In this document: in pieces, positions 1-64,000 of the stretch
Layout: every line of letters starts with the position of its first letter
How positions within the stretch are numbered: the stretch's first letter is position 1
Origin: Nostoc sp. HK-01
GTDB taxonomy: Bacteria > Cyanobacteriota > Cyanobacteriia > Cyanobacteriales > Nostocaceae
DNA: 64,000 bases
Reading direction: 5' to 3'
Assembly: GCA_003990705.1 (NCBI GenBank)
Contig: AP018318.1
Span: 2,483,501-2,547,500, forward strand
Notes under the pieces: model-generated
The model's input: the letters and a program-made list of their open reading frames with translations, nothing else
Databases searched by the model: none
What the model was told of the DNA's origin: nothing
Translations under genes and position numbers: made by a program

Positions 1-1
1 T

Positions 2-784
2 CCCGTGGTTGGTGGTGGGATTGGCGCACTACTGCTATCGCTGGTGGTGGCGCTATTAGGTGGTGATCCTAGAGTAATTTTAGAACAGAATAACGCACCT
101 AGCGAGCGCCCAGTCACGGAGTCACCGCAGACACCAGCCCAAGACCAAATGGCTGATTTTGTTTCCGTAGTGCTGGCTGATACAGAAGATACTTGGAGTG
201 AAATATTTCAACAAAGTGGTGAAAAATACGTTGATCCGAAGTTAGTGCTGTATTCTAATGCGGTGGAATCGGCTTGTGGTTTTGCACGTTCGGCAGTGGG
301 GCCATTTTACTGTCCGCAAGATCAAAAAGTGTATATTGACTTGAGCTTTTACCGTGATTTAAAGAACCGCTACCAAGCACCAGGAGATTTTGCTCAAGCT
401 TATGTTATCGCCCATGAAGTTGGACATCATGTCCAGAATTTGTTGGGAATTTCCGATCAAGTGCGATCGCTACAACAACGAGCCGATCAGGTAGAAGCAA
501 ATCAGTTGTCTGTGCGCCAAGAACTCCAAGCAGATTGTTATGCGGGAGTTTGGGCAAATCACGCCGAGCGATCGCGCCAAATTCTGGAAACTGGTGATGT
601 CGAAGAAGCCTTAAATGCGGCTAGTAGTATTGGTGATGATCGCTTACAAGAGCAAGCTAGGGGTTATGTAGTTCCAGAATCTTTTACCCACGGCAGTTCC
701 GCCCAAAGGGTAAGCTGGTTTAAGCGAGGTATTCAAACAGGTGATCCGCAGCAATGTAATACCTTTAAAGCCGCTAATCCTTAG
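2..784 (+). CDS. Neutral zinc metallopeptidase, YpfJ/KPN_02809 family (5' truncated)
   Basis: Reads in frame from the window edge, and the first possible start (GTG at 5) already lies inside a glycine-rich membrane segment, so the true N-terminus is upstream. A short hydrophobic stretch (about residues 5-20) is followed by a Pro/Gln-rich linker and the peptidase domain. The zinc site is HEVGHH near residue 137 with a probable third ligand in the QELQADCYAG stretch near 173; both are typical of this family of membrane-anchored putative metallopeptidases. The natural substrate is not known for the family. Family members usually run about 280-300 residues, so only a few tens are missing. The assignment rests on motif and overall pattern and is good; the role is not. 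Confidence 0.85.
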   Translation, partial: PVVGGGIGALLLSLVVALLGGDPRVILEQNNAPSERPVTESPQTPAQDQMADFVSVVLADTEDTWSEIFQQSGEKYVDPKLVLYSNAVESACGFARSAVGPFYCPQDQKVYIDLSFYRDLKNRYQAPGDFAQAYVIAHEVGHHVQNLLGISDQVRSLQQRADQVEANQLSVRQELQADCYAGVWANHAERSRQILETGDVEEALNAASSIGDDRLQEQARGYVVPESFTHGSSAQRVSWFKRGIQTGDPQQCNTFKAANP

Positions 785-958
785 AGATACAAAGCCTTAC
801 TTACCACTCTCTTTTTCAATCTAGAACATAATCAAATTAACAGAAATCAAATAAAGTCAAGTGTTGGAATCAAGATGAAAAACCGTACTTTAACCGAAGT
901 TGGTTTTTTATATGAATCCCCTAGACTAGAATAAAAACATAAGCATCACTATAAGCTG

Positions 959-976
959 CTGAGTGTCAGTACTCAG
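959..976 (+). promoter_or_regulatory. Hairpin just upstream of the DUF1825 gene
   Basis: CTGAGT and ACTCAG flank a 6-nt loop, ending 15 nt before the ATG at 992. In the mRNA it would cover the region where a ribosome binding site is expected. No clear AGGAGG is present there. It could affect translation of the small gene; function is inferred only. Confidence 0.35.
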
Positions 977-991
977 TTAAATATAAGCAAC

Positions 992-1315
992 ATGGGATTC
1001 TTTGATTCTGAAATAGTTCAGCAAGAAGCAAAAGAGCTTTTTGAAGATTACCAAGCCCTAATCAAACTTGGTAATAATTATGGCAAATTTGACCGCGAAG
1101 GCAAAAAGCTGTTTATTGACCAAATGGAAACCATGATGGATCGCTATCGCATCTTTATGAAGCGTTTCGAGCTATCAGAAGATTTTATGGCGCAAATGAC
1201 AGTAGAACAGTTAAAAACCCAGTTAGGTCAGTTTGGCATAACTCCACAACAGATGTTTGATCAAATGAACTTCACCCTAGAACGGATGAAAGCCGAACTG
1301 GAAAAACAGCCCTAG
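992..1315 (+). CDS. DUF1825 family protein
   Basis: A 107-residue, highly charged, probably all-helical cytoplasmic protein. Its opening (MGFFDSEIVQQEAKELFEDY) and the whole length match the DUF1825 family, which as far as I know is restricted to cyanobacteria and plastid-related lineages and has no established function. Met/Gln/Lys-rich helices such as KLFIDQMETMMDRYRIFMKR suggest a small helical bundle. It stands alone, 207 nt after the metallopeptidase and convergent with the penicillin-binding protein gene. Length is full for the family. No signal peptide or membrane segment. Confidence 0.85.
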   Translation: MGFFDSEIVQQEAKELFEDYQALIKLGNNYGKFDREGKKLFIDQMETMMDRYRIFMKRFELSEDFMAQMTVEQLKTQLGQFGITPQQMFDQMNFTLERMKAELEKQP

Positions 1316-1428
1316 AGATAATTAAGTATTTGGTATCAAAGACTTTCGTGCAGAAAGGCAAAGGCGCAGAGAAGAAACTTCCCCTCCGCGCCTGTCTACA
1401 CCTGTCGTTGGCTTTTGAAAAAATGCTT

Positions 1429-3351
1429 TTAATTTGATTTAGGGCGAGGAAACTGAGAAGGCGATTTGAATTTTTCTACTGGTACACCTTTGAGAGCCTT
1501 AGTCATAAAATCTTTCCAAATAGGTGCTACCATACCGCCACCAGTTGCACTGCTGGCTAATTGTCTGTTGTCATCTCTACCCACCCAGACAGCAGTTGTT
1601 AATTGTGGCACAGTACCAACAAACCAAATATCTTTTTCTGATGAAGTTGTACCGGTTTTACCCGCCACTGGACGGTCAAGAGCCGCCGCTTTACCAGTTC
1701 CTGAGTTAACTACTGTTTGCATCGTATCAATAATTGCAGCAGCAGCCCAAGGATCAAGAACCAACTGAGGTTTAGGAGTATTATCTAGTAAGACATTACC
1801 ACTGCTATCCGTCACACGGGCAATAATTGTTGGTGATGACTGCCACCCATAATTAGCAAAAGTAGCATAAGCACTTGCCATTTCTAATGGTGTCACACCG
1901 ATCGCACCTAATGGCAACGAAGTTACAGGTTCCATCGGACTCATAATGCCTAAAGTCCGACAAGTTTCTATAACTTTAGACATCCCAACAGCTTTACCTA
2001 TTTTAATTACAGGGATGTTGCGAGACTGCGCTAAGGCAGTCCGAATCGGCATCGGCCCGCGGAATGAACCATCGTAATTTCTGGGATAGTACCAACCATT
2101 ACCATCTCGATAGCTCACAGGAGAGTCATCTACTGTTGAATCTGGTGTGTATTTACCAGTAGCAAAAGCTGTATAGTAAACGAATGGTTTAAAGGAAGAA
2201 CCAGGCTGACGTTGAGCTTGTGTAGCTCGGTTAAACTCGCTAACTTTAGAGTCTACACCACCTACCAAGGCTTTGACAAAATGGGTGCGCGGATCAATGG
2301 CTACCAGAGCAATTTGATTTTTGTATAACCCTTGTTCAAGTAAACTGTTATGCCATTTTTTCACCGTATCTTCAGCCATAATTTGGAATTTAGCATCAAC
2401 TGTAGTTTGAACTCGCATCCCACCTTTGAGTAATGCGTCACGTCCAAACTTCTTCGCTAATTCCTGAGACACAGTGTTAGAAACGTAAGGTAAAGCACTA
2501 CCTTGAAAAGACCTAATTCTGCCTAGTTTAATCTCTTGCTTTAAGGCATCATCATATTCCTGCTGGGTAATCCACTTCAATTCCAGCATCCGCCCCAATA
2601 CTTCTTTTTGCTTTTGTTTGGCCAGCTTCATACTCGCAAAGGGGCTAAATTCCTCTGGCGCTTGAATTAAACCTGCCATCATAGCAGATTCAGCAATAGT
2701 TAAATTTTCGGCTGACTTATCAAAGTAACTACGTGCAGCTGTTTGTACACCGTAATTATTGTGACCCCAATACACTTGATTGAGGTACATTTCTAAAATT
2801 TGGTCTTTAGTTAAAATTTGCTCTAGCCGAATTGCCAAAACAGCCTCGGCTAATTTTCGAGTAATGGCGCGTTTTTGCGACAAAAACAAATTTTTGACCA
2901 ACTGCATGGTGATGGTAGAACCACCTTCTTTCACACCACCTGCTACGGCGTTAACTACAATGGCACGTCCTACACCTGTAGGATTAATCCCGTGGTGAGA
3001 GTAAAAATGTCCATCTTCACTGGCTAGTACCGCCCGTTTTAAATTGGGCGAAATTCTATCTAAAGGTACAACCTCACGGTTAGCTTCCCCGTGAACACTA
3101 GCAAGCAATTTACCTTTAATGTCATAAATATAAGTCGTTTCTGATGGCAAGAAGTTACGCAGTTGTCTGACATCTGGCAAATTGCGGAAACTAATTGCTA
3201 AACCAACTAGCCCTCCAGCTACAATAGAGCTTGTCAGCATGGTTATAGATAACAAAGTACCGCCAGTTATCTGACCTACGCCTTTCAAAAACTCAAAACC
3301 AGATGAAGGCCGACGTTGTGGCTGCTTATTTTCAAGAGTCCTAGACGACAC
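1429..3351 (-). CDS. Class A penicillin-binding protein (PBP1A-like)
   Basis: Bifunctional peptidoglycan synthase of 640 residues: glycan-chain polymerisation and peptide cross-linking at the outer face of the inner membrane. A single membrane anchor (about 28-56) follows a short basic cytoplasmic tail. The GT51 domain carries the catalytic glutamate in [12 protein letters not shown] (E112) and the [12 protein letters not shown] motif (143-154). The transpeptidase domain has SSFK (385-388, nucleophile S385), SRN (443-445) and KTGT (565-568), all intact. The C-terminus is short and basic, without an accessory domain. Divergent from tyrS with about 170 nt between the likely starts. One of several class A PBPs expected in such a genome. 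Confidence 0.93.
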
Positions 3352-3525
3352 GGTGATATCACTTCCTCACTTGTAAATTTAACTGTAATTCATCGAAATG
3401 CAGCAAGGTGGTTAATTTTTTGCAATTATATTAATTTGGCAGATGAAAAAACGGACAAATTGCCAGTGAATGTAACCAACCTAACTTCTCAAATAAAAAG
3501 TGTAGTTAATAGCGAATCTCCTATT

Positions 3526-4722
3526 ATGGCGCAAGATTTTTCTTGGCTGCATCGTGGGATAGTAGAAGTATTCCCCCAACCGACTGATATTAATAGCGAA
3601 ATTGAAAGTTTAGAGAAACGTCTAGCAAATAGTAACAGACCTCTGAGGGTAAAATTGGGAATTGACCCTACGGGTGCTGATATTCACTTTGGTCATAGCA
3701 TACCAGTACGAAAACTGCGAGCGTTTCAAGATGCTGGTCATACGGCAGTTCTGATTATCGGTGATTTTACGGCTCGCATTGGTGATCCTACAGGTAAATC
3801 TGAGGTGCGTCGCCAACTGACCCAAGCCGATGTGGCACAAAATGCTCAAACTTACTTAGACCAAGTGCGTCCTATTTTGGATTTTGACACACCAGGACGG
3901 TTAGAGGTGCGTTATAACTCCGAATGGCTTTCCCAGCTTAATTTAGGGAAAATTTTGGAGTTACTTTCTACCATGACGGTGGGGCAAATGTTAGCTAAGG
4001 AAGGATTTGCTGAACGTTATAAAAAAGAGAATCCGATTTTCTTGCATGAGTTCCTTTATCCGTTAATGCAGGGCTATGATTCTGTGGCCGTTGAAGCAGA
4101 TGTAGAACTAGGGGGAACTGACCAAAAGTTTAACATTGCTGTGGGACGGGATTTACAACGTCATTTTGGGCAAACACCACAATTTGGTTTACTGCTACCA
4201 ATTTTAATTGGTACAGATGGCGTGCAGAAAATGTCGAAGTCTCTGGGTAATTATGTCGGCTTGTCGGAACATCCAGGACAAAAATATCAGAAGTTACAAG
4301 GGGTTCCCGATAATTTATTGGCGCAGTATTTTGAACTTCTGACTGATTTACCTTTAGATAATTTGCCAGAAAATCCGCGCGATCGCCAGATGCTTTTAGC
4401 TTGGGAAGTGGTGAAACAATACCACGGCGAACAAGCCGCAAATGAAGCTAAAGAAGCAGCGAAAAGTGGTGGTAAAGAAGGTGCTGTTCCTGAATTTTCC
4501 CTGACAGAAGTACCGCAGTTTCCAGCAAAGTTGGCTTTTATACTCAATGCCAGTGGCTTGTGTAAAAGTACAGGTGAAGGTCGGCGGAAAATTCAAGAAG
4601 GTGGTGTACGCTTAGATGGCGATCGCATCACCGATGTTGATATCACTTACCAGGAGCCTAGTGAGTTGTACGGACGAGTACTGCAAGTTGGTAAAAATAA
4701 GTTTGTGCGTTTAGTACCGTAA
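3526..4722 (+). CDS. tyrS: Tyrosyl-tRNA synthetase
   Basis: Class I aminoacyl-tRNA synthetase charging tRNA-Tyr in the cytoplasm. The frame is open from 3316, but the upstream part reads as untranslated leader; the ATG at 3526 ([16 protein letters not shown]) gives 398 residues, the normal length of the bacterial TyrZ-like form. HFGH (residues 54-57) is the HIGH motif and KMSKS lies at about 235-239. An S4-like RNA-binding domain ends the protein (about 330-398, with [14 protein letters not shown]). No T-box leader is visible. It is followed within about 40 nt by pyrF, across a heptamer repeat. Confidence 0.95.
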
Positions 4723-4725
4723 ATT

Positions 4726-4753
4726 GGGGAGTAGGGAGTGGGGAGTAGGGAAT
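4726..4753 (+). repeat. Short tandemly repeated heptamers (STRR)
   Basis: Four consecutive heptamers, GGGGAGT, AGGGAGT, GGGGAGT, AGGGAAT, lie between tyrS and pyrF. Just after them the start of pyrF falls in an ATGACAA/ATGACAA heptamer pair (4763-4776). Heptamer arrays of this kind are well known from Nostoc-type genomes. They explain why the pyrF frame appears open upstream of its real start. Confidence 0.8.
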
Positions 4754-4762
4754 AAAAAACTC

Positions 4763-5476
4763 ATGACAAATGACAAAATAATCGTGGCTTTGGATGTGCC
4801 TGATTTGGAAAGTGCGATCGCTTTGGTAGACAAGTTAGAATCAGTCAGTTTTTGGAAGGTTGGTTTAGAGTTGTTTACTAGCACTGGGCCGAGAATTTTA
4901 GAAATATTAAAGTCTCGGCAAAAGCGCATCTTTCTAGATTTAAAATTTCACGATATTCCCAATACGGTGGCTGGGGCTTGTCGCAGTGCGGCTCGTTATG
5001 GCGTAGATTTATTGACAATTCATGCTACATCTGGTGTAGATGCCCTCAAAGCAGCCACAGAAGCAGCCCAGACTGGTGCAGCCCAAGCTGGTGTTCAACC
5101 GCCGAAATTAATTGCTATTACGCTACTGACGAGTATTTCTGCCCGACAGTTGGCATTTGATTTAAAAATTCCCCTAGAGTTGCCAGAATTTGCTTTAGAA
5201 ATGGCACTGATGGCGAAAGATTCAGGGTTAGATGGGGCGGTGTGTTCACCCCAAGAAGTGGCACAGTTGCGACAAACCTGTGGGGATGACTTTTTGCTAG
5301 TGTGTCCGGGGGTGCGTCCAACTTGGGCAGAAAAAGGTGATCAGATGCGATCGCTCACTCCTTCCCAAGCCATTCAAGCTGGTGCAAACTATTTAGTAAT
5401 TGGTCGTCCAATCACAGCGGCGGCTGAACCTGAGTTAGCCTGGAAGCGAATTTCTGAGGAGTTAACTACAAAATAA
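4763..5476 (+). CDS. pyrF: Orotidine 5'-phosphate decarboxylase
   Basis: Last step of UMP synthesis: decarboxylates OMP to UMP. The catalytic Asp-Lys-x-x-Asp signature is present as [12 protein letters not shown] (about residues 54-65). Further family features are the phosphate-binding GVRP segment and the terminal VIGRPI stretch. The frame is open from 4724, but those codons are made of heptamer repeat; the ATG at 4763 ([14 protein letters not shown]) gives 237 residues, the usual length for group I bacterial enzymes. It probably shares a transcript with tyrS. Cytoplasmic TIM barrel. Confidence 0.95.
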
Positions 5477-5569
5477 GCAGGGGTGCAGAGTGCAGGGGGA
5501 AAATAACCGCTAACAAATGATCAATGACATTTCAAGTCAATCACCCACGAAAAAATCCCACAACCAAGC

Positions 5570-6178
5570 ATGAAAATAGTTGCTTCCTTACTCCCCCTCA
5601 TAGTTTCTACCTTCTGCCTAGTAATTGCCAATAGTCTTGACAACTCAGCATTCTCACAACAACTTACTCGTTCTCTACAAGCAGACAGCGGTGTAAAGTC
5701 TGCTTGTAGAGAAAAAAATCTGGAAACATTAACTAATGAACTTCTGCGAGATTTACCGGGCTATGCCAATCGCGCCAGTCAACGCGCTCGTCTTCGTAAA
5801 AGAAGTAGTGATGCTTACAGCTATATGGTGTTAGCAGGTAGACCTGAGTTTCAACCTCTACCCTTAAATCCTGCTGGTGATGATTTAGGTGAGCAAAAAA
5901 GTTCTACAACGGGAGTTGAGCAAGTTTTTTTTACTACTTTAGAACGGCAATATATAGACAGAAAAGCAATTGAATTAGAAGAATTTCATTGGTTGTTTTT
6001 GACAAAAACTCAAAATGGTTGGCAATTGGTAATGATGTTGACTCAAACTGGTTCCTTGGCTAACAAACAACCACCAACACCACCACGAGATAGTAGCAAT
6101 GGTACAGTTGCCCAAGGAATAAAAGCTTGGCTGCGAGATTGTCAGGCGGAGCGTGTGCGCGGGACAGTAAGAAATTGA
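5570..6178 (+). CDS. Secreted hypothetical protein
   Basis: A 202-residue protein with a clear N-terminal hydrophobic signal segment (residues 4-21, LPLIVSTFCLVIANSL) followed by a polar mature part. I do not recognise a named domain. The mature part holds two cysteines (in VKSACREKN and LRDCQAERV) that could pair. The pattern of a short secreted protein with an Arg-rich middle (ASQRARLRKRSS) is common among lineage-specific cyanobacterial proteins. It is preceded by a spacer with GCAG-type short repeats (about 5477-5500) and is convergent with the BASS-like transporter. Real gene likely; function unknown. Confidence 0.65.
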   Translation: MKIVASLLPLIVSTFCLVIANSLDNSAFSQQLTRSLQADSGVKSACREKNLETLTNELLRDLPGYANRASQRARLRKRSSDAYSYMVLAGRPEFQPLPLNPAGDDLGEQKSSTTGVEQVFFTTLERQYIDRKAIELEEFHWLFLTKTQNGWQLVMMLTQTGSLANKQPPTPPRDSSNGTVAQGIKAWLRDCQAERVRGTVRN

Positions 6179-6215
6179 GTGAAAATTCTTAGGTTTAATG
6201 TTGACTCCTAACGGG

Positions 6216-7076
6216 TTAGTTTTCCTGGGGTAATCCGGCTAATCTGCGTTTATTCCAGATTGAGTAGGGAACACCTACAAAAGCTCCCAAAATTAGATAA
6301 GCCACCAGCGTCGGAATCACCTGCTGTTGTACATGATTCAAAATAGCAATAAACAAAGCTAAACCAAAATTGCGAGCAATACAGAAAATCGCCAAGGTAG
6401 ATTGGGTATCATCATCGAATCTGCCTAAAGCGTGTCCAATTCCTAGAGAGGTAATCACCATAATTGCGATCGCTACCAGTGGTAATTCCCCAACTTTGGA
6501 AAACATTGGCAGCCCTAAGATGCACAATAAAACAACCAGCACCAAAAAGAGACTGTTAGCAATAAAAGTCAAGGGTTTAGCAATCTGTTGGGTAAATGTA
6601 GGCGCGAACTTTTGCATCAAAATACCGACACTGACGGGTAATAACTGCACCATAATCACTTGTCGGGCAACTTCTAAAATTGCCACCTTTTGTGAAATAC
6701 TCGCAAATAAGGTAGCGAAAATTGCCAAGGTAATAGGAGTAACAAAAACCGCCAGTATTGCCAGAGTTAGCTGAAGACTTGCTGAGTAGTGGAAGCTGCC
6801 TCCAGCCTGTTGCGATCGCTTTGTAGTCAGAGGCGCACCCGGAGAAGCTGCCAGTAAAGCCAATCCGATCATCACTGCCGGTGGTAAGTTAAACAGTTTC
6901 AGCAGAAGAATAACTACTAAAGGAACCAGCACAACAACCGCTAAAAGCGCACGGAATACTAAGGCAGGTTTTCGCCAGAAAGAGCGCATCTTTTCAAAAG
7001 AGAGGTTGCACCCTATGGCTAACATCAGAGAAAAAATAGTGACTTTAACGAGAACCAGTAATAAGGGATGGTGCAT
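6216..7076 (-). CDS. Bile acid:sodium symporter-like (BASS/SBF) membrane protein
   Basis: Integral inner-membrane protein of 286 residues with about eight to nine hydrophobic segments. Features of the BASS/SBF superfamily are the GLALLAASPGAPLTT stretch (about residue 70-85) and a final helical part with FCIARNFGLALFIAILNH. Family members move organic anions or small carboxylates with sodium; the substrate cannot be told here. It lies about 110 nt downstream of the arylsulfatase gene on the same strand, so a link to sulfated organics is possible. The 3' part (6261-6473) has a decayed second copy at 11732-11944. Confidence 0.75.
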   Translation of the reverse strand: MHHPLLLVLVKVTIFSLMLAIGCNLSFEKMRSFWRKPALVFRALLAVVVLVPLVVILLLKLFNLPPAVMIGLALLAASPGAPLTTKRSQQAGGSFHYSASLQLTLAILAVFVTPITLAIFATLFASISQKVAILEVARQVIMVQLLPVSVGILMQKFAPTFTQQIAKPLTFIANSLFLVLVVLLCILGLPMFSKVGELPLVAIAIMVITSLGIGHALGRFDDDTQSTLAIFCIARNFGLALFIAILNHVQQQVIPTLVAYLILGAFVGVPYSIWNKRRLAGLPQEN

Positions 7077-7079
7077 GGC

Positions 7080-7182
7080 TCTACTGATAGCGTAGCGTTA
7101 GCGAGTCCGCGAGTGTCTTGCAATTTTTAATTAATAATTTTTAATTGGAGCGTTCGCGCAGCGTCTCGTAGAGAAGCGACTT
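7080..7182. repeat. Two small dispersed repeats between transporter and arylsulfatase genes
   Basis: The spacer contains GATAGCGTAGCGTTAGCGAG (from about 7087) and GGAGCGTTCGCGCAGCGTCT (from about 7145), separated by an AT-rich direct repeat of TTTTTAATTAATA type. Both GC-rich elements look like the small dispersed repeats common in Nostoc genomes; a diverged relative of the second is at about 53437-53470. Confidence 0.6.
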
Positions 7183-7188
7183 GACTCT

Positions 7189-9543
7189 CTACTGTCGTGC
7201 CAGAAGGGTACGCATTTCAGCTTCCTTATCGTGAATCAAATCTCCACTAACATCCACTATCACACTATAAATCTTGCCCGTAAACTTGAAAGGCGGTTCA
7301 TAATCGGGTGTTACAGGCGCACCAGGGGCAATGCCACAAGTCACACCACTGGTCAGACCTAGTGCTAAGGGAGTCGTCACAGGCACATCGGCTTGGCCAA
7401 CCAATTTCTCATTGATATACAGTTGGACATGACCCGGCGTTCCTTTCCCCTTGGCTAAATCTGGTTGACCCGTGACTTTAAACTCAAAGCGTAACTGGTG
7501 ACGACCTTCCGGCACAGATGACCCAGACTCGACATGATAGAGCGATCGCGCTACATAATTATGAACCCAGTGCAGTTTGCCATCTTTGACATAGAAGGAG
7601 TAGCCACTATCATTACCTCCGTGAGCCAGTAATACTCCTTCTGCGCCACCTGTGGGAATTTCCACATCAGCCGTAATACTGTGAGAACGATTGAGCAACT
7701 TGACGGCACTATTGGCTGGGATTGCCTGAGTATCAGGATAGTAAGTATAGCGGCTACGATTGACGGCAATCTGAGGACGTTCTTCTGCAAATCGTTGTAC
7801 GCCTCTGCCATCCACAGGCAACACATTATACTTACCTGCCTCTACGTACCAAGTGGCAATCATTTCAATTAATTTAGGGCGATTATCAGCCGCAATATTA
7901 TGATTTTCTGAAAAATCTGAGGCGACGTGATACAGTTCCCAATGATGGGTATCCAAATCCGTAAGAGTTTCCGCCGAAATGGCCGCACCAAAAAACTGAC
8001 CTGCTTCTGCAAATGAGGGACCAGGCCAAGGACAAACCGCCCGCCAACCATCATAGTAAAGAGAACGATGTCCCATCATCTCGAAATATTGGGTCAGGTG
8101 CTTAGTAGGTACAGTACTATGATTAAAAGTATGGGCAAAACTGACACCTTCAATGGGAGATTGAGTAACACCCTTAATCGTTGTTGGTGGTTCAATTTCC
8201 AGTAATTCCAGCACAGTCGGCACTAGGTCAATAGCATGAGCGTACTGAGTACGGATTTCACCTTTTGCCTCAATGCCTTGATTCCAATGGACAATCAAGG
8301 GATCGCTGATTCCACCCCGATAAGTTTCCCGTTTCCAACGGCGGAAAGGCGTATTACCTGCCCAAGTCCAACCCCAAGCATAATGGTTGAAAGTTTCTGG
8401 ACTGCCTAGCTTATCTAGTGCCTTGAGATTTTCCTCTAGGGATTCTGGCACATTGTTAAAAAAGAGGTTCTCATTAACTGAACCAGTTGGCCCCCCTTCA
8501 GAACTTGCCCCATTGTCCGAAATCACCATAATTACGGTATTCTCGAACTCAGCGATCGCTTTGAGGAAGTCGAGTAAGCGACCGATATGGTGGTCAGTGT
8601 GGGTTAAAAAGCCAGCATATACTTCCATCATCCGGGCATAAAGCCGTTTTTCTGCGGCTGAGAGGGAATCCCAGTGCGGGACATCGGGATCATGGCGGGA
8701 GAGTTCAGCATCTGCGGGGACAATCCCCATTTCCTGCTGACGGGCAAAAACCTTTTCCCTGTATGCTTCCCAGCCATCATCAAACTGTCCGGCGTAGGCA
8801 TCAGCCCATTCTTTCGGTACATGATGGGGGGCGTGCATCGCACCAGGACAGAAATACATGAAAAAGGGTTTATCGGGGGCAACCTGCTTGGCATCAGCGA
8901 TAAAGCTAATTGCCTTGTCTGCCAAGTCTGCGGTTAAATGGTAGCCTTCTGCGGGGGTCTTTTCTGGCTTAACGGTGTGGTTGTCATAAACCAAATCTGG
9001 ATAATACTGGTGGGTTTCTCCGCCCAGAAAACCATAAAAACGTTCAAAACCGCGACCGAGAGGCCAACGGTCATAGGGGCCAGCCGCAGATAGCTGGTTT
9101 GAGGGGGTTAAATGCCATTTCCCGATCGCATAGGTGTTATAACCCTTCTGTAATAATATCTCCGAGAGAAACCCATTCTCAAAGGGAATATTCCCATTAC
9201 TACCTGGATAACCGGTAGAACCTTCTGTGATGCAGGACATGGCGTTGGAATGGTGATTGCGCCCAGTGAGAAGGCAAGAACGGGTGGGTGAACACAACGC
9301 CGTCGTGTGTAGATTGTTGTAGCGCAAACCATTGGCGGCTAGTACGTCTAGGTTGGGTGTTTTGATGGGACTTCCGTAACATCCAAATTGCCCAAAGCCT
9401 GTATCATCGAAAACGATAAATAGGACGTTGGGTGTACCTTCTTTAGATCGCAACGGTTCTGGCCAAGCTGGACTAGATTTATCAACTGTCCGACCGATGA
9501 CACCGGGGAAAGTATTTCCTGGTTTGTATTCACGCAGAGACAT
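7189..9543 (-). CDS. Arylsulfatase (sulfatase family S1)
   Basis: Hydrolyses sulfate esters. The 784-residue protein opens with the sulfatase fold: metal-binding FIVFDDTGFGQFGCYG (about 42-57) and the formylglycine signature CSPTR (84-88) with TGR following; Cys84 must be oxidised by a formylglycine-generating enzyme, which is not in this window. The C-terminal part (about 590-784) looks like a beta-sandwich with a LamG-like pattern (VLLAHGGNDSGYSFYVKDGKL). This two-part architecture is seen in large PAS-type arylsulfatases. No signal peptide is visible. It is the middle gene of a minus-strand block with P450, DUF202 and BASS genes. A role in sulfur scavenging or in metabolism of a sulfated secondary compound is inferred. 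Confidence 0.92.
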   Translation of the reverse strand: MSLREYKPGNTFPGVIGRTVDKSSPAWPEPLRSKEGTPNVLFIVFDDTGFGQFGCYGSPIKTPNLDVLAANGLRYNNLHTTALCSPTRSCLLTGRNHHSNAMSCITEGSTGYPGSNGNIPFENGFLSEILLQKGYNTYAIGKWHLTPSNQLSAAGPYDRWPLGRGFERFYGFLGGETHQYYPDLVYDNHTVKPEKTPAEGYHLTADLADKAISFIADAKQVAPDKPFFMYFCPGAMHAPHHVPKEWADAYAGQFDDGWEAYREKVFARQQEMGIVPADAELSRHDPDVPHWDSLSAAEKRLYARMMEVYAGFLTHTDHHIGRLLDFLKAIAEFENTVIMVISDNGASSEGGPTGSVNENLFFNNVPESLEENLKALDKLGSPETFNHYAWGWTWAGNTPFRRWKRETYRGGISDPLIVHWNQGIEAKGEIRTQYAHAIDLVPTVLELLEIEPPTTIKGVTQSPIEGVSFAHTFNHSTVPTKHLTQYFEMMGHRSLYYDGWRAVCPWPGPSFAEAGQFFGAAISAETLTDLDTHHWELYHVASDFSENHNIAADNRPKLIEMIATWYVEAGKYNVLPVDGRGVQRFAEERPQIAVNRSRYTYYPDTQAIPANSAVKLLNRSHSITADVEIPTGGAEGVLLAHGGNDSGYSFYVKDGKLHWVHNYVARSLYHVESGSSVPEGRHQLRFEFKVTGQPDLAKGKGTPGHVQLYINEKLVGQADVPVTTPLALGLTSGVTCGIAPGAPVTPDYEPPFKFTGKIYSVIVDVSGDLIHDKEAEMRTLLARQ

Positions 9544-9594
9544 AAATCAGACCTCTTGAGAATATGTAATTTTTAACAAAAGCCCCGAAATTCT

Positions 9595-9614
9595 ATCTCC
9601 TCTTTAGGAGAGGT
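9595..9614 (-). terminator. Weak hairpin after the DUF202 gene
   Basis: CTCCT and AGGAG pair around a short loop just downstream of the DUF202 stop and before the arylsulfatase gene. No strong U-tract follows, so it may be a processing or attenuation point rather than a full terminator. Confidence 0.3.
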
Positions 9615-9618
9615 TAAT

Positions 9619-10056
9619 TTATAAATTCATTGCCCTAATTAGCACACCAATAAAACTAACTAAGCCAATTATGAGTAAAGCCACTCCGATAATTTCCGCA
9701 CTGTGAGAAGTTTCATAGGTATAGTGATTATTTTGGATTTGTTTAAGTAACCGATGGTGTTCTCTCAACCCTAAAACCATTGCCAACATTCCCGTACCAA
9801 TGAAAGACAACCCCACAATCACCGAAAATCTGACTGGGTTAAGATGATGACTAAGACGAGTATTTTCAATCGCTCTGACAATGGTAGGGATACCAAAACC
9901 AAAACCAATCAACGAAAGACAGGTGCGTATCCACGCCATTAATGTGCGGTCTGCTGCCGCCCGACTGCGGTATTTAGCTAGTTCTGTCCGATCTGCTGCT
10001 AAGTCATTGGTAGATAACTTTTCAGGTGTTTCTGAGTTTATGGGTAGCTGACTCAT
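9619..10056 (-). CDS. YidH-like DUF202 membrane protein
   Basis: A 145-residue protein with three membrane segments. The DUF202 signature is the DRTLMAWIRTCLSLIGFGFG stretch (about residues 36-55), with helices near 75-95 and 120-142. The function of the family is not established. Its ATG shares one base with the TAA stop of the P450 gene (TAATG), a strong sign of translational coupling. The N-terminal 30 residues are polar and cytoplasmic. Why a DUF202 protein should be coupled to a P450 is unknown. Confidence 0.85.
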   Translation of the reverse strand: MSQLPINSETPEKLSTNDLAADRTELAKYRSRAAADRTLMAWIRTCLSLIGFGFGIPTIVRAIENTRLSHHLNPVRFSVIVGLSFIGTGMLAMVLGLREHHRLLKQIQNNHYTYETSHSAEIIGVALLIIGLVSFIGVLIRAMNL

Positions 10057-11354
10057 TAGAACCGCACAGGTAAAGCATCAAATCCCTTAAAAACTAAGGT
10101 ACTACGACGGGGAACGGGGGGTCTTGTCGAATCAAACTGAAGATTTGGGAACCGCTTCAGCAAAGTAGAGAAGCAAATATTTAATTCCATCCGAGCCAAA
10201 ACTGCACCTAGACAGAAATGGATACCAGGGCCAAACCCTAAATGTTCATTAGGCGATCGCTCAATGTCAAAATTGTCTGGTAGAGGAAATTTTGCTGGGT
10301 CGTGATTAGCTGCTGCTAATCCCAACGCAATCACACTACCTGCGGGAATTTTTTGACCACCAATTTCTATATTTTCTTTGGCAATGCGAAATACAAAGGA
10401 CACCGAACTGTCATAGCGGATGATTTCTTCAATCGCTGATGAAATGAGGGCGGGATTATCCTTGAGTTTCTGTAGCTGTTGGGGATGATTGAGCAAAGCT
10501 GATACCCCATTGGGGATTAAATCAGTAGTAGTTGAACGGCCAGCATTGAGAATGAGAATGCACAGGGAAGGTAATTCTGCAAAATCCAGGTTTTGCTCTA
10601 TGTAAGCCATTGTCAGCAAGCTAATCATATCTGTTCCTGGTTTTTGACGGCGTTCAGCTACGAGTTGGTTAATGAAAGCCGTGAATTGAGCAGCACTAGT
10701 ATCAGCTTTCCGCGCCAATTCTTCTATGTTCTTAGATGGAGCACCCCAGAAAGAACTGGTATCCGTTGCCCACTGAATTAGGTTAGCGCGATCACTTTCT
10801 GGTACACCAAAAATCTTGGCGATAATTAAGCTAGGTAAGGGTACAGATAGGTCAGAGACAATATCCATATAACCCTGATGTTGCACTTGATCTAATAAGG
10901 TATCAGTCGTTTTTTGAATAATGCTCCGCCAGCTTTCTAAAGCACGGGTTGTAAAGCCTTGATTCGCTAGTTTTCGCATCCGCGAGTGATCAGGTGGATC
11001 TTTTTCAATCATCGAGTTACCCGTCAGTTGCAAAAAGTTTTGAATCAAACTGACATCTAGATTACCCAATTGCTGAATAAACAAAGTCCGTCGGTCAGAA
11101 CTAAGCCGTTCATCTCGCAAGGCAGCTTCTACATCTTGATATCGAGTTAAAATCCAGTAGCCCAAAGATGCTTCATAGTGAACTGGATCTTCTTCGCGGA
11201 TACGTTTGTACAATGGATAGGGATTAGCAATTATTTCTGGTGCAAATAAGTCATAAGTTAAGGACTGATTGCGTTTTGCTAAACTACTTTGATTATCTTC
11301 TCCATTTAATCCTAAATGCTCTGGGGGAATTAATAGGGTAATAGGTGTATGCAT
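10056..11354 (-). CDS. Cytochrome P450
   Basis: Soluble bacterial class P450 of 432 residues, a heme-thiolate monooxygenase. The heme loop is FGPGIHFCLGAVLARME (Cys ligand near residue 382), and the ExxR motif is in EEIIRYDS. The I-helix reads LNAGRSTTTD: the acidic residue that usually precedes the conserved Thr (AGxET or AGxDT) is Ser here. Sequence style resembles CYP107/CYP110-like bacterial P450s; the substrate is unknown. No ferredoxin or reductase gene adjoins it. It is the first gene of the minus-strand block and is coupled to the DUF202 gene. Confidence 0.93.
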   Translation of the reverse strand: MHTPITLLIPPEHLGLNGEDNQSSLAKRNQSLTYDLFAPEIIANPYPLYKRIREEDPVHYEASLGYWILTRYQDVEAALRDERLSSDRRTLFIQQLGNLDVSLIQNFLQLTGNSMIEKDPPDHSRMRKLANQGFTTRALESWRSIIQKTTDTLLDQVQHQGYMDIVSDLSVPLPSLIIAKIFGVPESDRANLIQWATDTSSFWGAPSKNIEELARKADTSAAQFTAFINQLVAERRQKPGTDMISLLTMAYIEQNLDFAELPSLCILILNAGRSTTTDLIPNGVSALLNHPQQLQKLKDNPALISSAIEEIIRYDSSVSFVFRIAKENIEIGGQKIPAGSVIALGLAAANHDPAKFPLPDNFDIERSPNEHLGFGPGIHFCLGAVLARMELNICFSTLLKRFPNLQFDSTRPPVPRRSTLVFKGFDALPVRF

Positions 11355-11731
11355 AATTAGTAGGAGATGACTATGTTTGCGGAGTAGGATTTATAGCGTT
11401 GCATAAGTATGGGATGAATTGGTCGTTGAAACCGTTGGAAATACGTTCAAAATTGGGCGAAATCATCCCATGATATGGCTAACGCCAAGCTGCGCTAACA
11501 GTAACGCCGTGATTTATTTAAGCATTTTGAATTTTTTCCATGCCCAAAAGTCTTTCAACGAAACTATGAATGGTTTTCTCCTAAATTTAGAGTTGGTGAT
11601 CCCCCCAGAGTAAAAGTTTGATAAATAATTTATCTCTGCCGAACAAAAGATATATTTGCTATACAATTTCTACTTATGGAATGATTTGGGCAAAACTTTT
11701 TTATAGTAGTCTTTACTCGATGTGCGACTTA
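11355..11731. other. Non-coding spacer upstream of the P450 gene, with inverted and dispersed repeats
   Basis: No convincing gene. ATGGGATGA (11409-11417) and TCATCCCAT (11463-11471) form a perfect 9-bp inverted repeat with a 45-nt loop. A dispersed-repeat-like GGCTAACGCCAAGCTGCGCT follows at about 11477. A 64-codon open frame here (11419-11613) has no recognisable family or good start context. The P450 promoter should lie within the first 100-200 nt, but I cannot assign its boxes. Confidence 0.5.
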
Positions 11732-11944
11732 TGAGTAAAGAACGCCTGCAAAAGCTCCCAGAATTACATAAGCCACCAGCGTTAATATCACCTGCTGTTG
11801 TACATGATTCAAAATAGCGATAAACAAAGCTAAACCAAAATTGCGAGCAGTACAGAAAATCGCCAAGCTAGAACGCGTATCATCATCGAGTCTGCCTAAA
11901 GCTTGTCTAATTCCTAGAGAGGCAATCACCATAATTGCGATCGC
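11732..11944 (-). pseudogene. Fragment of a second BASS/SBF transporter gene (C-terminal part)
   Basis: This stretch aligns without gaps to 6261-6473 of the intact transporter gene, with roughly 20 mismatches over 213 bases by hand alignment (about 90% identical). It encodes about 67 residues of the C-terminal region (LDDDTRSSLAIFCTARNFG versus FDDDTQSTLAIFCIARNFG). The frame stops early and the N-terminal two thirds are missing. Similarity ends exactly at the GCGATCGC octamer at 11937-11944. It has the same orientation as the intact copy, so the two are direct repeats flanking the sulfatase-P450 block. Confidence 0.85.
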
Positions 11945-12085
11945 ATTTTCTATAAATGGAGTTGCAGAAATAGATTTTTATCTAATATTTGCTATTTTTG
12001 CGATCGCATTTTCTATAAATGGAGTTGCAGAAATAGATTTTGCTTTCGCATTTATTATTTTGGCGATCGCGTTTTCTATTAATGA
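11937..12085. repeat. HIP1-phased 63-bp tandem repeat
   Basis: GCGATCGC octamers begin at 11937, 12000 and 12063, exactly 63 bases apart. Each is followed by TTTTCTAT, and the first two units share about 43 bases including ATAAATGGAGTTGCAGAAAT. The third unit is partial and diverged. As 63 is a multiple of three, a plus-strand frame (11841-12170) stays open across it, giving two copies of AIAFSINGVAEIDF and a partial third; I do not regard this as a proven gene. Confidence 0.85.
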
Positions 12086-12141
12086 ATCAATTTTTCCTAA
12101 GTCAGTTTCTCTATTAAATTTTCACTTCCAATTACTTTGTA

Positions 12142-12172
12142 TTTTAGGGCAGGCAAAATGCCTACCCTAAAA
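12142..12172 (-). terminator. Hairpin after ndhH
   Basis: TTTTAGGGCAGGCA and TGCCTACCCTAAAA pair with one mismatch around a 3-nt loop, 11 nt downstream of the ndhH stop. It resembles the hairpin at 20551-20577 in stem, loop and flanking A/T, so both may belong to one dispersed hairpin family that can serve as a terminator. Confidence 0.6.
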
Positions 12173-12182
12173 GAATCATCGC

Positions 12183-13367
12183 TTATCTGTCTACAGATCC
12201 CATGATTACGTCAATACTACCGAGAATCACCACAACATCTGCAACTTTCATACCCCGCAATAAATGAGGCAGAATTTGTAAGTTGTTGAAATCTGCTGGG
12301 CGAATTTTCCAGCGCCAAGGGAAGACATTATCATCACCAACGAGATAAATGCCTAATTCACCTTTACCGCTTTCGACACGGGCATAAATTTCACCTGCGG
12401 GCATTTTAAAAGTGGGGGAAACTTTCTTGCCAATAAACTGGTAATCAAAAGCATCCCACTCGGATTTTTTGCCAGCAGCTAGGCGTTTAGCTTCTAGGTT
12501 TTCGTAGGGGCCGCCGGGTAGTCCTTTGATGGCTTGCTTGATAATTTTCACGGATTCGCGCATTTCTCGCATCCGCACCATGTAACGGGCTAAACAATCA
12601 CCAGTAGTTTCCCACTGAACGTCCCAGTCAAAATCGTCATAGCACTCGTAATGGTCAACTTTACGCAAATCCCACTTCACGCCAGAAGCGCGTAACATAG
12701 GGCCAGACAGCCCCCAGTTAATTGCTTCTTCGCGGGTAATTGTGCCAATACCTTCAATACGACGGCGGAAGATGGGGTTATTGGTAACTAACTTTTCGTA
12801 TTCATCAACTACAGGTAAAAAGTAGTCACAAAATTCGAGACACTTATCTACCCAACCATAAGGCAAATCAGCAGCTACACCACCAACGCGGAAGTAGTTG
12901 TTATTTACCATCCGGTAGCCTGTAGCCGCTTCCCACAAATCGTAAATCATCTCCCGTTCTCGGAACTGATAGAAGAAGGGAGTTTGTGCGCCCACGTCAG
13001 CCAGGAACGGGCCGAACCACAGCAAATGGTTGGCGATGCGATTTAGTTCTAGCATAATGACGCGGATGTAGCTGGCGCGTTTTGGTACAGCCACACCAGC
13101 TAACTTTTCTGGGGCGTTAACAGTGACAGCTTCGTTAAACATTCCCGCTGCATAGTCCCATCGACTAACGTAGGGGACGTACATAACAGTGGTGCGGTTC
13201 TCGGCAATTTTTTCCATACCTCGGTGTAGGTAGCCGATGACCGGTTCACAATCAATGACATCCTCGCCATCCAATGTGACAATTAGCCTCAGAACCCCGT
13301 GCATTGAGGGGTGGTGTGGCCCCATATTCAGCACCATTGGTTCAGTACGGGTTTCTAGTCTTGCCAT
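12183..13367 (-). CDS. ndhH: NAD(P)H-quinone oxidoreductase subunit H (NDH-1)
   Basis: 49-kDa-type subunit of the peripheral arm of the thylakoid NDH-1 complex, which passes electrons from ferredoxin to plastoquinone in respiration and cyclic flow around photosystem I. The 394-residue length is that of cyanobacterial and plastid NdhH. Conserved features are [14 protein letters not shown] near the N-terminus, [14 protein letters not shown], and the C-terminal [16 protein letters not shown]. It stands alone here, as is usual for cyanobacteria where ndhH is not part of one large nuo-like operon. The hairpin at 12142 probably ends its transcript. Confidence 0.97.
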
Positions 13368-13997
13368 AAATTCCGTGTTCTCCCATGATCAAAAGTTGAA
13401 TGGAACCGCGTAGATGCCAACCAGACCGATAAAATCGTGTCTGCCAAAATTAAGTTTGTAGGGGCAATAACTTGAGGGTAAACCCTACATCCATTGCCAA
13501 TACAGAAGTTTGTTGGAGAAGAGGTGGCAGCAGAGGGATTTTATGATGTTTCTTTTTGTTTCACTTCTTCAACTATTATATGGAGCTTGAGATGCCGGAA
13601 ATTCAGGCATCGGAATTTTTTCAACTCTGTGTTAGCAAATCGAAAAATTTTTCTCCTCAAGTGCGATCGCAAAGCTTCATCTATTTTAAGTACAAGCACA
13701 GTAGCTTTTAAAGCAATGTTGTACTTAGAATAATCCTAGGGGTCATCTTATAGGAGAGCTTGGTAATTTACTGAATTTAACTAATTTTTCATAATCCAAA
13801 ATGTTCTGTTGTAAATCTGTCTCTGTATATTTCTATCAGTTTTAACTGCAAGTTGATACTCAAAAAACTGATATGAGGCATTAAGAAGATACATGATTGT
13901 GATAATTGCTGGAGCAATGGGAATAATTAAATAAGAAGCTCTTCCATAACTAGCGAAGATTTTATTAAAAATTTTGTCCCTTTAAAATTAAAAATCA
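13368..13997. other. 630-nt spacer between ndhH and the giant kinase gene
   Basis: No recognisable gene; the 79-codon frame at 13494-13733 has no family I know and may be a relic. GATGCC (13591) and GGCATC (13606) form a hairpin followed by a T-run, like a plus-strand terminator, although no plus-strand gene precedes it. A GTAGGG/CCCTAC inverted pair lies near 13459-13488. The last 200 nt are AT-rich and should hold the kinase promoter. The ndhH promoter should lie in the first 100 nt. Confidence 0.45.
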
Positions 13998-16900
13998 ATG
14001 GCACACCTTACAGAATATCCAATTAAAGCCACGCTCCATGAAGGAATTCAAACTATTATCTATCGCACTCAAATACCAGAAACTCAACAACAAGTTATTC
14101 TCAAGTTACTAAAAAATGAATATCCTAAATTGGAAGCTTTTACTCGCTTAAAAAATGAGTATTTAATTCAGCAAAATCTAGATTCTCCTTATATTATTAA
14201 GGCTATCTGTTTAGAGAATTTTGAGCATCGTGTAGGACTAATATTAGAGGATTTTGGTGGGCAGTCTCTAGCACAAATTCTTAAAAATAAAGAACTTGAA
14301 TTAACTCAATCTTTAAAAATCAGTATTCAATTAACTAAAGCTTTAGATTATCTTCATCAACACCAAATTATTCATAAAGATATTAAACCTAGTAATATCA
14401 TTATTAACTCGCAAACAAATTTAGTTAAACTTGCTGACTTTGGTATAGCCTCGCGTTTAAATAAAGAAACTCCCCAATTTACTAATCCTAACTGTGTTGA
14501 AGGGACACTCGCCTATATGTCCCCTGAACAAACAGGGAGAATGAATCGCATTCTTGACTATCGGAGTGATTTTTATTCTCTGGGTGTAACTTTATATGAA
14601 ATGCTCACTCAGCAAATACCTTTTTTCAGCCCAGATCCCCTGGAAGTTGTTTACCGACATATTGCAGTTACAGCAATCAATCCTCAGTCTTTAAATCCCA
14701 ACATTCCCACCGCAGTTTCAGAAATCGTCATGAAACTGATGTCCAAAAATGCTGAAGATCGGTATCAAAGTGCAACAGGATTATTAGTTGATTTAGAAAC
14801 TTGTCTGGAAGAATTAGAAAGTAGAGGAGAAATTACTAACTTTATTCCAGGTCGTTTAGATGTTTTAAGTCAGTTATTAATCCCGCAAAAGTTATATGGA
14901 CGAGAAGTACAAGTCAATGAGCTATTAACTGCGTTTGAACGAGTTAATTCTGGAACTAGCGAAATTATGCTAGTTTCTGGATATTCTGGTATTGGCAAAT
15001 CTGCGTTAGTTAATGAAGTTAATAAACCAATTACCCAACGTCAAGGTTACTTTATTTCCGGGAAATTCGACCAATTAAAGCGGAATGTTCCCTACGCTTC
15101 ATTAATTCAGGCTTTTACTTATTTAGTGCGCTGTTTATTGACTGAAAATCAGGAAAAAATAGCAACATGGAAAACCAAAATATTAGCAGCATTAGGTAGT
15201 AATGGAAAGGTTATTACTGATGTTATTCCTGAAGTTGAATTAATTATTGGCAAACAACCAGAAGTTCCAGAACTAGGAGCAACAGAATCTCAAAATCGCT
15301 TTCATCGTGTTTTTGAAGATTTCATCCAAGTTTTTACGCAAAAAGAACATCCCTTAGTTATCTTTTTAGATGATTTACAATGGGCAGATTCTGCCACTTT
15401 AAACTTAATTAAACTGCTCACGACTAACTCTAAGAGCCAATATTTGTTATTTATCGGTGCATATAGAGATAATGAAGTCAGCCCCACTCATCCTTTAATT
15501 CAAACAATTGAAGAAATTCAGCTTACTGGCACAATTGTTAATAATCTTATCCTACAGCCTTTAGATTTAAATCATGTTAATCAACTGATTGCTGAGACTT
15601 TGCAAGCAAGTCGCTATACCCAAGAGAGAGATGTAAAGTCTACAGCTTTTGAACAGCAAATTAGCCAATTAGCCGAATTAATTTTTAATAAAACAGGCGG
15701 TAATCCCTTCTTTTTAACCCAATTACTACAAGTACTTTATCAAGAATACTTGTTGAGCTTTGATTTTAATAGTCAACAATGGCAGTGGAATTTAAAAAAA
15801 ATCCAATCAATTGGCATCACTGATAAAAATGTAGTGGAACTGGTTGCCAGTCGTCTAGAAAAACTACCTCAAGTCACCCAAGAAGTTTTGAAATTAGCAG
15901 CTTGTGTAGGCGATAGATTTAGTCTAGATGTACTGACAATCATCAATGAAAAATCCCCATCAACGACAGCCAATGAATTATATCCTGCTTTACAAGCAGG
16001 ATTAATTCTGCCTTTAAATGAAAACTATCGGATTCCTTTAGTTTTTAATCAAGAAGAAGCGGTCAAGTTAAAATTTGAGACTGCCAAAATCAGTTATAAA
16101 TTTTTACACGATAGAGTACAACAAGCTGCCTATTCATTAATTCCCGAATCGCAAAAGCAAGCGACTCATTTAAAAATAGGTCAGTTGCTTGTCCAAAATA
16201 CTCCCAAAGAGGAAATAGAAGCGAATATTTTTGATATTGTCAACCAATTAAATGTAGGCGTTAATTCGTTAATTGAGCAATCGCCAAAAACGGAATTGGC
16301 AAACTTGAATTTAATTGCTGGACGTAAGGCAAAAGCATCGACAGCTTATGAGGCTGCTTTAAAATATTACAAAATTGGCATAGAACTTTTAAGTGTAGAT
16401 GCTTGGCATACTGAATATAACTTAGCGCTAGGTTTATATGAAGGCGGTGCTGAAGTCGCTTATCTTGGTGGCAATTTTGCCCAGATGCAGCAATGGGCGA
16501 ATGTAGTGCTACTAGAGGCTCAAACCTTACTAGAGAAAGTGAAGGTATATGAAGTACAAATTATTGCCTCGATTATCCAAGGTCAACAATTAAAAGCCAT
16601 TCAGACAGCATTATCAGTGCTGCAATTACTAGGAATTAAAATTCCCGATAAACCAACAGCAGTTGAGTATGAACAAAGGATAGAGGAAATTACAGCTAAT
16701 TTACAAGAAAGAGCGATCGCAGATTTAATCAACTTACCATTAATGACCGATCTGCAAAAGATAGCAGCAATGAGAATTCTAATGGGAGTTCTCCCTGCGG
16801 CTTTCCAAACTGCGCCTGAGTTAATGCCTCTCATTGCCTATGAAATGGTGATTTTATCTTTAAAATATGGCAATACATCTGTTTCTGCATACGGTTATAG

Positions 16901-19427
16901 CTTATATGGATTACTGCTTTGCGGAGTCCAAGGGAAAATTGATGTTGGCTATGGATTTGGAAAACTGGCATTAAATTTAGTCTCACAATTTAATTCTGAA
17001 GAACTAAAAGCGAAAATCCTCACAGTTGTTAGCGCTCATGTTATGCACTGGCAAGAGCATATTCAAGAGACATTCATCACCGCTAAACAAGGATATGCTA
17101 GTGGTTTAGAAACCGGGGATTTAGAATATGCTGGGTATTGTGGATATATCTATCCTTATCATTCATTTTGGTTAGGTAAAGAACTCTGGATTTTAGAAAA
17201 AGAACTGGCAGCTTATTGTGAATCACTGAAAAAAATCCAGCAACAAGTTGCCTTAACTTGGAACTCAATATATTTGCAAACAGTATTAAATTTGAAGGGC
17301 AGTCCAGAGAATGTTTGCTGTTTAATGGGTGAAGCTTACGATGAACGAGTGATGTTACCAGTGCATCAGCAGGTGAATGACTTGTACACGATGAACCACC
17401 TGTTTATTAATAAGTTGATGCTTGCTTATATGTTCGGTGAACATCAGCAAGCTGTAGAATATGCAGCAATGACAGAAAAATCTTTAGGCGGCGTTACGGG
17501 GCTATTTGTTGTTCCCTTATTTTATTTTTATGATTCTTTAGCACAACTGGCCAATTATCATACAGTTTTAGAATCTACGCAGCCAGAAATTTTAGAAAAA
17601 GTCCGAAATAATCAGCGAAAAATGGAACTTTGGGCGAATCATGCACCCATGAATCACCTGCATAAATTTTATTTAGTTGAGGCAGAAATATCTAGAGTTT
17701 TGCAGCGCCATCTAGAGGCGATGGATTACTATGAACTTGCAATTCAAAACTCACAAGCAAATAGTTATCTCTTAGATGAAGCTTTAGCATACCAGTTAGC
17801 TGGAGAATTTTATCAGTCTTTAGGGAAAGAATTAATCCAGCAAGCTTATATCACTAAAGCTTATTATGCCTGTATTCGTTGGGGTGCGATCGCCAAAGTT
17901 AAATACTTAGAAGTAAAATATCCTTTTTTAGTTAAACAAACCACTAATACCGAAACTTTTACGTTCAAACCAGATATCACTCACATGACAACTACCACTA
18001 CTACCAGTAGTGGTTTAAGTGATTTCTTGGACTTAAATACTTTTGTTAAAGTTTCTCAAGCAATCACCAATGAAATTGTTTTAGAAAATTTGTTGGGTAA
18101 GTTAATCAAAATTTTGTTAGAAAATGCTGCTGCCCAAAAAGCCATATTACTACTAGTAAAAGAAAATCAGCTATATATCGAAGCTGCGGGTAATGCTGTA
18201 GATGAGATAGCCACAGTTTTACACTCAATGCCTGTTGAGGATTATCAAGGTTTACCTGTGTCTGTGATTAATTATGTTTTCCGCACTCAGGAAAACTTGA
18301 TATTAAATGATGCGATCGCTACTGAGCCTTTTAACCTAGATAGATATATCCAAGCATCAAAATCTAAATCATTACTTTGTTTGCCAATTATCTATCAATC
18401 AAAACTCACTGGGATTATTTATTTAGAAAATCAACTGTCAACTGGGGCATTTATTCCCGAAAGAGTCCAAGTATTAAAAGTCTTGATTTCTCAAATGGCG
18501 ATCGCTATTGAAAATGCTCGGTTATATGCTAACGAACAAGATAAGTCTCGACAATTATCCCACTCTTTACAAGACTTACAGGCGGCACAATTACAAATTA
18601 TCCAAAGTGAAAAGATGTCATCTTTAGGCAATTTAGTTGCCGGAGTAGCACACGAAATTAACAATCCATTGAGCTTTATTTCCGGTAATCTTGACTTAGC
18701 CAAAGATGCTGTAAATGATTTAATTGACTACCTGCAACTTTATCAGGCAACCTTTCCTAGCACTGGAGATGAAATTGCTGATAAAGCTGAAGAAATAGAT
18801 ATAGATATCCTGTTGGATGAATTACCCAAAATGATTGATGGGATGAAAACAGGTACAAAACGAATTAGGGAAATTAGTACTTCACTGCGTACTTTTTCAC
18901 GCGCCGATACTAAATCTAAAGTATCAGCGAATATCCATGATGGGATTAACAGTACCTTGATGATTTTACAACATCGCTTAAAAGCTAATTCTGATCATCC
19001 TGGTGTCCAAGTTATTAAAGAGTATGGCAATATTCCCTTAGTAGAATGTTACCTAGGACAGCTTAATCAAGTCTTTATGAATATCTTGGCTAATGCCATT
19101 GATGCTTTAGAAGAAGCTTACTCTGCCCATAAAATGTCTGATAATTCAGCAGATATTAATAACATAATTACTATTAAAACAGAAGTAGATCATCTTAATC
19201 AATATGTAGTAATTAAAATTAAAGATAATGCACAAGGTATGTCAGAAGAAGTTAAAGCATGTATTTTTGACCATTTATTTACTACTAAAACTGTTGGTAA
19301 AGGCACAGGATTAGGTCTATCTATAAGTCGGCAAATCATTGTTGATAATCATGGTGGTAGTTTAAATTGTGAGTCTGTTTTAGGAGCAGGTACAGAATTT
19401 ATAATTTCTATTCCTATCTCTTGTTGA
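13998..19427 (+). CDS. Giant Ser/Thr kinase - AAA-type ATPase - GAF - histidine kinase hybrid
   Basis: An 1809-residue cytoplasmic signalling protein. Residues 1-270 form a eukaryotic-type Ser/Thr kinase with IIHKDIKPSNI near 123 (HRD position reads HKD), ADFGIA and SPEQTGRMN; the glycine loop is weak. Residues 300-650 form an AAA/STAND-type ATPase with Walker A SGYSGIGKSAL (about 327) and Walker B VIFLDDLQWAD. A long helical, TPR-like region (700-1310) follows. Residues 1340-1510 form a GAF domain, then a coiled coil and a histidine kinase: H-box AHEINNPLSF (His near 1551), N-box NILANAIDAL and G2 GKGTGLGLSIS near 1768. This trifunctional architecture is typical of filamentous cyanobacteria. 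No cognate response regulator lies next to it. Ligand and targets are unknown. Confidence 0.95.
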   Translation: MAHLTEYPIKATLHEGIQTIIYRTQIPETQQQVILKLLKNEYPKLEAFTRLKNEYLIQQNLDSPYIIKAICLENFEHRVGLILEDFGGQSLAQILKNKELELTQSLKISIQLTKALDYLHQHQIIHKDIKPSNIIINSQTNLVKLADFGIASRLNKETPQFTNPNCVEGTLAYMSPEQTGRMNRILDYRSDFYSLGVTLYEMLTQQIPFFSPDPLEVVYRHIAVTAINPQSLNPNIPTAVSEIVMKLMSKNAEDRYQSATGLLVDLETCLEELESRGEITNFIPGRLDVLSQLLIPQKLYGREVQVNELLTAFERVNSGTSEIMLVSGYSGIGKSALVNEVNKPITQRQGYFISGKFDQLKRNVPYASLIQAFTYLVRCLLTENQEKIATWKTKILAALGSNGKVITDVIPEVELIIGKQPEVPELGATESQNRFHRVFEDFIQVFTQKEHPLVIFLDDLQWADSATLNLIKLLTTNSKSQYLLFIGAYRDNEVSPTHPLIQTIEEIQLTGTIVNNLILQPLDLNHVNQLIAETLQASRYTQERDVKSTAFEQQISQLAELIFNKTGGNPFFLTQLLQVLYQEYLLSFDFNSQQWQWNLKKIQSIGITDKNVVELVASRLEKLPQVTQEVLKLAACVGDRFSLDVLTIINEKSPSTTANELYPALQAGLILPLNENYRIPLVFNQEEAVKLKFETAKISYKFLHDRVQQAAYSLIPESQKQATHLKIGQLLVQNTPKEEIEANIFDIVNQLNVGVNSLIEQSPKTELANLNLIAGRKAKASTAYEAALKYYKIGIELLSVDAWHTEYNLALGLYEGGAEVAYLGGNFAQMQQWANVVLLEAQTLLEKVKVYEVQIIASIIQGQQLKAIQTALSVLQLLGIKIPDKPTAVEYEQRIEEITANLQERAIADLINLPLMTDLQKIAAMRILMGVLPAAFQTAPELMPLIAYEMVILSLKYGNTSVSAYGYSLYGLLLCGVQGKIDVGYGFGKLALNLVSQFNSEELKAKILTVVSAHVMHWQEHIQETFITAKQGYASGLETGDLEYAGYCGYIYPYHSFWLGKELWILEKELAAYCESLKKIQQQVALTWNSIYLQTVLNLKGSPENVCCLMGEAYDERVMLPVHQQVNDLYTMNHLFINKLMLAYMFGEHQQAVEYAAMTEKSLGGVTGLFVVPLFYFYDSLAQLANYHTVLESTQPEILEKVRNNQRKMELWANHAPMNHLHKFYLVEAEISRVLQRHLEAMDYYELAIQNSQANSYLLDEALAYQLAGEFYQSLGKELIQQAYITKAYYACIRWGAIAKVKYLEVKYPFLVKQTTNTETFTFKPDITHMTTTTTTSSGLSDFLDLNTFVKVSQAITNEIVLENLLGKLIKILLENAAAQKAILLLVKENQLYIEAAGNAVDEIATVLHSMPVEDYQGLPVSVINYVFRTQENLILNDAIATEPFNLDRYIQASKSKSLLCLPIIYQSKLTGIIYLENQLSTGAFIPERVQVLKVLISQMAIAIENARLYANEQDKSRQLSHSLQDLQAAQLQIIQSEKMSSLGNLVAGVAHEINNPLSFISGNLDLAKDAVNDLIDYLQLYQATFPSTGDEIADKAEEIDIDILLDELPKMIDGMKTGTKRIREISTSLRTFSRADTKSKVSANIHDGINSTLMILQHRLKANSDHPGVQVIKEYGNIPLVECYLGQLNQVFMNILANAIDALEEAYSAHKMSDNSADINNIITIKTEVDHLNQYVVIKIKDNAQGMSEEVKACIFDHLFTTKTVGKGTGLGLSISRQIIVDNHGGSLNCESVLGAGTEFIISIPISC

Positions 19428-19457
19428 GCATTAACTATTGATAATTATTTAATCTAT

Positions 19458-19486
19458 ATACCCGTTTTCTTCAAGGAGACGGGTAT
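19458..19486 (+). terminator. Hairpin terminator after the giant kinase gene
   Basis: ATACCCGT and ACGGGTAT enclose TTTCTTCAAGGAG, which extends the stem with G-U pairs, 30 nt past the kinase stop; TATTATATTTT follows. The stem resembles the ACCCGACTTCTT family seen at 47731-47763. Confidence 0.65.
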
Positions 19487-19498
19487 TATATTTTCATA

Positions 19499-19527
19499 TT
19501 TAGTTTATAAATTTTTTATAAACTAAA
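19499..19527. repeat. AT-rich 13-bp perfect hairpin
   Basis: TTTAGTTTATAAA (19499-19511) pairs with TTTATAAACTAAA (19515-19527) around a 3-nt loop, directly after the terminator hairpin. The rest of the 380-nt spacer to the next gene (19808) is AT-rich with no gene; it should contain the promoter of the NTF2-like gene. Confidence 0.6.
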
Positions 19528-19807
19528 AGTAGTTATACCGAAACATTTTCAAATAAAAATAATAGCCTTGAGACTATTTTTATCACTACAAATTAGTTGG
19601 AATCCTCAGTTACATCTAATATATAAACTGTTATTAATATTTATATGCCCAAAAGTTATTAAATAAATCTTGAGGCATAAGTTTTCACTGGTGAAATAAA
19701 AAAAGTTTAGCTAGTTGTAATTTCAATTAGTTAAATAGTTCCCTGTCTCCAGTAATAAATCATAACGAAATTCCAGACATAAACTTTAGATATCAAAAGT
19801 TAATTCC

Positions 19808-20512
19808 ATGAAAAAAAGCAGAGAAATTAAGCAAGTAGCATCAAATCTATTTTCATTACTTGTAAAGCGGTTAAGCTTGATTTTACTGGCTGGTGTGATG
19901 GTTCTGCTAGTGGGAAGTAAGTTTGATGCAGTAAGTGCATCACAACCGAATGCAGAATCTGAAATTGAAAGTTTGGCAGTTTGTTACGCATTAGGAACTG
20001 ATGCTATTGGTCGCGGAAATTTGCAAGAAGGTATAAATACTTACCAAAAATGTTTTACTTCAGATGCTAAAATAACAGCAATTTTTCCCAATGGCGCTCA
20101 GGCAACATTTATTGGTGCAGTTAATTGGGCTAATTTTGTCTCTTCAGTATTTCAAGGTAATGGATATACGGCTACTCAACATTTGTTGGGTAGTTTCGAT
20201 ATAAATGTCAACAATAATACAGCAACCATGTCCTCTTACCTTCATGCAACCCATAAGCTTTCCGATACCAGCATTGACGTTGCAAATGGTACCTATGTAG
20301 ATAAAGTTGTCATTCAAAATGGTAAATGGAAAATTAAGGAACGTGTTCTGACACTGATTGATTTCTTAAATCTTTCTTCTCCTGGTTCTTCTGAAGCGGA
20401 GGTTTCTTCAGCCGCTAGAAGTAGTAATTCTGTTTCTAATACTTCCTCTGATGATTCTGATTCTAATAATTCCAAAAAACCACATAAACCACATGTTGCT
20501 GGTTATATGTAA
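19808..20512 (+). CDS. Secreted NTF2/SnoaL-like domain protein
   Basis: A 234-residue protein with a basic N-terminus, a hydrophobic segment (about 25-38, SLILLAGVMVLLVG) and a likely signal cleavage before ASQPNAES. The middle (about 45-190) has the pattern of an NTF2/SnoaL-like fold: YALGTDAIGRGN, QKCFTSDAKITAIFPNG, GTYVDKVVIQNGKWKIKERV. Such folds serve as small-ligand pockets or enzymes; catalytic residues cannot be assigned. The tail (195-234) is Ser/Asn-rich and ends in KKPHKPHVAGYM, where histidines could bind metal. It follows the giant kinase gene at 380 nt, so co-transcription is unlikely. Confidence 0.65.
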   Translation: MKKSREIKQVASNLFSLLVKRLSLILLAGVMVLLVGSKFDAVSASQPNAESEIESLAVCYALGTDAIGRGNLQEGINTYQKCFTSDAKITAIFPNGAQATFIGAVNWANFVSSVFQGNGYTATQHLLGSFDINVNNNTATMSSYLHATHKLSDTSIDVANGTYVDKVVIQNGKWKIKERVLTLIDFLNLSSPGSSEAEVSSAARSSNSVSNTSSDDSDSNNSKKPHKPHVAGYM

Positions 20513-20550
20513 GAAGGTTACACAGAGTTTAATTTGGGCTTAGTCAAAAG

Positions 20551-20577
20551 TTAGGACAGGTAAAATACCTGTCCTAA
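20551..20577. terminator. 12-bp perfect hairpin
   Basis: TTAGGACAGGTA and TACCTGTCCTAA flank a 3-nt AAA loop, about 40 nt after the NTF2-like gene. It is followed by A rather than T on the plus strand, so termination efficiency is uncertain. It is similar to the hairpin at 12142-12172. Confidence 0.55.
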
Positions 20578-20714
20578 AAAGTATCAACTCAGAGCATTAT
20601 ATATTTACGTAGAATGGCACAAAGAATAAATGACTTCAGACTTCTGCATTTTTACGTAAGTCAAGCAGATATTATGTCAGCTATATTGCAAATTGAACGA
20701 GCTAGTAAACATCT

Positions 20715-22628
20715 ATGGCTTTCGATCAACAGCGTTTTGATAAGCTAATTCAGAGATTAGAAATTTTTGCTAGTCAACAGCCGCCTATTTATAGATTGCA
20801 AGTTGCGTTTTTGGCTGTGTTGGGCTACGCCTATATATTTCTTATTTTAGCAGTAACAGTAGGATTGCTGGTAGGTATTATTTGGTTAATGCTTACTACT
20901 AAATCATCATTTGGCACTTCAGCACTGAAAGCTGTGATTGTTTTGGTAGCGATCGCTATTATACTGGTGCGAGCGCTTTGGGTATCATTTCCCCCACCCA
21001 CAGGGTTAGCATTACGTCGCAAAGATGTACCTAGCCTATTTTGCTTAGTTGATGATATCTCCTCAAAACTCAAGGCTCCACGATTTCATCACATCTTACT
21101 GACAACAGATTTTAACGCCAGCGTCGTCCAAAGACCACGTTTAGGTTTATTTGGCTGGTATCAAAATTATCTGATTGTAGGCTTGCCATTGATGTTAGCA
21201 TTGCCTCCTGAACAATTTCGGGCGGTTTTAGCCCATGAGATGGGGCATATTTCGGGAAATCACAGTCGTTTTGCAGCTTGGATTTATCGTCAACGTCTAA
21301 CTTGGTATCGTATTGAAGAAGGACTAGGAAAAGGTGGCAATGAATCATCATGGTTCATATTTAAACAATTTTTGCAGTGGTACATTCCATTTTTTTATGC
21401 GTATTCTTTTGTGTTAGCACGGTTGAATGAATACGAAGCTGATAAATGTGCTGTTGAAATAGCAGGAATAGAACACTCTGCTAAAACTCTGATGAACGTG
21501 GAAGTAAAAGCTAGATTTTTAGAAAATTATTTTTGGTCTGATATTTATCAGCAAGTACAGACAGATATTGAACCACCAAAAACCAGTTATACAGCGATGC
21601 AAACAGCTTTGGCTCAGGGAGTACCGCTGAAAGAAGCAAGTATTTATTTAACTCAAGCACTTGCTAAAAAAACTAATAATGCAGATACTCATCCTTGCCT
21701 AACAGATAGATTAAAAGCTTTGGGTTGTATCCCTAGCATTCAGGAAGAATTAGCGGTATCTGCACCAGTCAGACTCAGTGCGGCTCATGAATTTCTAGGG
21801 ACTTCCTTAGAAAAATTTAGAGCTGATTTTAGTCAAACTTGGTATGAGAAAGTAGCAACACCTTGGCGACAAAAATATGCAGAAGTTCAGCAATCATTAG
21901 CTTTATTAGAAAAGTTGAATGCTAAAGCTGAGAGACAACAGCTATCTTTGGGAGAAGCGACTACAAGAGCTTTGCTCACATTTGAGTTAGACGGTGAAGA
22001 AGCTGTTATACCGTTATTACGAGAAGTTATTAATTTAGATCATAACCATGCTTCCGCTAATTATTTACTAGGACAAATATTATTAAAACAAGAAGATGCC
22101 AGCGGCATCGAACATATTGAAAGAGCGATCGCTCAAGATATAGACATAGGAATTGACGGTTATCAGATAATTTTTTCGTTTCTGAAAAAACAAAGACAAG
22201 ATGATCGGGCTGAACTATATCAAGAGCGTGCCGAAAAGCATTATGATTTAATATTGCGAGGTCAAAAAGAACGTTCTAGTCTACAGACAAATGATGAGTT
22301 TAAAGCTCATGATATTTCAGATGCAGAGATAAATAAGCTGCGTCAGCAATTATCTCGTTATCCACATATCACAACTGCTTACTTAACGCAAAAAGTTGTG
22401 CAGTATTTCCCAGAAAAACCACTTTATGTTTTGGCTGTAATGCGAAGTTTTAGCTTTTGGGAAAATAATCATGATGCTGATAACGCACAGCTGGTTGATG
22501 CTCTGTTAAAAGAAGTTGAATTACCAGGGGGAGTATTTTGCTTTATTTTGAACAATAATCTCAATTTTGAGAAGAAATTCAAACAAATACCAGATGCAAC
22601 TATTTACCAACAGAAAATAAAAAAATGA
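20715..22628 (+). CDS. M48 family zinc metalloprotease with helical C-terminal region
   Basis: A 637-residue membrane protease. Two to three membrane segments lie in residues 30-100 (LAVLGYAYIFLILAVTVGLL and following). The zinc site is VLAHEMGHISGNH near residue 172, with the third ligand in LNEYEADKCAVE near 240, as in HtpX/Ste24-type M48 peptidases. The C-terminal half (about 370-637) is polar and helical, with TPR-like features (LLREVINLDHNHASANYLLG). M48 members act in membrane protein quality control or pheromone and lipoprotein processing; the target is unknown. It is much longer than HtpX (about 290). It stands alone. Confidence 0.88.
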   Translation: MAFDQQRFDKLIQRLEIFASQQPPIYRLQVAFLAVLGYAYIFLILAVTVGLLVGIIWLMLTTKSSFGTSALKAVIVLVAIAIILVRALWVSFPPPTGLALRRKDVPSLFCLVDDISSKLKAPRFHHILLTTDFNASVVQRPRLGLFGWYQNYLIVGLPLMLALPPEQFRAVLAHEMGHISGNHSRFAAWIYRQRLTWYRIEEGLGKGGNESSWFIFKQFLQWYIPFFYAYSFVLARLNEYEADKCAVEIAGIEHSAKTLMNVEVKARFLENYFWSDIYQQVQTDIEPPKTSYTAMQTALAQGVPLKEASIYLTQALAKKTNNADTHPCLTDRLKALGCIPSIQEELAVSAPVRLSAAHEFLGTSLEKFRADFSQTWYEKVATPWRQKYAEVQQSLALLEKLNAKAERQQLSLGEATTRALLTFELDGEEAVIPLLREVINLDHNHASANYLLGQILLKQEDASGIEHIERAIAQDIDIGIDGYQIIFSFLKKQRQDDRAELYQERAEKHYDLILRGQKERSSLQTNDEFKAHDISDAEINKLRQQLSRYPHITTAYLTQKVVQYFPEKPLYVLAVMRSFSFWENNHDADNAQLVDALLKEVELPGGVFCFILNNNLNFEKKFKQIPDATIYQQKIKK

Positions 22629-22827
22629 TAGCTTTGATTATTCATATCTCTGCGTGCAGTCAATTTCTATCCAGATTCAAATAGATAATAAATCTGTGTG
22701 GTAATATTGTAGGGAAATTCTATTTTATTTGTGAGAATATTTTTAACGAACTGCAACGAGCGCAGAGGGCGCTAAGATAAAGTTTCACAAATTATTTAGA
22801 ACTACTACAGATTTTTTTCTAAGTCTA

Positions 22828-23724
22828 ATGAATTCTGACTCTTCCCCATCGCTAATTATTGACGAACAGATATTTTCTCATCTACCTGTGTTACCACAAG
22901 AAGTAATTGCAGGTTTAGCGGTGTCTGGGGGAGGTCATTATCTGGATACAACTGTAGGTGGTGGTGGTCACAGTCGCTTGATTTTGCAAACTGCGCCGGA
23001 TATACAGTTAACGGCTATTGACCAAGATGAGGATGCTTTAGCCGCAGCTAAAAAAGAATTAGCTGAGTTTGGCGATCGCGTAAAATTTATTCAAAGTAAT
23101 TTTGCTGCTTATCCGTTTCCCGCAGGGACTTTTAACGGTATTCTCGCCGATTTAGGAGTGAGTTCTTATCAGTTAGATACTCCAGAACGGGGTTTTAGCT
23201 TTCGCCATACTGCAAGTTTAGATATGCGGATGGATAAGCAGGGTTTACTAAGTGCGGCTGATGTGATTAATGAGTGGGATGAAAGGGAACTTGCAGATAT
23301 TTTCTTTAAATACGGTGAAGAACGATTATCTCGACGCATTGCTAGACGCATTGTTGAACGTCGTCCCTTTTCCACAACGACACAGTTAGCGGAAGCGATC
23401 GCCTCTGCTGTTCCCCCCAAATACCGTTATGGTAGAATTCACCCAGCGACCCGCGCCTTTCAAGCTTTGCGAATTGTCGTCAATGATGAGTTAAAGTCTT
23501 TAGAAACTTTTTTAGAAAAAGCACCAAACGCCCTAGTTCCTGGTGGGAGAATTGCTGTGATTAGTTTTCATAGTTTAGAAGACCGCTTAGTTAAGCATGG
23601 TTTACGCAATTCTCCCTTACTGCGAGTGCTTACGAAAAAGCCAATCACAGCCCAAGAATCGGAAATTGCTCATAACCCGCGATCGCGTTCTGCCAAACTG
23701 AGAATAGCCGAAAGAGTCAACTGA
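22828..23724 (+). CDS. rsmH: 16S rRNA (cytosine(1402)-N4)-methyltransferase
   Basis: RsmH (MraW) uses S-adenosylmethionine to methylate N4 of C1402 in the ribosomal P site. The 298 residues contain the SAM-binding [10 protein letters not shown] (about 44-53), [15 protein letters not shown] and the terminal [16 protein letters not shown] signature. In many bacteria this gene opens the dcw cell-wall cluster; here it stands apart from any cell-division gene. It is followed at 42 nt by a toxin-antitoxin pair on the same strand. Confidence 0.96.
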
Positions 23725-23765
23725 AGATTCAAGCATAATTAAACTAAAAAACCGAGTTAGGAACA

Positions 23766-24017
23766 ATGCACACCCTCTCCCTACAATATCCTGAGGACTT
23801 ACTTATTACCTCTGGTAAATCACCCCAAGCTTTAGAAGCGGAACTCACGTTTTTGCTTGCTGTTAAATTATTTGAGTTACGAAGACTCTCACTCGGTAAA
23901 GCTGCTGCTTTTTGCAATATGAACAAACCCCAGTTTATGTACGAACTAGGACGTTTACAAGTTCCTGTGATTAACCTTGATGATGATCAAATCGCTGATG
24001 AATTGAGTGATGACTAA
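23766..24017 (+). CDS. UPF0175 family antitoxin
   Basis: An 83-residue protein of the UPF0175 family, a DNA-binding-like antitoxin fold. Seen: LSLGKAAAFCNMNKPQFMYEL (a helix-turn-helix-like stretch, about 50-70) and the acidic C-terminus NLDDDQIADELSDD. Its stop codon lies inside the next gene, whose ATG at 24010 overlaps it by 8 nt. The pair has the classical antitoxin-toxin order. It should bind and neutralise the downstream protein and autoregulate the operon. Confidence 0.85.
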   Translation: MHTLSLQYPEDLLITSGKSPQALEAELTFLLAVKLFELRRLSLGKAAAFCNMNKPQFMYELGRLQVPVINLDDDQIADELSDD

Positions 24018-24504
24018 CTCTGCCATTGTTGCTGATAGCAGTCCCCTGATCTCTTTATCAATTATCGAGCAACTCGAACTTTTACCTCAACTGTATCAGC
24101 GAATATTGCTTCCCCCTGCTGTATGGGATGAAGTAACTGTTCAAGGATTAGGCTTACCTGGTTCCCTAGCAGTTAGACAATTAACTTGGATTGAAATTCA
24201 AACCCCTGATACGTTGATATTAGAACCATTATCAATCTTAGTTGATCGAGGAGAAGCTGAAGCCATTGCCTTAGCTCAGTCCATCCCACATAGTACTATA
24301 CTTTTGGATGATGCTCAAGCCCGAAGGGTTGCAGAACGTCTAGGAATTCGCCGAATTGGTACACTGGGAATTTTGCGTAAAGCAAAAAAAGCAGGCTTAA
24401 TTGTTGAGGTTAAAGTATATATTGAGCAGTTACGCACCAATGGAATTTATATCCGGCTTAGCCTCATTGATGTAGTTCTAAAAGATGTTGGAGAACTCGA
24501 ATAA
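24010..24504 (+). CDS. DUF3368 (PIN-like) toxin
   Basis: A 164-residue protein of the DUF3368 family, distant members of the PIN RNase group. Acidic residues are in place for a PIN-like metal site: ADSSPLIS (Asp near 8), DRGEAEAIALA (middle Glu) and LLDDAQARRVAERLG. Two starts are possible, GTG at 24007 and ATG at 24010. Overlap with the antitoxin indicates translational coupling. Probable role: RNA cleavage when the antitoxin is lost. Targets are unknown. No sign of decay. Confidence 0.85.
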   Translation: MTNSAIVADSSPLISLSIIEQLELLPQLYQRILLPPAVWDEVTVQGLGLPGSLAVRQLTWIEIQTPDTLILEPLSILVDRGEAEAIALAQSIPHSTILLDDAQARRVAERLGIRRIGTLGILRKAKKAGLIVEVKVYIEQLRTNGIYIRLSLIDVVLKDVGELE

Positions 24505-24518
24505 TCTTTAGCTAATAA

Positions 24519-25157
24519 TTAAAATTTATCTCTCCTTTCATAACGGCGACGATAGAGTAATTCTAACTGTCCGCCATACTCTTGAATGCGTGCAAGTTGG
24601 CGCTGGTAGAGTCCTCGGAAGGTGTTTGCAAACAACAGTGTAAAAATAGCCACGACTAATCCTGATGCGGTGGATACCAAGGCTTCACTAATCCCAGCAG
24701 TTACCCCGACTGTTGTTGTACCACCCACATCACCAATATTTAGCGAAGCAAAGGACGCAATTAATCCTAAAACTGTACCCAGCAAACCTAATAATGGTGC
24801 AAGACCGATAATCGTATCAAAAATGTTTTGAAAGCGTTTGAGTAAGGGTATTTCGGCTTGTGCTTCACTTTCTAGCGCCAAACGAAATTCTTCTGGTGTT
24901 GGTTCTTCTAATTCTAAAGCGGCGAGAAAAATTCGGGCGATGGGTAAGTCTGTATTTTGCTGTAATTTGTCTAAAGCACCAACCACATTATCTGAGCGAT
25001 ATAGCTTGAGTACTTCTTTGACAACACTATTTTGGCGATTGGTAATTCTGATCCAAAATAGAACACGTTCAATAATCAAAGCCACTGCTAACACAGAGAA
25101 ACCCAGCAGCGGCCACATAACCACGCCACCAGCGACGAATAAATTGCTAATTTGCAT
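24519..25157 (-). CDS. MotA/TolQ/ExbB-type proton channel protein
   Basis: Inner-membrane protein with three membrane segments (about 8-28, 110-135 and 150-180 from the chosen start), part of the ExbB/TolQ superfamily that uses the proton gradient to drive outer-membrane or surface processes. The GLAPLLGLLGTVLGLIASF stretch is the typical second-helix motif. The frame opens at 25166, but that ATG lies in a heptamer repeat; the ATG at 25157 (MQISNLFVAGG) is favoured, giving 212 residues. The stop faces the toxin gene, 14 nt away. No ExbD/TolR or TonB gene is visible next to it. Confidence 0.88.
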   Translation of the reverse strand: MQISNLFVAGGVVMWPLLGFSVLAVALIIERVLFWIRITNRQNSVVKEVLKLYRSDNVVGALDKLQQNTDLPIARIFLAALELEEPTPEEFRLALESEAQAEIPLLKRFQNIFDTIIGLAPLLGLLGTVLGLIASFASLNIGDVGGTTTVGVTAGISEALVSTASGLVVAIFTLLFANTFRGLYQRQLARIQEYGGQLELLYRRRYERRDKF

Positions 25158-25161
25158 TTTA

Positions 25162-25203
25162 GTCAAGAGTCAATTGTCATTGGTCATTTGTCATTAGTTA
25201 TTC
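25162..25203. repeat. GTCATTG-type heptamer array (STRR)
   Basis: Six consecutive heptamers: GTCAAGA, GTCAATT, GTCATTG, GTCATTT, GTCATTA, GTTATTC. They lie between the TolQ-like gene and devA. The same family recurs at 49141-49175 and, in reverse sense, around 4763. Confidence 0.8.
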
Positions 25204-25226
25204 TCCTCTGTACCTCTTGCTTGTAT

Positions 25227-25979
25227 TCAGTGCATTTTGGTTACTACATCTACACCATCACTTTTGAGTATTCCATCTTCCATATAAATGATGCGATCGG
25301 CAATATCTAAAATCCGGTTGTCATGGGTAACTAGCAAAATTGTACAGCCTTGTTCTTTGGCGAGTTTCTGCATTAATTCCACAACATCACGTCCAGATTT
25401 TTTATCGAGGGCGGCTGTGGGTTCGTCTGCTAAGACAATTTTAGGATGGCTGACTAAAGCACGGGCGATCGCAACTCGTTGTTTTTGTCCCCCAGAAAGT
25501 TTCTCTGGGTAATAATTTACACGTTCGCCTAAACCAACTGTTTCGAGCATGGCGATCGCTTTGGCATCCATATTTTCATTAAGATATTCATCATGCAATT
25601 CTAAAGACATCCGCACATTTTCTTTTACCGTCAGAAATGTCATCAAATTATGCGCCTGAAAAATATAGCCAATCTGACGACGTAGTACAGTTAATTTTCT
25701 TTTACTAGCGCCGCAAATTTCTTGTCCTAAAATTTTTAAACTACCTTCTTGGGCAGAACGTAGTCCACCTAATAAGGTCAATAAGGTGGTTTTACCTGAA
25801 CCAGAAGGGCCGGTCATAATTACAATTTCACCAGCATTAATCTCTAAATTAATATCAAATAAAACTTGTTTTTTTAGTCCCCCTTCCCCAAAGTAGTGAT
25901 TCAATTTATGAACGGTAATCACAGGTTCTAAATTAGCAGATAAGTTAGAAGAGTTGACTGGCAGAGATTCTTGTAACAT
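25227..25979 (-). CDS. devA: DevA-type ABC exporter ATP-binding protein
   Basis: ATPase of a DevBCA-type exporter, 250 residues. Walker A is GPSGSGKTTLL, the signature LSGGQKQRVAIARAL and Walker B IVLADEPTAALD, followed by the H-loop VTHDNRI. Close in style to the LolD/MacB group. In heterocyst formers DevBCA exports glycolipids for the envelope, but these genomes carry several paralogues, so the substrate here is uncertain. It is last in the operon tetR-devB-devC-devA, 13 nt after devC. Confidence 0.9.
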   Translation of the reverse strand: MLQESLPVNSSNLSANLEPVITVHKLNHYFGEGGLKKQVLFDINLEINAGEIVIMTGPSGSGKTTLLTLLGGLRSAQEGSLKILGQEICGASKRKLTVLRRQIGYIFQAHNLMTFLTVKENVRMSLELHDEYLNENMDAKAIAMLETVGLGERVNYYPEKLSGGQKQRVAIARALVSHPKIVLADEPTAALDKKSGRDVVELMQKLAKEQGCTILLVTHDNRILDIADRIIYMEDGILKSDGVDVVTKMH

Positions 25980-25992
25980 AAAATTTTAATGG

Positions 25993-27153
25993 TTAGAAAA
26001 TATCCGCAGGATCAGCAGAACTGAGTTTACGCATAGCGATCGCCCCAGACCCTGTACACATGATGACTGTTAAAATAAACACAGTGATTGCCCGTTGTGA
26101 ATTCATAAAGATGGGCAACATAGTGGCAGTGTAGGCGAGTTGATACAAACCTATAGAAAAGAAAAATGCCGGAATAAAACCTAAGAAAGCGAGAAATAAT
26201 GCTTCTTGAAATAAGACTACCAACAGATAGCGATCAGTGTAACCCATTGCTTTCAGCGTTGCATATTCGGGTAAATGGTCAGAAACGTCGGAATAAAGAA
26301 TTTGGTAAACAATAACGATACCAACAATAAAACCCACTCCCACACCTAAACCAAAAATAAAGCCAATACCTGTACCGTTAGACCAGTAGGATTTTTCAAT
26401 TTGCGCGAATTCTTCTGGGGTTAAAACTACAACATCTTTGGGTAATCCAGCAGCTAGTTGCGCTTGTATTTTCAACGGTTCAGCATCTGGTTTGAGAGTA
26501 ATTAACCCAACCTCAATGCGGTCTGGTTTCCGTTCGGGAAAGATTTGTAAAAAAGTAGAGTCACTGGTGATGACATTACCATCAGCCGCAAAAGATGCAC
26601 CATTACTAAAAACGCCTTTGACGCGGATATTTTTATTGTTCAATTCCGTGTCAAACTGACCTGTTTTTTGAAAAATCTCGCCCACAGCGCCATATTCTGG
26701 ACGACCTGCTTGGTCAAACAGAACTTGATTTAATTGTTTGATGGGGTCTAGATTTTGTTGAATTTCGGGAAAATTAAACGCAGATTTTGCTGGGTCGATA
26801 CCCCAAACTAAAATGGCACGTTCTAAACGTGTTTCGGGATTGCGCCATTGTCCAGTGCTGATATAAACCGGATTCACTGACTGTACACCCTCATAACCTA
26901 ATGTTTGGTACAGTCGCTCTCTCGAAAAACTTTTAACAGAAAACAGGGTTTGAAATTGGGGATTAATTAATACCAAATCTGCCTGTAAACTGCGATGTGG
27001 TTTAATAGCCGCATCAAACAATGCCCCTTCAAATCCCATCTGAATAAATATCAGCATATCGGCAAAGGTAATACCTGCGACTGCTATTAATAAACGAGTT
27101 CTTTCTTTTAATAATTGCCGCCATGCTAATGGCGTTTTGAGGAATAGTTTCAT
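25993..27153 (-). CDS. devC: DevC-type ABC exporter permease
   Basis: Permease of the DevBCA exporter, 386 residues, with one N-terminal membrane segment (about 20-45), a large periplasmic domain (to about 265) and three C-terminal membrane segments: FIFGLGVGVGFIVGIVIVYQ, then VVLFQEALFLAFLGFIPAFF, then one near 355-375. This FtsX/MacB-like layout is that of DevC. It lies between devB (53 nt upstream) and devA (13 nt downstream). A CTTCATA-type heptamer array sits in the devB-devC gap. Confidence 0.9.
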   Translation of the reverse strand: MKLFLKTPLAWRQLLKERTRLLIAVAGITFADMLIFIQMGFEGALFDAAIKPHRSLQADLVLINPQFQTLFSVKSFSRERLYQTLGYEGVQSVNPVYISTGQWRNPETRLERAILVWGIDPAKSAFNFPEIQQNLDPIKQLNQVLFDQAGRPEYGAVGEIFQKTGQFDTELNNKNIRVKGVFSNGASFAADGNVITSDSTFLQIFPERKPDRIEVGLITLKPDAEPLKIQAQLAAGLPKDVVVLTPEEFAQIEKSYWSNGTGIGFIFGLGVGVGFIVGIVIVYQILYSDVSDHLPEYATLKAMGYTDRYLLVVLFQEALFLAFLGFIPAFFFSIGLYQLAYTATMLPIFMNSQRAITVFILTVIMCTGSGAIAMRKLSSADPADIF

Positions 27154-27179
27154 ATTTGCTCAATGTCCCAAGAATGATG

Positions 27180-27200
27180 CTTCATACTTCATACTTCAGA
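27180..27200. repeat. CTTCATA heptamer array between devB and devC
   Basis: CTTCATA, CTTCATA, CTTCAGA in tandem, followed by a T-run. A third heptamer family in the window, placed inside an operon spacer. Confidence 0.65.
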
Positions 27201-27206
27201 CTTTTT

Positions 27207-28493
27207 TTAAATTTCAATTGCTGCTTGCACTTGTAAGTTGGTGAAACCTGCAACTTTTTTACTATCTTCATAGTTGAGGCGAATTTTCACTTCTACAACT
27301 CGGCTATCTAAGTTTTCTCCGGGTTGGTTACTAAAGACGTTTTGACGGTTGACTTGTAAACCAACGTAGAAAACTTCACCGCGCAGTTCGCCGTTAAATG
27401 CTTGGCTAGTCACCACTGCTGATTGTCCAAGTTTGACTTTGCCGATATCTGTTTGATAGACTTCTGCAACTGCAATCATCTGTTGGGTTTGAGCTAAGTC
27501 TGCAATGCCGTTATCACTCATTTTTTCGCCAACTCTGGTGTGAATCTTGAGTATTTGTCCGGTCATTGGCGCTCTGATATAAGCTGCTTGTAAGTCAGTT
27601 TGGGCGCGTTTGAGTGCAGCGATCGCATTTTCAACTTCCATTCTGGCGGCTTGCACATCCACGGGGCGGACTTCGGCAATGCTGGTGAGTGTGGCTTTAG
27701 CTTCGCTGACTTGCTTGTTACCAGTGGCGTTAATTCGCGCTAGGGAAACTCTAGCTTCTGCTAGTTGTCTGCTGGCTGTGGAGTTAATACGCGCTAATAC
27801 AGCGTTAGCTTCGTCTAGTTGTTGTTTTGCTGTCTCAACCAGCAGGCGTTTACTGTCAAAGGCTGAGTTAGAAATTGCGCCTTCGGTATATAGTTTTTGA
27901 TAACGTTGATATTCGGCTTGGGCGTTGTTTAATTCTGCTTCTAGCCTTCTAATTGCGGCGGCTTGGGCGATTCTATCACCTTCCCATTGGGCTTCGATGC
28001 GGGCGATCGCTTCTCGTTGTCCAATTGAATCTCCTACAGATTGAGCTTGTAGGCGTTCAATGCTGGCTTGTTGTGCCAGAATTTCTCCAGTTTTTGCACC
28101 AGCTTTGACTTGATCAAGTTTGGCTTGAGCCACGCGTACTTGTTTTTCGGCTTGGAGTACAGCAGTTTCTAAGCGATCGCGTGAATCTAAAATTGCGACT
28201 ATCTGCCCAGCTTGAACAATATCGCCTTCTTGGACACGAATTTCTTGGACGCGATCGCCATCCAAAACCAATGGTGCAGATAAGCTAATTACTTCTGCTT
28301 CTGGTTCTAGTCTGCCTAAAGCTGTGACTTTCGGTAATGATGTTGTGACAGCCGGTTCCTGAGAAGCAGTTCTTCCCATTTGCCCAAACTGGGAAATGCC
28401 ATAAATTACAATTCCACCAGTAATGGCGGTAGCTGCAATTATTAAACCCAGTAATTTTTTATTGGCAGGTTTCAATAGTAAATTTTGTCCCAT
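27207..28493 (-). CDS. devB: DevB-type HlyD family membrane fusion protein
   Basis: Periplasmic adaptor of the exporter, 428 residues. An N-terminal anchor (about 14-33) precedes a biotinyl-lipoyl-like half (VQEGDIVQAGQIVAILDSRD), a long Ala/Gln/Arg/Glu-rich coiled coil (about 115-295) and the second half with YIRAPMTGQILKI and GEKMSDNG. It should bridge DevC to a TolC-like outer membrane channel. Its gene starts 24 nt after the tetR stop, so the two are probably one transcript. Confidence 0.9.
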   Translation of the reverse strand: MGQNLLLKPANKKLLGLIIAATAITGGIVIYGISQFGQMGRTASQEPAVTTSLPKVTALGRLEPEAEVISLSAPLVLDGDRVQEIRVQEGDIVQAGQIVAILDSRDRLETAVLQAEKQVRVAQAKLDQVKAGAKTGEILAQQASIERLQAQSVGDSIGQREAIARIEAQWEGDRIAQAAAIRRLEAELNNAQAEYQRYQKLYTEGAISNSAFDSKRLLVETAKQQLDEANAVLARINSTASRQLAEARVSLARINATGNKQVSEAKATLTSIAEVRPVDVQAARMEVENAIAALKRAQTDLQAAYIRAPMTGQILKIHTRVGEKMSDNGIADLAQTQQMIAVAEVYQTDIGKVKLGQSAVVTSQAFNGELRGEVFYVGLQVNRQNVFSNQPGENLDSRVVEVKIRLNYEDSKKVAGFTNLQVQAAIEI

Positions 28494-28516
28494 ATTCCCC
28501 TCTAAAAATGAAATCT

Positions 28517-29107
28517 CTAATTAACAGAACTATTAACGTTCTGTTGCAAATAAACAGTCAACATTTTTCCTAATAAAGCGCATTGTTCAACAAAATCAAT
28601 TGTTTCATTACCACATAATTTCTCCAGAATTAACCCATTAATAAAGCTCAAGACAAAAGAGGCTAAAACTTTATCTTGAACTCCCAGAAACTTACAAGCA
28701 GCTTGCTGATAACGCTGATTAGCACCTTGAAAAACACTGCTCTGATGCCGCATTTTTTTTGCATCTTGGTGCTGACAAAAATCCACCCAGACAAACGTCC
28801 ATTTAATAAAATAATCTTCATTTTTTACTAAATATCTTCCTAACGCTGCCATTGCTTCTGACAGAGTTTCCTTGCCCTCTAATTCCGCCAAAGCTGCACT
28901 TACATCCTGTTGCGAAATCTCTTCTACTAGTTGTTCAAATAACGCTTCTTTACTAGAAAAGTAGTGATACAACGTCCCCGTGGAAACCCCCATTCCTTGA
29001 GCAATCTGCCGCATAGTAACGGAGCCATAACCTTTTTGGGCAAATAAATCAAAGCATTTGCACAGAAGTTCTTTGCGGTATTGGTCATGGTCAACAATCT
29101 TGGGCAT
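28517..29107 (-). CDS. TetR family regulator of the DevBCA-type operon
   Basis: A 196-residue transcription factor. The N-terminal helix-turn-helix reads GYGSVTMRQIAQGMGVSTGT then LYHYFSSKEALF (about 26-60), typical of TetR. The C-terminal part should bind a hydrophobic ligand. It is first in the operon with devB, devC and devA, so it probably represses its own operon and is released by an exported compound. Two candidate operators are listed at 29130-29139 and 28523-28545. Confidence 0.9.
   Translation of the reverse strand: MPKIVDHDQYRKELLCKCFDLFAQKGYGSVTMRQIAQGMGVSTGTLYHYFSSKEALFEQLVEEISQQDVSAALAELEGKETLSEAMAALGRYLVKNEDYFIKWTFVWVDFCQHQDAKKMRHQSSVFQGANQRYQQAACKFLGVQDKVLASFVLSFINGLILEKLCGNETIDFVEQCALLGKMLTVYLQQNVNSSVN
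28523..28545. promoter_or_regulatory. Perfect 8-bp inverted repeat before devB
   Basis: AACAGAAC and GTTCTGTT are separated by 7 nt, inside the last codons of tetR and 30 nt upstream of the devB start. It could be an internal operator or an mRNA hairpin. Symmetry is seen; binding is inferred. Confidence 0.4.
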
Positions 29108-29426
29108 GGGTCAATTTTTATTTATATCGAACGCTCGTTATTTATAATTTACTAGCAAAGGTCTGCTTAGGCAAGACATTTATAAAAACAAGCACTACTC
29201 CAACAAAAGTTACGTTTTTCGATTTTATGTAGTGTTGTTTAACGATGAATAAGATCTTAATGCAGGCAATTTGCTGAGTTGAAGAAGACTATTAGCTGTA
29301 ACTGCTTAATTTATACTTGTATACACTTCTTAATTTATTCCTAAATATCAGCCCTGTCAAGGAGAAATCAAGGTGCAGTTAGACAAAAGTAATAGCCTTA
29401 TCAGACTCAACGGTTGTAAAAATATA
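29108..29426. promoter_or_regulatory. tetR-devBCA promoter region with a candidate operator
   Basis: About 320 nt without a gene. AACGCTCGTT (29130-29139) is a near-perfect palindrome 23 nt before the tetR ATG, in the place expected for a TetR-family operator. The remainder is AT-rich, with no further structure that I can support. I cannot place the transcription start. Confidence 0.4.
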
Positions 29427-29460
29427 GTATGTTAGGTCATTGAATGAGGCCCAACATACT
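29427..29460 (-). terminator. Hairpin after the aldo/keto reductase gene
   Basis: AGTATGTTAGG and CCCAACATACT pair with one mismatch around 12 nt, ending 22 nt from the reductase stop. The stem resembles the GTTGGGT/ACCCAAC dispersed hairpins of Nostoc (compare 50628-50654). Confidence 0.5.
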
Positions 29461-29482
29461 GATGATTTTTAGGCTGCGTTCC

Positions 29483-30463
<981 letters not shown>

Positions 30464-30851
30464 AAAAACATATCCTTCTGATTGAACAAAACACCGCTAT
30501 TTAGCAGTATTTTAATCATCCAGTCATCTAGCCAAAGAAATACTTAGCCATCAATATAGGACTCATATTTGATAGTTGAAAAAATCAGTACATTTCTATC
30601 TACCTTATTTGCTTTTTTCTCTCTACACAAGTATTTTAAGTACTCACGCTAGATTGCTATATTATCTAATTTATCGAAATGATCTAAAAATAATTCATTC
30701 AATTGCAAATAATAAATATTGCAATCATGAGACACTAAATTTAAGATGACTTGTAATAGTTTTTGCAACCTGCATTTACTATTCGAGTGGACTTTAACTA
30801 CTCAATTAGTCAATCTTCATTCTAGTAGATTACCTAATTAAAAAAACAATT
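30464..30851. other. AT-rich spacer with no visible gene
   Basis: About 390 nt between the divergent aldo/keto reductase and PEP-CTERM genes. It must contain both promoters, but I see no clear box pairs, repeats or conserved structure. Confidence 0.4.
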
Positions 30852-31538
30852 ATGTTTGATGCAAAAATCAACTGGCTGCTGCCTGTAGCTTTAACTATAG
30901 TTAGTTTAGGGTCTAATTTACAAAGTGTAAAAGCACAGAGTCCATATAATTATTATACATTTAGTGCAGATTACACTACTTCAGTTACCATAGATCCCAG
31001 CTTTAGACCAGATTTAGGTATTGTGAGAGCAACCATTACAGGTGAAAGTGTAGAACCTGTTCCTTATGGTTTGAATTTCTTTATTAGTAATACCTACGGT
31101 AAGCTTAATCCTATTGAAAACCCAGCAATTAACCGATATACTTTTAATTCTGATCCTAGGGTATTTGGTTTAGATGAAGAACCAATACTTGCTGATAGGT
31201 ATTATGGCGGTACTAATGAATTATTTGGAACAGCCAGTGACAGCGCGGAAATTAACTTTGCGGAAGGTACTATCAGGGGTGGTGGTAGTATAACTATTGC
31301 TGGTGGTAAAGGCTTATTCAAGAATGCTACAGGTACTATAACTTTTACTGAGGAAGACAGGCTGAATCCACCGGGAACACCTTCTCAAGGGTTGGCTAAA
31401 TTGAACTTTAATTTGCAAACTTCTCAGCCAGTTCCCGAACCAAAAGCCAGTATAACCTTCATTGGTATGGCTGTAATTGGAATTGGTTTACGAATTAAAG
31501 GCCATATTCGTCGCAAAGGTAATAGTTCACTTTTTTAA
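30852..31538 (+). CDS. PEP-CTERM sorting-domain protein
   Basis: A 228-residue exported protein. A signal peptide (about 1-28, LLPVALTIVSLGSNLQSVKA) is followed by a beta-rich domain without a known family and a C-terminal sorting signal: VPEPKAS (about 193-199), a hydrophobic helix (ITFIGMAVIGIGL) and basic residues RIKGHIRRKG. This is the PEP-CTERM pattern recognised by an exosortase, so the protein is probably processed and released or attached to exopolysaccharide. The middle is Gly/Thr-rich (GGGSITIAGGKGLFKNATG). No exosortase gene is in view. Confidence 0.8.
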   Translation: MFDAKINWLLPVALTIVSLGSNLQSVKAQSPYNYYTFSADYTTSVTIDPSFRPDLGIVRATITGESVEPVPYGLNFFISNTYGKLNPIENPAINRYTFNSDPRVFGLDEEPILADRYYGGTNELFGTASDSAEINFAEGTIRGGGSITIAGGKGLFKNATGTITFTEEDRLNPPGTPSQGLAKLNFNLQTSQPVPEPKASITFIGMAVIGIGLRIKGHIRRKGNSSLF

Positions 31539-31625
31539 AGTTGATAGACAGTCAAACAATTTTAGATTGACTACATCCACAAAAGCAAAATAATAATTCA
31601 AAATTCGGAGGGTCAAAAGTTCTGG

Positions 31626-31688
31626 AATATTACCGTAAATACTAGGGGTGCGACTCTTCTCTATATAAAAATATATTACGGTAATATT
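31626..31688. repeat. 13-bp perfect inverted repeat with 37-nt loop
   Basis: AATATTACCGTAA (31626-31638) and TTACGGTAATATT (31676-31688), in the spacer between the convergent PEP-CTERM and GspC-like genes. Not a typical terminator because the loop is long and no T-run follows. It may be a mobile-element relic or a paired protein-binding site. Confidence 0.6.
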
Positions 31689-31740
31689 ACTGGATAAGCA
31701 AAAAAAGTATGTTATACTATCTAAGCAGGATTACACAAAA

Positions 31741-31762
31741 TAAAAAACCTGCATAAGCAGGC
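31741..31762 (-). terminator. Rho-independent terminator, minus strand
   Basis: Stem GCCTGC/GCAGG(C), 4-nt loop, then TTTTTTA on the minus strand. It terminates transcription coming from the GspC-like gene or from the candidate RNA. Confidence 0.7.
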
Positions 31763-31845
31763 TCTCGGATTGATTTGCGCTAAATAAAGTATAGCGCTCT
31801 GTTACCATGACTAAATTAGAGTAGAACATAAAGTTAATCTACTCT
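31748..31845 (-). ncRNA. Candidate small RNA or structured 3' UTR with terminator
   Basis: Read on the minus strand, three hairpins follow each other: AGAGTAGA/TCTACTCT (31845-31818, 8 bp), GCGCTA/TAGCGC (31797-31777) and CCTGC/GCAGG (31761-31748), the last followed directly by TTTTTTATTTT. The last is a good Rho-independent terminator. The unit starts about 85 nt after the stop of the GspC-like gene, so it could be that gene's 3' UTR, a processed RNA or an independent sRNA. No clear promoter seen. Confidence 0.4.
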
Positions 31846-31930
31846 TGATATATATGAGCATTTTAGTCAGCTTTTAATTGTGATATTTTTAGCCAACGAG
31901 CTTGCCTTTATCAGCCAAAGCGATCGCTAA

Positions 31931-33286
31931 CTACAACTTTTGCCCTGTATAAATAGAGCGAACTTCACCGTTACGACGGATAATCGCTTCTCCGTTGTTG
32001 ACCTCTACTAATGTCCAGCCACTAGTACCAATACTTTCTCCGATATTGATGCGGCGAGTCACACCGTCAACTTGAAATAAAGCCGCAGATTTATTACCTA
32101 ACTCCAATACACCCTCTAAAGTATGACTGGGAGCAGCTTGAGCGCTGGATGCTAAGTATACTTGTTGAGTAGTTCTTGGTGACGCAGCTAAACTAGCCAC
32201 TGAAGGTTGTGCAGCCCGTAGTGGTGCCACTGGTAGGGACGGAATTGGACTTGCTGATTGGCGCACTGTAATTGGTGTAGTACGCACAGCCACAGGTTTG
32301 AGATCTGTCCGCACAGCAGCCGCTAACATGTTGACACTGACAGGTTTACCTGGTTGCTTAACAGTATTTAAGGCAGTTTTGACAGCATTAGGTTGGGTTG
32401 TTTGTCTAGCATTGGCTATGGGCGGTAAAGCGATGGGAGTTCCCGGAAGCCTTGGTAGCCCGTAGCGCATAGGTGACGGCGCTTGATAAACAGGAATATA
32501 GATGCGTTCAACAACGTTGCTTGCAGAACGGTTAGGTGTAGGTGCTGTGTTGTTAGAAGTTAGGGGAGATGGCAAATTACCGATTGGTAAACTACTAACA
32601 GATGCAACGGATGTAGGACTAGAAGTTATCCTGTTGCTGATTCCGCTACGGAAAGAGGTTTGGTTTTGCTGATCGATGATGGCTAAAGAACCTAGGAGAT
32701 AATCAGCTAAATCCGCCTCAACATCTGCGCGTGTAGGTAATTGCGCTCCTGACACTAAGATGTTTTGCTGGGTATATTTGCCAGTCAGAACAGAGAGAAA
32801 TTCAGCGCGGAGTAAATAAATCGTACCAGCGATCGCTATCCCTACGGCAGTTCCTAAAATTACCAGTTTGCGAAAAGCAAGTCTGATTTTTTTAGGTCTT
32901 CTGATCCCGGAAGCCGTTGCTGGGGTATCAACTACAACTGTACTAGCGTGCTGGTGTCTAACTTGGGGAACGCTTTGGACGGTGCGGTTAAGAGTATTTG
33001 GTAAGACAATCTGCGGTATATTCAGTGTTTGCAGAGGCTCATAGTCTGAGTAATACCAATCGTTTACAGATGTTTCTTCTCTAGAACGCTGTGGTATGCG
33101 ACCTCCATACCTAACAGTATGGGAAGATAAAGTGCCACTGCCATCTAAAATATCGTCAATATCGGCAAACAGATCATCCATCAAGCCATCAGCATAAATG
33201 TCGATTGACCAAGGCTCGTTGGTAATTAATTCTTCTGATGGCTCCGGAAAGATGAGATGGGTGTTGAATTCTTGTAACATAGGCAT
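31931..33286 (-). CDS. Membrane-anchored protein with GspC/PilP-like C-terminal domain
   Basis: A 451-residue bitopic membrane protein. The acidic cytoplasmic part (1-135) is followed by one membrane helix (about 148-165, KLVILGTAVGIAIAGTIYLL), a Pro/Ser/Thr/Val-rich low-complexity linker (190-385) and a small C-terminal domain (about 390-451) beginning LEGVLELGNKSAALFQVDG and ending VRSIYTGQKL. That domain resembles the homology region of GspC/PilP, which connects type II secretion or pilus machinery to the outer membrane. No other pilus gene is nearby. It lies 250 nt downstream of mnmG on the same strand. Function inferred from domain style only. Confidence 0.6.
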   Translation of the reverse strand: MPMLQEFNTHLIFPEPSEELITNEPWSIDIYADGLMDDLFADIDDILDGSGTLSSHTVRYGGRIPQRSREETSVNDWYYSDYEPLQTLNIPQIVLPNTLNRTVQSVPQVRHQHASTVVVDTPATASGIRRPKKIRLAFRKLVILGTAVGIAIAGTIYLLRAEFLSVLTGKYTQQNILVSGAQLPTRADVEADLADYLLGSLAIIDQQNQTSFRSGISNRITSSPTSVASVSSLPIGNLPSPLTSNNTAPTPNRSASNVVERIYIPVYQAPSPMRYGLPRLPGTPIALPPIANARQTTQPNAVKTALNTVKQPGKPVSVNMLAAAVRTDLKPVAVRTTPITVRQSASPIPSLPVAPLRAAQPSVASLAASPRTTQQVYLASSAQAAPSHTLEGVLELGNKSAALFQVDGVTRRINIGESIGTSGWTLVEVNNGEAIIRRNGEVRSIYTGQKL

Positions 33287-33535
33287 GATTTTGGGTTTTA
33301 TTTGCCAGGATTAAGTAATGCTCTTAACACCTGGAAATCAGGGTTTTGCAAAGATATCAAACTGCCAGCCTAAACTTGACGAGTTTATTTTTATGTGGTA
33401 TTAAATTCAACTGTAGTCTGGAGATGGCTAGTGATGCCAGTTTTGAATTCATGTCATCGATCATACCAATCTCCTTCCTTCTACTATACTCACGTTTGTT
33501 AAAACTTTAAGTTACGTTAACGCCGGAAAGTCTGT

Positions 33536-35434
33536 CTAGTGCTTTGTTTTACGCAATTCCAAATATATTAACAGTGCGTTAATATCCGCAGGATTTACAC
33601 CCCCTATACGGGTAGCTTGGCCGATAGTCAGTGGTTTTACCTGATTTAATTTTTCCCGTGCTTCTTTAGAGAGGGTATCAATTTTGGCATAATCTAAATC
33701 CGCAGGTAGCTGGCGGTGTGCTTGACGGGCGGTTTGTTCAATTTGGTTTTGTTGTCTAGCGAGATAGCCAGAATATTTGATGTCAATTTCTGCGCCTTCT
33801 CTCTCAGCAGTGGTAAGGCTGGGGTTGCTTAAGCCATATCTATCTAGGTCAACATAATGAAATCCTGGTCGCCGCAGTAAGTCAGCGAGAGTAATAGAAC
33901 CTTTGATTGCTTGTTGAGTATTAGTGGCGATCGCTTGGCCAATTTCCTCATGTTCTTTGATGCGGGTGGCGTATAACCGTTCTTTCTCCGCAGTAATTTG
34001 GGCTTGTTTGTTGGTGAATAATTCCCAACGGCGATCGTCAATTAAGCCAATTTCTCTACCCAAAGGCGTTAAGCGTTGGTCAGCGTTATCAGAACGCAAC
34101 AGCAAGCGATACTCAGAACGACTAGTCAGCATTCGGTAAGGTTCGCGCAAGTCTTTTGTACATAAGTCATCCATCAGCGTGCCGAGATAACTTTGCTCAC
34201 GCGGAAACACAATCATTTCTTGACCACGCACAAATCGTGCCGCGTTAATTCCCGCCACAATTCCTTGGGCTGCGGCTTCTTCATAGCCTGTTGTCCCGTT
34301 AATCTGCCCAGCACAAAATAACCCGGCAATCTTCTTCGTCATCATTGTGGGATAACACTGTGTAGCTGGTAAATAATCGTACTCCACAGCATAGGCTGGA
34401 CGCAGCATCACACAATTTTCCAAACCAGGGAGACTCCGCAGCATAAGTAATTGTAGATTTTCTGGCAACCCAGTGGAAAAACCTTGAATATATAATTCGG
34501 GAATATCTCGTCCTTCCGGTTCAATAAAAATTTGGTGGCTTTCCTTATCCACAAACCGTACAATCTTATCTTCAATGCTGGGGCAATAACGAGGGCCTTT
34601 CGCTTCTACCCAACCACCATAAACAGGGGATAAATGTAAATTTTCTCTGATTAAACGATGGGTTTCGGCTGTGGTACGGGTCATATAACAAGGCATTTGT
34701 TCCCGTTCTACCCACGCCTGGGGGTCAAAACTAAACCAGCGAACTTCCACATCTCCCGGCTGGATTTCCATTTTACTGTAGTCCACTGATCGCTTATCTA
34801 CCCGTGCAGGTGTTCCAGTTTTCAGCCTTCCAGTTTCAAAACCCAAGCGATTTAAAGTTTCTGTCAAACCCTCAGCGGCAAATTCTCCCGCGCGTCCCGC
34901 CGCCATTGATTTGTTACCCACCCAAATCTTGCCACCTAAAAAAGTCCCAGTCGTCAAAATTACTGTTTTACATTCAAACGCCACGCCAAAATAAGTTTCC
35001 ACACCAACGACTTCATCGTTAGCACCCAAAACTAAATCTGTCACCATCCCTTCACGGATAGTCAAATTCTCTTGATTCTCGACAATAGCTTTCATCACAG
35101 CAGCATATTCGCGTTTGTCTGTTTGGGCGCGTAATGCCCATACTGCTGGCCCCCGTGAAGAATTGAGGATACGCTTTTGCAAGTATGTGCGATCTGCAAC
35201 TTTCCCAATTTCCCCCCCAAGTGCATCTATCTCATGGGTTAACTGAGATTTAGCCGGGCCACCCACCGCTGGGTTACAAGGTTGCCAAGCAATTTTATCT
35301 AAATTTAGGGTCAATAGCAGAGTCCGACAACCAAGACGAGCAGCGGCCAAAGCGGCTTCGCAACCGGAGTGACCTGCACCGACGACAATGACATCATAAG
35401 CGTCTTGGAATTCAATGGAATTGTGCATGGTCAT
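33536..35434 (-). CDS. mnmG: tRNA uridine 5-carboxymethylaminomethyl modification enzyme, FAD subunit
   Basis: MnmG (GidA) works with MnmE to modify U34 of tRNAs. The FAD-binding motif is [20 protein letters not shown] near the N-terminus, followed by [20 protein letters not shown]; later signatures are [14 protein letters not shown] and [15 protein letters not shown]. The frame is open from 35461; likely starts are ATG 35434 (MTMHNSIEF) or 35428 (MHNSIEF), giving about 630-632 residues, normal for the family. MnmE is not in the window. Confidence 0.94.
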
Positions 35435-35464
35435 ACTTATACAACAGAGAGCTAAAAGCAAAAA

Positions 35465-35608
35465 AATTTTGGATTTTAGATTTGCAATTTTGGATTGACT
35501 GCGCCTATACAGGTAAGCATCTTGGGGATTTTAGGTTGATTCTATCCAGACGGGACAGGCACTTTACCGCAAAACTAATCCAAAATTCAAAACCCAAAAT
35601 CTAAAATT
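35465..35608. repeat. 144-bp element with 32-bp imperfect terminal inverted repeats
   Basis: Left arm 35465-35496 (begins AATTTTGGATTTT) and right arm 35577-35608 (ends CTAAAATT) are inverted copies that match at 27 of 32 positions without gaps. About 80 nt lie between. It occupies the divergent spacer of mnmG and the VanY-type gene. No transposase. It looks like a miniature inverted-repeat element or a large dispersed palindrome. Confidence 0.65.
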
Positions 35609-35853
35609 CAGTATGGTCATTGATATTTTAGCTGATCCAGTGCTTTCAAGGATGCGCCTTGTTAATAAAAAAGCTATCAAAAGAACTAGTCATCTAGTAT
35701 TAGTGAATTTCTAAAATTTAGAACTTATAATTATTAACTAAGTTGAGATAAACAAATTTAGTTTATTTCAGCCTGAATGTCTCAAATGTGACTAATTTTC
35801 TAGTATTTACACATATCATAAGTAGAAAATATATTTATAATTTTCAGAATTTC

Positions 35854-36687
35854 ATGAAATATCTAATTAAAAAAGCGAAATTTATCTTTATTGCTATTTT
35901 TATTTGTTTGTCATTGGTAGCTAGTAATAGTATTCAACGTTCTCAAATTGCTACAAATTCTTCATCAACAAATCAATGCTTGGTTTCCGCAGTAACTGGC
36001 TGTACTGCTAATGCCCAAGAACCAAGTATTCCTAGCCAGCCCGTAACTGAGGAAGAGCGTTTTGTTGCTGGAATTATGCCAAAGTTAAAAGTAATGCCTA
36101 TACCTGGAACGTTTGAATATACTTTATTACGTTCTTATGGTGCTGCATTTATTAATCCAGCAAATGATGTGAAATTGCCGCCAAAATTGATTTTTGATAA
36201 TGAAGAAGATACGCAAGCATTCCAATCGCAACTGACATTAGAAAAAGTTGTTGGCACAAATGAATGTTATTTGCAAAAATCAGCAGCAGATGCTTTAAAT
36301 AAAGCCAGATTACAATTTAATATTCCCTTAAAATCAGGTTATGGCGCTAGTGATTGTATGCGTAGCTTTGCCACAAATTTAAGGTTTTGGCATAAATATG
36401 CTAATAATAAAACTTTAGAAAAAGTCAAAGAAGGTAAAGAAACTGCAATTTTGGGGTTAGTTGCACCGCCAGGAACATCACAGCATCTTTGGGGATTAGC
36501 GATTGATTTAGGTGTATCGAATCCAAAACAAAGACAAATTCTGAATCAACATGGTTGGTTTCAAACCGTGGTCAAAGATGTACCACACTGGACTTATCTT
36601 GGTGTATCAGCAGAAGATTTACCTAAATTAGGTTTTAAAAATCAAGTGATTCAAGGAATTACTTATTGGCTAACACCTCTGGCGTAA
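35854..36687 (+). CDS. VanY-type D-alanyl-D-alanine carboxypeptidase (peptidase M15)
   Basis: Exported peptidoglycan peptidase. The frame opens at 35788, but the ATG at 35854 gives a proper signal peptide (MKYLIKKAKFIFIAIFICLS) and 277 residues. The M15 zinc site is visible as GTSQHLWGLAIDLG (His and Asp ligands) and DVPHWTYLG (second His); SGYGASDCMRSFATN matches the substrate-side motif. Cysteines near positions 36-44 and two later ones may form disulfides. It should trim D-Ala from stem peptides in the periplasm. It stands alone and is convergent with the GCS2-like gene. Confidence 0.82.
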   Translation: MKYLIKKAKFIFIAIFICLSLVASNSIQRSQIATNSSSTNQCLVSAVTGCTANAQEPSIPSQPVTEEERFVAGIMPKLKVMPIPGTFEYTLLRSYGAAFINPANDVKLPPKLIFDNEEDTQAFQSQLTLEKVVGTNECYLQKSAADALNKARLQFNIPLKSGYGASDCMRSFATNLRFWHKYANNKTLEKVKEGKETAILGLVAPPGTSQHLWGLAIDLGVSNPKQRQILNQHGWFQTVVKDVPHWTYLGVSAEDLPKLGFKNQVIQGITYWLTPLA

Positions 36688-36692
36688 ATCTC

Positions 36693-36735
36693 GGACTTAT
36701 GGGAGAAGTCGGGGAACTGAGCAAGCGCGATTTTG
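36693..36735 (+). repeat. Dispersed hairpin repeat, copy 1
   Basis: GACTT ATGGGAG AAGTC forms a short stem just past the VanY-type stop, followed by a conserved tail CTGAGCAAGCGCGATTTTGA. A second copy with the same tail (CTGAGCAAATGCGATTTTCA) lies at 47738-47782. Both sit between convergent genes, where they could act as bidirectional terminators. Confidence 0.65.
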
Positions 36736-36743
36736 ACTTAATA

Positions 36744-37838
36744 TCAATAAGTTTTTCGTAATACTGCTTCTATTGAACCTAACTTATGAAACATTTCAAT
36801 TAATTGATGTGATTTGCTTTGACGCTGCTCTAGCATGATTTTTAATGGTATTAATAATTGAGCATCTGAGTCATTATGGAGAGAGACTTCAGCAGCTTTT
36901 AAAACTTTTTTGGCATTAGCAAAAATATCTTCGTTATCAAAGCCTTCTTTAGCGGAAAGCTGGTGTAAAGCTGCATCGGGTGTAGTAACTCTACCGTGTA
37001 AAGTTTCATCTAATATCAAACCTTTTAATAATGCTAATAACGCCGCATAAATATTAAAATCATCGCAACTATCAAAAGCTTTAAATTCAATGCGTCCGAT
37101 TTCTGCGGGAATGCGGGCGACTTTGGTTAATGAAGGGATACTTGTAATTAATTCTTCTGGCTTCTCGACAAAAACTAAAGTCGCTGAACGTTTACCTGTT
37201 CTAATAAAAGTTCTCACAGAAAGTCCTTCCCATAAACTCCCATTGTAAAAAGGAGAGCTATAAGTAAACGGGACAATATAGGGACTGTAATAAGTTAACT
37301 TTTTGCCAATATCAATTAAACGGTCAGTAGACATATTTGCTACAGATATATTCAAATCTGGCCCGTAGCTAACCATATAAATATTAGCTGTTTGTTCATC
37401 AGGATAAGCTTGTAGTTGTTTGATTTCAAAATCGTTTAATGGAGGTTGCGGTTCAAAAACAGTTTTATAGGGGTTATAACTCGCTAAAACTGGCATGTAT
37501 CCAAAACTCTTGGCTACTTCCCGCAGTAAATGAAAACTTTGTGATAATTCATTAACTGCATCTTGAATATTAGTATGTATGGTTGTTCTAATTTCGATAC
37601 CTTTAGCTGAACAATCAATTGGTTGCTCAGAGTCAGCAAATCTTTCAAACCCTTCAATATACCATCTTTTCTTTTTAATCCCAGCATCACCTACACGCAG
37701 TTGAGGATAGTCGTTGGGATAGATAGGCAATTTTTCTACAATTTGAGCAAAATCTGCAAATTTAGTGTGGCTAAAATCTGCAAACTTTCCTTCTTGGTTC
37801 AAAAATGCAACTTCATGTTCAATACCAAAATAAAACAT
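36744..37838 (-). CDS. Glutamate-cysteine ligase-like (GCS2 family) protein
   Basis: A 364-residue soluble protein with the GCS2 carboxylate-amine ligase fold: FGIEHEVAFLN at the N-terminus matches the family's ATP/metal-binding glutamates, and IGRIEFKAFDSCDDF plus EIRTTIHTN are later acidic sites. GCS2 enzymes join glutamate to amines or to cysteine (YbdK, GshA type). Here the acceptor is not known, so glutathione synthesis is possible but not shown. No glutathione synthetase gene adjoins it. It is about 200 nt from the TerB-type gene in divergent orientation. Confidence 0.72.
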   Translation of the reverse strand: MFYFGIEHEVAFLNQEGKFADFSHTKFADFAQIVEKLPIYPNDYPQLRVGDAGIKKKRWYIEGFERFADSEQPIDCSAKGIEIRTTIHTNIQDAVNELSQSFHLLREVAKSFGYMPVLASYNPYKTVFEPQPPLNDFEIKQLQAYPDEQTANIYMVSYGPDLNISVANMSTDRLIDIGKKLTYYSPYIVPFTYSSPFYNGSLWEGLSVRTFIRTGKRSATLVFVEKPEELITSIPSLTKVARIPAEIGRIEFKAFDSCDDFNIYAALLALLKGLILDETLHGRVTTPDAALHQLSAKEGFDNEDIFANAKKVLKAAEVSLHNDSDAQLLIPLKIMLEQRQSKSHQLIEMFHKLGSIEAVLRKTY

Positions 37839-38042
37839 AGCTTACACCTGGAAGAAGTTTAATTAGAAAAAATTCTCAATATTTTTTAATAGTATTTTAA
37901 CTTGCAGCGTGATCGGGAAGCGATCGCTTATAGCTTGTAGTTAGGAAAATAGCAAATCTTAAAAGCCTGTTAGTTAAAGGCACAATCAGTTACCTTCAAG
38001 GGTAGCCTAGTATTCACCAAGAGATGTTTGAGGCATAAGTGT

Positions 38043-38714
38043 ATGACTAGTTTTGTGAAATCCCCATACAGTAGCGAACAAATTGCTGCTTGGTTAAGTG
38101 GACTGCTAACAATTGCTTGGGCAGATGGTAACTTTGATGACCATGAACAGCAATTTATTGCCAGTTTCACTAAAGAAGAATTAGCACCTAGCCTGAAATG
38201 GGAGTCTTTAGAAGTCATTACCCCAGAAGACTTAGCCGCAGTTTTAGGCAAAGGTACACAAGCAGCCGAAAATTTTTTACGTACAGCTGTGATGGTAGCG
38301 ATCGCTGATGGTACATATTCTTCTAGCGAAGATCAAGTTCTCCACCAATTTTGCCAAGCTTTAGAACAACCAGAAGAAATTATCGAAGCCCTGCGTCATA
38401 CCCTAGAGGTACAAGACCATCTGGTTTCTGCACCAGGCCTATCTCAAGTACCACCCCATTTACCACTCAACTCTCTGCGCGACTGGTTAGATGGGTTAGA
38501 TGTACAAGACCCCAGAGTTGCTCGATTCTTATGCAAAATGATTCCCTCTCAGTGTCCATTTGAGCGCGATGTCACTCTATTTGGACGCAAAATTGTTCAT
38601 ATACCACCTTTGTGTAAGATTAATCCACTTTATGAGCAACTTGTCGGTTTACGTTTTCGCGCCCTCTCCTATTTGGCAGATGATTGCGGCGAGGATGTCA
38701 CGCCCTATATTTGA
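38043..38714 (+). CDS. TerB-like / Mo-dependent nitrogenase C-terminal domain fusion protein
   Basis: A 223-residue soluble protein with two domains. Residues about 8-120 form a TerB-like helical domain (GLLTIAWADGNFDDHEQQF, VMVAIADGTYSSSEDQVLHQ), with acidic repeats that could bind metal. Residues about 140-223 (SLRDWLDGLDVQDPRVARFL through FRALSYLADDCGED) match the domain named Mo-nitro_C, found in cyanobacteria. The TTG at 38028 is possible, but the ATG at 38043 is preferred. The name comes from an early description and does not prove a role in nitrogen fixation. No nif gene is nearby. Confidence 0.8.
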   Translation: MTSFVKSPYSSEQIAAWLSGLLTIAWADGNFDDHEQQFIASFTKEELAPSLKWESLEVITPEDLAAVLGKGTQAAENFLRTAVMVAIADGTYSSSEDQVLHQFCQALEQPEEIIEALRHTLEVQDHLVSAPGLSQVPPHLPLNSLRDWLDGLDVQDPRVARFLCKMIPSQCPFERDVTLFGRKIVHIPPLCKINPLYEQLVGLRFRALSYLADDCGEDVTPYI

Positions 38715-38843
38715 GTGTTGTTAGCGTAACGGAAGTTGAGCAGCGTGCTGAGTGTTGAGGAATGAGTTAAAAGTAGAGAATAAAGATAAAGCATTGATTA
38801 AAAAACTTATAATTTAAAACTCACTCCTCAGCGCTTTGAGAAT

Positions 38844-39872
38844 ATGAAATTCATTGATCAAGTAGAAATTCAAGTTGAAGCAGGTAAAGGTGGCGATGGG
38901 ATTGTCGCCTTCCGCAGAGAAAAGTATGTACCTGCTGGCGGCCCCTCTGGCGGAAATGGCGGGCGGGGTGGTTCAGTTATTTTCAAGGCTGTAGAAAGCC
39001 TGCAAACCCTATTGGACTTTAAATATAATCATCTTTTTAAGGCAGAAAACGGTGGTCGAGGTGGCCCGAATAACTGCACTGGTGCATCTGGCAAAGATTT
39101 AATCATCGAAGTTCCCTGTGGAACAGCGATTTATGATGCCGAAACTGATGAAATTATCGGCGATTTAATTGAACCTGAACAAATTCTAGTAATTGCTAAA
39201 GGCGGTAAAGGTGGACTAGGAAATCAATATTTTTTAAGCAACCGCAACCGCGCCCCAGAATACGCCCTCCCTGGTTTAGAAGGCGAAAGAAAAATGCTTC
39301 GTTTGGAGTTAAAACTATTAGCAGAAGTGGGAATTATTGGTTTACCAAATGCTGGTAAATCTACATTGATTTCATCTTTATCAGCAGCGCGACCAAAAAT
39401 TGCCGATTATCCTTTTACTACCCTTGTGCCGAATTTGGGTGTAGTGCGGAAACCTACTGGTGATGGTACAGTTTTTGCCGACATTCCCGGCTTAATTGAA
39501 GGCGCAGCCGACGGTGCAGGTTTGGGACATGATTTTTTACGTCATATTGAGCGCACACGAGTGCTATTACACTTGATTGATGCGACTAGTGATGATGTCA
39601 TCAGAGATTACAATACAATTCAACAAGAATTGCAAGCTTATGGACGAGGGTTAGCAAATCGTCCGCAAATTTTAGCACTGAATAAAATTGACGCAGTTGA
39701 TAGAGAAACAGTTGATTTAGAAGCATTAGCTACTCAATTAAATCATCTTGCTTATGCTCCGGTTTTTGTAATTTCTGCTGTAACGCGTAACGGTTTAGAG
39801 CCATTGTTACAGTCAGTTTGGAATATTCTTGACCAAATGAATGCTGTTGAAATAGAGCAGGTTTTGAGTTGA
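38844..39872 (+). CDS. obgE: Obg family GTPase
   Basis: Conserved GTPase linked to the large ribosomal subunit. Domain order: N-terminal glycine-rich OBG fold (residues 1-158, with [17 protein letters not shown]), then the G domain with P-loop GLPNAGKST (about 167), switch [12 protein letters not shown]4 NKID and G5 SAV. The 342 residues are typical of cyanobacterial Obg without a C-terminal OCT extension. It follows the TerB-type gene at 130 nt and could share its transcript. Confidence 0.95.
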
Positions 39873-39983
39873 GTTAATTTAAAATAAAACAACAGATATT
39901 CCCAGATAAATTATCTGTGTCTATCTGCCTCTATCTGCGGTTAATTACTCATTATTTAGGCTTTTGTTAAAAGTCTAATAGTT

Positions 39984-40565
39984 ATGCAGTTACAATAACA
40001 ACGCTATTATTCGCCTGAAGAATATCTAGAATTATAGGTGAATGCTGAGGAAAAACATGAATATATTGATGGGCAAATAATTCTTCAGGCAAGCGAAACA
40101 CCAAAGCATAATACTGTTGTTGGTAACTTTGCTACTGATTTACTGATGGCTTTTAAACGCCAGCCTTATCAAGTTTTTATGTTGAGATAACCTCTTTGGA
40201 TTCCTCAAAAAAGAATGTATGTATATCCTGATGTAATAGCGATCGCAGGCAACTTAGAATATGCAGAAGGAAGACGAGACACTCTAATTAACCCAGTATT
40301 TATTGCTGAAGTGTTGTCAAAATCTACTAAAAGTTTTGACCGCGATGAAAAGTTTGCTGCTTATCGTACGATTCCTAGCTTTCAAGAATATGTTCTGATT
40401 GATCAGTCTAAAATGCACGTTGAGCAGTATTGCAAAACTGAGAATAATAAGTGGATATTTTCTGAATATGACGATGCAGATGTGGTGTTAAGTTTAGCGG
40501 CTGTTCCTTGTCAGGTTTTGCTGGGGGATATTTACGATAAGGTGGATTTTAGTGTGGAGGAGTGA
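39984..40565 (+). pseudogene. Uma2 (DUF820) family gene with three in-frame stops
   Basis: A continuous frame from the ATG at 39984 to the TGA at 40565 encodes a Uma2-type protein (YYSPEEYLEL, EEKHEYIDGQIILQ, TPKHNTVVGNF, PDVIAIAGNLEYAEGRRD) but contains TAA at 39996, TAG at 40035 and TAA at 40188. No frameshift is needed to read the whole protein. The last 116 codons (from ATG 40215) are open and could be expressed as a fragment. Uma2 proteins belong to the PD-(D/E)XK nuclease-like superfamily and are often multicopy in cyanobacteria; an intact one is at 45212-45769. Confidence 0.85.
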
Positions 40566-40588
40566 CAACCTAACGCAGAGGGGCAAAG

Positions 40589-41716
40589 TTAAACTTTGAG
40601 AAACCAGCGTTGGCGATACATGAGAACGGCTACAGCCCACCATAATAAGACTGTGACTAGGGCGAATAGTAGTGAACCGTTAAAAGTGCCTGCCCAAGAT
40701 GCGAAGATGTTTTGATAAATCCAGTTGTAGGTACTGGGGGCGGTTTCGCCTGTACCGATTTTGGTTTTGGCTAGGATTTTAATTAATAATACAGATGCGA
40801 CGAAAAGAGCGATCGCATTTAAGCCCATAATTTCAAATGGTTTACTCCAGCGTTTGATTAATCGCACTTCGATAAGTTCATAACAAGCAGCTAGTAATAG
40901 TAATGCCCAACCACTGGTAAAAATAACGTAAGAACTTGTCCACAGTTTTTTGTTAATGGGGAACACCCAACCCCACGCCCAACCAATAATTAAGCAGCCA
41001 ATACCAAATAAGGCTAACCCTACACTTGTCCGTGTTTGCACTGGCTGTTTACGTATCCATTGCCCTGTGAAGTAACCAGCGAGGACACTAACAACAGCAG
41101 GTATGGTGCTAAAAAGTCCCTCTGGATCTCCCATATTTTTGAAACCATCACCAGCATACAGATGCGCTTGCGGTATAATCAGGCGGTCAATATATGCGCC
41201 AAAGTTACCTTCCCGTGTCAGCGCACCAGCACCATATTCGGGAACTGTTACATACATCATTGTTAGCCAATAGCCGATGAGTAAGACTGCGGCTAGTATC
41301 CATTGTCCTTTGCGTGGGAGGTTGAGAACTGCCAAGGAAGCTAACAGATAAGTGAGGCTGATACGCTGTAACACTCCCATAATGCGGATGCTGCTGAAAT
41401 CAAAAGTCCAAACGCCTTTGTTCCAAAAGCCATTTAATAATAAACCTAAAGCAAATAAAATGGCTGCACGGCGAACTATTCGCCAATATACAGCAGCAGT
41501 GGGTTTATTTTCTGCGGTGTATTTTGACAAAGAAAATGTCATGGATACACCAACAATAAATAAAAAGAAAGGAAATACTAAATCCGTTGGTGTGCAACCA
41601 TGCCAGTCAGCATGAGCCAGGGGAGGGTAAACATCATCGGCTACTCCTGCCATGTTGACAAGAATCATACCAGCAATGGTGATGCCACGAAAAACATCCA
41701 GTGAGGTCAGGCGCAT
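40589..41716 (-). CDS. HGSNAT/DUF5009-type membrane acyltransferase-like protein
   Basis: Polytopic inner-membrane protein, 375 residues, about ten membrane segments. The opening MRLTSLDVFRGITIAGMILV and the following HADWHGCTPTDLVFPFFLFI are the signature of the family of heparan-alpha-glucosaminide N-acetyltransferase and bacterial DUF5009 proteins; the conserved histidine near residue 36 is the presumed acyl acceptor. In bacteria the role is poorly known, perhaps cell-surface sugar acylation. It is convergent with the Uma2 pseudogene and divergent from the candidate RNA region. Confidence 0.8.
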   Translation of the reverse strand: MRLTSLDVFRGITIAGMILVNMAGVADDVYPPLAHADWHGCTPTDLVFPFFLFIVGVSMTFSLSKYTAENKPTAAVYWRIVRRAAILFALGLLLNGFWNKGVWTFDFSSIRIMGVLQRISLTYLLASLAVLNLPRKGQWILAAVLLIGYWLTMMYVTVPEYGAGALTREGNFGAYIDRLIIPQAHLYAGDGFKNMGDPEGLFSTIPAVVSVLAGYFTGQWIRKQPVQTRTSVGLALFGIGCLIIGWAWGWVFPINKKLWTSSYVIFTSGWALLLLAACYELIEVRLIKRWSKPFEIMGLNAIALFVASVLLIKILAKTKIGTGETAPSTYNWIYQNIFASWAGTFNGSLLFALVTVLLWWAVAVLMYRQRWFLKV

Positions 41717-42191
41717 AGATGGAATGTTGTGTTCAGAGTCTAAACGGTTGCTTGTTATGATACTTCAGTGGCAATGAAGACTTGACAATATTTACTCAAT
41801 ACTTTGCTATGTTACAAAACAGCACTTAAGGATTTTCCTCACTTAAGTGCTTTTTCGCATAAAAATACACCAGTTCACTTTATGGCTACAATCTTGAGAA
41901 AACACAAACTATCTATATTAAAGACGGATTGTGGAAATTAATTGCAACTAATGTATTGTGAAATGGTATCACTCCTTGCAATAGGTAACAATACCTCTGA
42001 TGTGGCACAATTGAATATATAGTTAGTGACAGTTGAGCAACTGACACTATGACAAAATGTCATATTCATCAAGTTAAATTAAGCAAAGCAAAGCCATCGT
42101 AAGTTGGTAAATTTATTAGAAAAAGTTAGTGAGGATGAGCGATCGCTCTTTTAACAAAATCTCAAGAGCTAATTGTCAAAAGTGCTGAACT
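41717..42191. other. 475-nt spacer with an orphan plus-strand terminator
   Basis: No open gene. TTGACA (41782-41787) resembles a -35 box. A strong terminator hairpin lies at 41821-41855 and is listed separately. The rest is AT-rich and holds the 5' region of the nucleotidyltransferase gene. Confidence 0.45.
41821..41855 (+). terminator. Strong Rho-independent terminator without an upstream plus-strand gene
   Basis: AGCACTTAAG (41821-41830) and CTTAAGTGCT (41842-41851) form a perfect 10-bp stem followed by TTTT. The nearest upstream gene is on the opposite strand, so it may end a small RNA beginning between 41717 and 41820, or block antisense transcription. Confidence 0.6.
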
Positions 42192-43088
42192 ATGCCACAC
42201 AATAAAGTTAGAAAAGCTGTAATTCCGGCAGCTGGTTTCGGCACTCGCTTGTTTCCAGCTACTAAAGTTGTCAAAAAAGAACTGTTCCCCATTATTGATC
42301 GAGATGGTAGAGCTAAACCTGTAATTCTGGCAATTGTCGAAGAGGCTATGAGTGCAGGAATTACAGAAATTGGCATTGTTGTACAACCAGATGATATAGA
42401 AATTTTTACAGATTTATTTAAAAATCCACCACAATCAGAACTGTTACAAAAGCTTTCGCCTGAAAATCAAAAATATAGTCGATACCTGCAAGATATTGGT
42501 GATAAAATCACGATTCTTACCCAAGAACAGCCAGAAGGCTATGGTCATGCGGTCTTCTGTGCTAAAAATTGGGTACAAGATGAGCCATTTTTGTTAATGT
42601 TAGGTGATCATGTTTACGCATCCGATACTCATAAATCTTGTGCTAGTCAAGTTTTAGATATTTATGCACAAGTACATCAAAGTGTAGTGAGTTTAACAAC
42701 TATGCCAGCAGCAATTATTCATAAAGCTGGCTGTGTCACCGGAGTATGGCAAGAAACTAATTCTATTTTGCAGGTGACACAACTTGTAGAGAAGCCAACT
42801 GTTGATTATGCGCGTCAAAATCTGCGGGTAGTTGGTATCAAGGATGATGAGTTTTTATGTGTATTTGGTTTGTATGTACTAACACCAAGGATTTTTGATT
42901 GTTTAGCCGAACATATCGAGAAAAATTTACGCGATCGCGGCGAATTTCAGTTAACATCCTCTCTAGATAGTCTATGCCAAGCCGAGGGAATGACTGGTTA
43001 CATTGTGCAAGGAAAATGTTTCGATACAGGCTTACCAGATGCTTATCGGCAAACAATGATTGATTTTAGAAATATCTCAAAAGAGTAA
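42192..43088 (+). CDS. UTP--glucose-1-phosphate uridylyltransferase-like protein
   Basis: Nucleotidyltransferase of 298 residues, GalU/CugP-like. The N-terminal AVIPAAGFGTRLFPATKVVK is the sugar-nucleotide-binding signature; canonical GalU has KEMLPI, here KELFPIID. Further motifs are GYGHAVFCAKNW, LLMLGDHVY and VEKPT. The product would be UDP-glucose for polysaccharide or glycolipid synthesis; other nucleotide-sugar specificities cannot be excluded because of the deviant KELFPII and RAKPVILAIVEEA region. Cytoplasmic. It stands alone. Confidence 0.82.
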   Translation: MPHNKVRKAVIPAAGFGTRLFPATKVVKKELFPIIDRDGRAKPVILAIVEEAMSAGITEIGIVVQPDDIEIFTDLFKNPPQSELLQKLSPENQKYSRYLQDIGDKITILTQEQPEGYGHAVFCAKNWVQDEPFLLMLGDHVYASDTHKSCASQVLDIYAQVHQSVVSLTTMPAAIIHKAGCVTGVWQETNSILQVTQLVEKPTVDYARQNLRVVGIKDDEFLCVFGLYVLTPRIFDCLAEHIEKNLRDRGEFQLTSSLDSLCQAEGMTGYIVQGKCFDTGLPDAYRQTMIDFRNISKE

Positions 43089-43249
43089 ATACGCAGTATT
43101 GTGTCAGCAAACTCTAGTTTTTGGTGAGATGCAGCCATAAACCGACGCGCACAGCATTAGTGAGATTTGAGCCTGAGTTTGAAGTGGTATAGCTCATTTA
43201 ACAAAGCCAAGTTTAGTATTGAGGTAAATGCAAATTATTTACTACTTGT

Positions 43250-43549
43250 TTATGAATGAGATGATTTTTCAGATGATCTTTCAGAAGATTTTTCCTGCTT
43301 GCCTTTTTTGATTAATTCCATATAAATATTAACCTCACTCACTTCTACATCATGTTCAATTCGAGTTACCTTCCAATTTTCTTTATTGATGTAAATTTCT
43401 TCGCCTATTCTGGGAATAAATTGTAAATCATAGAGTTTTTTCAGATAATCTTTTTGTTTTTCTTCCCATAATATTACTTTAACTATATCTCTACTCATAG
43501 TTAGCTTATCCTGTTTTGCGAGTAAACGAAAGTCACTGTTTAATGACAT
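43250..43549 (-). CDS. Small hypothetical protein
   Basis: A 99-residue soluble protein (82 residues if it starts at ATG 43498, MSRDIVKVILWEEKQ). The middle, LQFIPRIGEEIYINKENWKV, looks like a small beta-barrel element; the C-terminus is Ser/Lys/Glu-rich (KQEKSSERSSEKSSHS) and probably disordered. No family recognised. It is isolated in an AT-rich spacer. Confidence 0.45.
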   Translation of the reverse strand: MSLNSDFRLLAKQDKLTMSRDIVKVILWEEKQKDYLKKLYDLQFIPRIGEEIYINKENWKVTRIEHDVEVSEVNIYMELIKKGKQEKSSERSSEKSSHS

Positions 43550-43880
43550 TCATTTCGCAAGTTTATCTTACTTATCCAATCTAATAGCGTAGTTTAAACC
43601 ACATTATTTATAAGATTGCAGTTAAATTGTTGAGGATTTTTTTGGTGTTACTTTATGTTTACGCTTTAGCGATCGCATCGGCTACCTTCGTACCATAGTA
43701 CTGTTGCTGAAAATTGAGCGATCTCATCTTTTAATTTATTTGCAAAATAGGTTTTTACTTCACGCACAAGAGAGATTAAACTCAATGACATACATTGTCT
43801 CCAAAATCATCAGTGTGCAGAGATTTAGATTTAGGAGAAATGTTTGTCATCTTTAGCGCACTAAATTTAAAGTGAAATAT
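43550..43880. other. Spacer with no visible gene
   Basis: About 330 nt, AT-rich, one HIP1 core near 43669. I see no hairpin terminator, repeat or gene. Confidence 0.4.
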
Positions 43881-44069
43881 TCAATCTTGAATAATTAGAA
43901 TTTTCTGCTTCAAATAATGCTGAAGTAATCTATCATTCTTAATAAAGTCCCGAATTTCCGTTAGCTGTTCGCTGCTAACTTCAGTTTCTCCAGGCACAAA
44001 ACATATCCCTAAAATCAGTATATGAGGTGGAAGATATTTGCCTGTTTGTTTATATTTTACTATTGCCAC
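43881..44069 (-). CDS. Very small hypothetical protein
   Basis: A 62-residue frame with plausible composition (SSEQLTEIRDFIKNDRLLQH followed by YLKQKILIIQD). No family recognised and no clear ribosome binding site. It could be a real small gene or chance. Confidence 0.35.
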   Translation of the reverse strand: MAIVKYKQTGKYLPPHILILGICFVPGETEVSSEQLTEIRDFIKNDRLLQHYLKQKILIIQD

Positions 44070-44616
44070 ACATTCACCATTTTTTATCTTTTATCAGGGC
44101 ATTGCTATACACAAGTAGACTATGCTAAGTTATGTAACTAATGCCCAAGAGCAAGATACGCATTAGATAGTCTTGTGATCAAACCAAGTTACTTTTGTAG
44201 CACCATCCCTTTTAAGAGATTCTGAGGTTTAGTTATTGTCACAGGCTGACAATTTTAGGGAAAAATTGCAGTTTTAACTAAAGAAACAGAAAAAGTGCTA
44301 AGTGTAGTCGATCACATAGCCGAAAATAATTCTCGCCCATCTAATCATAACATCCTCTAAAAGAAAGCTATGTGTAAATATTGTTTCATTAGACTCTACA
44401 ATCCTGATGCAGAGTGAGTTTTAGTTGAAAATCACCCACAGTTATGAATTAACTGTTAAGTCTTAATTCTTGAGCCAGGAACTTTTGTTGACTCTTTGAA
44501 CAGCTAATATCTTGATTTTTGTACACTTTTGCCAATTGATTAATTTTTAGACACAAATTAGGCACAAACAAGGAAACTGTGCAAATATAAAGAAAAGCTT
44601 AAGAGGTTAGAGACTC
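44070..44616. other. Long spacer with one small hairpin
   Basis: About 550 nt without a gene. ATTGTCA (44235-44241) and TGACAAT (44247-44253) form a 7-bp hairpin followed by TTTA. An AAGAGGTTAGAG stretch shortly before 44617 may be the ribosome binding site of the next gene. Confidence 0.4.
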
Positions 44617-44853
44617 ATGATCACCACTAAAATGATGCAACAGCTTTGGGCTGTAATCGAGTCTACTAATGTCAGCACCTTGCTCCAGTTTGATGATGTG
44701 GCTTTAGTACAACTGCTCTTCCAGCAATTAAACACCCAGCAGGAAGAAGATTTACAGGCAGATAGTAGCCTTAATGCTTACATACAATCTAAACTGCCTT
44801 TAATTCGAGACACTGCTGAAGGCAGATTATCCTTTAGCACAGAGAATCACTAA
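44617..44853 (+). CDS. Small hypothetical protein
   Basis: A 78-residue acidic, Gln/Leu-rich helical protein (WAVIESTNVSTLLQFDDVAL and VQLLFQQLNTQQEEDL). It resembles short cyanobacterial proteins of unknown function. It is separated by 22 nt from the next small gene on the same strand, which suggests an operon. An AAGAGGTT element upstream is a plausible ribosome binding site. Confidence 0.5.
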   Translation: MITTKMMQQLWAVIESTNVSTLLQFDDVALVQLLFQQLNTQQEEDLQADSSLNAYIQSKLPLIRDTAEGRLSFSTENH

Positions 44854-44875
44854 TACAAAAGTTTACCAATCAAAT

Positions 44876-45151
44876 ATGATGAGTCACTGGCTCGGTATTG
44901 CGCTTGTAGCTTATCTAATTGGCGCGGTGATTGAAGGGATAAGTACAGCCAGTCAGCTATCTCATTCATTGCCGGAAATAACCAAAGATATGCAATCCCA
45001 GCCATCAGAATCTGCTAATCAACTTGAAGAGAAGTGGCGTGTTTTTGCGGCTATTTTCTCTGTAAGTGTTTGTGGAGCTTGTATTTGGCCTTGCCGTCTG
45101 CTTCACCGTTTAATTAAAAAGAAAGTTCCGTCTGAGAATTCATCTGATTGA
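44876..45151 (+). CDS. Small hypothetical membrane protein
   Basis: A 91-residue protein with two hydrophobic segments (about 4-22, HWLGIALVAYLIGAVIEG; about 52-70, FAAIFSVSVCGACIWPC) and a basic C-terminal part. No family recognised. Starts are ATG 44876 or 44879. Likely co-transcribed with the small gene before it. Confidence 0.5.
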   Translation: MMSHWLGIALVAYLIGAVIEGISTASQLSHSLPEITKDMQSQPSESANQLEEKWRVFAAIFSVSVCGACIWPCRLLHRLIKKKVPSENSSD

Positions 45152-45211
45152 AGCATCTTGATATCATACTGGGTATAGTGACAAATTTCCCAATATTAAA
45201 CTTGAAAATAT

Positions 45212-45769
45212 TTATGGTATTCCCGCTTGTTGAAAAATTTGTGCGGGTGTAATTCGTAGGCCTTCAAATAAAGAATCTTCTAAACTATCTTCACCAGCTT
45301 TTGTTTGTGGGTGTGCATCAGGATAAAAAACAGTAACGGTTTTAGCTTTTGCATCTACAACCCAAACTCTCATCACACCTGCTTCTAGATAATCTGTTGC
45401 TTTCGCACTCATTTCACCAAAAGTTTGGTCAGGCGAGATAATTTCAATGGCTAAATCTGGCGGTATGGAACAAGCTTCATCTTCAATTACATCGCTGTGA
45501 AGGCGAGAGTATGAAACATAAAGTAAATCTGGTACAGGAACCCAGTCTCGACCTCTGCGTTTTAACGTAACTGCCCATTCAACACCAACCTCACCGCGAT
45601 TTTTTGCCCACGGCGTTAAAAGTTGAGTCAAAGCCAAGGTTAAACGTGAATGAAATCTTTTTGGTGCCATTTTGGGTTTTGCTTCTCCATCAACTAATTC
45701 GTAGGTAATATCGCCTTGTGGTAAGGCGAGGAATTCTTTGAGTGTCAGTTGAGATTTGATTTGAGTCAT
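45212..45769 (-). CDS. Uma2 (DUF820) family endonuclease-like protein
   Basis: An intact 185-residue Uma2 protein, a PD-(D/E)XK nuclease-like family that is greatly expanded in filamentous cyanobacteria. Seen: YELVDGEAKPKMAPKRFHSR near the N-terminus, VPVPDLLYVS, PPDLAIEIISPDQTF (probable metal-binding acidic residues) and YLEAGVMRVWVVDAKAKTVT. Biological role is not established. Compare the broken copy at 39984-40565. Confidence 0.88.
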   Translation of the reverse strand: MTQIKSQLTLKEFLALPQGDITYELVDGEAKPKMAPKRFHSRLTLALTQLLTPWAKNRGEVGVEWAVTLKRRGRDWVPVPDLLYVSYSRLHSDVIEDEACSIPPDLAIEIISPDQTFGEMSAKATDYLEAGVMRVWVVDAKAKTVTVFYPDAHPQTKAGEDSLEDSLFEGLRITPAQIFQQAGIP

Positions 45770-46034
45770 AAATATCGCATCTTCTTGGCGGTTAAGTTTA
45801 TTATCTGCGATCGCCTAACGGTAGGCATTGCTGAAAAAATCAAGATACTTTTGATGCTGAGATAATTGAAATAAAACCGCTAAACCAAGAGTTTACACTG
45901 AGAAATATCAAAAAATAGAGAAGTTTTGGCACAATAGCAGCTAAATCAGCAAAAGAGAAAATAAAGTATTATGGGATACATTTAGAAGATCGCGATCGCG
46001 TCATTCTAACAAAACAGTGTGAGGAAGAAAAAAC

Positions 46035-47690
46035 ATGTCTCATTTATTGTGGAAAACACTGGTGTTATCTCCAGTATGCTTAGGCGTAGCTGTTTTATTT
46101 TCCGCGAAGGTAGTTGCAGCTGAGATTGAAACTGAGTCACCAACACCTCAACAACAGTTAATTTCTCAAGCCAAAACTGAAGAAAATCAAGTTTTAGAAC
46201 AAGTCAATCAATATAGTCTTGACGGTAAAAACCAAAATTCCCTATCTCAAGTCACATCAGTTTCGCAGTTTTCTGACGTACAGCCAACTGATTGGGCATT
46301 TCAAGCATTACAATCTTTAGTTGAGCGCTACGGATGTATTGCTGGTTATCCTAACGGTACTTATCGCGGTAATCGTGCTTTGACACGTTATGAATTTGCC
46401 GCCGGTTTAAATGCTTGTTTAGATAGAGTTAATGAACTGATTGCGACTGCAACTGCTGACTTAGTAAAAAAAGAAGACTTAGCCACACTTCAGCGTTTGC
46501 AAGAAGAATTTTCCGCAGAATTGGCAACTTTACGTGGCAGAGTAGATGCACTAGAAGCACGCACCGCCGAGTTGGAAGCCAATCAATTTTCCACCACTAC
46601 CAAACTTGTTGGTGAAGCTGTTTTTGCTGTTACCGATAGCTTTGGCGACAACGATACTAACAACACCGTTTTCCAAGATAGGGTGCGTCTCGATTTTCAA
46701 ACCAGCTTTACTGGTAAAGATATCCTACATACCCGGATTGCTGCTGGAAATGCCAGTGTTTTACCTTTAGCAAACAACACTTACGAGGGAACGCAAACAT
46801 TTAACGTGTTCCTGGGTGGTAACAATAGCGCGTTTATCGATTGGTTAGCTTATTACTTTCCTGTCGGTAACTCGCAAGTTTATGTTGCCGCTACTGGCGG
46901 TATTCATAGCGATTACGTTCCTACCGTTAACCCCTACTTTGAAGATTTTGACGGTGGTAATGGTGCTTTATCTACCTTTGCTGGCGAAAGCCCAATTTAT
47001 CGTATCGGCGGCGGTGCTGGTGCAGCGCTAAACTTAGCCTTTGGTGGTGGCGGAACTTTTAAACCTTCATTAACCTTGGGTTACTTGGCTGCGGAAGCAA
47101 ATAGCCCCAATTCAGGTTCAGGTTTATTTGCAGGTAACTATGCAGCCTTAGCACAATTGAACTTGAATGTGGGCGATCGCCTGACCTTAGCTGCCACCTA
47201 CGTTAACGGCTATCATGGTGCAGGTAGCGCCTTATTCGATTTTGGTTCAGTTACTACTGGTGTTGTTGGTACTCGACAAGCTAACCGCCAAAACTTGCCC
47301 GGTGTCGCTATTGACAGCGCCTACGCTAGTAATTCCTATGGTTTTGAAGCAGCTTTCAAACCTAGCGATAAACTTTCCATTAGTGGTTTTGTTCTGTACA
47401 GCCAAGTTACAGGCTTTGGCGCTAATGATGATGATGATATTTGGAGTTATGGATTGGGCGTAGCTTTACCAGATTTAGGTAAAAAAGGCAACGTTTTAGG
47501 TATTTTTGGCGGCGCTCAACCTTATGCTGGCAGTGGTAATAACAACACTCCATACCACATTGAAGGTTTCTATAAATACCGCGTCAGCGATAACATTTCC
47601 ATTACGCCTGGTGTGATTTGGTTAACCAATCCTGGTCAAACTTCTGATGATGCAATCATTGGTACTTTAAGAACAACCTTTGTTTTCTAA
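46035..47690 (+). CDS. SLH-domain OprB-type outer membrane porin
   Basis: Outer-membrane porin of 551 residues. A signal peptide (about 1-28) precedes a polar stretch, one SLH domain (about 78-135, FSDVQPTDWAFQALQSLVER then YGCIAGYPNGTYRGNRALTR), a short coiled coil (about 150-185) and an OprB-like beta barrel ending in phenylalanine (LRTTFVF). The SLH domain ties such porins to peptidoglycan-linked polymer in cyanobacteria. These porins pass ions and small solutes, and some have been linked to iron uptake; the substrate here is not determined. Followed by the dispersed hairpin repeat, copy 2. Confidence 0.9.
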   Translation: MSHLLWKTLVLSPVCLGVAVLFSAKVVAAEIETESPTPQQQLISQAKTEENQVLEQVNQYSLDGKNQNSLSQVTSVSQFSDVQPTDWAFQALQSLVERYGCIAGYPNGTYRGNRALTRYEFAAGLNACLDRVNELIATATADLVKKEDLATLQRLQEEFSAELATLRGRVDALEARTAELEANQFSTTTKLVGEAVFAVTDSFGDNDTNNTVFQDRVRLDFQTSFTGKDILHTRIAAGNASVLPLANNTYEGTQTFNVFLGGNNSAFIDWLAYYFPVGNSQVYVAATGGIHSDYVPTVNPYFEDFDGGNGALSTFAGESPIYRIGGGAGAALNLAFGGGGTFKPSLTLGYLAAEANSPNSGSGLFAGNYAALAQLNLNVGDRLTLAATYVNGYHGAGSALFDFGSVTTGVVGTRQANRQNLPGVAIDSAYASNSYGFEAAFKPSDKLSISGFVLYSQVTGFGANDDDDIWSYGLGVALPDLGKKGNVLGIFGGAQPYAGSGNNNTPYHIEGFYKYRVSDNISITPGVIWLTNPGQTSDDAIIGTLRTTFVF

Positions 47691-47730
47691 AAGTTTTTAT
47701 TAGTTAAAGATGCCTCTTGTTTAGAGATCA

Positions 47731-47782
47731 AGATACCCGACTTCTTAAAGAAGTCGGGTATCTGAGCAAATGCGATTTTCAC
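47731..47782. repeat. Dispersed hairpin repeat, copy 2 (bidirectional terminator)
   Basis: AGATACCCGACTTCTT (47731-47746) pairs perfectly with AAGAAGTCGGGTATCT (47748-47763), followed by CTGAGCAAATGCGATTTTCA. It lies between the convergent porin and ATPase genes. The GACTTCTT core and the tail match copy 1 at 36693-36735. Confidence 0.75.
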
Positions 47783-47809
47783 AAATTCAATAGAATGGCC
47801 GGATTAATA

Positions 47810-49126
47810 TTAAGAATTATTCGTCGGGAATATAGCTAAATCTGTTTCTGGGTCGAAAAAGTGAATTTTTTCAGGATTTATTGATAACCATAATTGTTCT
47901 CCAACACTTAGCTGTCTATCTGTTGGAACTCTCACTTGCAAGTAAGGTGCATCAGAAGATATTGGCGAGTCTGGTTCAGTTAGTCTGACACTCAAGAAAG
48001 CATCATTACCCAAATTTTCTACCAAATCTACTTTGACTGGTAGATTTTTCGTAGCAGGTAAACTCAGGTTTAAGTGTTCGGGACGAATGCCCAAAATTAA
48101 AGTTTGTTTATCATATTTTTGCAGTGCTTTTCCCCAAGTTTCTGGGAGTGTGAAACGAAATAGGGAATGGCTAATTAACAATGGTGCATGAAACTCTACC
48201 GGAATAAAATTCATCGGTGGTGAGCCAATGAATTCAGCCACAAAGCGGTTAGCAGGACGGTTATAGAGTTCTAATGGAGAAGCAAGCTGTTGAATTTGGC
48301 CTTGATTCATGATGGCGATGCGATCGCCCATTGTCATTGCTTCTGTTTGGTCGTGGGTAACATAAATCGTTGTTGTGCCTAATTGTCGCTGCAATTTGAC
48401 AATTTGAGCGCGAGTTTCTGCCCGCAATTTGGCATCTAAATTAGATAATGGCTCATCCATTAAAAATACTTGGGGATTACGAGCGATCGCTCTTCCTAAT
48501 GCTACCCGTTGTCTTTGTCCCCCAGATAGTTGTTTGGGTAAGCGATTCAGCAGCATTTCAATTTGTAACAACTGCGCCACAGACCGCACCTGCGTCTCAA
48601 TTAATTTTTCTTTTGGCGAAATATAACGCAACCCTTTGGGTAAATTCTTCGTTCCCCCCACCAGAAGATTTTCCGCCCAATTAGGCATTTTATCTCCCCT
48701 GCTCACGCCAGTCGCCTCAACGGGGGGAACCCCCGCACGGCGCTGGCTCCCCTGCTCTCCTGCTCCCTGTCTTCCCCGACGGCGTAACCCAAAAGCAATG
48801 TTGTCATACACCGTCATGTGAGGATAGAGGGCGTAATTTTGAAACACCATTGCAATGTCTCGTTCTTTGGGCGGTAAATCATTGATTAAGCGATCGCCTA
48901 CTAAAATATTGCCACCAGTCAGCGTTTCTAAGCCAGCAATTAACCGCAATAGGGTGCTTTTACCACAGCCAGAAGGCCCCACCAGTACCATAAATTCACC
49001 ATCGGCGATGGTCAGGTTAATGCGGCGCAACACATTAAGATTATCTGCACGCTCTTGTGCTGCATTACTTTCGCCCTTACGGGGGGGGAAACTTTTATAA
49101 ACGTTTTCTAAAATTACTTGTGCCAC
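47810..49126 (-). CDS. MalK/UgpC-type ABC transporter ATPase with a repeat-derived insertion
   Basis: ATP-binding subunit of a carbohydrate-type importer. Walker A GPSGCGKST (50-58), Q-loop MVFQNYALYP, signature LSGGQRQRVALGRAI (about 200), Walker B VFLMDEPLSNLD, H-loop VTHDQTEAM and a C-terminal OB-like regulatory domain (about 300-438). The usual length is 360-370; here it is 438, because about 55 extra residues (roughly 117-170) sit between DNIAFGLR and the helix before the signature. They are encoded by a palindrome and a heptamer-like repeat (48700-48785). Walker motifs and frame stay intact. The gene has no permease neighbour. Whether the product is functional is uncertain. Confidence 0.9.
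   Translation of the reverse strand: MAQVILENVYKSFPPRKGESNAAQERADNLNVLRRINLTIADGEFMVLVGPSGCGKSTLLRLIAGLETLTGGNILVGDRLINDLPPKERDIAMVFQNYALYPHMTVYDNIAFGLRRRGRQGAGEQGSQRRAGVPPVEATGVSRGDKMPNWAENLLVGGTKNLPKGLRYISPKEKLIETQVRSVAQLLQIEMLLNRLPKQLSGGQRQRVALGRAIARNPQVFLMDEPLSNLDAKLRAETRAQIVKLQRQLGTTTIYVTHDQTEAMTMGDRIAIMNQGQIQQLASPLELYNRPANRFVAEFIGSPPMNFIPVEFHAPLLISHSLFRFTLPETWGKALQKYDKQTLILGIRPEHLNLSLPATKNLPVKVDLVENLGNDAFLSVRLTEPDSPISSDAPYLQVRVPTDRQLSVGEQLWLSINPEKIHFFDPETDLAIFPTNNS
48707..48747. repeat. Nested palindrome inserted in the ATPase gene
   Basis: GCCAG-T-CGCC (48707-48716) pairs with GGCG-CTGGC (48739-48747); inside it CGGGGG (48721-48726) pairs with CCCCCG (48730-48735). A CTCCCCTGCTCTCCTGCTCC stretch follows, a heptamer/octamer-like repeat. 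Both element types are typical of Nostoc intergenic DNA but here lie in coding sequence. Confidence 0.8.
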
Positions 49127-49140
49127 AGGTATTAGTTATT

Positions 49141-49175
49141 GTCATAGGTCATTCATCATAAGTCATTGGTCATTA
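49141..49175. repeat. GTCATTG-type heptamer array (STRR)
   Basis: Five heptamers: GTCATAG, GTCATTC, ATCATAA, GTCATTG, GTCATTA. An inverse copy of part of it (CCAATGACAAAGGAC) follows at about 49191. In the divergent spacer of the ATPase and monooxygenase genes. Confidence 0.75.
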
Positions 49176-49311
49176 ACTAAAAACAAACGACCAATGACAA
49201 AGGACATTTTAGCGATAATACATCTTCCCTATGACTACAAAAAGTTAAAAAAATCGCTGGCATGATCAAAAGCCAACTACCCTTGATTTAGGGCTACCTA
49301 GAGGTGTTGTG

Positions 49312-50580
49312 ATGACTAACCATCTACCGACAAATCCTATCCCCGACTCAAGTGTTAACCCAGCCCATGAGATTGTAGACTTACAAACCACCGATTGTTG
49401 CATTGTGGGTGGTGGCCCAGCCGGGGCTATTTTAGCGTTGTTATTGGCGCGTCAAGGCATATCTGTGATGTTGCTAGAGGCGCATAAAGATTTTGACCGC
49501 GACTTTCGGGGAGACACAATTCATCCATCAGTCATGCAAATTATGGATGAATTGGGTTTAAGCGATCGCTTATTACAATTACCCCATACCAAAATGCGCC
49601 AAATTAATGTCAAAACCCCAGAAGGTAGTTTTACTTTGGCAGATTTTAGCCACCTCAAAACACCTTATCCTTACATCACAATGTTGCCACAAGTGAAATT
49701 TCTGGAGTTTATCACCCAAGAAGCGCAAAAATATCCTCATTTTCAATTAGTTATGGGTGCGAATGTTCAAGAATTAATTGAGGAAAATGGCACAGTTAAA
49801 GGAGTGCGTTATCGCGGTGGTGGTGGTTGGCACGAAGTCCGCGCTATGCTCACAGTTGGTGCAGATGGTCGCCACTCACGGCTAAGACAAATAGGCGGAT
49901 TTGAATCCATTGAAACTTCCCCACCGATGGATATTCTTTGGTTTCGCTTACCCCGCCATCCCGAAGATTTTGAGGGCGGAATGGGGCGTTTTGCGCCTGG
50001 TCATATCGTGGCGATGCTTGACCGTGGTGATGAGTGGCAAATTGCTTATGTGATTCCCAAAGGAGGATATCACAAATTGCGGGCGGCGGGTTTGGACGAG
50101 TTAAAAACATCTGTTGTTGAAGTTGTGCCAGAATTAAGCGATCGCCTATCTAGCCTTCAAGATTGGTCACAAGTCGCCTTTTTGTCTGTAGAATCGAGCC
50201 GCGTTAAACGCTGGTATCGTTCGGGACTATTACTCATTGGTGATGCGGCTCATATTATGTCTCCAGTTGGGGGAGTGGGGATTAATTACGCCATTCAAGA
50301 TGCAGTTGTATCCGCCAATGTTCTTAGCAAACCTCTGCATAATAAATACTTAGAACTCCGAGACTTGGCAAAAGTACAGCGTCAACGAGAGTTACCTACA
50401 CGCATTATCCAAGCATTTCAGACATTTATTCAAAAGCGAGTATTTGCTCCAGTACTCTCTGCTAATCGTACTTTTCAACCTCCATCATTTTTACGCTTGC
50501 CATTTTTGCGCGACTTCCCCGCCAGATTGATTGCTTTGGGGGTGTTTCCAGTTCATGTGAAATATTCAATCAACTCCTAA
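49312..50580 (+). CDS. FAD-dependent monooxygenase (PHBH/UbiH-like)
   Basis: Flavoprotein hydroxylase of 422 residues. The Rossmann motif is CCIVGGGPAGAILALLLARQ near residue 28, the DG motif VGADGRHSRLRQ, and the second FAD motif GDAAHIMSPVGGVGINYAIQ. The fold places it in the class A aromatic hydroxylase group together with UbiH and PHBH; the substrate is unknown. Start GTG 49309 or ATG 49312; the ATG is preferred. It is followed by the repeat region and the CRISPR array. No cofactor partner gene adjoins it. Confidence 0.88.
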   Translation: MTNHLPTNPIPDSSVNPAHEIVDLQTTDCCIVGGGPAGAILALLLARQGISVMLLEAHKDFDRDFRGDTIHPSVMQIMDELGLSDRLLQLPHTKMRQINVKTPEGSFTLADFSHLKTPYPYITMLPQVKFLEFITQEAQKYPHFQLVMGANVQELIEENGTVKGVRYRGGGGWHEVRAMLTVGADGRHSRLRQIGGFESIETSPPMDILWFRLPRHPEDFEGGMGRFAPGHIVAMLDRGDEWQIAYVIPKGGYHKLRAAGLDELKTSVVEVVPELSDRLSSLQDWSQVAFLSVESSRVKRWYRSGLLLIGDAAHIMSPVGGVGINYAIQDAVVSANVLSKPLHNKYLELRDLAKVQRQRELPTRIIQAFQTFIQKRVFAPVLSANRTFQPPSFLRLPFLRDFPARLIALGVFPVHVKYSINS

Positions 50581-50581
50581 T

Positions 50582-50716
50582 CCTCTCTGCGCCTCTGCGT
50601 GAGATATATCATCCCGCAATATACAAGGTTGGGTGGAACGAAGTGCAACCCAACAATATCAAAATATTTGAATTTTGGAAAAGAAGAATTTTAAGTCTCA
50701 CGCAAAGGCGCAAAGA
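50582..50716. repeat. Dispersed repeats between the monooxygenase gene and the CRISPR array
   Basis: CTCTGCGCCTCTGCGTGAGA-like (50584-50603) and TCTCACGCAAAGGCGCAAAG (from about 50697) are inverted relatives. Between them GTTGGGT (50628-50634) and ACCCAAC (50648-50654) form a hairpin, a common Nostoc dispersed motif. I see no gene in 50581-50811. Confidence 0.55.
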
Positions 50717-50811
50717 ATTAAATCATAATAGAGTTTAGTGCAAGCTAAAACTCTTTTTTTAAAACGAACCACAAAGGACACAAAGAGAATAACCAATGCT
50801 TCACTGAATTG

Positions 50812-51733
50812 TATTGAATCCCTAATAGGGATTAGTTGAAATTGCAATACTTCTTTATTAACTTAGTTCCACCCCAAGCGCAGGTTTCAATCCCTAATAG
50901 GGATTAGTTGAAATTGCAATTTCATACCTGATGCCTTTCCGTTAGGCTATCCGGGCAGTTTCAATCCCTAATAGGGATTAGTTGAAATTGCAATTTTTGT
51001 ATAAAATGTTATAATGCTTAAATATCGAGATTATTGTTTCAATCCCTAATAGGGATTAGTTGAAATTGCAATTGGCGATCGCGTCTATCGAGCAAGATGA
51101 AAATTTAACCCGTTTCAATCCCTAATAGGGATTAGTTGAAATTGCAATTCTCCAAGGAGTAATTAGGGGATTATCTTTATGTTTCAATCCCTAATAGGGA
51201 TTAGTTGAAATTGCAATCCCTCGCGCATTCTGTCTGCCACTTCACCAATAAAATCTTGTTTCAATCCCTAATAGGGATTAGTTGAAATTGCAATACTTCT
51301 CCAACTGATGTTAGTGTGTTATCCACTCCTGCTGGTTTCAATCCCTAATAGGGATTAGTTGAAATTGCAATGCAATGGTGGACAGCTAGTGATCAACTAG
51401 AAGAGGTTTCAATCCCTAATAGGGATTAGTTGAAATTGCAATAGTCCAAACATCCGTTCAAGCAGCACTCAACGCCGGGTTTCAATCCCTAATAGGGATT
51501 AGTTGAAATTGCAATCCTGTACCCAGTCAGTAGACTCATCCTCACTTAAACGTTTCAATCCCTAATAGGGATTAGTTGAAATTGCAATCCATACACTGTC
51601 TATCTTGTAGGTTGGGACATGAGTTTGTTTCAATCCCTAATAGGGATTAGTTGAAATTGCAATTATCTCAGCTACTTAAAGAATCATTTGATTGAGGTTT
51701 CAATCCCTAATAGGGATTAGTTGAAATTGCAAT
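50812..51733 (-). CRISPR. CRISPR array, 13 repeats and 12 spacers, no cas genes in window
   Basis: Thirteen 37-bp repeats at 50812, 50884, 50958, 51036, 51112, 51181, 51258, 51335, 51406, 51479, 51552, 51627 and 51697. On the plus strand they begin GTTTCAATCCC and end TTGAAATTGCAAT, with an AATCCC/GGGATT stem. Spacers are 32-41 bp. Only the first (50812-50848) differs at its left end (three mismatches, TATTG for GTTTC), marking the trailer. On the minus strand repeats end in ATTGAAAC, the usual 5' handle of type I-D or III crRNAs. So transcription should run right to left with the leader at 51734-51981. No cas gene lies within the 12 kb to the right or 50 kb to the left in view. Confidence 0.97.
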
Positions 51734-51981
51734 AGCGGGAGCCGGAAAAGCGCTCTGTATTTGGTTTTCAAGGTTCGATTTCGCGGATGGGCTAATTATA
51801 ACACTAGATAATGTCAATTGATTTATATGAAATCTCTGAAACCCAGGCAGAATAATGTGCGCGGACGATTTTAATTTATTTTTTCTGCAAAACCCTGCAC
51901 TGAGAGGAATACAGCCGTTTTTGCGGAATGCTAATTTTCTACACCTACCCATCCGCGCTTGTGGTCAAAATAAACAACAAA
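51734..51981 (-). promoter_or_regulatory. Probable CRISPR leader
   Basis: The 248 nt after the last perfect repeat carry no gene and are AT-rich in the middle. CGCGGATGGG (51782-51791) and CCCATCCGCG (51948-51957) form a perfect 10-bp inverted repeat around about 156 nt. Placement beside perfect repeats and opposite the degenerate one supports leader identity. Promoter boxes are not assigned. Confidence 0.6.
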
Positions 51982-53373
51982 TTAACTAATCAAATTCTCC
52001 AAAGCTGTCTGCAAATCTTGTGTCAAGGTACTTGCTGCTTGTCTGGCTGCGTGACGGTTATTTTGCGCTTTTTCCCAGCGTTCGGTGACAGAAATTGGTT
52101 CACCTACAGTAATTTGCACTTGTCGCAAACCTAAGCTTGGTCTTCCTGGTAATGTTGAGTCTTGAATTCGAATTAGCATATCATACATAAGTAAGGCTGT
52201 CTCGGCAAACCGTTCGGATGTAGGTTGTTCTTGGAGATATGTTTCGGTGATGGCGACAAAACTTTCTACTATTCTCATGTGCTGCATTCGCAAATCTGCT
52301 TCTTCGGCAATCCAATCTGCCAATCCGCGTTTCAAGGGTGGTAATTTATGAATATCGGCAATGTCTTCTCGGTAAATATAATTCCAACCAGCATCTTCTA
52401 AACGCCGACAGCGGTCAATAAAGTTTCCCTGTGCTTGGATATTAAAATATTGTTCAGTAACTTTTAAGCTTGTATCTAATAAACGATGCAGTCGGGGAAT
52501 TAATGTTTGATTAGGTATTTGTGGTAAGTCTTGATGATAAAAGCGGCGATAAAATTCTTCCATCTCAGTAATGAGATGTTCACCCAGCAGACAAATGCGT
52601 TGATGATAAATTTCTGTTGAGTTGTTAATTGCAGACTGAGAAATAGACTGTATTGCTAAACCGCTATCTGCTTCTAATTTACTTAACAACCAATTTAGTT
52701 TTGTCCAAGGTGGCTGAACATAACGATACTGAATAGCGACTGGTACTATAAATACTGTTTCAGTGCGATCGCTTTTTTGCAAGTCTTCTACACACCAAAA
52801 ACCTAATTGCGCTACACCTGGTTCTAAGGGGCTAACTATGCCACTATGACCATTAGTACCACCTTCTGGAGCAACGGCGATCGGCATTTTCCCATTAGCA
52901 AATAAATCTCGTGCTGTTTGAATAGCCAACCTGTCAACTCGTCTCCCCCGCCGTACAGGAACACCGCCAACACGGGAAAATAACCAACCCAGCCAGTTTC
53001 CCGCCCATATTGTCATCCCTCGTTCATAAATAAAGTGACTATGAATTGGTTCTTGTAACTTGATACCATGCTGACGCGCGGCTTTGGGAACAAGGCGCGA
53101 TAGCAGATACAGCATACACAGGGGGTCTTCTACTTCTGGGTGGCGAAATGCTATCAAAAAGCGGATTTTGCCTGCTTGGAATTTTTGATATAGTTCGGCT
53201 AATATCTCTGCGTTCTCGGCTTCTATTTTGACCACACCAGCCGTTAACCAAGGTCGTGTGCGAAACCGGAGGATAAATGGCAAGAACCACCGCATCATCT
53301 GGAGCGCCAGAGGGTTAAAATTTTGGGGAATAAATTTTAATGGTGGTTGAGTGGAGTGTATCGTTTTAGGCAA
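51982..53373 (-). CDS. 1-acyl-glycerol-3-phosphate acyltransferase-like (PlsC family) protein
   Basis: A glycerolipid acyltransferase-like protein of about 463 residues. The catalytic motif is AFRHPEVEDPL (a HxxxxD-type site; reads HPEVED) and the later block VAPEGGTNGHSG matches the PlsC phosphate-binding motif. No strong membrane segment except a hydrophobic part near the start (MMRWFLPFILRF). The frame is open to 53508, but the first 45 codons are made of dispersed repeat, so TTG 53373 (LPKTIHSTQPP) or ATG 53298 is more likely. Cyanobacterial relatives are of similar length. Substrate not determined. Confidence 0.8.
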   Translation of the reverse strand: MPKTIHSTQPPLKFIPQNFNPLALQMMRWFLPFILRFRTRPWLTAGVVKIEAENAEILAELYQKFQAGKIRFLIAFRHPEVEDPLCMLYLLSRLVPKAARQHGIKLQEPIHSHFIYERGMTIWAGNWLGWLFSRVGGVPVRRGRRVDRLAIQTARDLFANGKMPIAVAPEGGTNGHSGIVSPLEPGVAQLGFWCVEDLQKSDRTETVFIVPVAIQYRYVQPPWTKLNWLLSKLEADSGLAIQSISQSAINNSTEIYHQRICLLGEHLITEMEEFYRRFYHQDLPQIPNQTLIPRLHRLLDTSLKVTEQYFNIQAQGNFIDRCRRLEDAGWNYIYREDIADIHKLPPLKRGLADWIAEEADLRMQHMRIVESFVAITETYLQEQPTSERFAETALLMYDMLIRIQDSTLPGRPSLGLRQVQITVGEPISVTERWEKAQNNRHAARQAASTLTQDLQTALENLIS

Positions 53374-53436
53374 GCGTCTCTCCAGATGATGTTTCTTGCG
53401 ATTGTACAATATGAGCTTTAGGTTGTAGCGTGGGCG

Positions 53437-53470
53437 TTGACGCGTTCGCGCACCATCTCGAAGAGAAACG
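53437..53470. repeat. Small dispersed repeat between divergent genes
   Basis: GACGCGTTCGCGCACCATCT followed by CGAAGAGAAACG is a diverged copy of the element at about 7145-7180. It lies in the spacer of the acyltransferase and methyltransferase genes and keeps both frames artificially open. Confidence 0.6.
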
Positions 53471-53549
53471 TCTTGTCGTGAGACATCGCACAAATCTTTT
53501 CTCGCCAACTACAGTTTATAATCAACCATCAACAGCAGAAAATCAGCTT

Positions 53550-54269
53550 ATGTCTAAGCAGTCTCCTAGTTTTCCGTTTAACTCTAATAATCCTCACTCC
53601 GATAAATGGCAGGAAAGAACATCACAAGTAGCTTATCGCTTCAACCGTCAATATCAAAACCAAACTTTTGAACTGCCGCCAGAAGTTCAATCCATGCCAA
53701 TATATCAAGAATGGAAAGCGGGTATATTGGCTGGGAGGGCTGTTTCTCCGTTCTGGGAAATTGCTCAACCGCAGAAAAATCAACATTGTTTAGATATTGG
53801 TTGCGGTGTCAGCTTTTTGATTTATCCTTGGCGTGATTGGCAAGCATTTTTCTATGGACAAGAAATTAGTAATATAGCGCGAGACACCCTTAATTCCCGT
53901 GGTTCTCAGTTAAACTCCAAGCTATTCAAAGGTGTAGAGTTAGGCGGGGCGCATCATTTAAATTATGGTTTAGATCAGTTTGATTTGGCGATCGCTACCG
54001 GATTTAGTTGCTATTTTCCCTTGGAATACTGGAACACTGTTTTGGGAGAAGTCCAACGAGTCCTCAAATCTGGGGGACATTTCGTCTTTGATATCCTCAA
54101 CCCAGAACAACCTCTATCAGAAGATTGGGCGGTGTTAGAAACTTATTTAGGTGCAGAAGTTTTTTTAGAACCTCTAGCTGAGTGGGAAAAAATGATTAAA
54201 GCTGCTGGTGCTAAAGTCATTACACAGCAATCAGGCGAATTATTTGAATTGTATAAAGTACGGTTTTAG
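53550..54269 (+). CDS. Class I SAM-dependent methyltransferase
   Basis: A 239-residue methyltransferase. Motif I is HCLDIGCGVSFLIY (about residue 74-87), followed by an acidic motif near GQEISN, and LDQFDLAIATGFSCYFPLEY and EVQRVLKSGGHFVFDIL as motifs IV-V. The frame opens at 53430, but upstream codons are repeat-derived; ATG 53550 (MSKQSPSFPFNSNNP) is chosen. Substrate unknown; no operon partner. Divergent from the acyltransferase gene. Confidence 0.85.
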   Translation: MSKQSPSFPFNSNNPHSDKWQERTSQVAYRFNRQYQNQTFELPPEVQSMPIYQEWKAGILAGRAVSPFWEIAQPQKNQHCLDIGCGVSFLIYPWRDWQAFFYGQEISNIARDTLNSRGSQLNSKLFKGVELGGAHHLNYGLDQFDLAIATGFSCYFPLEYWNTVLGEVQRVLKSGGHFVFDILNPEQPLSEDWAVLETYLGAEVFLEPLAEWEKMIKAAGAKVITQQSGELFELYKVRF

Positions 54270-54436
54270 TTCAGAACATTTCCATCTCAATTATCATTTC
54301 TGATTCGATAATCATCTTCTCTCAAGCCAATATTTAATATCCAATACAATGAATTATTTATCCCCCAATGACTGCGAACAGAATTGGCAAATTTTTGAGC
54401 ATTCTTCTGAATATTGATGTATTAATTGTTTATTAC

Positions 54437-55804
54437 TTAGTCTTTGTTATCTTCATTGCCTAACATTTTTAATAATTTCCTCCCAACTAAAACACCAATA
54501 ACACTTGCACCAACTAACTCCACTGCCTGGACAACTTTTTTACCTACATCACGAGGATCGAGATGGTGATGAAATACCTCTTCATCTAGCCATTCTGTAG
54601 TGGCTTTAAAGTCATGAATTGGGGTTGGCAATAGTGTTAAATAAGTCCCTTGACGGATTAAATGCGCGGGTTCGCCTGTAACTTCAAAAATATTGAATAA
54701 GTTAGCAGCAGCATCATTTAATCCCAACTTCAATAGAGTTCCCCGAATATTAACCTTAAATGGTTTGAGGTCTTCTCCGAGAGCAAGTGCTTTTAAATTC
54801 CCAGCAATATTAGCTCCTTGTTGATAGGCGACTTGCGCTGTAGGGGGTAATGAATTATCTTGAACTGCTGCACAATCACCACCAGCAAACACTTCTGGAA
54901 AATCAAGCAATTGCATCGTGGAAGTAACTAGGGGACGGTGATGATGATCCCGATGTTCTTGAGGAATTGCTAACTCTTGAATCAGGGGATTAAGAGAAGT
55001 GCCAGCAGTCCAGATTGTGGTATGTGTTGGCAGTGTCTTAATTTCATCATTGCTTTTATATTCAATAGCATTGGGATAAACAGCAGTGGCTTCTGCCTCT
55101 TTAAAAATTTCTATTGCTACACTACGTTTTTGTAATTCTTTCTCAGCAATTGGACGCAACGGATCATTAATATCGCCATCAAGAATTTTTTCACCATGAT
55201 TTAGGAGAATCACTCTGATTTCAGTAGAATTTCCGCCTAAAGCTCTATACCAATGTGGCAGAAAATCAGCTAAAGTTGCTGCCATTTCCACACCTGAAGC
55301 ACCACCACCAACTACAACTACTGTTAATAGTTTGCGGCGTTGTTCTATATTTTCTGTTTGAACGGCTTTTTGTAAACATTCACGTAAATGTTTGTCAAGG
55401 GCGATCGCATCTGCTTGCGTCCAAAAAGGAAAGGCATTAACATTCGCACCCTCAACCTGATGATAACCAGTAACGCTACCTAAAGCTAATACTAAGTTGC
55501 TGTAATTGTAAGAGTTGCCAGAAACTAATTTAACCTCCCGTTGATGCAAGTCTATGGACTGTACAGTATCTTGCACAAAGATGACTCCACTACCTTTAAG
55601 TAATTCCGAAAAACGCGGTACTACTTGAATAGCATCCATCTCGCCATCAAAATATTCATAAAGCAACGGCTTAAAGCAAAAACGCTCATTTTTATCAATC
55701 AAAATCACAGAACGAGGATAATGTTCATGAGCTAGGTGTAAAGCTGTAAATAGTCCGGTAAAACCACCACCAACAATTACAGTTTGATAAACTTGGCTGT
55801 TCAT
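54437..55804 (-). CDS. Type II NAD(P)H dehydrogenase (NDH-2)
   Basis: Single-subunit, non-proton-pumping NAD(P)H:quinone oxidoreductase, 455 residues. The FAD motif is TVIVGGGFTGLFTALHLAHE at the N-terminus, the NAD(P)H motif VVVVGGGASGVEMAATLADF near 165, and the second FAD motif FAGGDCAAV; AQVAYQQGANIA follows. The C-terminus (about 420-455) is amphipathic, ASVIGVLVGRKLLKML, and may attach to the membrane. It sits 20 nt after the stop of a small membrane protein at the end of the oxidase cluster, so it can be co-transcribed and feed quinol to that oxidase. Confidence 0.92.
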   Translation of the reverse strand: MNSQVYQTVIVGGGFTGLFTALHLAHEHYPRSVILIDKNERFCFKPLLYEYFDGEMDAIQVVPRFSELLKGSGVIFVQDTVQSIDLHQREVKLVSGNSYNYSNLVLALGSVTGYHQVEGANVNAFPFWTQADAIALDKHLRECLQKAVQTENIEQRRKLLTVVVVGGGASGVEMAATLADFLPHWYRALGGNSTEIRVILLNHGEKILDGDINDPLRPIAEKELQKRSVAIEIFKEAEATAVYPNAIEYKSNDEIKTLPTHTTIWTAGTSLNPLIQELAIPQEHRDHHHRPLVTSTMQLLDFPEVFAGGDCAAVQDNSLPPTAQVAYQQGANIAGNLKALALGEDLKPFKVNIRGTLLKLGLNDAAANLFNIFEVTGEPAHLIRQGTYLTLLPTPIHDFKATTEWLDEEVFHHHLDPRDVGKKVVQAVELVGASVIGVLVGRKLLKMLGNEDNKD

Positions 55805-55824
55805 AAAAGCTGAGTAATTTCTTG

Positions 55825-56064
55825 CTATATGAATAAAAAGAAAGCAATGAGAATAGCACTAAGAGCAATGGCAAATATGAGAGCGTATTCAAATCTCCGG
55901 CTAAAAAATCCTACAGCAGCAATTAGAGCGATCGCTAGTCCAATGATGCCGACATACTGCTCTTTTTGTAACCCATGTGCAATCAATGGGTCTTGCTTTG
56001 CACCAGGAACTGGAGTTTCTTGAATTGCTCTTGGAGATGGTAATTCTTGTGCTAATAACTTCAT
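55825..56064 (-). CDS. Small membrane protein of the oxidase cluster
   Basis: A 79-residue protein starting at ATG 56064 (MKLLAQELPSPRAIQETPVP). A strong ribosome site, AGGAGG, lies about 8 nt upstream, so the longer frame open from 56148 is not the real gene. Two hydrophobic segments (about 36-53 and 58-79) separated by FFSRRFEY suggest a hairpin membrane protein. Position between ctaE and NDH-2 suggests an accessory role; compare subunit IV-like small proteins. Function unknown. Confidence 0.75.
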   Translation of the reverse strand: MKLLAQELPSPRAIQETPVPGAKQDPLIAHGLQKEQYVGIIGLAIALIAAVGFFSRRFEYALIFAIALSAILIAFFLFI

Positions 56065-56111
56065 GAAATTCCTCCTAAAAATACTACTAATTTTTGAATA
56101 TTTTTTTATGC

Positions 56112-56801
56112 CTACCAAAGATAGAGAAGAGAGAATAAAAATACCCAAATTATATCAACAAAATGCCAAAACAAAGTGGTTGCACTCACACCAAAGTGAC
56201 CTTTTTCGTAGTTACCTTGTCTGAAAGAACGGACAAGCATAGTTATTTGTAGAATCACGCCAGTCAGAACGTGTAAACCGTGAAAACCAGTTAATACATA
56301 AAATGTTGAACCTACCAATCCTGTACTTAACCCGAAATCAAGGTTTTTCCACTCAATTCCTTGACTTATTAAGAAATAAGTTCCCATGCAAATTGTTATC
56401 AGCCATAACCAACGGAATTTATTTAGCTGATGATGCTTGAGAGCATTTTCTGCTGGTTGAATGACAAAGCTGCTGGAGAGTAAAATTACCGTGTTAATAA
56501 TTACAAAAATAGACAATTCCGGCCCCGAAATTCCAGGTGGTAGCCAATTTTTTGAGTGGGTTAAGCGCAATCCAACGTATGTAAAAATAAAGCTCAAAAA
56601 AACTATACTTTCTGACAGCAAAAACACGGTAAACCCAAAAATTGCTTTACCATGATGGTCTTCAGCACGTCCACCACGAACTGGTAAAAAACGCTTGAGC
56701 CAATTTGGTAAATATTGCCGCCACCGTTCTAAAGGGATAGGACTTTCATCTACATGAATAACACCACGATTCATAGATTCATAACTTTTGTTGTTTGCCA
56801 T
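56112..56801 (-). CDS. ctaE: Heme-copper oxidase subunit III
   Basis: Subunit III of a terminal oxidase, 229 residues, five membrane segments after a polar N-terminus. Conserved features: FGFTVFLLSESIVFLSFIFT, LTGFHGLHVLTGV and FWHFVDIIWVFLFSLLYLW. It starts 6 nt after the ctaD stop, so translation is coupled. Part of the cluster described under ctaC. Confidence 0.93.
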   Translation of the reverse strand: MANNKSYESMNRGVIHVDESPIPLERWRQYLPNWLKRFLPVRGGRAEDHHGKAIFGFTVFLLSESIVFLSFIFTYVGLRLTHSKNWLPPGISGPELSIFVIINTVILLSSSFVIQPAENALKHHQLNKFRWLWLITICMGTYFLISQGIEWKNLDFGLSTGLVGSTFYVLTGFHGLHVLTGVILQITMLVRSFRQGNYEKGHFGVSATTLFWHFVDIIWVFLFSLLYLW

Positions 56802-56807
56802 TAGTTC

Positions 56808-58472
56808 TTAGTTTTCTTGCTGATGATAGTCATGAGGTTCTATGACTGAGTATTTGGGGTCTCCATAGTCATAAGGTGGTCTTTTGACAACGGGAATCTC
56901 TTCAAAGTTATCTCGCGGTGGTGGTGAAGTCGTTGTCCATTCCAATCCTGTAGCCAGCCAGGGATTATTACTTGCTCTCTGTCCGTATAGCAAAGAACCC
57001 ACGATATTAGCAATAAAAGGCAGTACAGAAACTCCTAACAAAAATCCTCCTAAACTAGCGAGGATATTCCATCCTTGATAACGTGGGTCGTAAGAGGAAA
57101 TTCGGCGTACCATTCCCTGTAAACCTAATGGCAGCATAGGAAAAAAAGTGAGGTTAGCACCAATAAAAGTTAACCAGAAATGCACCTTACCCCAGCCTTC
57201 AGCGTACATCCGTCCGGTAATCTTCGGAAACCAAAAGTAAATGGCAGCAAAAATTGCCATCGTGATGGTGTTAAAAACGATGTAGTGGAAGTGTCCCACT
57301 ATAAAGTAAGTATTGTGGACATGAATATCAAACGGTACTGCTGCCAACATCACCCCAGTGACACCACCAAGCAGAAACATGGCCGCACCTCCCATAGCAA
57401 ATAGCATGGGTGTTTCTAAGTGCAGCTTACTTTTCCAAATTGTGGCAGTCCAACCAAATGCTTTTACACCAGTTGGTACAGCAACTAACATTGATGTCAC
57501 CATGAATAACATCCGCATCCAGCCAGGGGTAGCACTGGTGAACATGTGATGTACCCAAACAAAGATGCTAACTACAGCAATACCTAAAGAAGCAACAGCT
57601 AATGACCGATAGCCAAATAGGGGGTTCCGGGAAAAGGCTGGCAGCACCTCGGCAAAAATACCAAAGGCTGGTAATGCCATGATGTAAACTGCGGGGTGGG
57701 AATAAAACCAAAATAAATGCTGGTAAATAATTGGGTCGCCATTTTCCAAGGGCTTAAAAAATTGCGTGCCAAAATTAAGATCAAATAACAGTAGTATCAA
57801 TGCACCTGTGAGGGAAGGCAAATTAACTAGCTGCAACAACTGGGCGCTGAGAACTGACCAAACAAACACAGGCATTCGGAAAAATGTCATTCCGGGAGCG
57901 CGCATCCAAAAAATTGTCGTGACAAAGTTCACAGCCCCCATAATTGAAGAGATGCCAATCAGGACGATACTCACAATCCAAATAAATTCACCGTTAATCG
58001 GCTGACCTGGGGGAATTTGCAAACTTATTGGTGGATAAGACCACCAGCCAGACTGCGCCGTACCATTGGGTAGCAAGAAACTGGAGATTAATAAAAGTCC
58101 GCTGGGTGGCAGAATCCAAAAAGAGATGGCGTTGAGCAGGGGAAAAGCCATATCCCGCGCGCCAATCATCAGTGGGACTAGGTAGTTAGAGATACCTGCA
58201 TTAAACGGGATAATCCAGAGGAAAATCATGATTGTCCCGTGCAAGGTGAACAAGCCGTTGTACAAAGGACGATCAACTACATTTGATGCTGGCGTAATCA
58301 GTTCAGCACGGATGAGCATCGCCAACAGTCCGCCAATCAAAAAGAAAATGAAAGTCATCACCATATACTGAACGCCGATTACCTTATGGTCAGTGCTGAA
58401 ACTGAAGTAATGTCGCCAGTTATTTTCAGGATCGTTTTGAGGCGTTGTATCTATAGAATCATGTGTCGTCAT
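56808..58472 (-). CDS. ctaD: Heme-copper oxidase subunit I (A2-like)
   Basis: Catalytic subunit, 554 residues, twelve membrane segments. Heme and CuB ligands are intact: H79, H259, HH 308-309, H394 and H396; Tyr263 of the His-Tyr cross-link is present. The glutamate that normally ends the D-channel (HPEVY) is Ala here, within Y257-S258-H-P-A-V-Y263. That YS arrangement is described for A2-type heme-copper oxidases. Asp107 at the channel entrance remains. It overlaps the ctaC stop by 14 nt and precedes ctaE by 6 nt. Confidence 0.95.
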   Translation of the reverse strand: MTTHDSIDTTPQNDPENNWRHYFSFSTDHKVIGVQYMVMTFIFFLIGGLLAMLIRAELITPASNVVDRPLYNGLFTLHGTIMIFLWIIPFNAGISNYLVPLMIGARDMAFPLLNAISFWILPPSGLLLISSFLLPNGTAQSGWWSYPPISLQIPPGQPINGEFIWIVSIVLIGISSIMGAVNFVTTIFWMRAPGMTFFRMPVFVWSVLSAQLLQLVNLPSLTGALILLLFDLNFGTQFFKPLENGDPIIYQHLFWFYSHPAVYIMALPAFGIFAEVLPAFSRNPLFGYRSLAVASLGIAVVSIFVWVHHMFTSATPGWMRMLFMVTSMLVAVPTGVKAFGWTATIWKSKLHLETPMLFAMGGAAMFLLGGVTGVMLAAVPFDIHVHNTYFIVGHFHYIVFNTITMAIFAAIYFWFPKITGRMYAEGWGKVHFWLTFIGANLTFFPMLPLGLQGMVRRISSYDPRYQGWNILASLGGFLLGVSVLPFIANIVGSLLYGQRASNNPWLATGLEWTTTSPPPRDNFEEIPVVKRPPYDYGDPKYSVIEPHDYHQQEN

Positions 58473-59409
58473 TCATTACTTTCCTTTCATTTGCGGTTAG
58501 CCTTTTGGGCGGTGCGCTCTGTGCTATCGCTGGCGGCTCAGGTGCTACAGTGTACCAGCCAGTTTTCAATAATGTTTTTGGTGGTTGGGTATACTCAGCA
58601 ACAGCCTGATTTTTGATAGCTAGTGGTTGTTGTTCTGCTGTGGTCAGCCACTGGTTATACTCTTCAAGAGATTCAATGTGTACATTGGCATCCATCAAAG
58701 CAAAGTATGTACCGCTAAATAAAGCATCTTTAAGCTTGTATTCACCCATGCGAGTGGGTGTAACTACAAGGTCAATGTCGCGTCCGGGGACAATATACTG
58801 CTGTAAGCGGAACTCAGGGACGTAAAAACTGTGAAGTACGTCTTTAGCGTGCATATTTAGGCGAGTCCGACGATTTACAGGTAAGTGTAATTCATTACTA
58901 GTAACATTATTGGGATAGCGAAACGACCAATCCCACTGCTTCACGAACACCTCAATAGTTTCATCAGCCGGTTTAGGGATATCGCTGATTGATGCGGCAG
59001 AGGCTGGTTCTTCTAGAGGTGTATGTAAATGTACAACTTGTTGCAAACCTAGAATATCTAATTGCTGATAAATATTGAAGCCTTGCCAAGCCACCCACAA
59101 AACTAGTAATGTTGGAGCGGCTGTCCATAAAACTTCTAGTTTTATATCGCCTCTGGATGGATGTCCCTCGCTATAGTCATTTTTAGGTGCGCGAAAGAAA
59201 AGTACCGAGTACACCATCATGCCTACAAGCCCAAGAATAATAAACGCGCCAATAGCAGTTAAGAAGCTAAACAAACTATCTACCTTTTGTGCTTCTGCTG
59301 TAGCTTCCACAGGCAGCCAAGAATAAGCTTGCGCCCCAATCCAATGGCTGATAACGAGCAACACTGCAATATAACTAGCTATTAGGAAATATTCTAAAAA
59401 TCTAGACAT
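58459..59409 (-). CDS. ctaC: Heme-copper oxidase subunit II without CuA site (ARTO-like)
   Basis: Subunit II, 316 residues from ATG 59409 (MSRFLEYFLIASYIAV); the frame open to 59718 is the reverse reading of the gene before. Two membrane segments (about 7-24 and 50-72) anchor a periplasmic cupredoxin domain with KQWDWSFRYPNNV and VLHSFYVPEFR. The CuA loop is lost: the two cysteines are Asp228 and Ser232 and the histidine is Phe236, while His193 and Met239 remain. Loss of CuA is the mark of the cyanobacterial alternative respiratory terminal oxidase, thought to oxidise quinol directly. Confidence 0.93.
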   Translation of the reverse strand: MSRFLEYFLIASYIAVLLVISHWIGAQAYSWLPVEATAEAQKVDSLFSFLTAIGAFIILGLVGMMVYSVLFFRAPKNDYSEGHPSRGDIKLEVLWTAAPTLLVLWVAWQGFNIYQQLDILGLQQVVHLHTPLEEPASAASISDIPKPADETIEVFVKQWDWSFRYPNNVTSNELHLPVNRRTRLNMHAKDVLHSFYVPEFRLQQYIVPGRDIDLVVTPTRMGEYKLKDALFSGTYFALMDANVHIESLEEYNQWLTTAEQQPLAIKNQAVAEYTQPPKTLLKTGWYTVAPEPPAIAQSAPPKRLTANERKVMNDDT

Positions 59410-59429
59410 AAATTCAGAGTGTTTCTCGT

Positions 59430-60035
59430 TTATTTGGGTAGTAAGTTTGGGTTTGCGCCCTCTTGGAGTAACTTTGCAGCAGTGATGTGAACCCCGAATT
59501 CTGAGCCTAATTGCCCTCCTAAAGTTCCGTGAAGATACAAGAGACCCATGATGGAAATGCCTACTAACAAGTAAAACCACTGCACTTGTCTGGAAGCATT
59601 TTTCAGCCAGTAGTAGCGTTGTAAGCCTCTCCAGACAGTCATCGCAACGATGATTCCTAACAACAAAACACCTCCCAAACCATGTAAAAGCATCGTCCAA
59701 GAGGCGTTTAATCCCCAATCACTTTTTTGATTAATTGGTGGGTTTGCCAGCATTAGCTCAAAAAAACCAAATGCGACAGTGAAAAATGTCACGACAGCAG
59801 CCCCTAGCAGGTTGTACCAACCAACATCGAATAAACCAGAACGGATGGCGGGAATACCCAAAAATTTGAAGATTGGTCTTTCGATGGGAAAAATAGCTCC
59901 TGCTATGTCAAAAAAGATGGCGATGATGAACAAACCCAGTGTCAGGTGTACTAACTGTGGATGGAGGGGAACTTCGTAAGGTAGTCCGTTAGCACCGAAC
60001 CGCAAGCCTAAAGAGTCAATTAGTGGCGAGTTCAT
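59430..60035 (-). CDS. DUF2231 membrane protein, second of pair
   Basis: A 201-residue membrane protein with four to five membrane segments; N-terminal LPYEVPLHPQLVHLTLGLFI is typical of DUF2231, and histidines in HPQLVH and MLLHGLGG could bind heme or metal. It overlaps the gene before by 4 nt (ATGA) and precedes ctaC by 20 nt. Pairs of such proteins accompany the alternative oxidase cluster in heterocyst formers. A role in electron transfer or assembly is inferred. Confidence 0.82.
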   Translation of the reverse strand: MNSPLIDSLGLRFGANGLPYEVPLHPQLVHLTLGLFIIAIFFDIAGAIFPIERPIFKFLGIPAIRSGLFDVGWYNLLGAAVVTFFTVAFGFFELMLANPPINQKSDWGLNASWTMLLHGLGGVLLLGIIVAMTVWRGLQRYYWLKNASRQVQWFYLLVGISIMGLLYLHGTLGGQLGSEFGVHITAAKLLQEGANPNLLPK

Positions 60036-60526
60036 GGTGAAACTCCCTGCTTCATTGCTTCAACCACAGGCTCAACATGCAACCCATATACCCAAAATAA
60101 TTTGCTGCCGAGATATATTTGCAAGAATACTAGGCAAATTAAAAACGTGGCGACACCAAGGTAAGCAGGGGGTAATTTTAGGGGGTGGCGATCGCGAATT
60201 ACAAACCGCCAAGCTGTAATAATCGCAATGATCGCCCCCAATGACCAACCCATAAGGGTATGAAAATTAAGTGTAGGCTGGACTGCTGGATAAATTTGTG
60301 CCAGCCCTGCTTCAAACTGTCCGAAAATTATGGCGACAAAAATGGCGATCACCGCAACAAACATATTCCAAAAACCAACCTCAAACAAACGTGTATTGCG
60401 GGTGAAATAACCAATGACATCGCAAATGAATGAGAAAAACACCATCGCAATGACAAAATGGACAACGATTGGGTGTACTGGGTCGGGGTACGGGAGATTT
60501 TGGCTATTCAAATTCAGAGCGAACAT
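60032..60526 (-). CDS. DUF2231 membrane protein, first of pair
   Basis: A 164-residue membrane protein of about four segments. The motif DPVHPIVVHFVIAMVFFSFI and the later LNFHTLMGWSLG match DUF2231; conserved histidines lie at the membrane surface. First gene of the oxidase cluster and probably of its transcript. It is homologous to the next gene (same HPxxVH start), so the pair likely arose by duplication or forms a heterodimer. Confidence 0.82.
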   Translation of the reverse strand: MFALNLNSQNLPYPDPVHPIVVHFVIAMVFFSFICDVIGYFTRNTRLFEVGFWNMFVAVIAIFVAIIFGQFEAGLAQIYPAVQPTLNFHTLMGWSLGAIIAIITAWRFVIRDRHPLKLPPAYLGVATFLICLVFLQIYLGSKLFWVYGLHVEPVVEAMKQGVSP

Positions 60527-61098
60527 CGCTTTCTCCTGGCGATCGCTAGATGCTGGAATACAAATTAATCCTAAAACAAAGTCAAATTTATTTTTGAGTT
60601 TTCAACTTTAAATTTCTCTCCACAAAAGTATTCTTAGTAACTCTTATCTAACAAATAGAATAAAGAATACTATCCCAAGAGTGATTTATTATCAAAATGA
60701 TTTGTTGATTTTTGTTAATTACACTTGAAAATTTTAAAAGGAATAAATCTAAATTTGAAAAAATCTATTTTTACTTAAGGAATTAAGTGCTGCTATCTTG
60801 ATGATTTAAGAATTTCATAAAATTGTGAAAATAAAATGAAATTCTTCTAGCTCTTTGGCAAGAGTTTTTGATTCCTCCACTAGCTGGAGGCGATCGCCGC
60901 GGCAAACATCTAAAGTAATCCCAGAGTTAAAGCAATATATGTAGAAAATTAAATACATACTTGTGTGATTTTTATCACATTTTTAGCAATAGTTAAATTA
61001 GGAATTACATTCAATATTGTTAAATATTTTCATAGAAAGCACATTTTTTGGGATTAGCAACAATAAAAACCTAAATTTTAATAAATTAAGGAAACATT
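60527..61098. promoter_or_regulatory. Divergent control region of oxidase cluster and SDR gene
   Basis: About 570 nt without a gene. AAGAATTTCAT (60808-60818) and ATGAAATTCTT (60836-60846) form a perfect 11-bp inverted repeat with a 17-nt centre, 282 nt before the oxidase cluster and 253 nt before the SDR. The sequence is otherwise very AT-rich. No exact GTA-N8-TAC NtcA site is apparent by eye. AAGGAAAC just before 61099 is a plausible ribosome binding site for the SDR. Confidence 0.5.
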
Positions 61099-61911
61099 AT
61101 GAGCTATTCTTCTTACCTGCTCAAAGGTCAAAAAGCACTGGTAACAGGTGCTAGTTCTGGCATTGGTGAAGCGATAGCTCGTTATTTGGCTTCCTCCGGT
61201 GCAGCTGTCGCGATTAACTATCATTCTGAAGCCGAAGAAGCCGAAAAAATAGTTGATGATATTAAAGCAAATAATGGTGAAGCTTTTGCCATTCAAGCTG
61301 ATGTCAGCCAGGAAGACCAAGTTAAGGCGATGTTTCAACAAACACTCCAGAACTTTGGAACTATTGACATCTTAGTAAATAATGCAGGTTTGCAAAAAGA
61401 TTCACCTTTTGTAGATATGACCCTTGATCACTGGAATCAAGTAATTGGGGTAAACTTAACAGGACAATTTTTATGTGCTAGAGAAGCAGCCAAAGAATTC
61501 TTACGTCGAGGAGTGCGACCGCAGATTTCATCTGCCGCAGGTAAGATTATCTGCATTAGTTCAGTGCATGAGGTGATTCCTTGGGCTGGTCATGTTAATT
61601 ATGCTGCTAGTAAAGGCGGTATTCATCTAATGATGCAAAGTATTGCTCAAGAACTAGCCCCCCATAAAATACGTGTTAATAGTATTGCCCCTGGTGCAAT
61701 CAAAACACCCATCAATAAATCAGCTTGGGATACCCCACAAGCTGAGGCGAAGTTACTCCAACTAATTCCGGCAAAACGAATCGGAGATGTAGAAGACGTT
61801 GCCAAAGCCGCAGTTTGGTTAGCTTCTGATGATTCTGATTATGTCAACGGTACAACTTTGTTTGTAGATGGTGGCATGACTTTGTATCCAGGTTTTACAG
61901 AGAATGGCTAA
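61099..61911 (+). CDS. Short-chain dehydrogenase/reductase (glucose 1-dehydrogenase-like)
   Basis: Rossmann-fold NAD(P)-dependent oxidoreductase, 270 residues. Cofactor motif TGASSGIG near residue 14; NNAG motif VNNAGLQ; catalytic Ser in CISSVHEV and Tyr/Lys in YAASKGG; terminal NGTTLFVDGGMTLYPG. It is closest in style to glucose 1-dehydrogenases, but SDR substrate assignment from sequence alone is weak. It precedes a cation diffusion facilitator and a GH15 enzyme on the same strand. Confidence 0.92.
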   Translation: MSYSSYLLKGQKALVTGASSGIGEAIARYLASSGAAVAINYHSEAEEAEKIVDDIKANNGEAFAIQADVSQEDQVKAMFQQTLQNFGTIDILVNNAGLQKDSPFVDMTLDHWNQVIGVNLTGQFLCAREAAKEFLRRGVRPQISSAAGKIICISSVHEVIPWAGHVNYAASKGGIHLMMQSIAQELAPHKIRVNSIAPGAIKTPINKSAWDTPQAEAKLLQLIPAKRIGDVEDVAKAAVWLASDDSDYVNGTTLFVDGGMTLYPGFTENG

Positions 61912-61954
61912 AAAGTGCTGAGTATTGAGTAAACATCTTAATTTCCAATCCCTC

Positions 61955-62893
61955 ATGGCATCAGATTCATCTAAGAAAACTATTTTTGCGGCGATGGGTG
62001 CTAATTTAGCGATCGCTATTACTAAATTCATCGCTGCTTTCATGACCAATAGTTCAGCGATGATATCTGAGGGTATTCATTCACTAGTAGATACTGCCGA
62101 TCAATTATTACTGCTGCTGGGAATTCGTATGAGTCAAAAGCCAGCAGATGATAGCCATCCCTTTGGTTATGGGCAAGAACTTTACTTTTGGACTTTAATT
62201 GTTGCTATCTTCATCTTTGCCATTGGTGGAGGAATGTCTATTTATGAAGGCATAACTCATTTAATTAACCCCAGCCCCTTAGAAGACCCAATGTGGAATT
62301 ATATTGTGCTAGGTTTAGCAATCATATTTGAGGGTTTTTCTTGGACTGTGGCTTTAAAGGAATTTCTGCCCACTAAGGGTAATCAAACTTTTTGGCAAGC
62401 AATTAAAAACAGTAAAGACCCTACAGTATTTACTGTATTATTTGAAGACTCTGCGGCAATTTTAGGTTTGATTGTGGCTTTAATAGGAATTTTTTTAGGG
62501 CATTTATTTAACAATGTTTATTTTGATGGTATCGCCTCAATCATTATTGGCATTATCTTAGCTGTAGTTGCAGTATTACTAGCAAGAGAAAGTAAAGGAT
62601 TATTAGTTGGTGAAAGTGCCAATCCTCAAACTGTTGCCAATATTCGCTCTTTATCGAAAATAGAACCAGGTGTACAAGAAGTGATTCGGGTGCTAACCAT
62701 GCAGCTTGCGCCACAAGAAGTATTGCTCAACTTAGAAATCCAGTTTGCTAAAAATCTCACAGGTGAGGAAATAGCATTAACTGTTGAGAGACTAGAAACC
62801 AAGATTTGCCAAAAACATCCAGAAATAAAACAAATTTTTATTGAAGCTAAATCCTTAAGTGCAACTCGCAAATCTTCGGCAATTTCTCAATAA
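61955..62893 (+). CDS. Cation diffusion facilitator family transporter
   Basis: Metal/proton antiporter-like membrane protein, 312 residues from ATG 61955 (MASDSSKKTIFAAMGAN); a TTG at 61925 is possible. Six membrane segments, then a cytoplasmic domain (about 205-312). Metal-binding site candidates are SAMISEGIHSLVDTADQ and DDSHPFGYGQEL in the first half and DSAAI in the second. CDF proteins export Zn, Fe or other divalent ions. Only 43 nt after the SDR gene. Confidence 0.9.
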   Translation: MASDSSKKTIFAAMGANLAIAITKFIAAFMTNSSAMISEGIHSLVDTADQLLLLLGIRMSQKPADDSHPFGYGQELYFWTLIVAIFIFAIGGGMSIYEGITHLINPSPLEDPMWNYIVLGLAIIFEGFSWTVALKEFLPTKGNQTFWQAIKNSKDPTVFTVLFEDSAAILGLIVALIGIFLGHLFNNVYFDGIASIIIGIILAVVAVLLARESKGLLVGESANPQTVANIRSLSKIEPGVQEVIRVLTMQLAPQEVLLNLEIQFAKNLTGEEIALTVERLETKICQKHPEIKQIFIEAKSLSATRKSSAISQ

Positions 62894-62937
62894 ACACAAA
62901 ATCTCTAAATAACTAAAAAGCCACTCAAAGCTAAATC

Positions 62938-64000
62938 ATGAAAATTCTTAGTCAAGACAAGGCGTTTGGCTCACCAGGCATTGAGCCGCGCTGGACTCAT
63001 GCGAATAAAGATGCAGTTGGAACAGCTTACTCTACCTCCAGTCATGTTTGGTTTACTATCTGGAACGGTGTTGTGACTGAAATATACCATCCAACAGTAG
63101 ACAGACCCCAAATTCGAGATTTACAATATCTCATTTCTGATGGCAAAAGCTTTTTTCACGAGGAGAATCGCCATCTGCAATCAAAAGTAGAACACTTGTG
63201 GACGCATGGTTTAGGATACCGCATCACTAATTCTGATCCACAAGGGCGTTATACCATTATCAAAGAAGTGATTGCTGACCCGCATTTATCCTGTATTTTA
63301 CAGCACACAAAAATCACAGGAGAACGCGAGTTTATTGACCAACTTCATTTATACGCTTTGTGTGCGCCACATTTAGAAGTGAGTGGTAAAAATAATAATG
63401 GCTACACAGTAGAAGTAGCTGGACAAAATATTCTTGTAGCAGAAAAAGGCGGAACTTGGCTGGCGCTAGGTGCAACAGTCCCGTTTACTCGTCTTTCCTG
63501 CGGCTATGTAGGTCAAAGTGATGGCTGGACAGATTTGGCTGATGATTTCCAAATGGATTGGGAATTTGATAGTGCGGTAGATGGTAACTTAGCTCTCACT
63601 GGAAAATTAAATCTAGATAGAAGTGATGAGTTTACTTTAGGGTTGGCATTTGGCACAACCCTGCATAATGCAATTTCTACACTGTTTCAGTCCCTTAATC
63701 TGCCTTTTGAACAGCAGAAACAGCAATATAACGAACAGTGGAAGCGATCGCGCAACGATATCAAACCATTAGAAAATGTTTCTTATGATGATGGGAAGTT
63801 ATATCACAACAGCGTTAGTTTGTTGTTGGCACATGAAGACAAAACTTATCCCGGTGCTTTAATTGCATCTCTGGCTATCCCTTGGGGTGAAGCCAAAGAT
63901 GACCAAGAGCAAGGGGGATATCATCTTGTCTGGACAAGGGACATGGTGAGCAGTGTAGCAGGTTTAGTAGCGGCTGGGGAAACAGATACAGCAGTGCGAT
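62938..64000 (+). CDS. GH15 glucoamylase-like glycoside hydrolase (3' truncated)
   Basis: Begins at ATG 62938 (MKILSQDKAFGSPGIEPRWT) and runs off the window after about 354 residues. The N-terminal beta-sandwich domain (about 1-260, with GTAYSTSSHVWFTIWNGVVT and IYHPTVDRPQIRDLQ) and the first part of the (alpha/alpha)6 barrel (GALIASLAIPWGEAK, GGYHLVWTRDM) match GH15 glucoamylase/glucodextranase-type enzymes. Its active site and end are outside the window. It follows the CDF gene by 44 nt; a role in glycogen or glucan turnover is inferred. Confidence 0.88.
   Translation, partial: MKILSQDKAFGSPGIEPRWTHANKDAVGTAYSTSSHVWFTIWNGVVTEIYHPTVDRPQIRDLQYLISDGKSFFHEENRHLQSKVEHLWTHGLGYRITNSDPQGRYTIIKEVIADPHLSCILQHTKITGEREFIDQLHLYALCAPHLEVSGKNNNGYTVEVAGQNILVAEKGGTWLALGATVPFTRLSCGYVGQSDGWTDLADDFQMDWEFDSAVDGNLALTGKLNLDRSDEFTLGLAFGTTLHNAISTLFQSLNLPFEQQKQQYNEQWKRSRNDIKPLENVSYDDGKLYHNSVSLLLAHEDKTYPGALIASLAIPWGEAKDDQEQGGYHLVWTRDMVSSVAGLVAAGETDTAVR

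Follow-up and report, generated by a model that had tools for sequence, protein, structure and literature searches.

The window, the 64,000-bp stretch of the Nostoc sp. HK-01 genome considered here (AP018318.1, 2,483,501 to 2,547,500), carries two related copies of an SBF-type transporter gene, both on the minus strand. The intact, full-length copy, of the SBF family (bile acid:sodium symporter-like), lies at 6216..7076, and a truncated 3' part of about 71 codons, representing the 3' quarter of the gene, lies at 11732..11944. Between the two copies, again on the minus strand, are genes for a sulfatase (7189-9543), a DUF202 protein (9619-10056), and a cytochrome P450 (10056-11354). By BLASTN the fragment (11732-11944) is 91% identical to 6261-6473, with 193 of 213 bp matching in an ungapped alignment. 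The similarity stops at the last base of GCGATCGC, the HIP1 octamer, where a 63-bp repeat begins, so that the end point given in a preliminary description of this DNA is confirmed to the base. On the other side of the repeat lies ndhH (NAD(P)H-quinone oxidoreductase subunit H; 12183..13367, minus strand), with its 3' end facing the array.

The HIP1 word occurs at 11937, 12000, and 12063, at intervals of 63 bp and followed each time, one base later, by TTTTCTAT; the recurrence of the octamer and of the sequence after it had likewise been described correctly. Tandem Repeats Finder (TRF) returns a period of 63 with 2.4 copies and 87% matches over 11935-12084, and the first 42 bp are identical between copies 1 and 2. 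The period of the tandem repeat is therefore as first reported, whereas its real unit is shorter, the 63-bp period being a three-unit higher-order repeat of 3 x 21 bp. Seven 21-bp units with a consensus near TTTTGCGATCGCATTTTCTAT are aligned in register over 11933..12079 (plus strand), and exact HIP1 forms the core of three of the seven. The sequence common to the transporter gene and the array unit is likewise longer than the octamer first noted, a 10-bp word, TTGCGATCGC, at 11935..11944 (no strand assigned). The register of the array continues across the joint, the transporter HIP1 standing exactly at the position of a repeat-unit core. The array itself retains open frames. A search of 11355-12200 against Rfam gave three weak matches, all far below family thresholds. 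Elsewhere in the window, 51111-51590 holds a period-73 tandem array with a CRISPR-like repeat, GTTTCAATCCCTAATAGGGATTAGTTGAAA.

HIP1 and the joint

The joint is shared with one other genome. In G001, of the same genus, the same fragment meets the array at the same joint, where HIP1 carries one substitution, and at the same site beside ndhH, the array being shorter than that of the window by one 63-bp step and the other end of the fragment about 125 bp longer. Among the eleven genomes of the genus compared, these two, the genome of the window (G000) and G001, carry the joint, and no match runs across it in the other nine. A short stretch downstream of ndhH, at 12131..12182 (no strand assigned) and marked by AGGGCAGGCA..TGCCTACCCT, is kept in G004, G005, G007, and G009, with neither array nor fragment there. 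Array and fragment may have been united in the common ancestor of Nostoc sp. HK-01 and G001. The ndhH gene of G008, however, is closer to that of the window (97% identical) than is that of G001 (95%), yet G008 lacks the joint, array, and fragment, so that loss or transfer must also have happened. In a different genus, a transporter remnant beside the DUF202 gene of G012 breaks off at the equivalent of window position 6445, which is 28 bp short of where the HIP1 word ends, and an array of the window type was not found in that genome. Thus, unless more was lost later, the transporter gene has been truncated elsewhere with no HIP1 at its end. As a separate observation, a window-type array in G016 (G016:C1:386588-386923; locus L158, 3588-3923) adjoins a second ndhH copy that is 78% identical, which is possibly a coincidence.

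Since the joint falls within a HIP1-containing 10-bp word common to both partners, and recurs in G001, this single event is most simply explained by a micro-homology join at HIP1. Such a join, or a deletion, bringing the transporter's HIP1 together with a unit core of the HIP1 type would have produced the joint in the window, and after the joining the array would have changed by one 63-bp step, or three units, between Nostoc sp. HK-01 and G001. Plain insertion of the array into HIP1 was considered and rejected because transporter sequence is absent beyond the array. The joint at HIP1 is real, is present in two species, and is compatible with a micro-homology join, which is plausible for this one event. 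Elhai (2015; PMC4390886) mentions some evidence for site-specific recombination at HIP1, with illegitimate recombination at low efficiency, and precise insertion of SDR5 inside HIP1. The present joint resembles such recombination sites in lying within HIP1 but is unlike them in that there is one joint only, the array being followed by no further transporter sequence.

Whether HIP1 promotes joining more generally was considered by way of a scan of duplication ends, the check that the preliminary description had proposed, run on 800 kb of the 7.52-Mb genome, as were the tests on tandem repeats. HIP1 is very frequent in this DNA, with 61 occurrences in the window, where shuffles lead to an expectation of 0.31, and 709 in the 800 kb; at about 0.9 per kb, a random duplication end would be expected to fall on HIP1 about 1% of the time. 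With a HIP1 end defined as one in which both copies share the word within the last 12 bp, and the expectation taken from the repeat interior, 4 of the 332 ends of 166 repeat pairs qualify versus 0.55 expected (nominal p 0.0025). The four include the present case and two ends from a single coding repeat; with the case removed and the repeat counted once, two independent loci are left and p rises to about 0.11. Similarly, when the first 400 kb are taken alone, 44 ends have identical terminal octamers and 3 of these are HIP1 (0.04 expected), the three being the present case and both ends of one coding repeat. The proposal that HIP1 served as the crossover point is thus plausible for the joint itself, which falls within the shared 10-bp word in G001 also; HIP1-mediated joining as a general process, which would call for an excess at duplication ends, may or may not occur on these counts.

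The further proposal, that HIP1 was first the crossover point and then seeded tandem expansion, can draw on the same joint, with its 10 shared bp and a register that is continuous across it, and on the face value of the 4 HIP1 ends. Against it, HIP1 is not enriched in tandem arrays, at least one HIP1 being present in 7 of 99 in the 800 kb where 10.7 were expected. Arrays with at least two HIP1 words are in excess (6 versus 2.2 expected, nominal p 0.013), as is expected whenever a repeated unit happens to include the word. Two GCGATCGC words spaced 21 bp apart occur at six places in the genome, one of them inside an array. Exact HIP1 is the core of 93 of the 412 units of the window's array type, the remainder showing 84 other octamers, and that share is if anything too high since the scoring matrix was built from units that often hold HIP1. 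Among arrays found upstream of a linked gene, described below, 29 of 54 lack an exact HIP1 and 25 have one. HIP1 is the commonest unit core and is not required. Moreover, arrays with the same unit occur elsewhere in this genome and in 13 others, mostly with no transporter sequence; the array type is present in 14 of 60 genomes, the joint in only 2 of the 11 of the genus. The preliminary description had held that its idea would fall if the unit were shared by all relatives with no transporter similarity, and the finding of such units in relatives, at most sites apart from any transporter sequence, comes near to that. Seeding by HIP1 is barely credible on this evidence: as the origin of the repeat HIP1 can be set aside, and as the joint it is plausible in a single case.

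A dispersed family of 21-bp arrays

With the window repeat as query, three other places are found in the same genome, and a two-unit model identifies four clear arrays in all. Across the 60 genomes, the 14 with window-type arrays are the genome of the window, nine of the other ten in the genus, and four from other genera. The inspected arrays lie almost wholly outside long genes, with small ORFs of up to 200 codons running along some of them. Where arrays occupy the same place in different genomes, the step is kept and the sequence differs, while the units within any one array are alike; this combination of likeness within arrays and divergence between genomes is the mark of concerted evolution. 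The window array shows the features by which the family is recognised, a step of 20-21.3 bp, at least three units, and a position outside long genes, here between the transporter fragment and ndhH. The 63-bp repeat is thus an orphan member of a dispersed family of arrays that have a 21-bp unit and are mainly intergenic. It is called an orphan because a protein search of its own genome showed no linked small-protein gene downstream of it, the next gene being ndhH, which faces the array. No plasmid match to the window repeat itself was found. The possibility that these arrays are CRISPR arrays was rejected, as their units stand head-to-tail with no spacers. A description of 21-bp arrays or of the linked gene was not found among open-access titles and abstracts, a search that covers few subscription journals and so is weak evidence of absence.

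Arrays linked to a family of small-protein genes

Elsewhere in the genome, 164 bp separate the array at C1:5035858-5036081 (in locus L010) from a downstream gene for a 145-aa protein, a member of a family that filamentous cyanobacteria carry in multiple copies. In all nine genomes compared, from three genera, an array lies upstream of this gene in the gene's own orientation. A scan of one genome from each of 84,980 species, which detects close relatives only, returned 61 loci in Nostoc, Desmonostoc, Fischerella, Westiellopsis, Elainella, Phormidium, and others. Loci were required to have at least 200 bp of upstream sequence, which removed L180 (69 bp) and left 60, and an array was called when a tandem repeat reached at least 70% identity over 84 bp. 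By this measure an array lies upstream in 54 of the 60, downstream in none of the 60, and upstream of none of 44 ORFs of the window. For 52 of the 54 the best lag is at two helical turns or a multiple thereof. The six loci with no upstream array are L203 (0.60 identity at lag 21) and five gene fragments that lack the N-terminus.

The association extends to more distant members of the family. At E up to 0.001, family matches number 8 in the genome of the window, 16 in G013, and 13 in G016, and occur in 19 of 60 genomes; at E up to 1e-6 the family is found in 14 of 292 genomes drawn evenly across the phylum. Of 20 members examined in four genomes (the 7 others of the own genome, 8 of 16 in G013, 3 of 8 in G014, and 2 of 13 in G016), 18 carry a 21-step array no more than 1 kb upstream, and the units differ within a genome. 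The two members with no nearby array are L261 and L255, the latter having only a 64-bp duplication 0.6-0.7 kb upstream. Among 29 further loci (L317, the L010 locus again, being left out), 22 have an array; when the nine that share a 60-mer with earlier loci are set aside, 14 of 20 do, and the six that do not include 2 of the 6 loci of family f33 and single loci of f37 and f41. In a search of plasmids, the family was found in one record only, a named plasmid of Kovacikia minuta (Leptolyngbyales), at two places, and both of these members have an array. Among viral contigs, 18 stretches matched a pattern and none encoded a relative.

In the own genome, chance proximity of array and gene would be rare: outside ORFs of more than 112 codons, the 800 kb contain eight arrays that are 80 bp or longer and step by 21 or a multiple of it, and two of the eight adjoin the only two family members in that stretch. 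The best array match follows the best protein match in 9 of 11 comparisons, which leave out L261 and L262, with disagreement for L271 and L272; five of the nine agreements score above 0.16, the top score between different arrays of the own genome, and the other four are at background.

Several irregular loci were also seen. In L261 (1043-800, on the reverse strand of G013:C1), a damaged copy of the 145-aa gene has one array unit, TATTTGCGATCGCATTTGCTG, fused near codon 5, with the usual leader and start codon missing; this is a second joint with an array unit on one side, and it is not at HIP1 itself. L341 and L320, in two genomes, have a perfect lag-76 repeat within 700 bp downstream of the family gene. 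In L328 (G071, which belongs to a different family within the phylum), the lag-21 array is on the downstream and not the upstream side of a weak family match, at a locus that is cut, so that its geometry is uncertain.

Units of unrelated sequence share the same spacing. In 74 arrays, from which five gene fragments, L180, L203, L261, and L262 are left out, mean lag identity is 0.84 at 21 bp, 0.85 at 42, and 0.83 at 63, and about 0.4 at other lags up to 70. The unit is 21 bp in 66 arrays, 20.5 in four, 21.3 in two, and 20 in one, so that 73 of the 74 have a step of 20-21.3 bp, or two helical turns, with one outlier at 24. In a survey of 54 arrays (the 61 loci less the five gene fragments and L180 leave 55, of which 54 have an array), the arrays are 10.7 units long at the median and end at a median distance of 182 bp from the start codon; in 47 of them, adjacent copies are free of indels.

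A step of 21 bp is also seven codons, and the arrays could be supposed to encode a seven-residue repeat peptide, in the window through a 109-aa ORF (11841-12170) or a minus-strand frame. At least two stop-free frames are present in 48 of the 54 arrays, and the small ORFs noted above run along some. Nevertheless, the best lag is 40, 41, or 64, not divisible by three, in 7 of the 74 arrays (one of the seven, L255, being doubtful), 6 of the 54 arrays have no stop-free frame, and at L010 no ATG, GTG, or TTG was seen by eye before the array in the open plus frame. The sharp peaks at 21, 42, and 63 bp together with lags that are not multiples of three point to helical phase rather than seven codons. 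A coding repeat is rejected as an explanation for the family on the 7 arrays with such lags and the 6 with no open frame, and for any of these arrays it is a highly improbable reading.

Another possibility is that the array acts as RNA, being transcribed in the 5' leader, with the protein binding the RNA repeats or the repeats serving as a small RNA. The placement of the arrays, with that median distance of 182 bp to the start codon and with the orientation of the gene in the nine genomes checked, would suit this. Array and start codon are separated by a leader of about 170 bp (L010 2590-2767 and orthologs in alignment A4; for example CACAAAACTACYCATCTCA), which is strongly conserved across genera and not shared with other family members. 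Against an RNA role, however, this leader yields no predicted conserved RNA pairs in 22 sequences, L010:2200-2800 gives only three weak Rfam matches, all far below family thresholds, and a two-turn step would have no obvious meaning in RNA. We regard this explanation as improbable.

The AlphaFold model of the 145-aa protein (mean pLDDT 78.6, pTM 0.49) consists of a helix at residues 9-24, a long helix at 36-89, a short helix, and a disordered tail. In all 47 aligned members both ends are basic, with a net charge of +3 to +6 in residues 1-25 and +3 to +9 in residues 100-118. Basic ends and the helical model fit binding to nucleic acid, a role to be regarded as predicted from charge and modelled structure. 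The L010 protein matches no Pfam or NCBIfam family at E up to 0.001, and Foldseek against the PDB returned seven hits, none at E up to 0.001, with no DNA-binding fold recognised. A Pfam scan of the 47 members produced scattered weak matches, the commonest being HBM (12 of 47, best E 0.00013), and no convincing relative was found in PHROGs (three members) or among PDB sequences (a profile of the 47). PADLOC, run on five members, returned ZorA at 14.4 bits, PDC-S06 at 13.7, and JetC at 12.2, which look like coiled-coil noise.

Orphan arrays may be understood in relation to these pairs. Scored against the eight upstream regions of their own genome, the window array and the orphans L008 and L009 are all most similar to the L010 array, and the fourth orphan is an 83% copy of the L254 array. 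Over the 60 genomes, a close gene (at least 72% identity) and window-type arrays occur together in 11, the gene alone in 1, the arrays alone in 3 (G001, G007, and G009), and neither in 45 (Fisher p 1e-8, uncorrected for kinship); the one genome with the gene alone, G014, has a different unit. Other arrays lack such a counterpart. Of the non-coding 21-step arrays in the 800 kb, three more match no cis array of the genome and a fourth matches weakly, so that arrays extend beyond the protein family. Two non-coding arrays 534 kb apart, at G000:C1:2367295-2367422 and 2901643-2901765, have a common unit near AGAACGTTCTCGTTTCAAATG, and no cis array of this type occurs among the eight upstream regions compared in the genome. 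Elsewhere, at L143 (2327-2515, G010:C122, with G010:C122:84918-85013), an array is followed by a remnant of the 145-aa gene (residues 113-144). L143 could be a decaying gene-array unit that might turn into an orphan.

Interpretation and comparison with known systems

These observations can be brought together if the arrays are rows of putative sites, all facing the same side of the helix, at which the cognate small protein would bind; this protein, being helical with basic ends, might regulate its own promoter. Orphan arrays would then be extra target sites or the remains of lost gene-array units; the orphans described here may be either. The explanation we consider best for the window combines three parts, an orphan of the gene-linked phased arrays, binding by a cognate protein, and a joint made by micro-homology at HIP1, and as a whole its chances of being right or wrong seem to us about equal.

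The principal alternative is that the arrays are ordinary minisatellites, made and homogenised by unequal exchange and slippage, upstream of the gene by common descent and binding nothing. Rapid change of copy number and unit sequence and homogenisation within genomes speak for it, as do orphan arrays with no cognate gene and the 63-bp step by which the window and G001 arrays differ. However, an array is kept at 54 of the 60 genes despite turnover of the unit sequence, 47 of 54 arrays show no indels between adjacent copies, and units of unrelated sequence share the 21-bp step; retention of the step after loss of the sequence would not be an expected outcome of drift. The minisatellite explanation therefore appears unlikely, although it merits serious consideration.

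A broader proposal goes beyond the window. Filamentous cyanobacteria may possess undescribed self-addressed units, each a small basic coiled-coil protein with its own two-turn-phased array, up to about 16 members in a genome with different arrays, the scattered orphans, including that of the window, serving as extra addresses. This is offered tentatively, as a possibility that we lean against in its full form. If true, parallel protein-array pairs would organise or regulate the chromosome. What the comparison exposes in any case is a widespread link between a gene family and a repeat array that is testable at once. Because the step is kept while the sequence is replaced in orthologous arrays, and because units differ within one cell, protein-DNA co-evolution and orthogonal binding specificity could be inferred from them; provided that the proteins do bind, dozens of natural protein/array pairs could show both.

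Several known systems share some of these features. The iterons of replicons are helically phased direct repeats of about 21 bp beside a protein gene, features that they have in common with the arrays described here. The arrays are unlike iterons in having many chromosomal copies and a protein that matches no known replication protein family and shows no recognised DNA-binding fold. The parS and parC arrays bound by ParB and ParR also place tandem sites upstream of a small protein gene, with other sites scattered, as here, whereas the L010 protein could be assigned to none of the Pfam or NCBIfam families at E up to 0.001. Finally, the STRR, LTRR, and SDR repeats of cyanobacteria are dispersed and variable in copy number, properties that the 21-bp arrays share; unlike these repeats, the 21-bp unit is tied to a gene family and differs between the members of that family within one genome.
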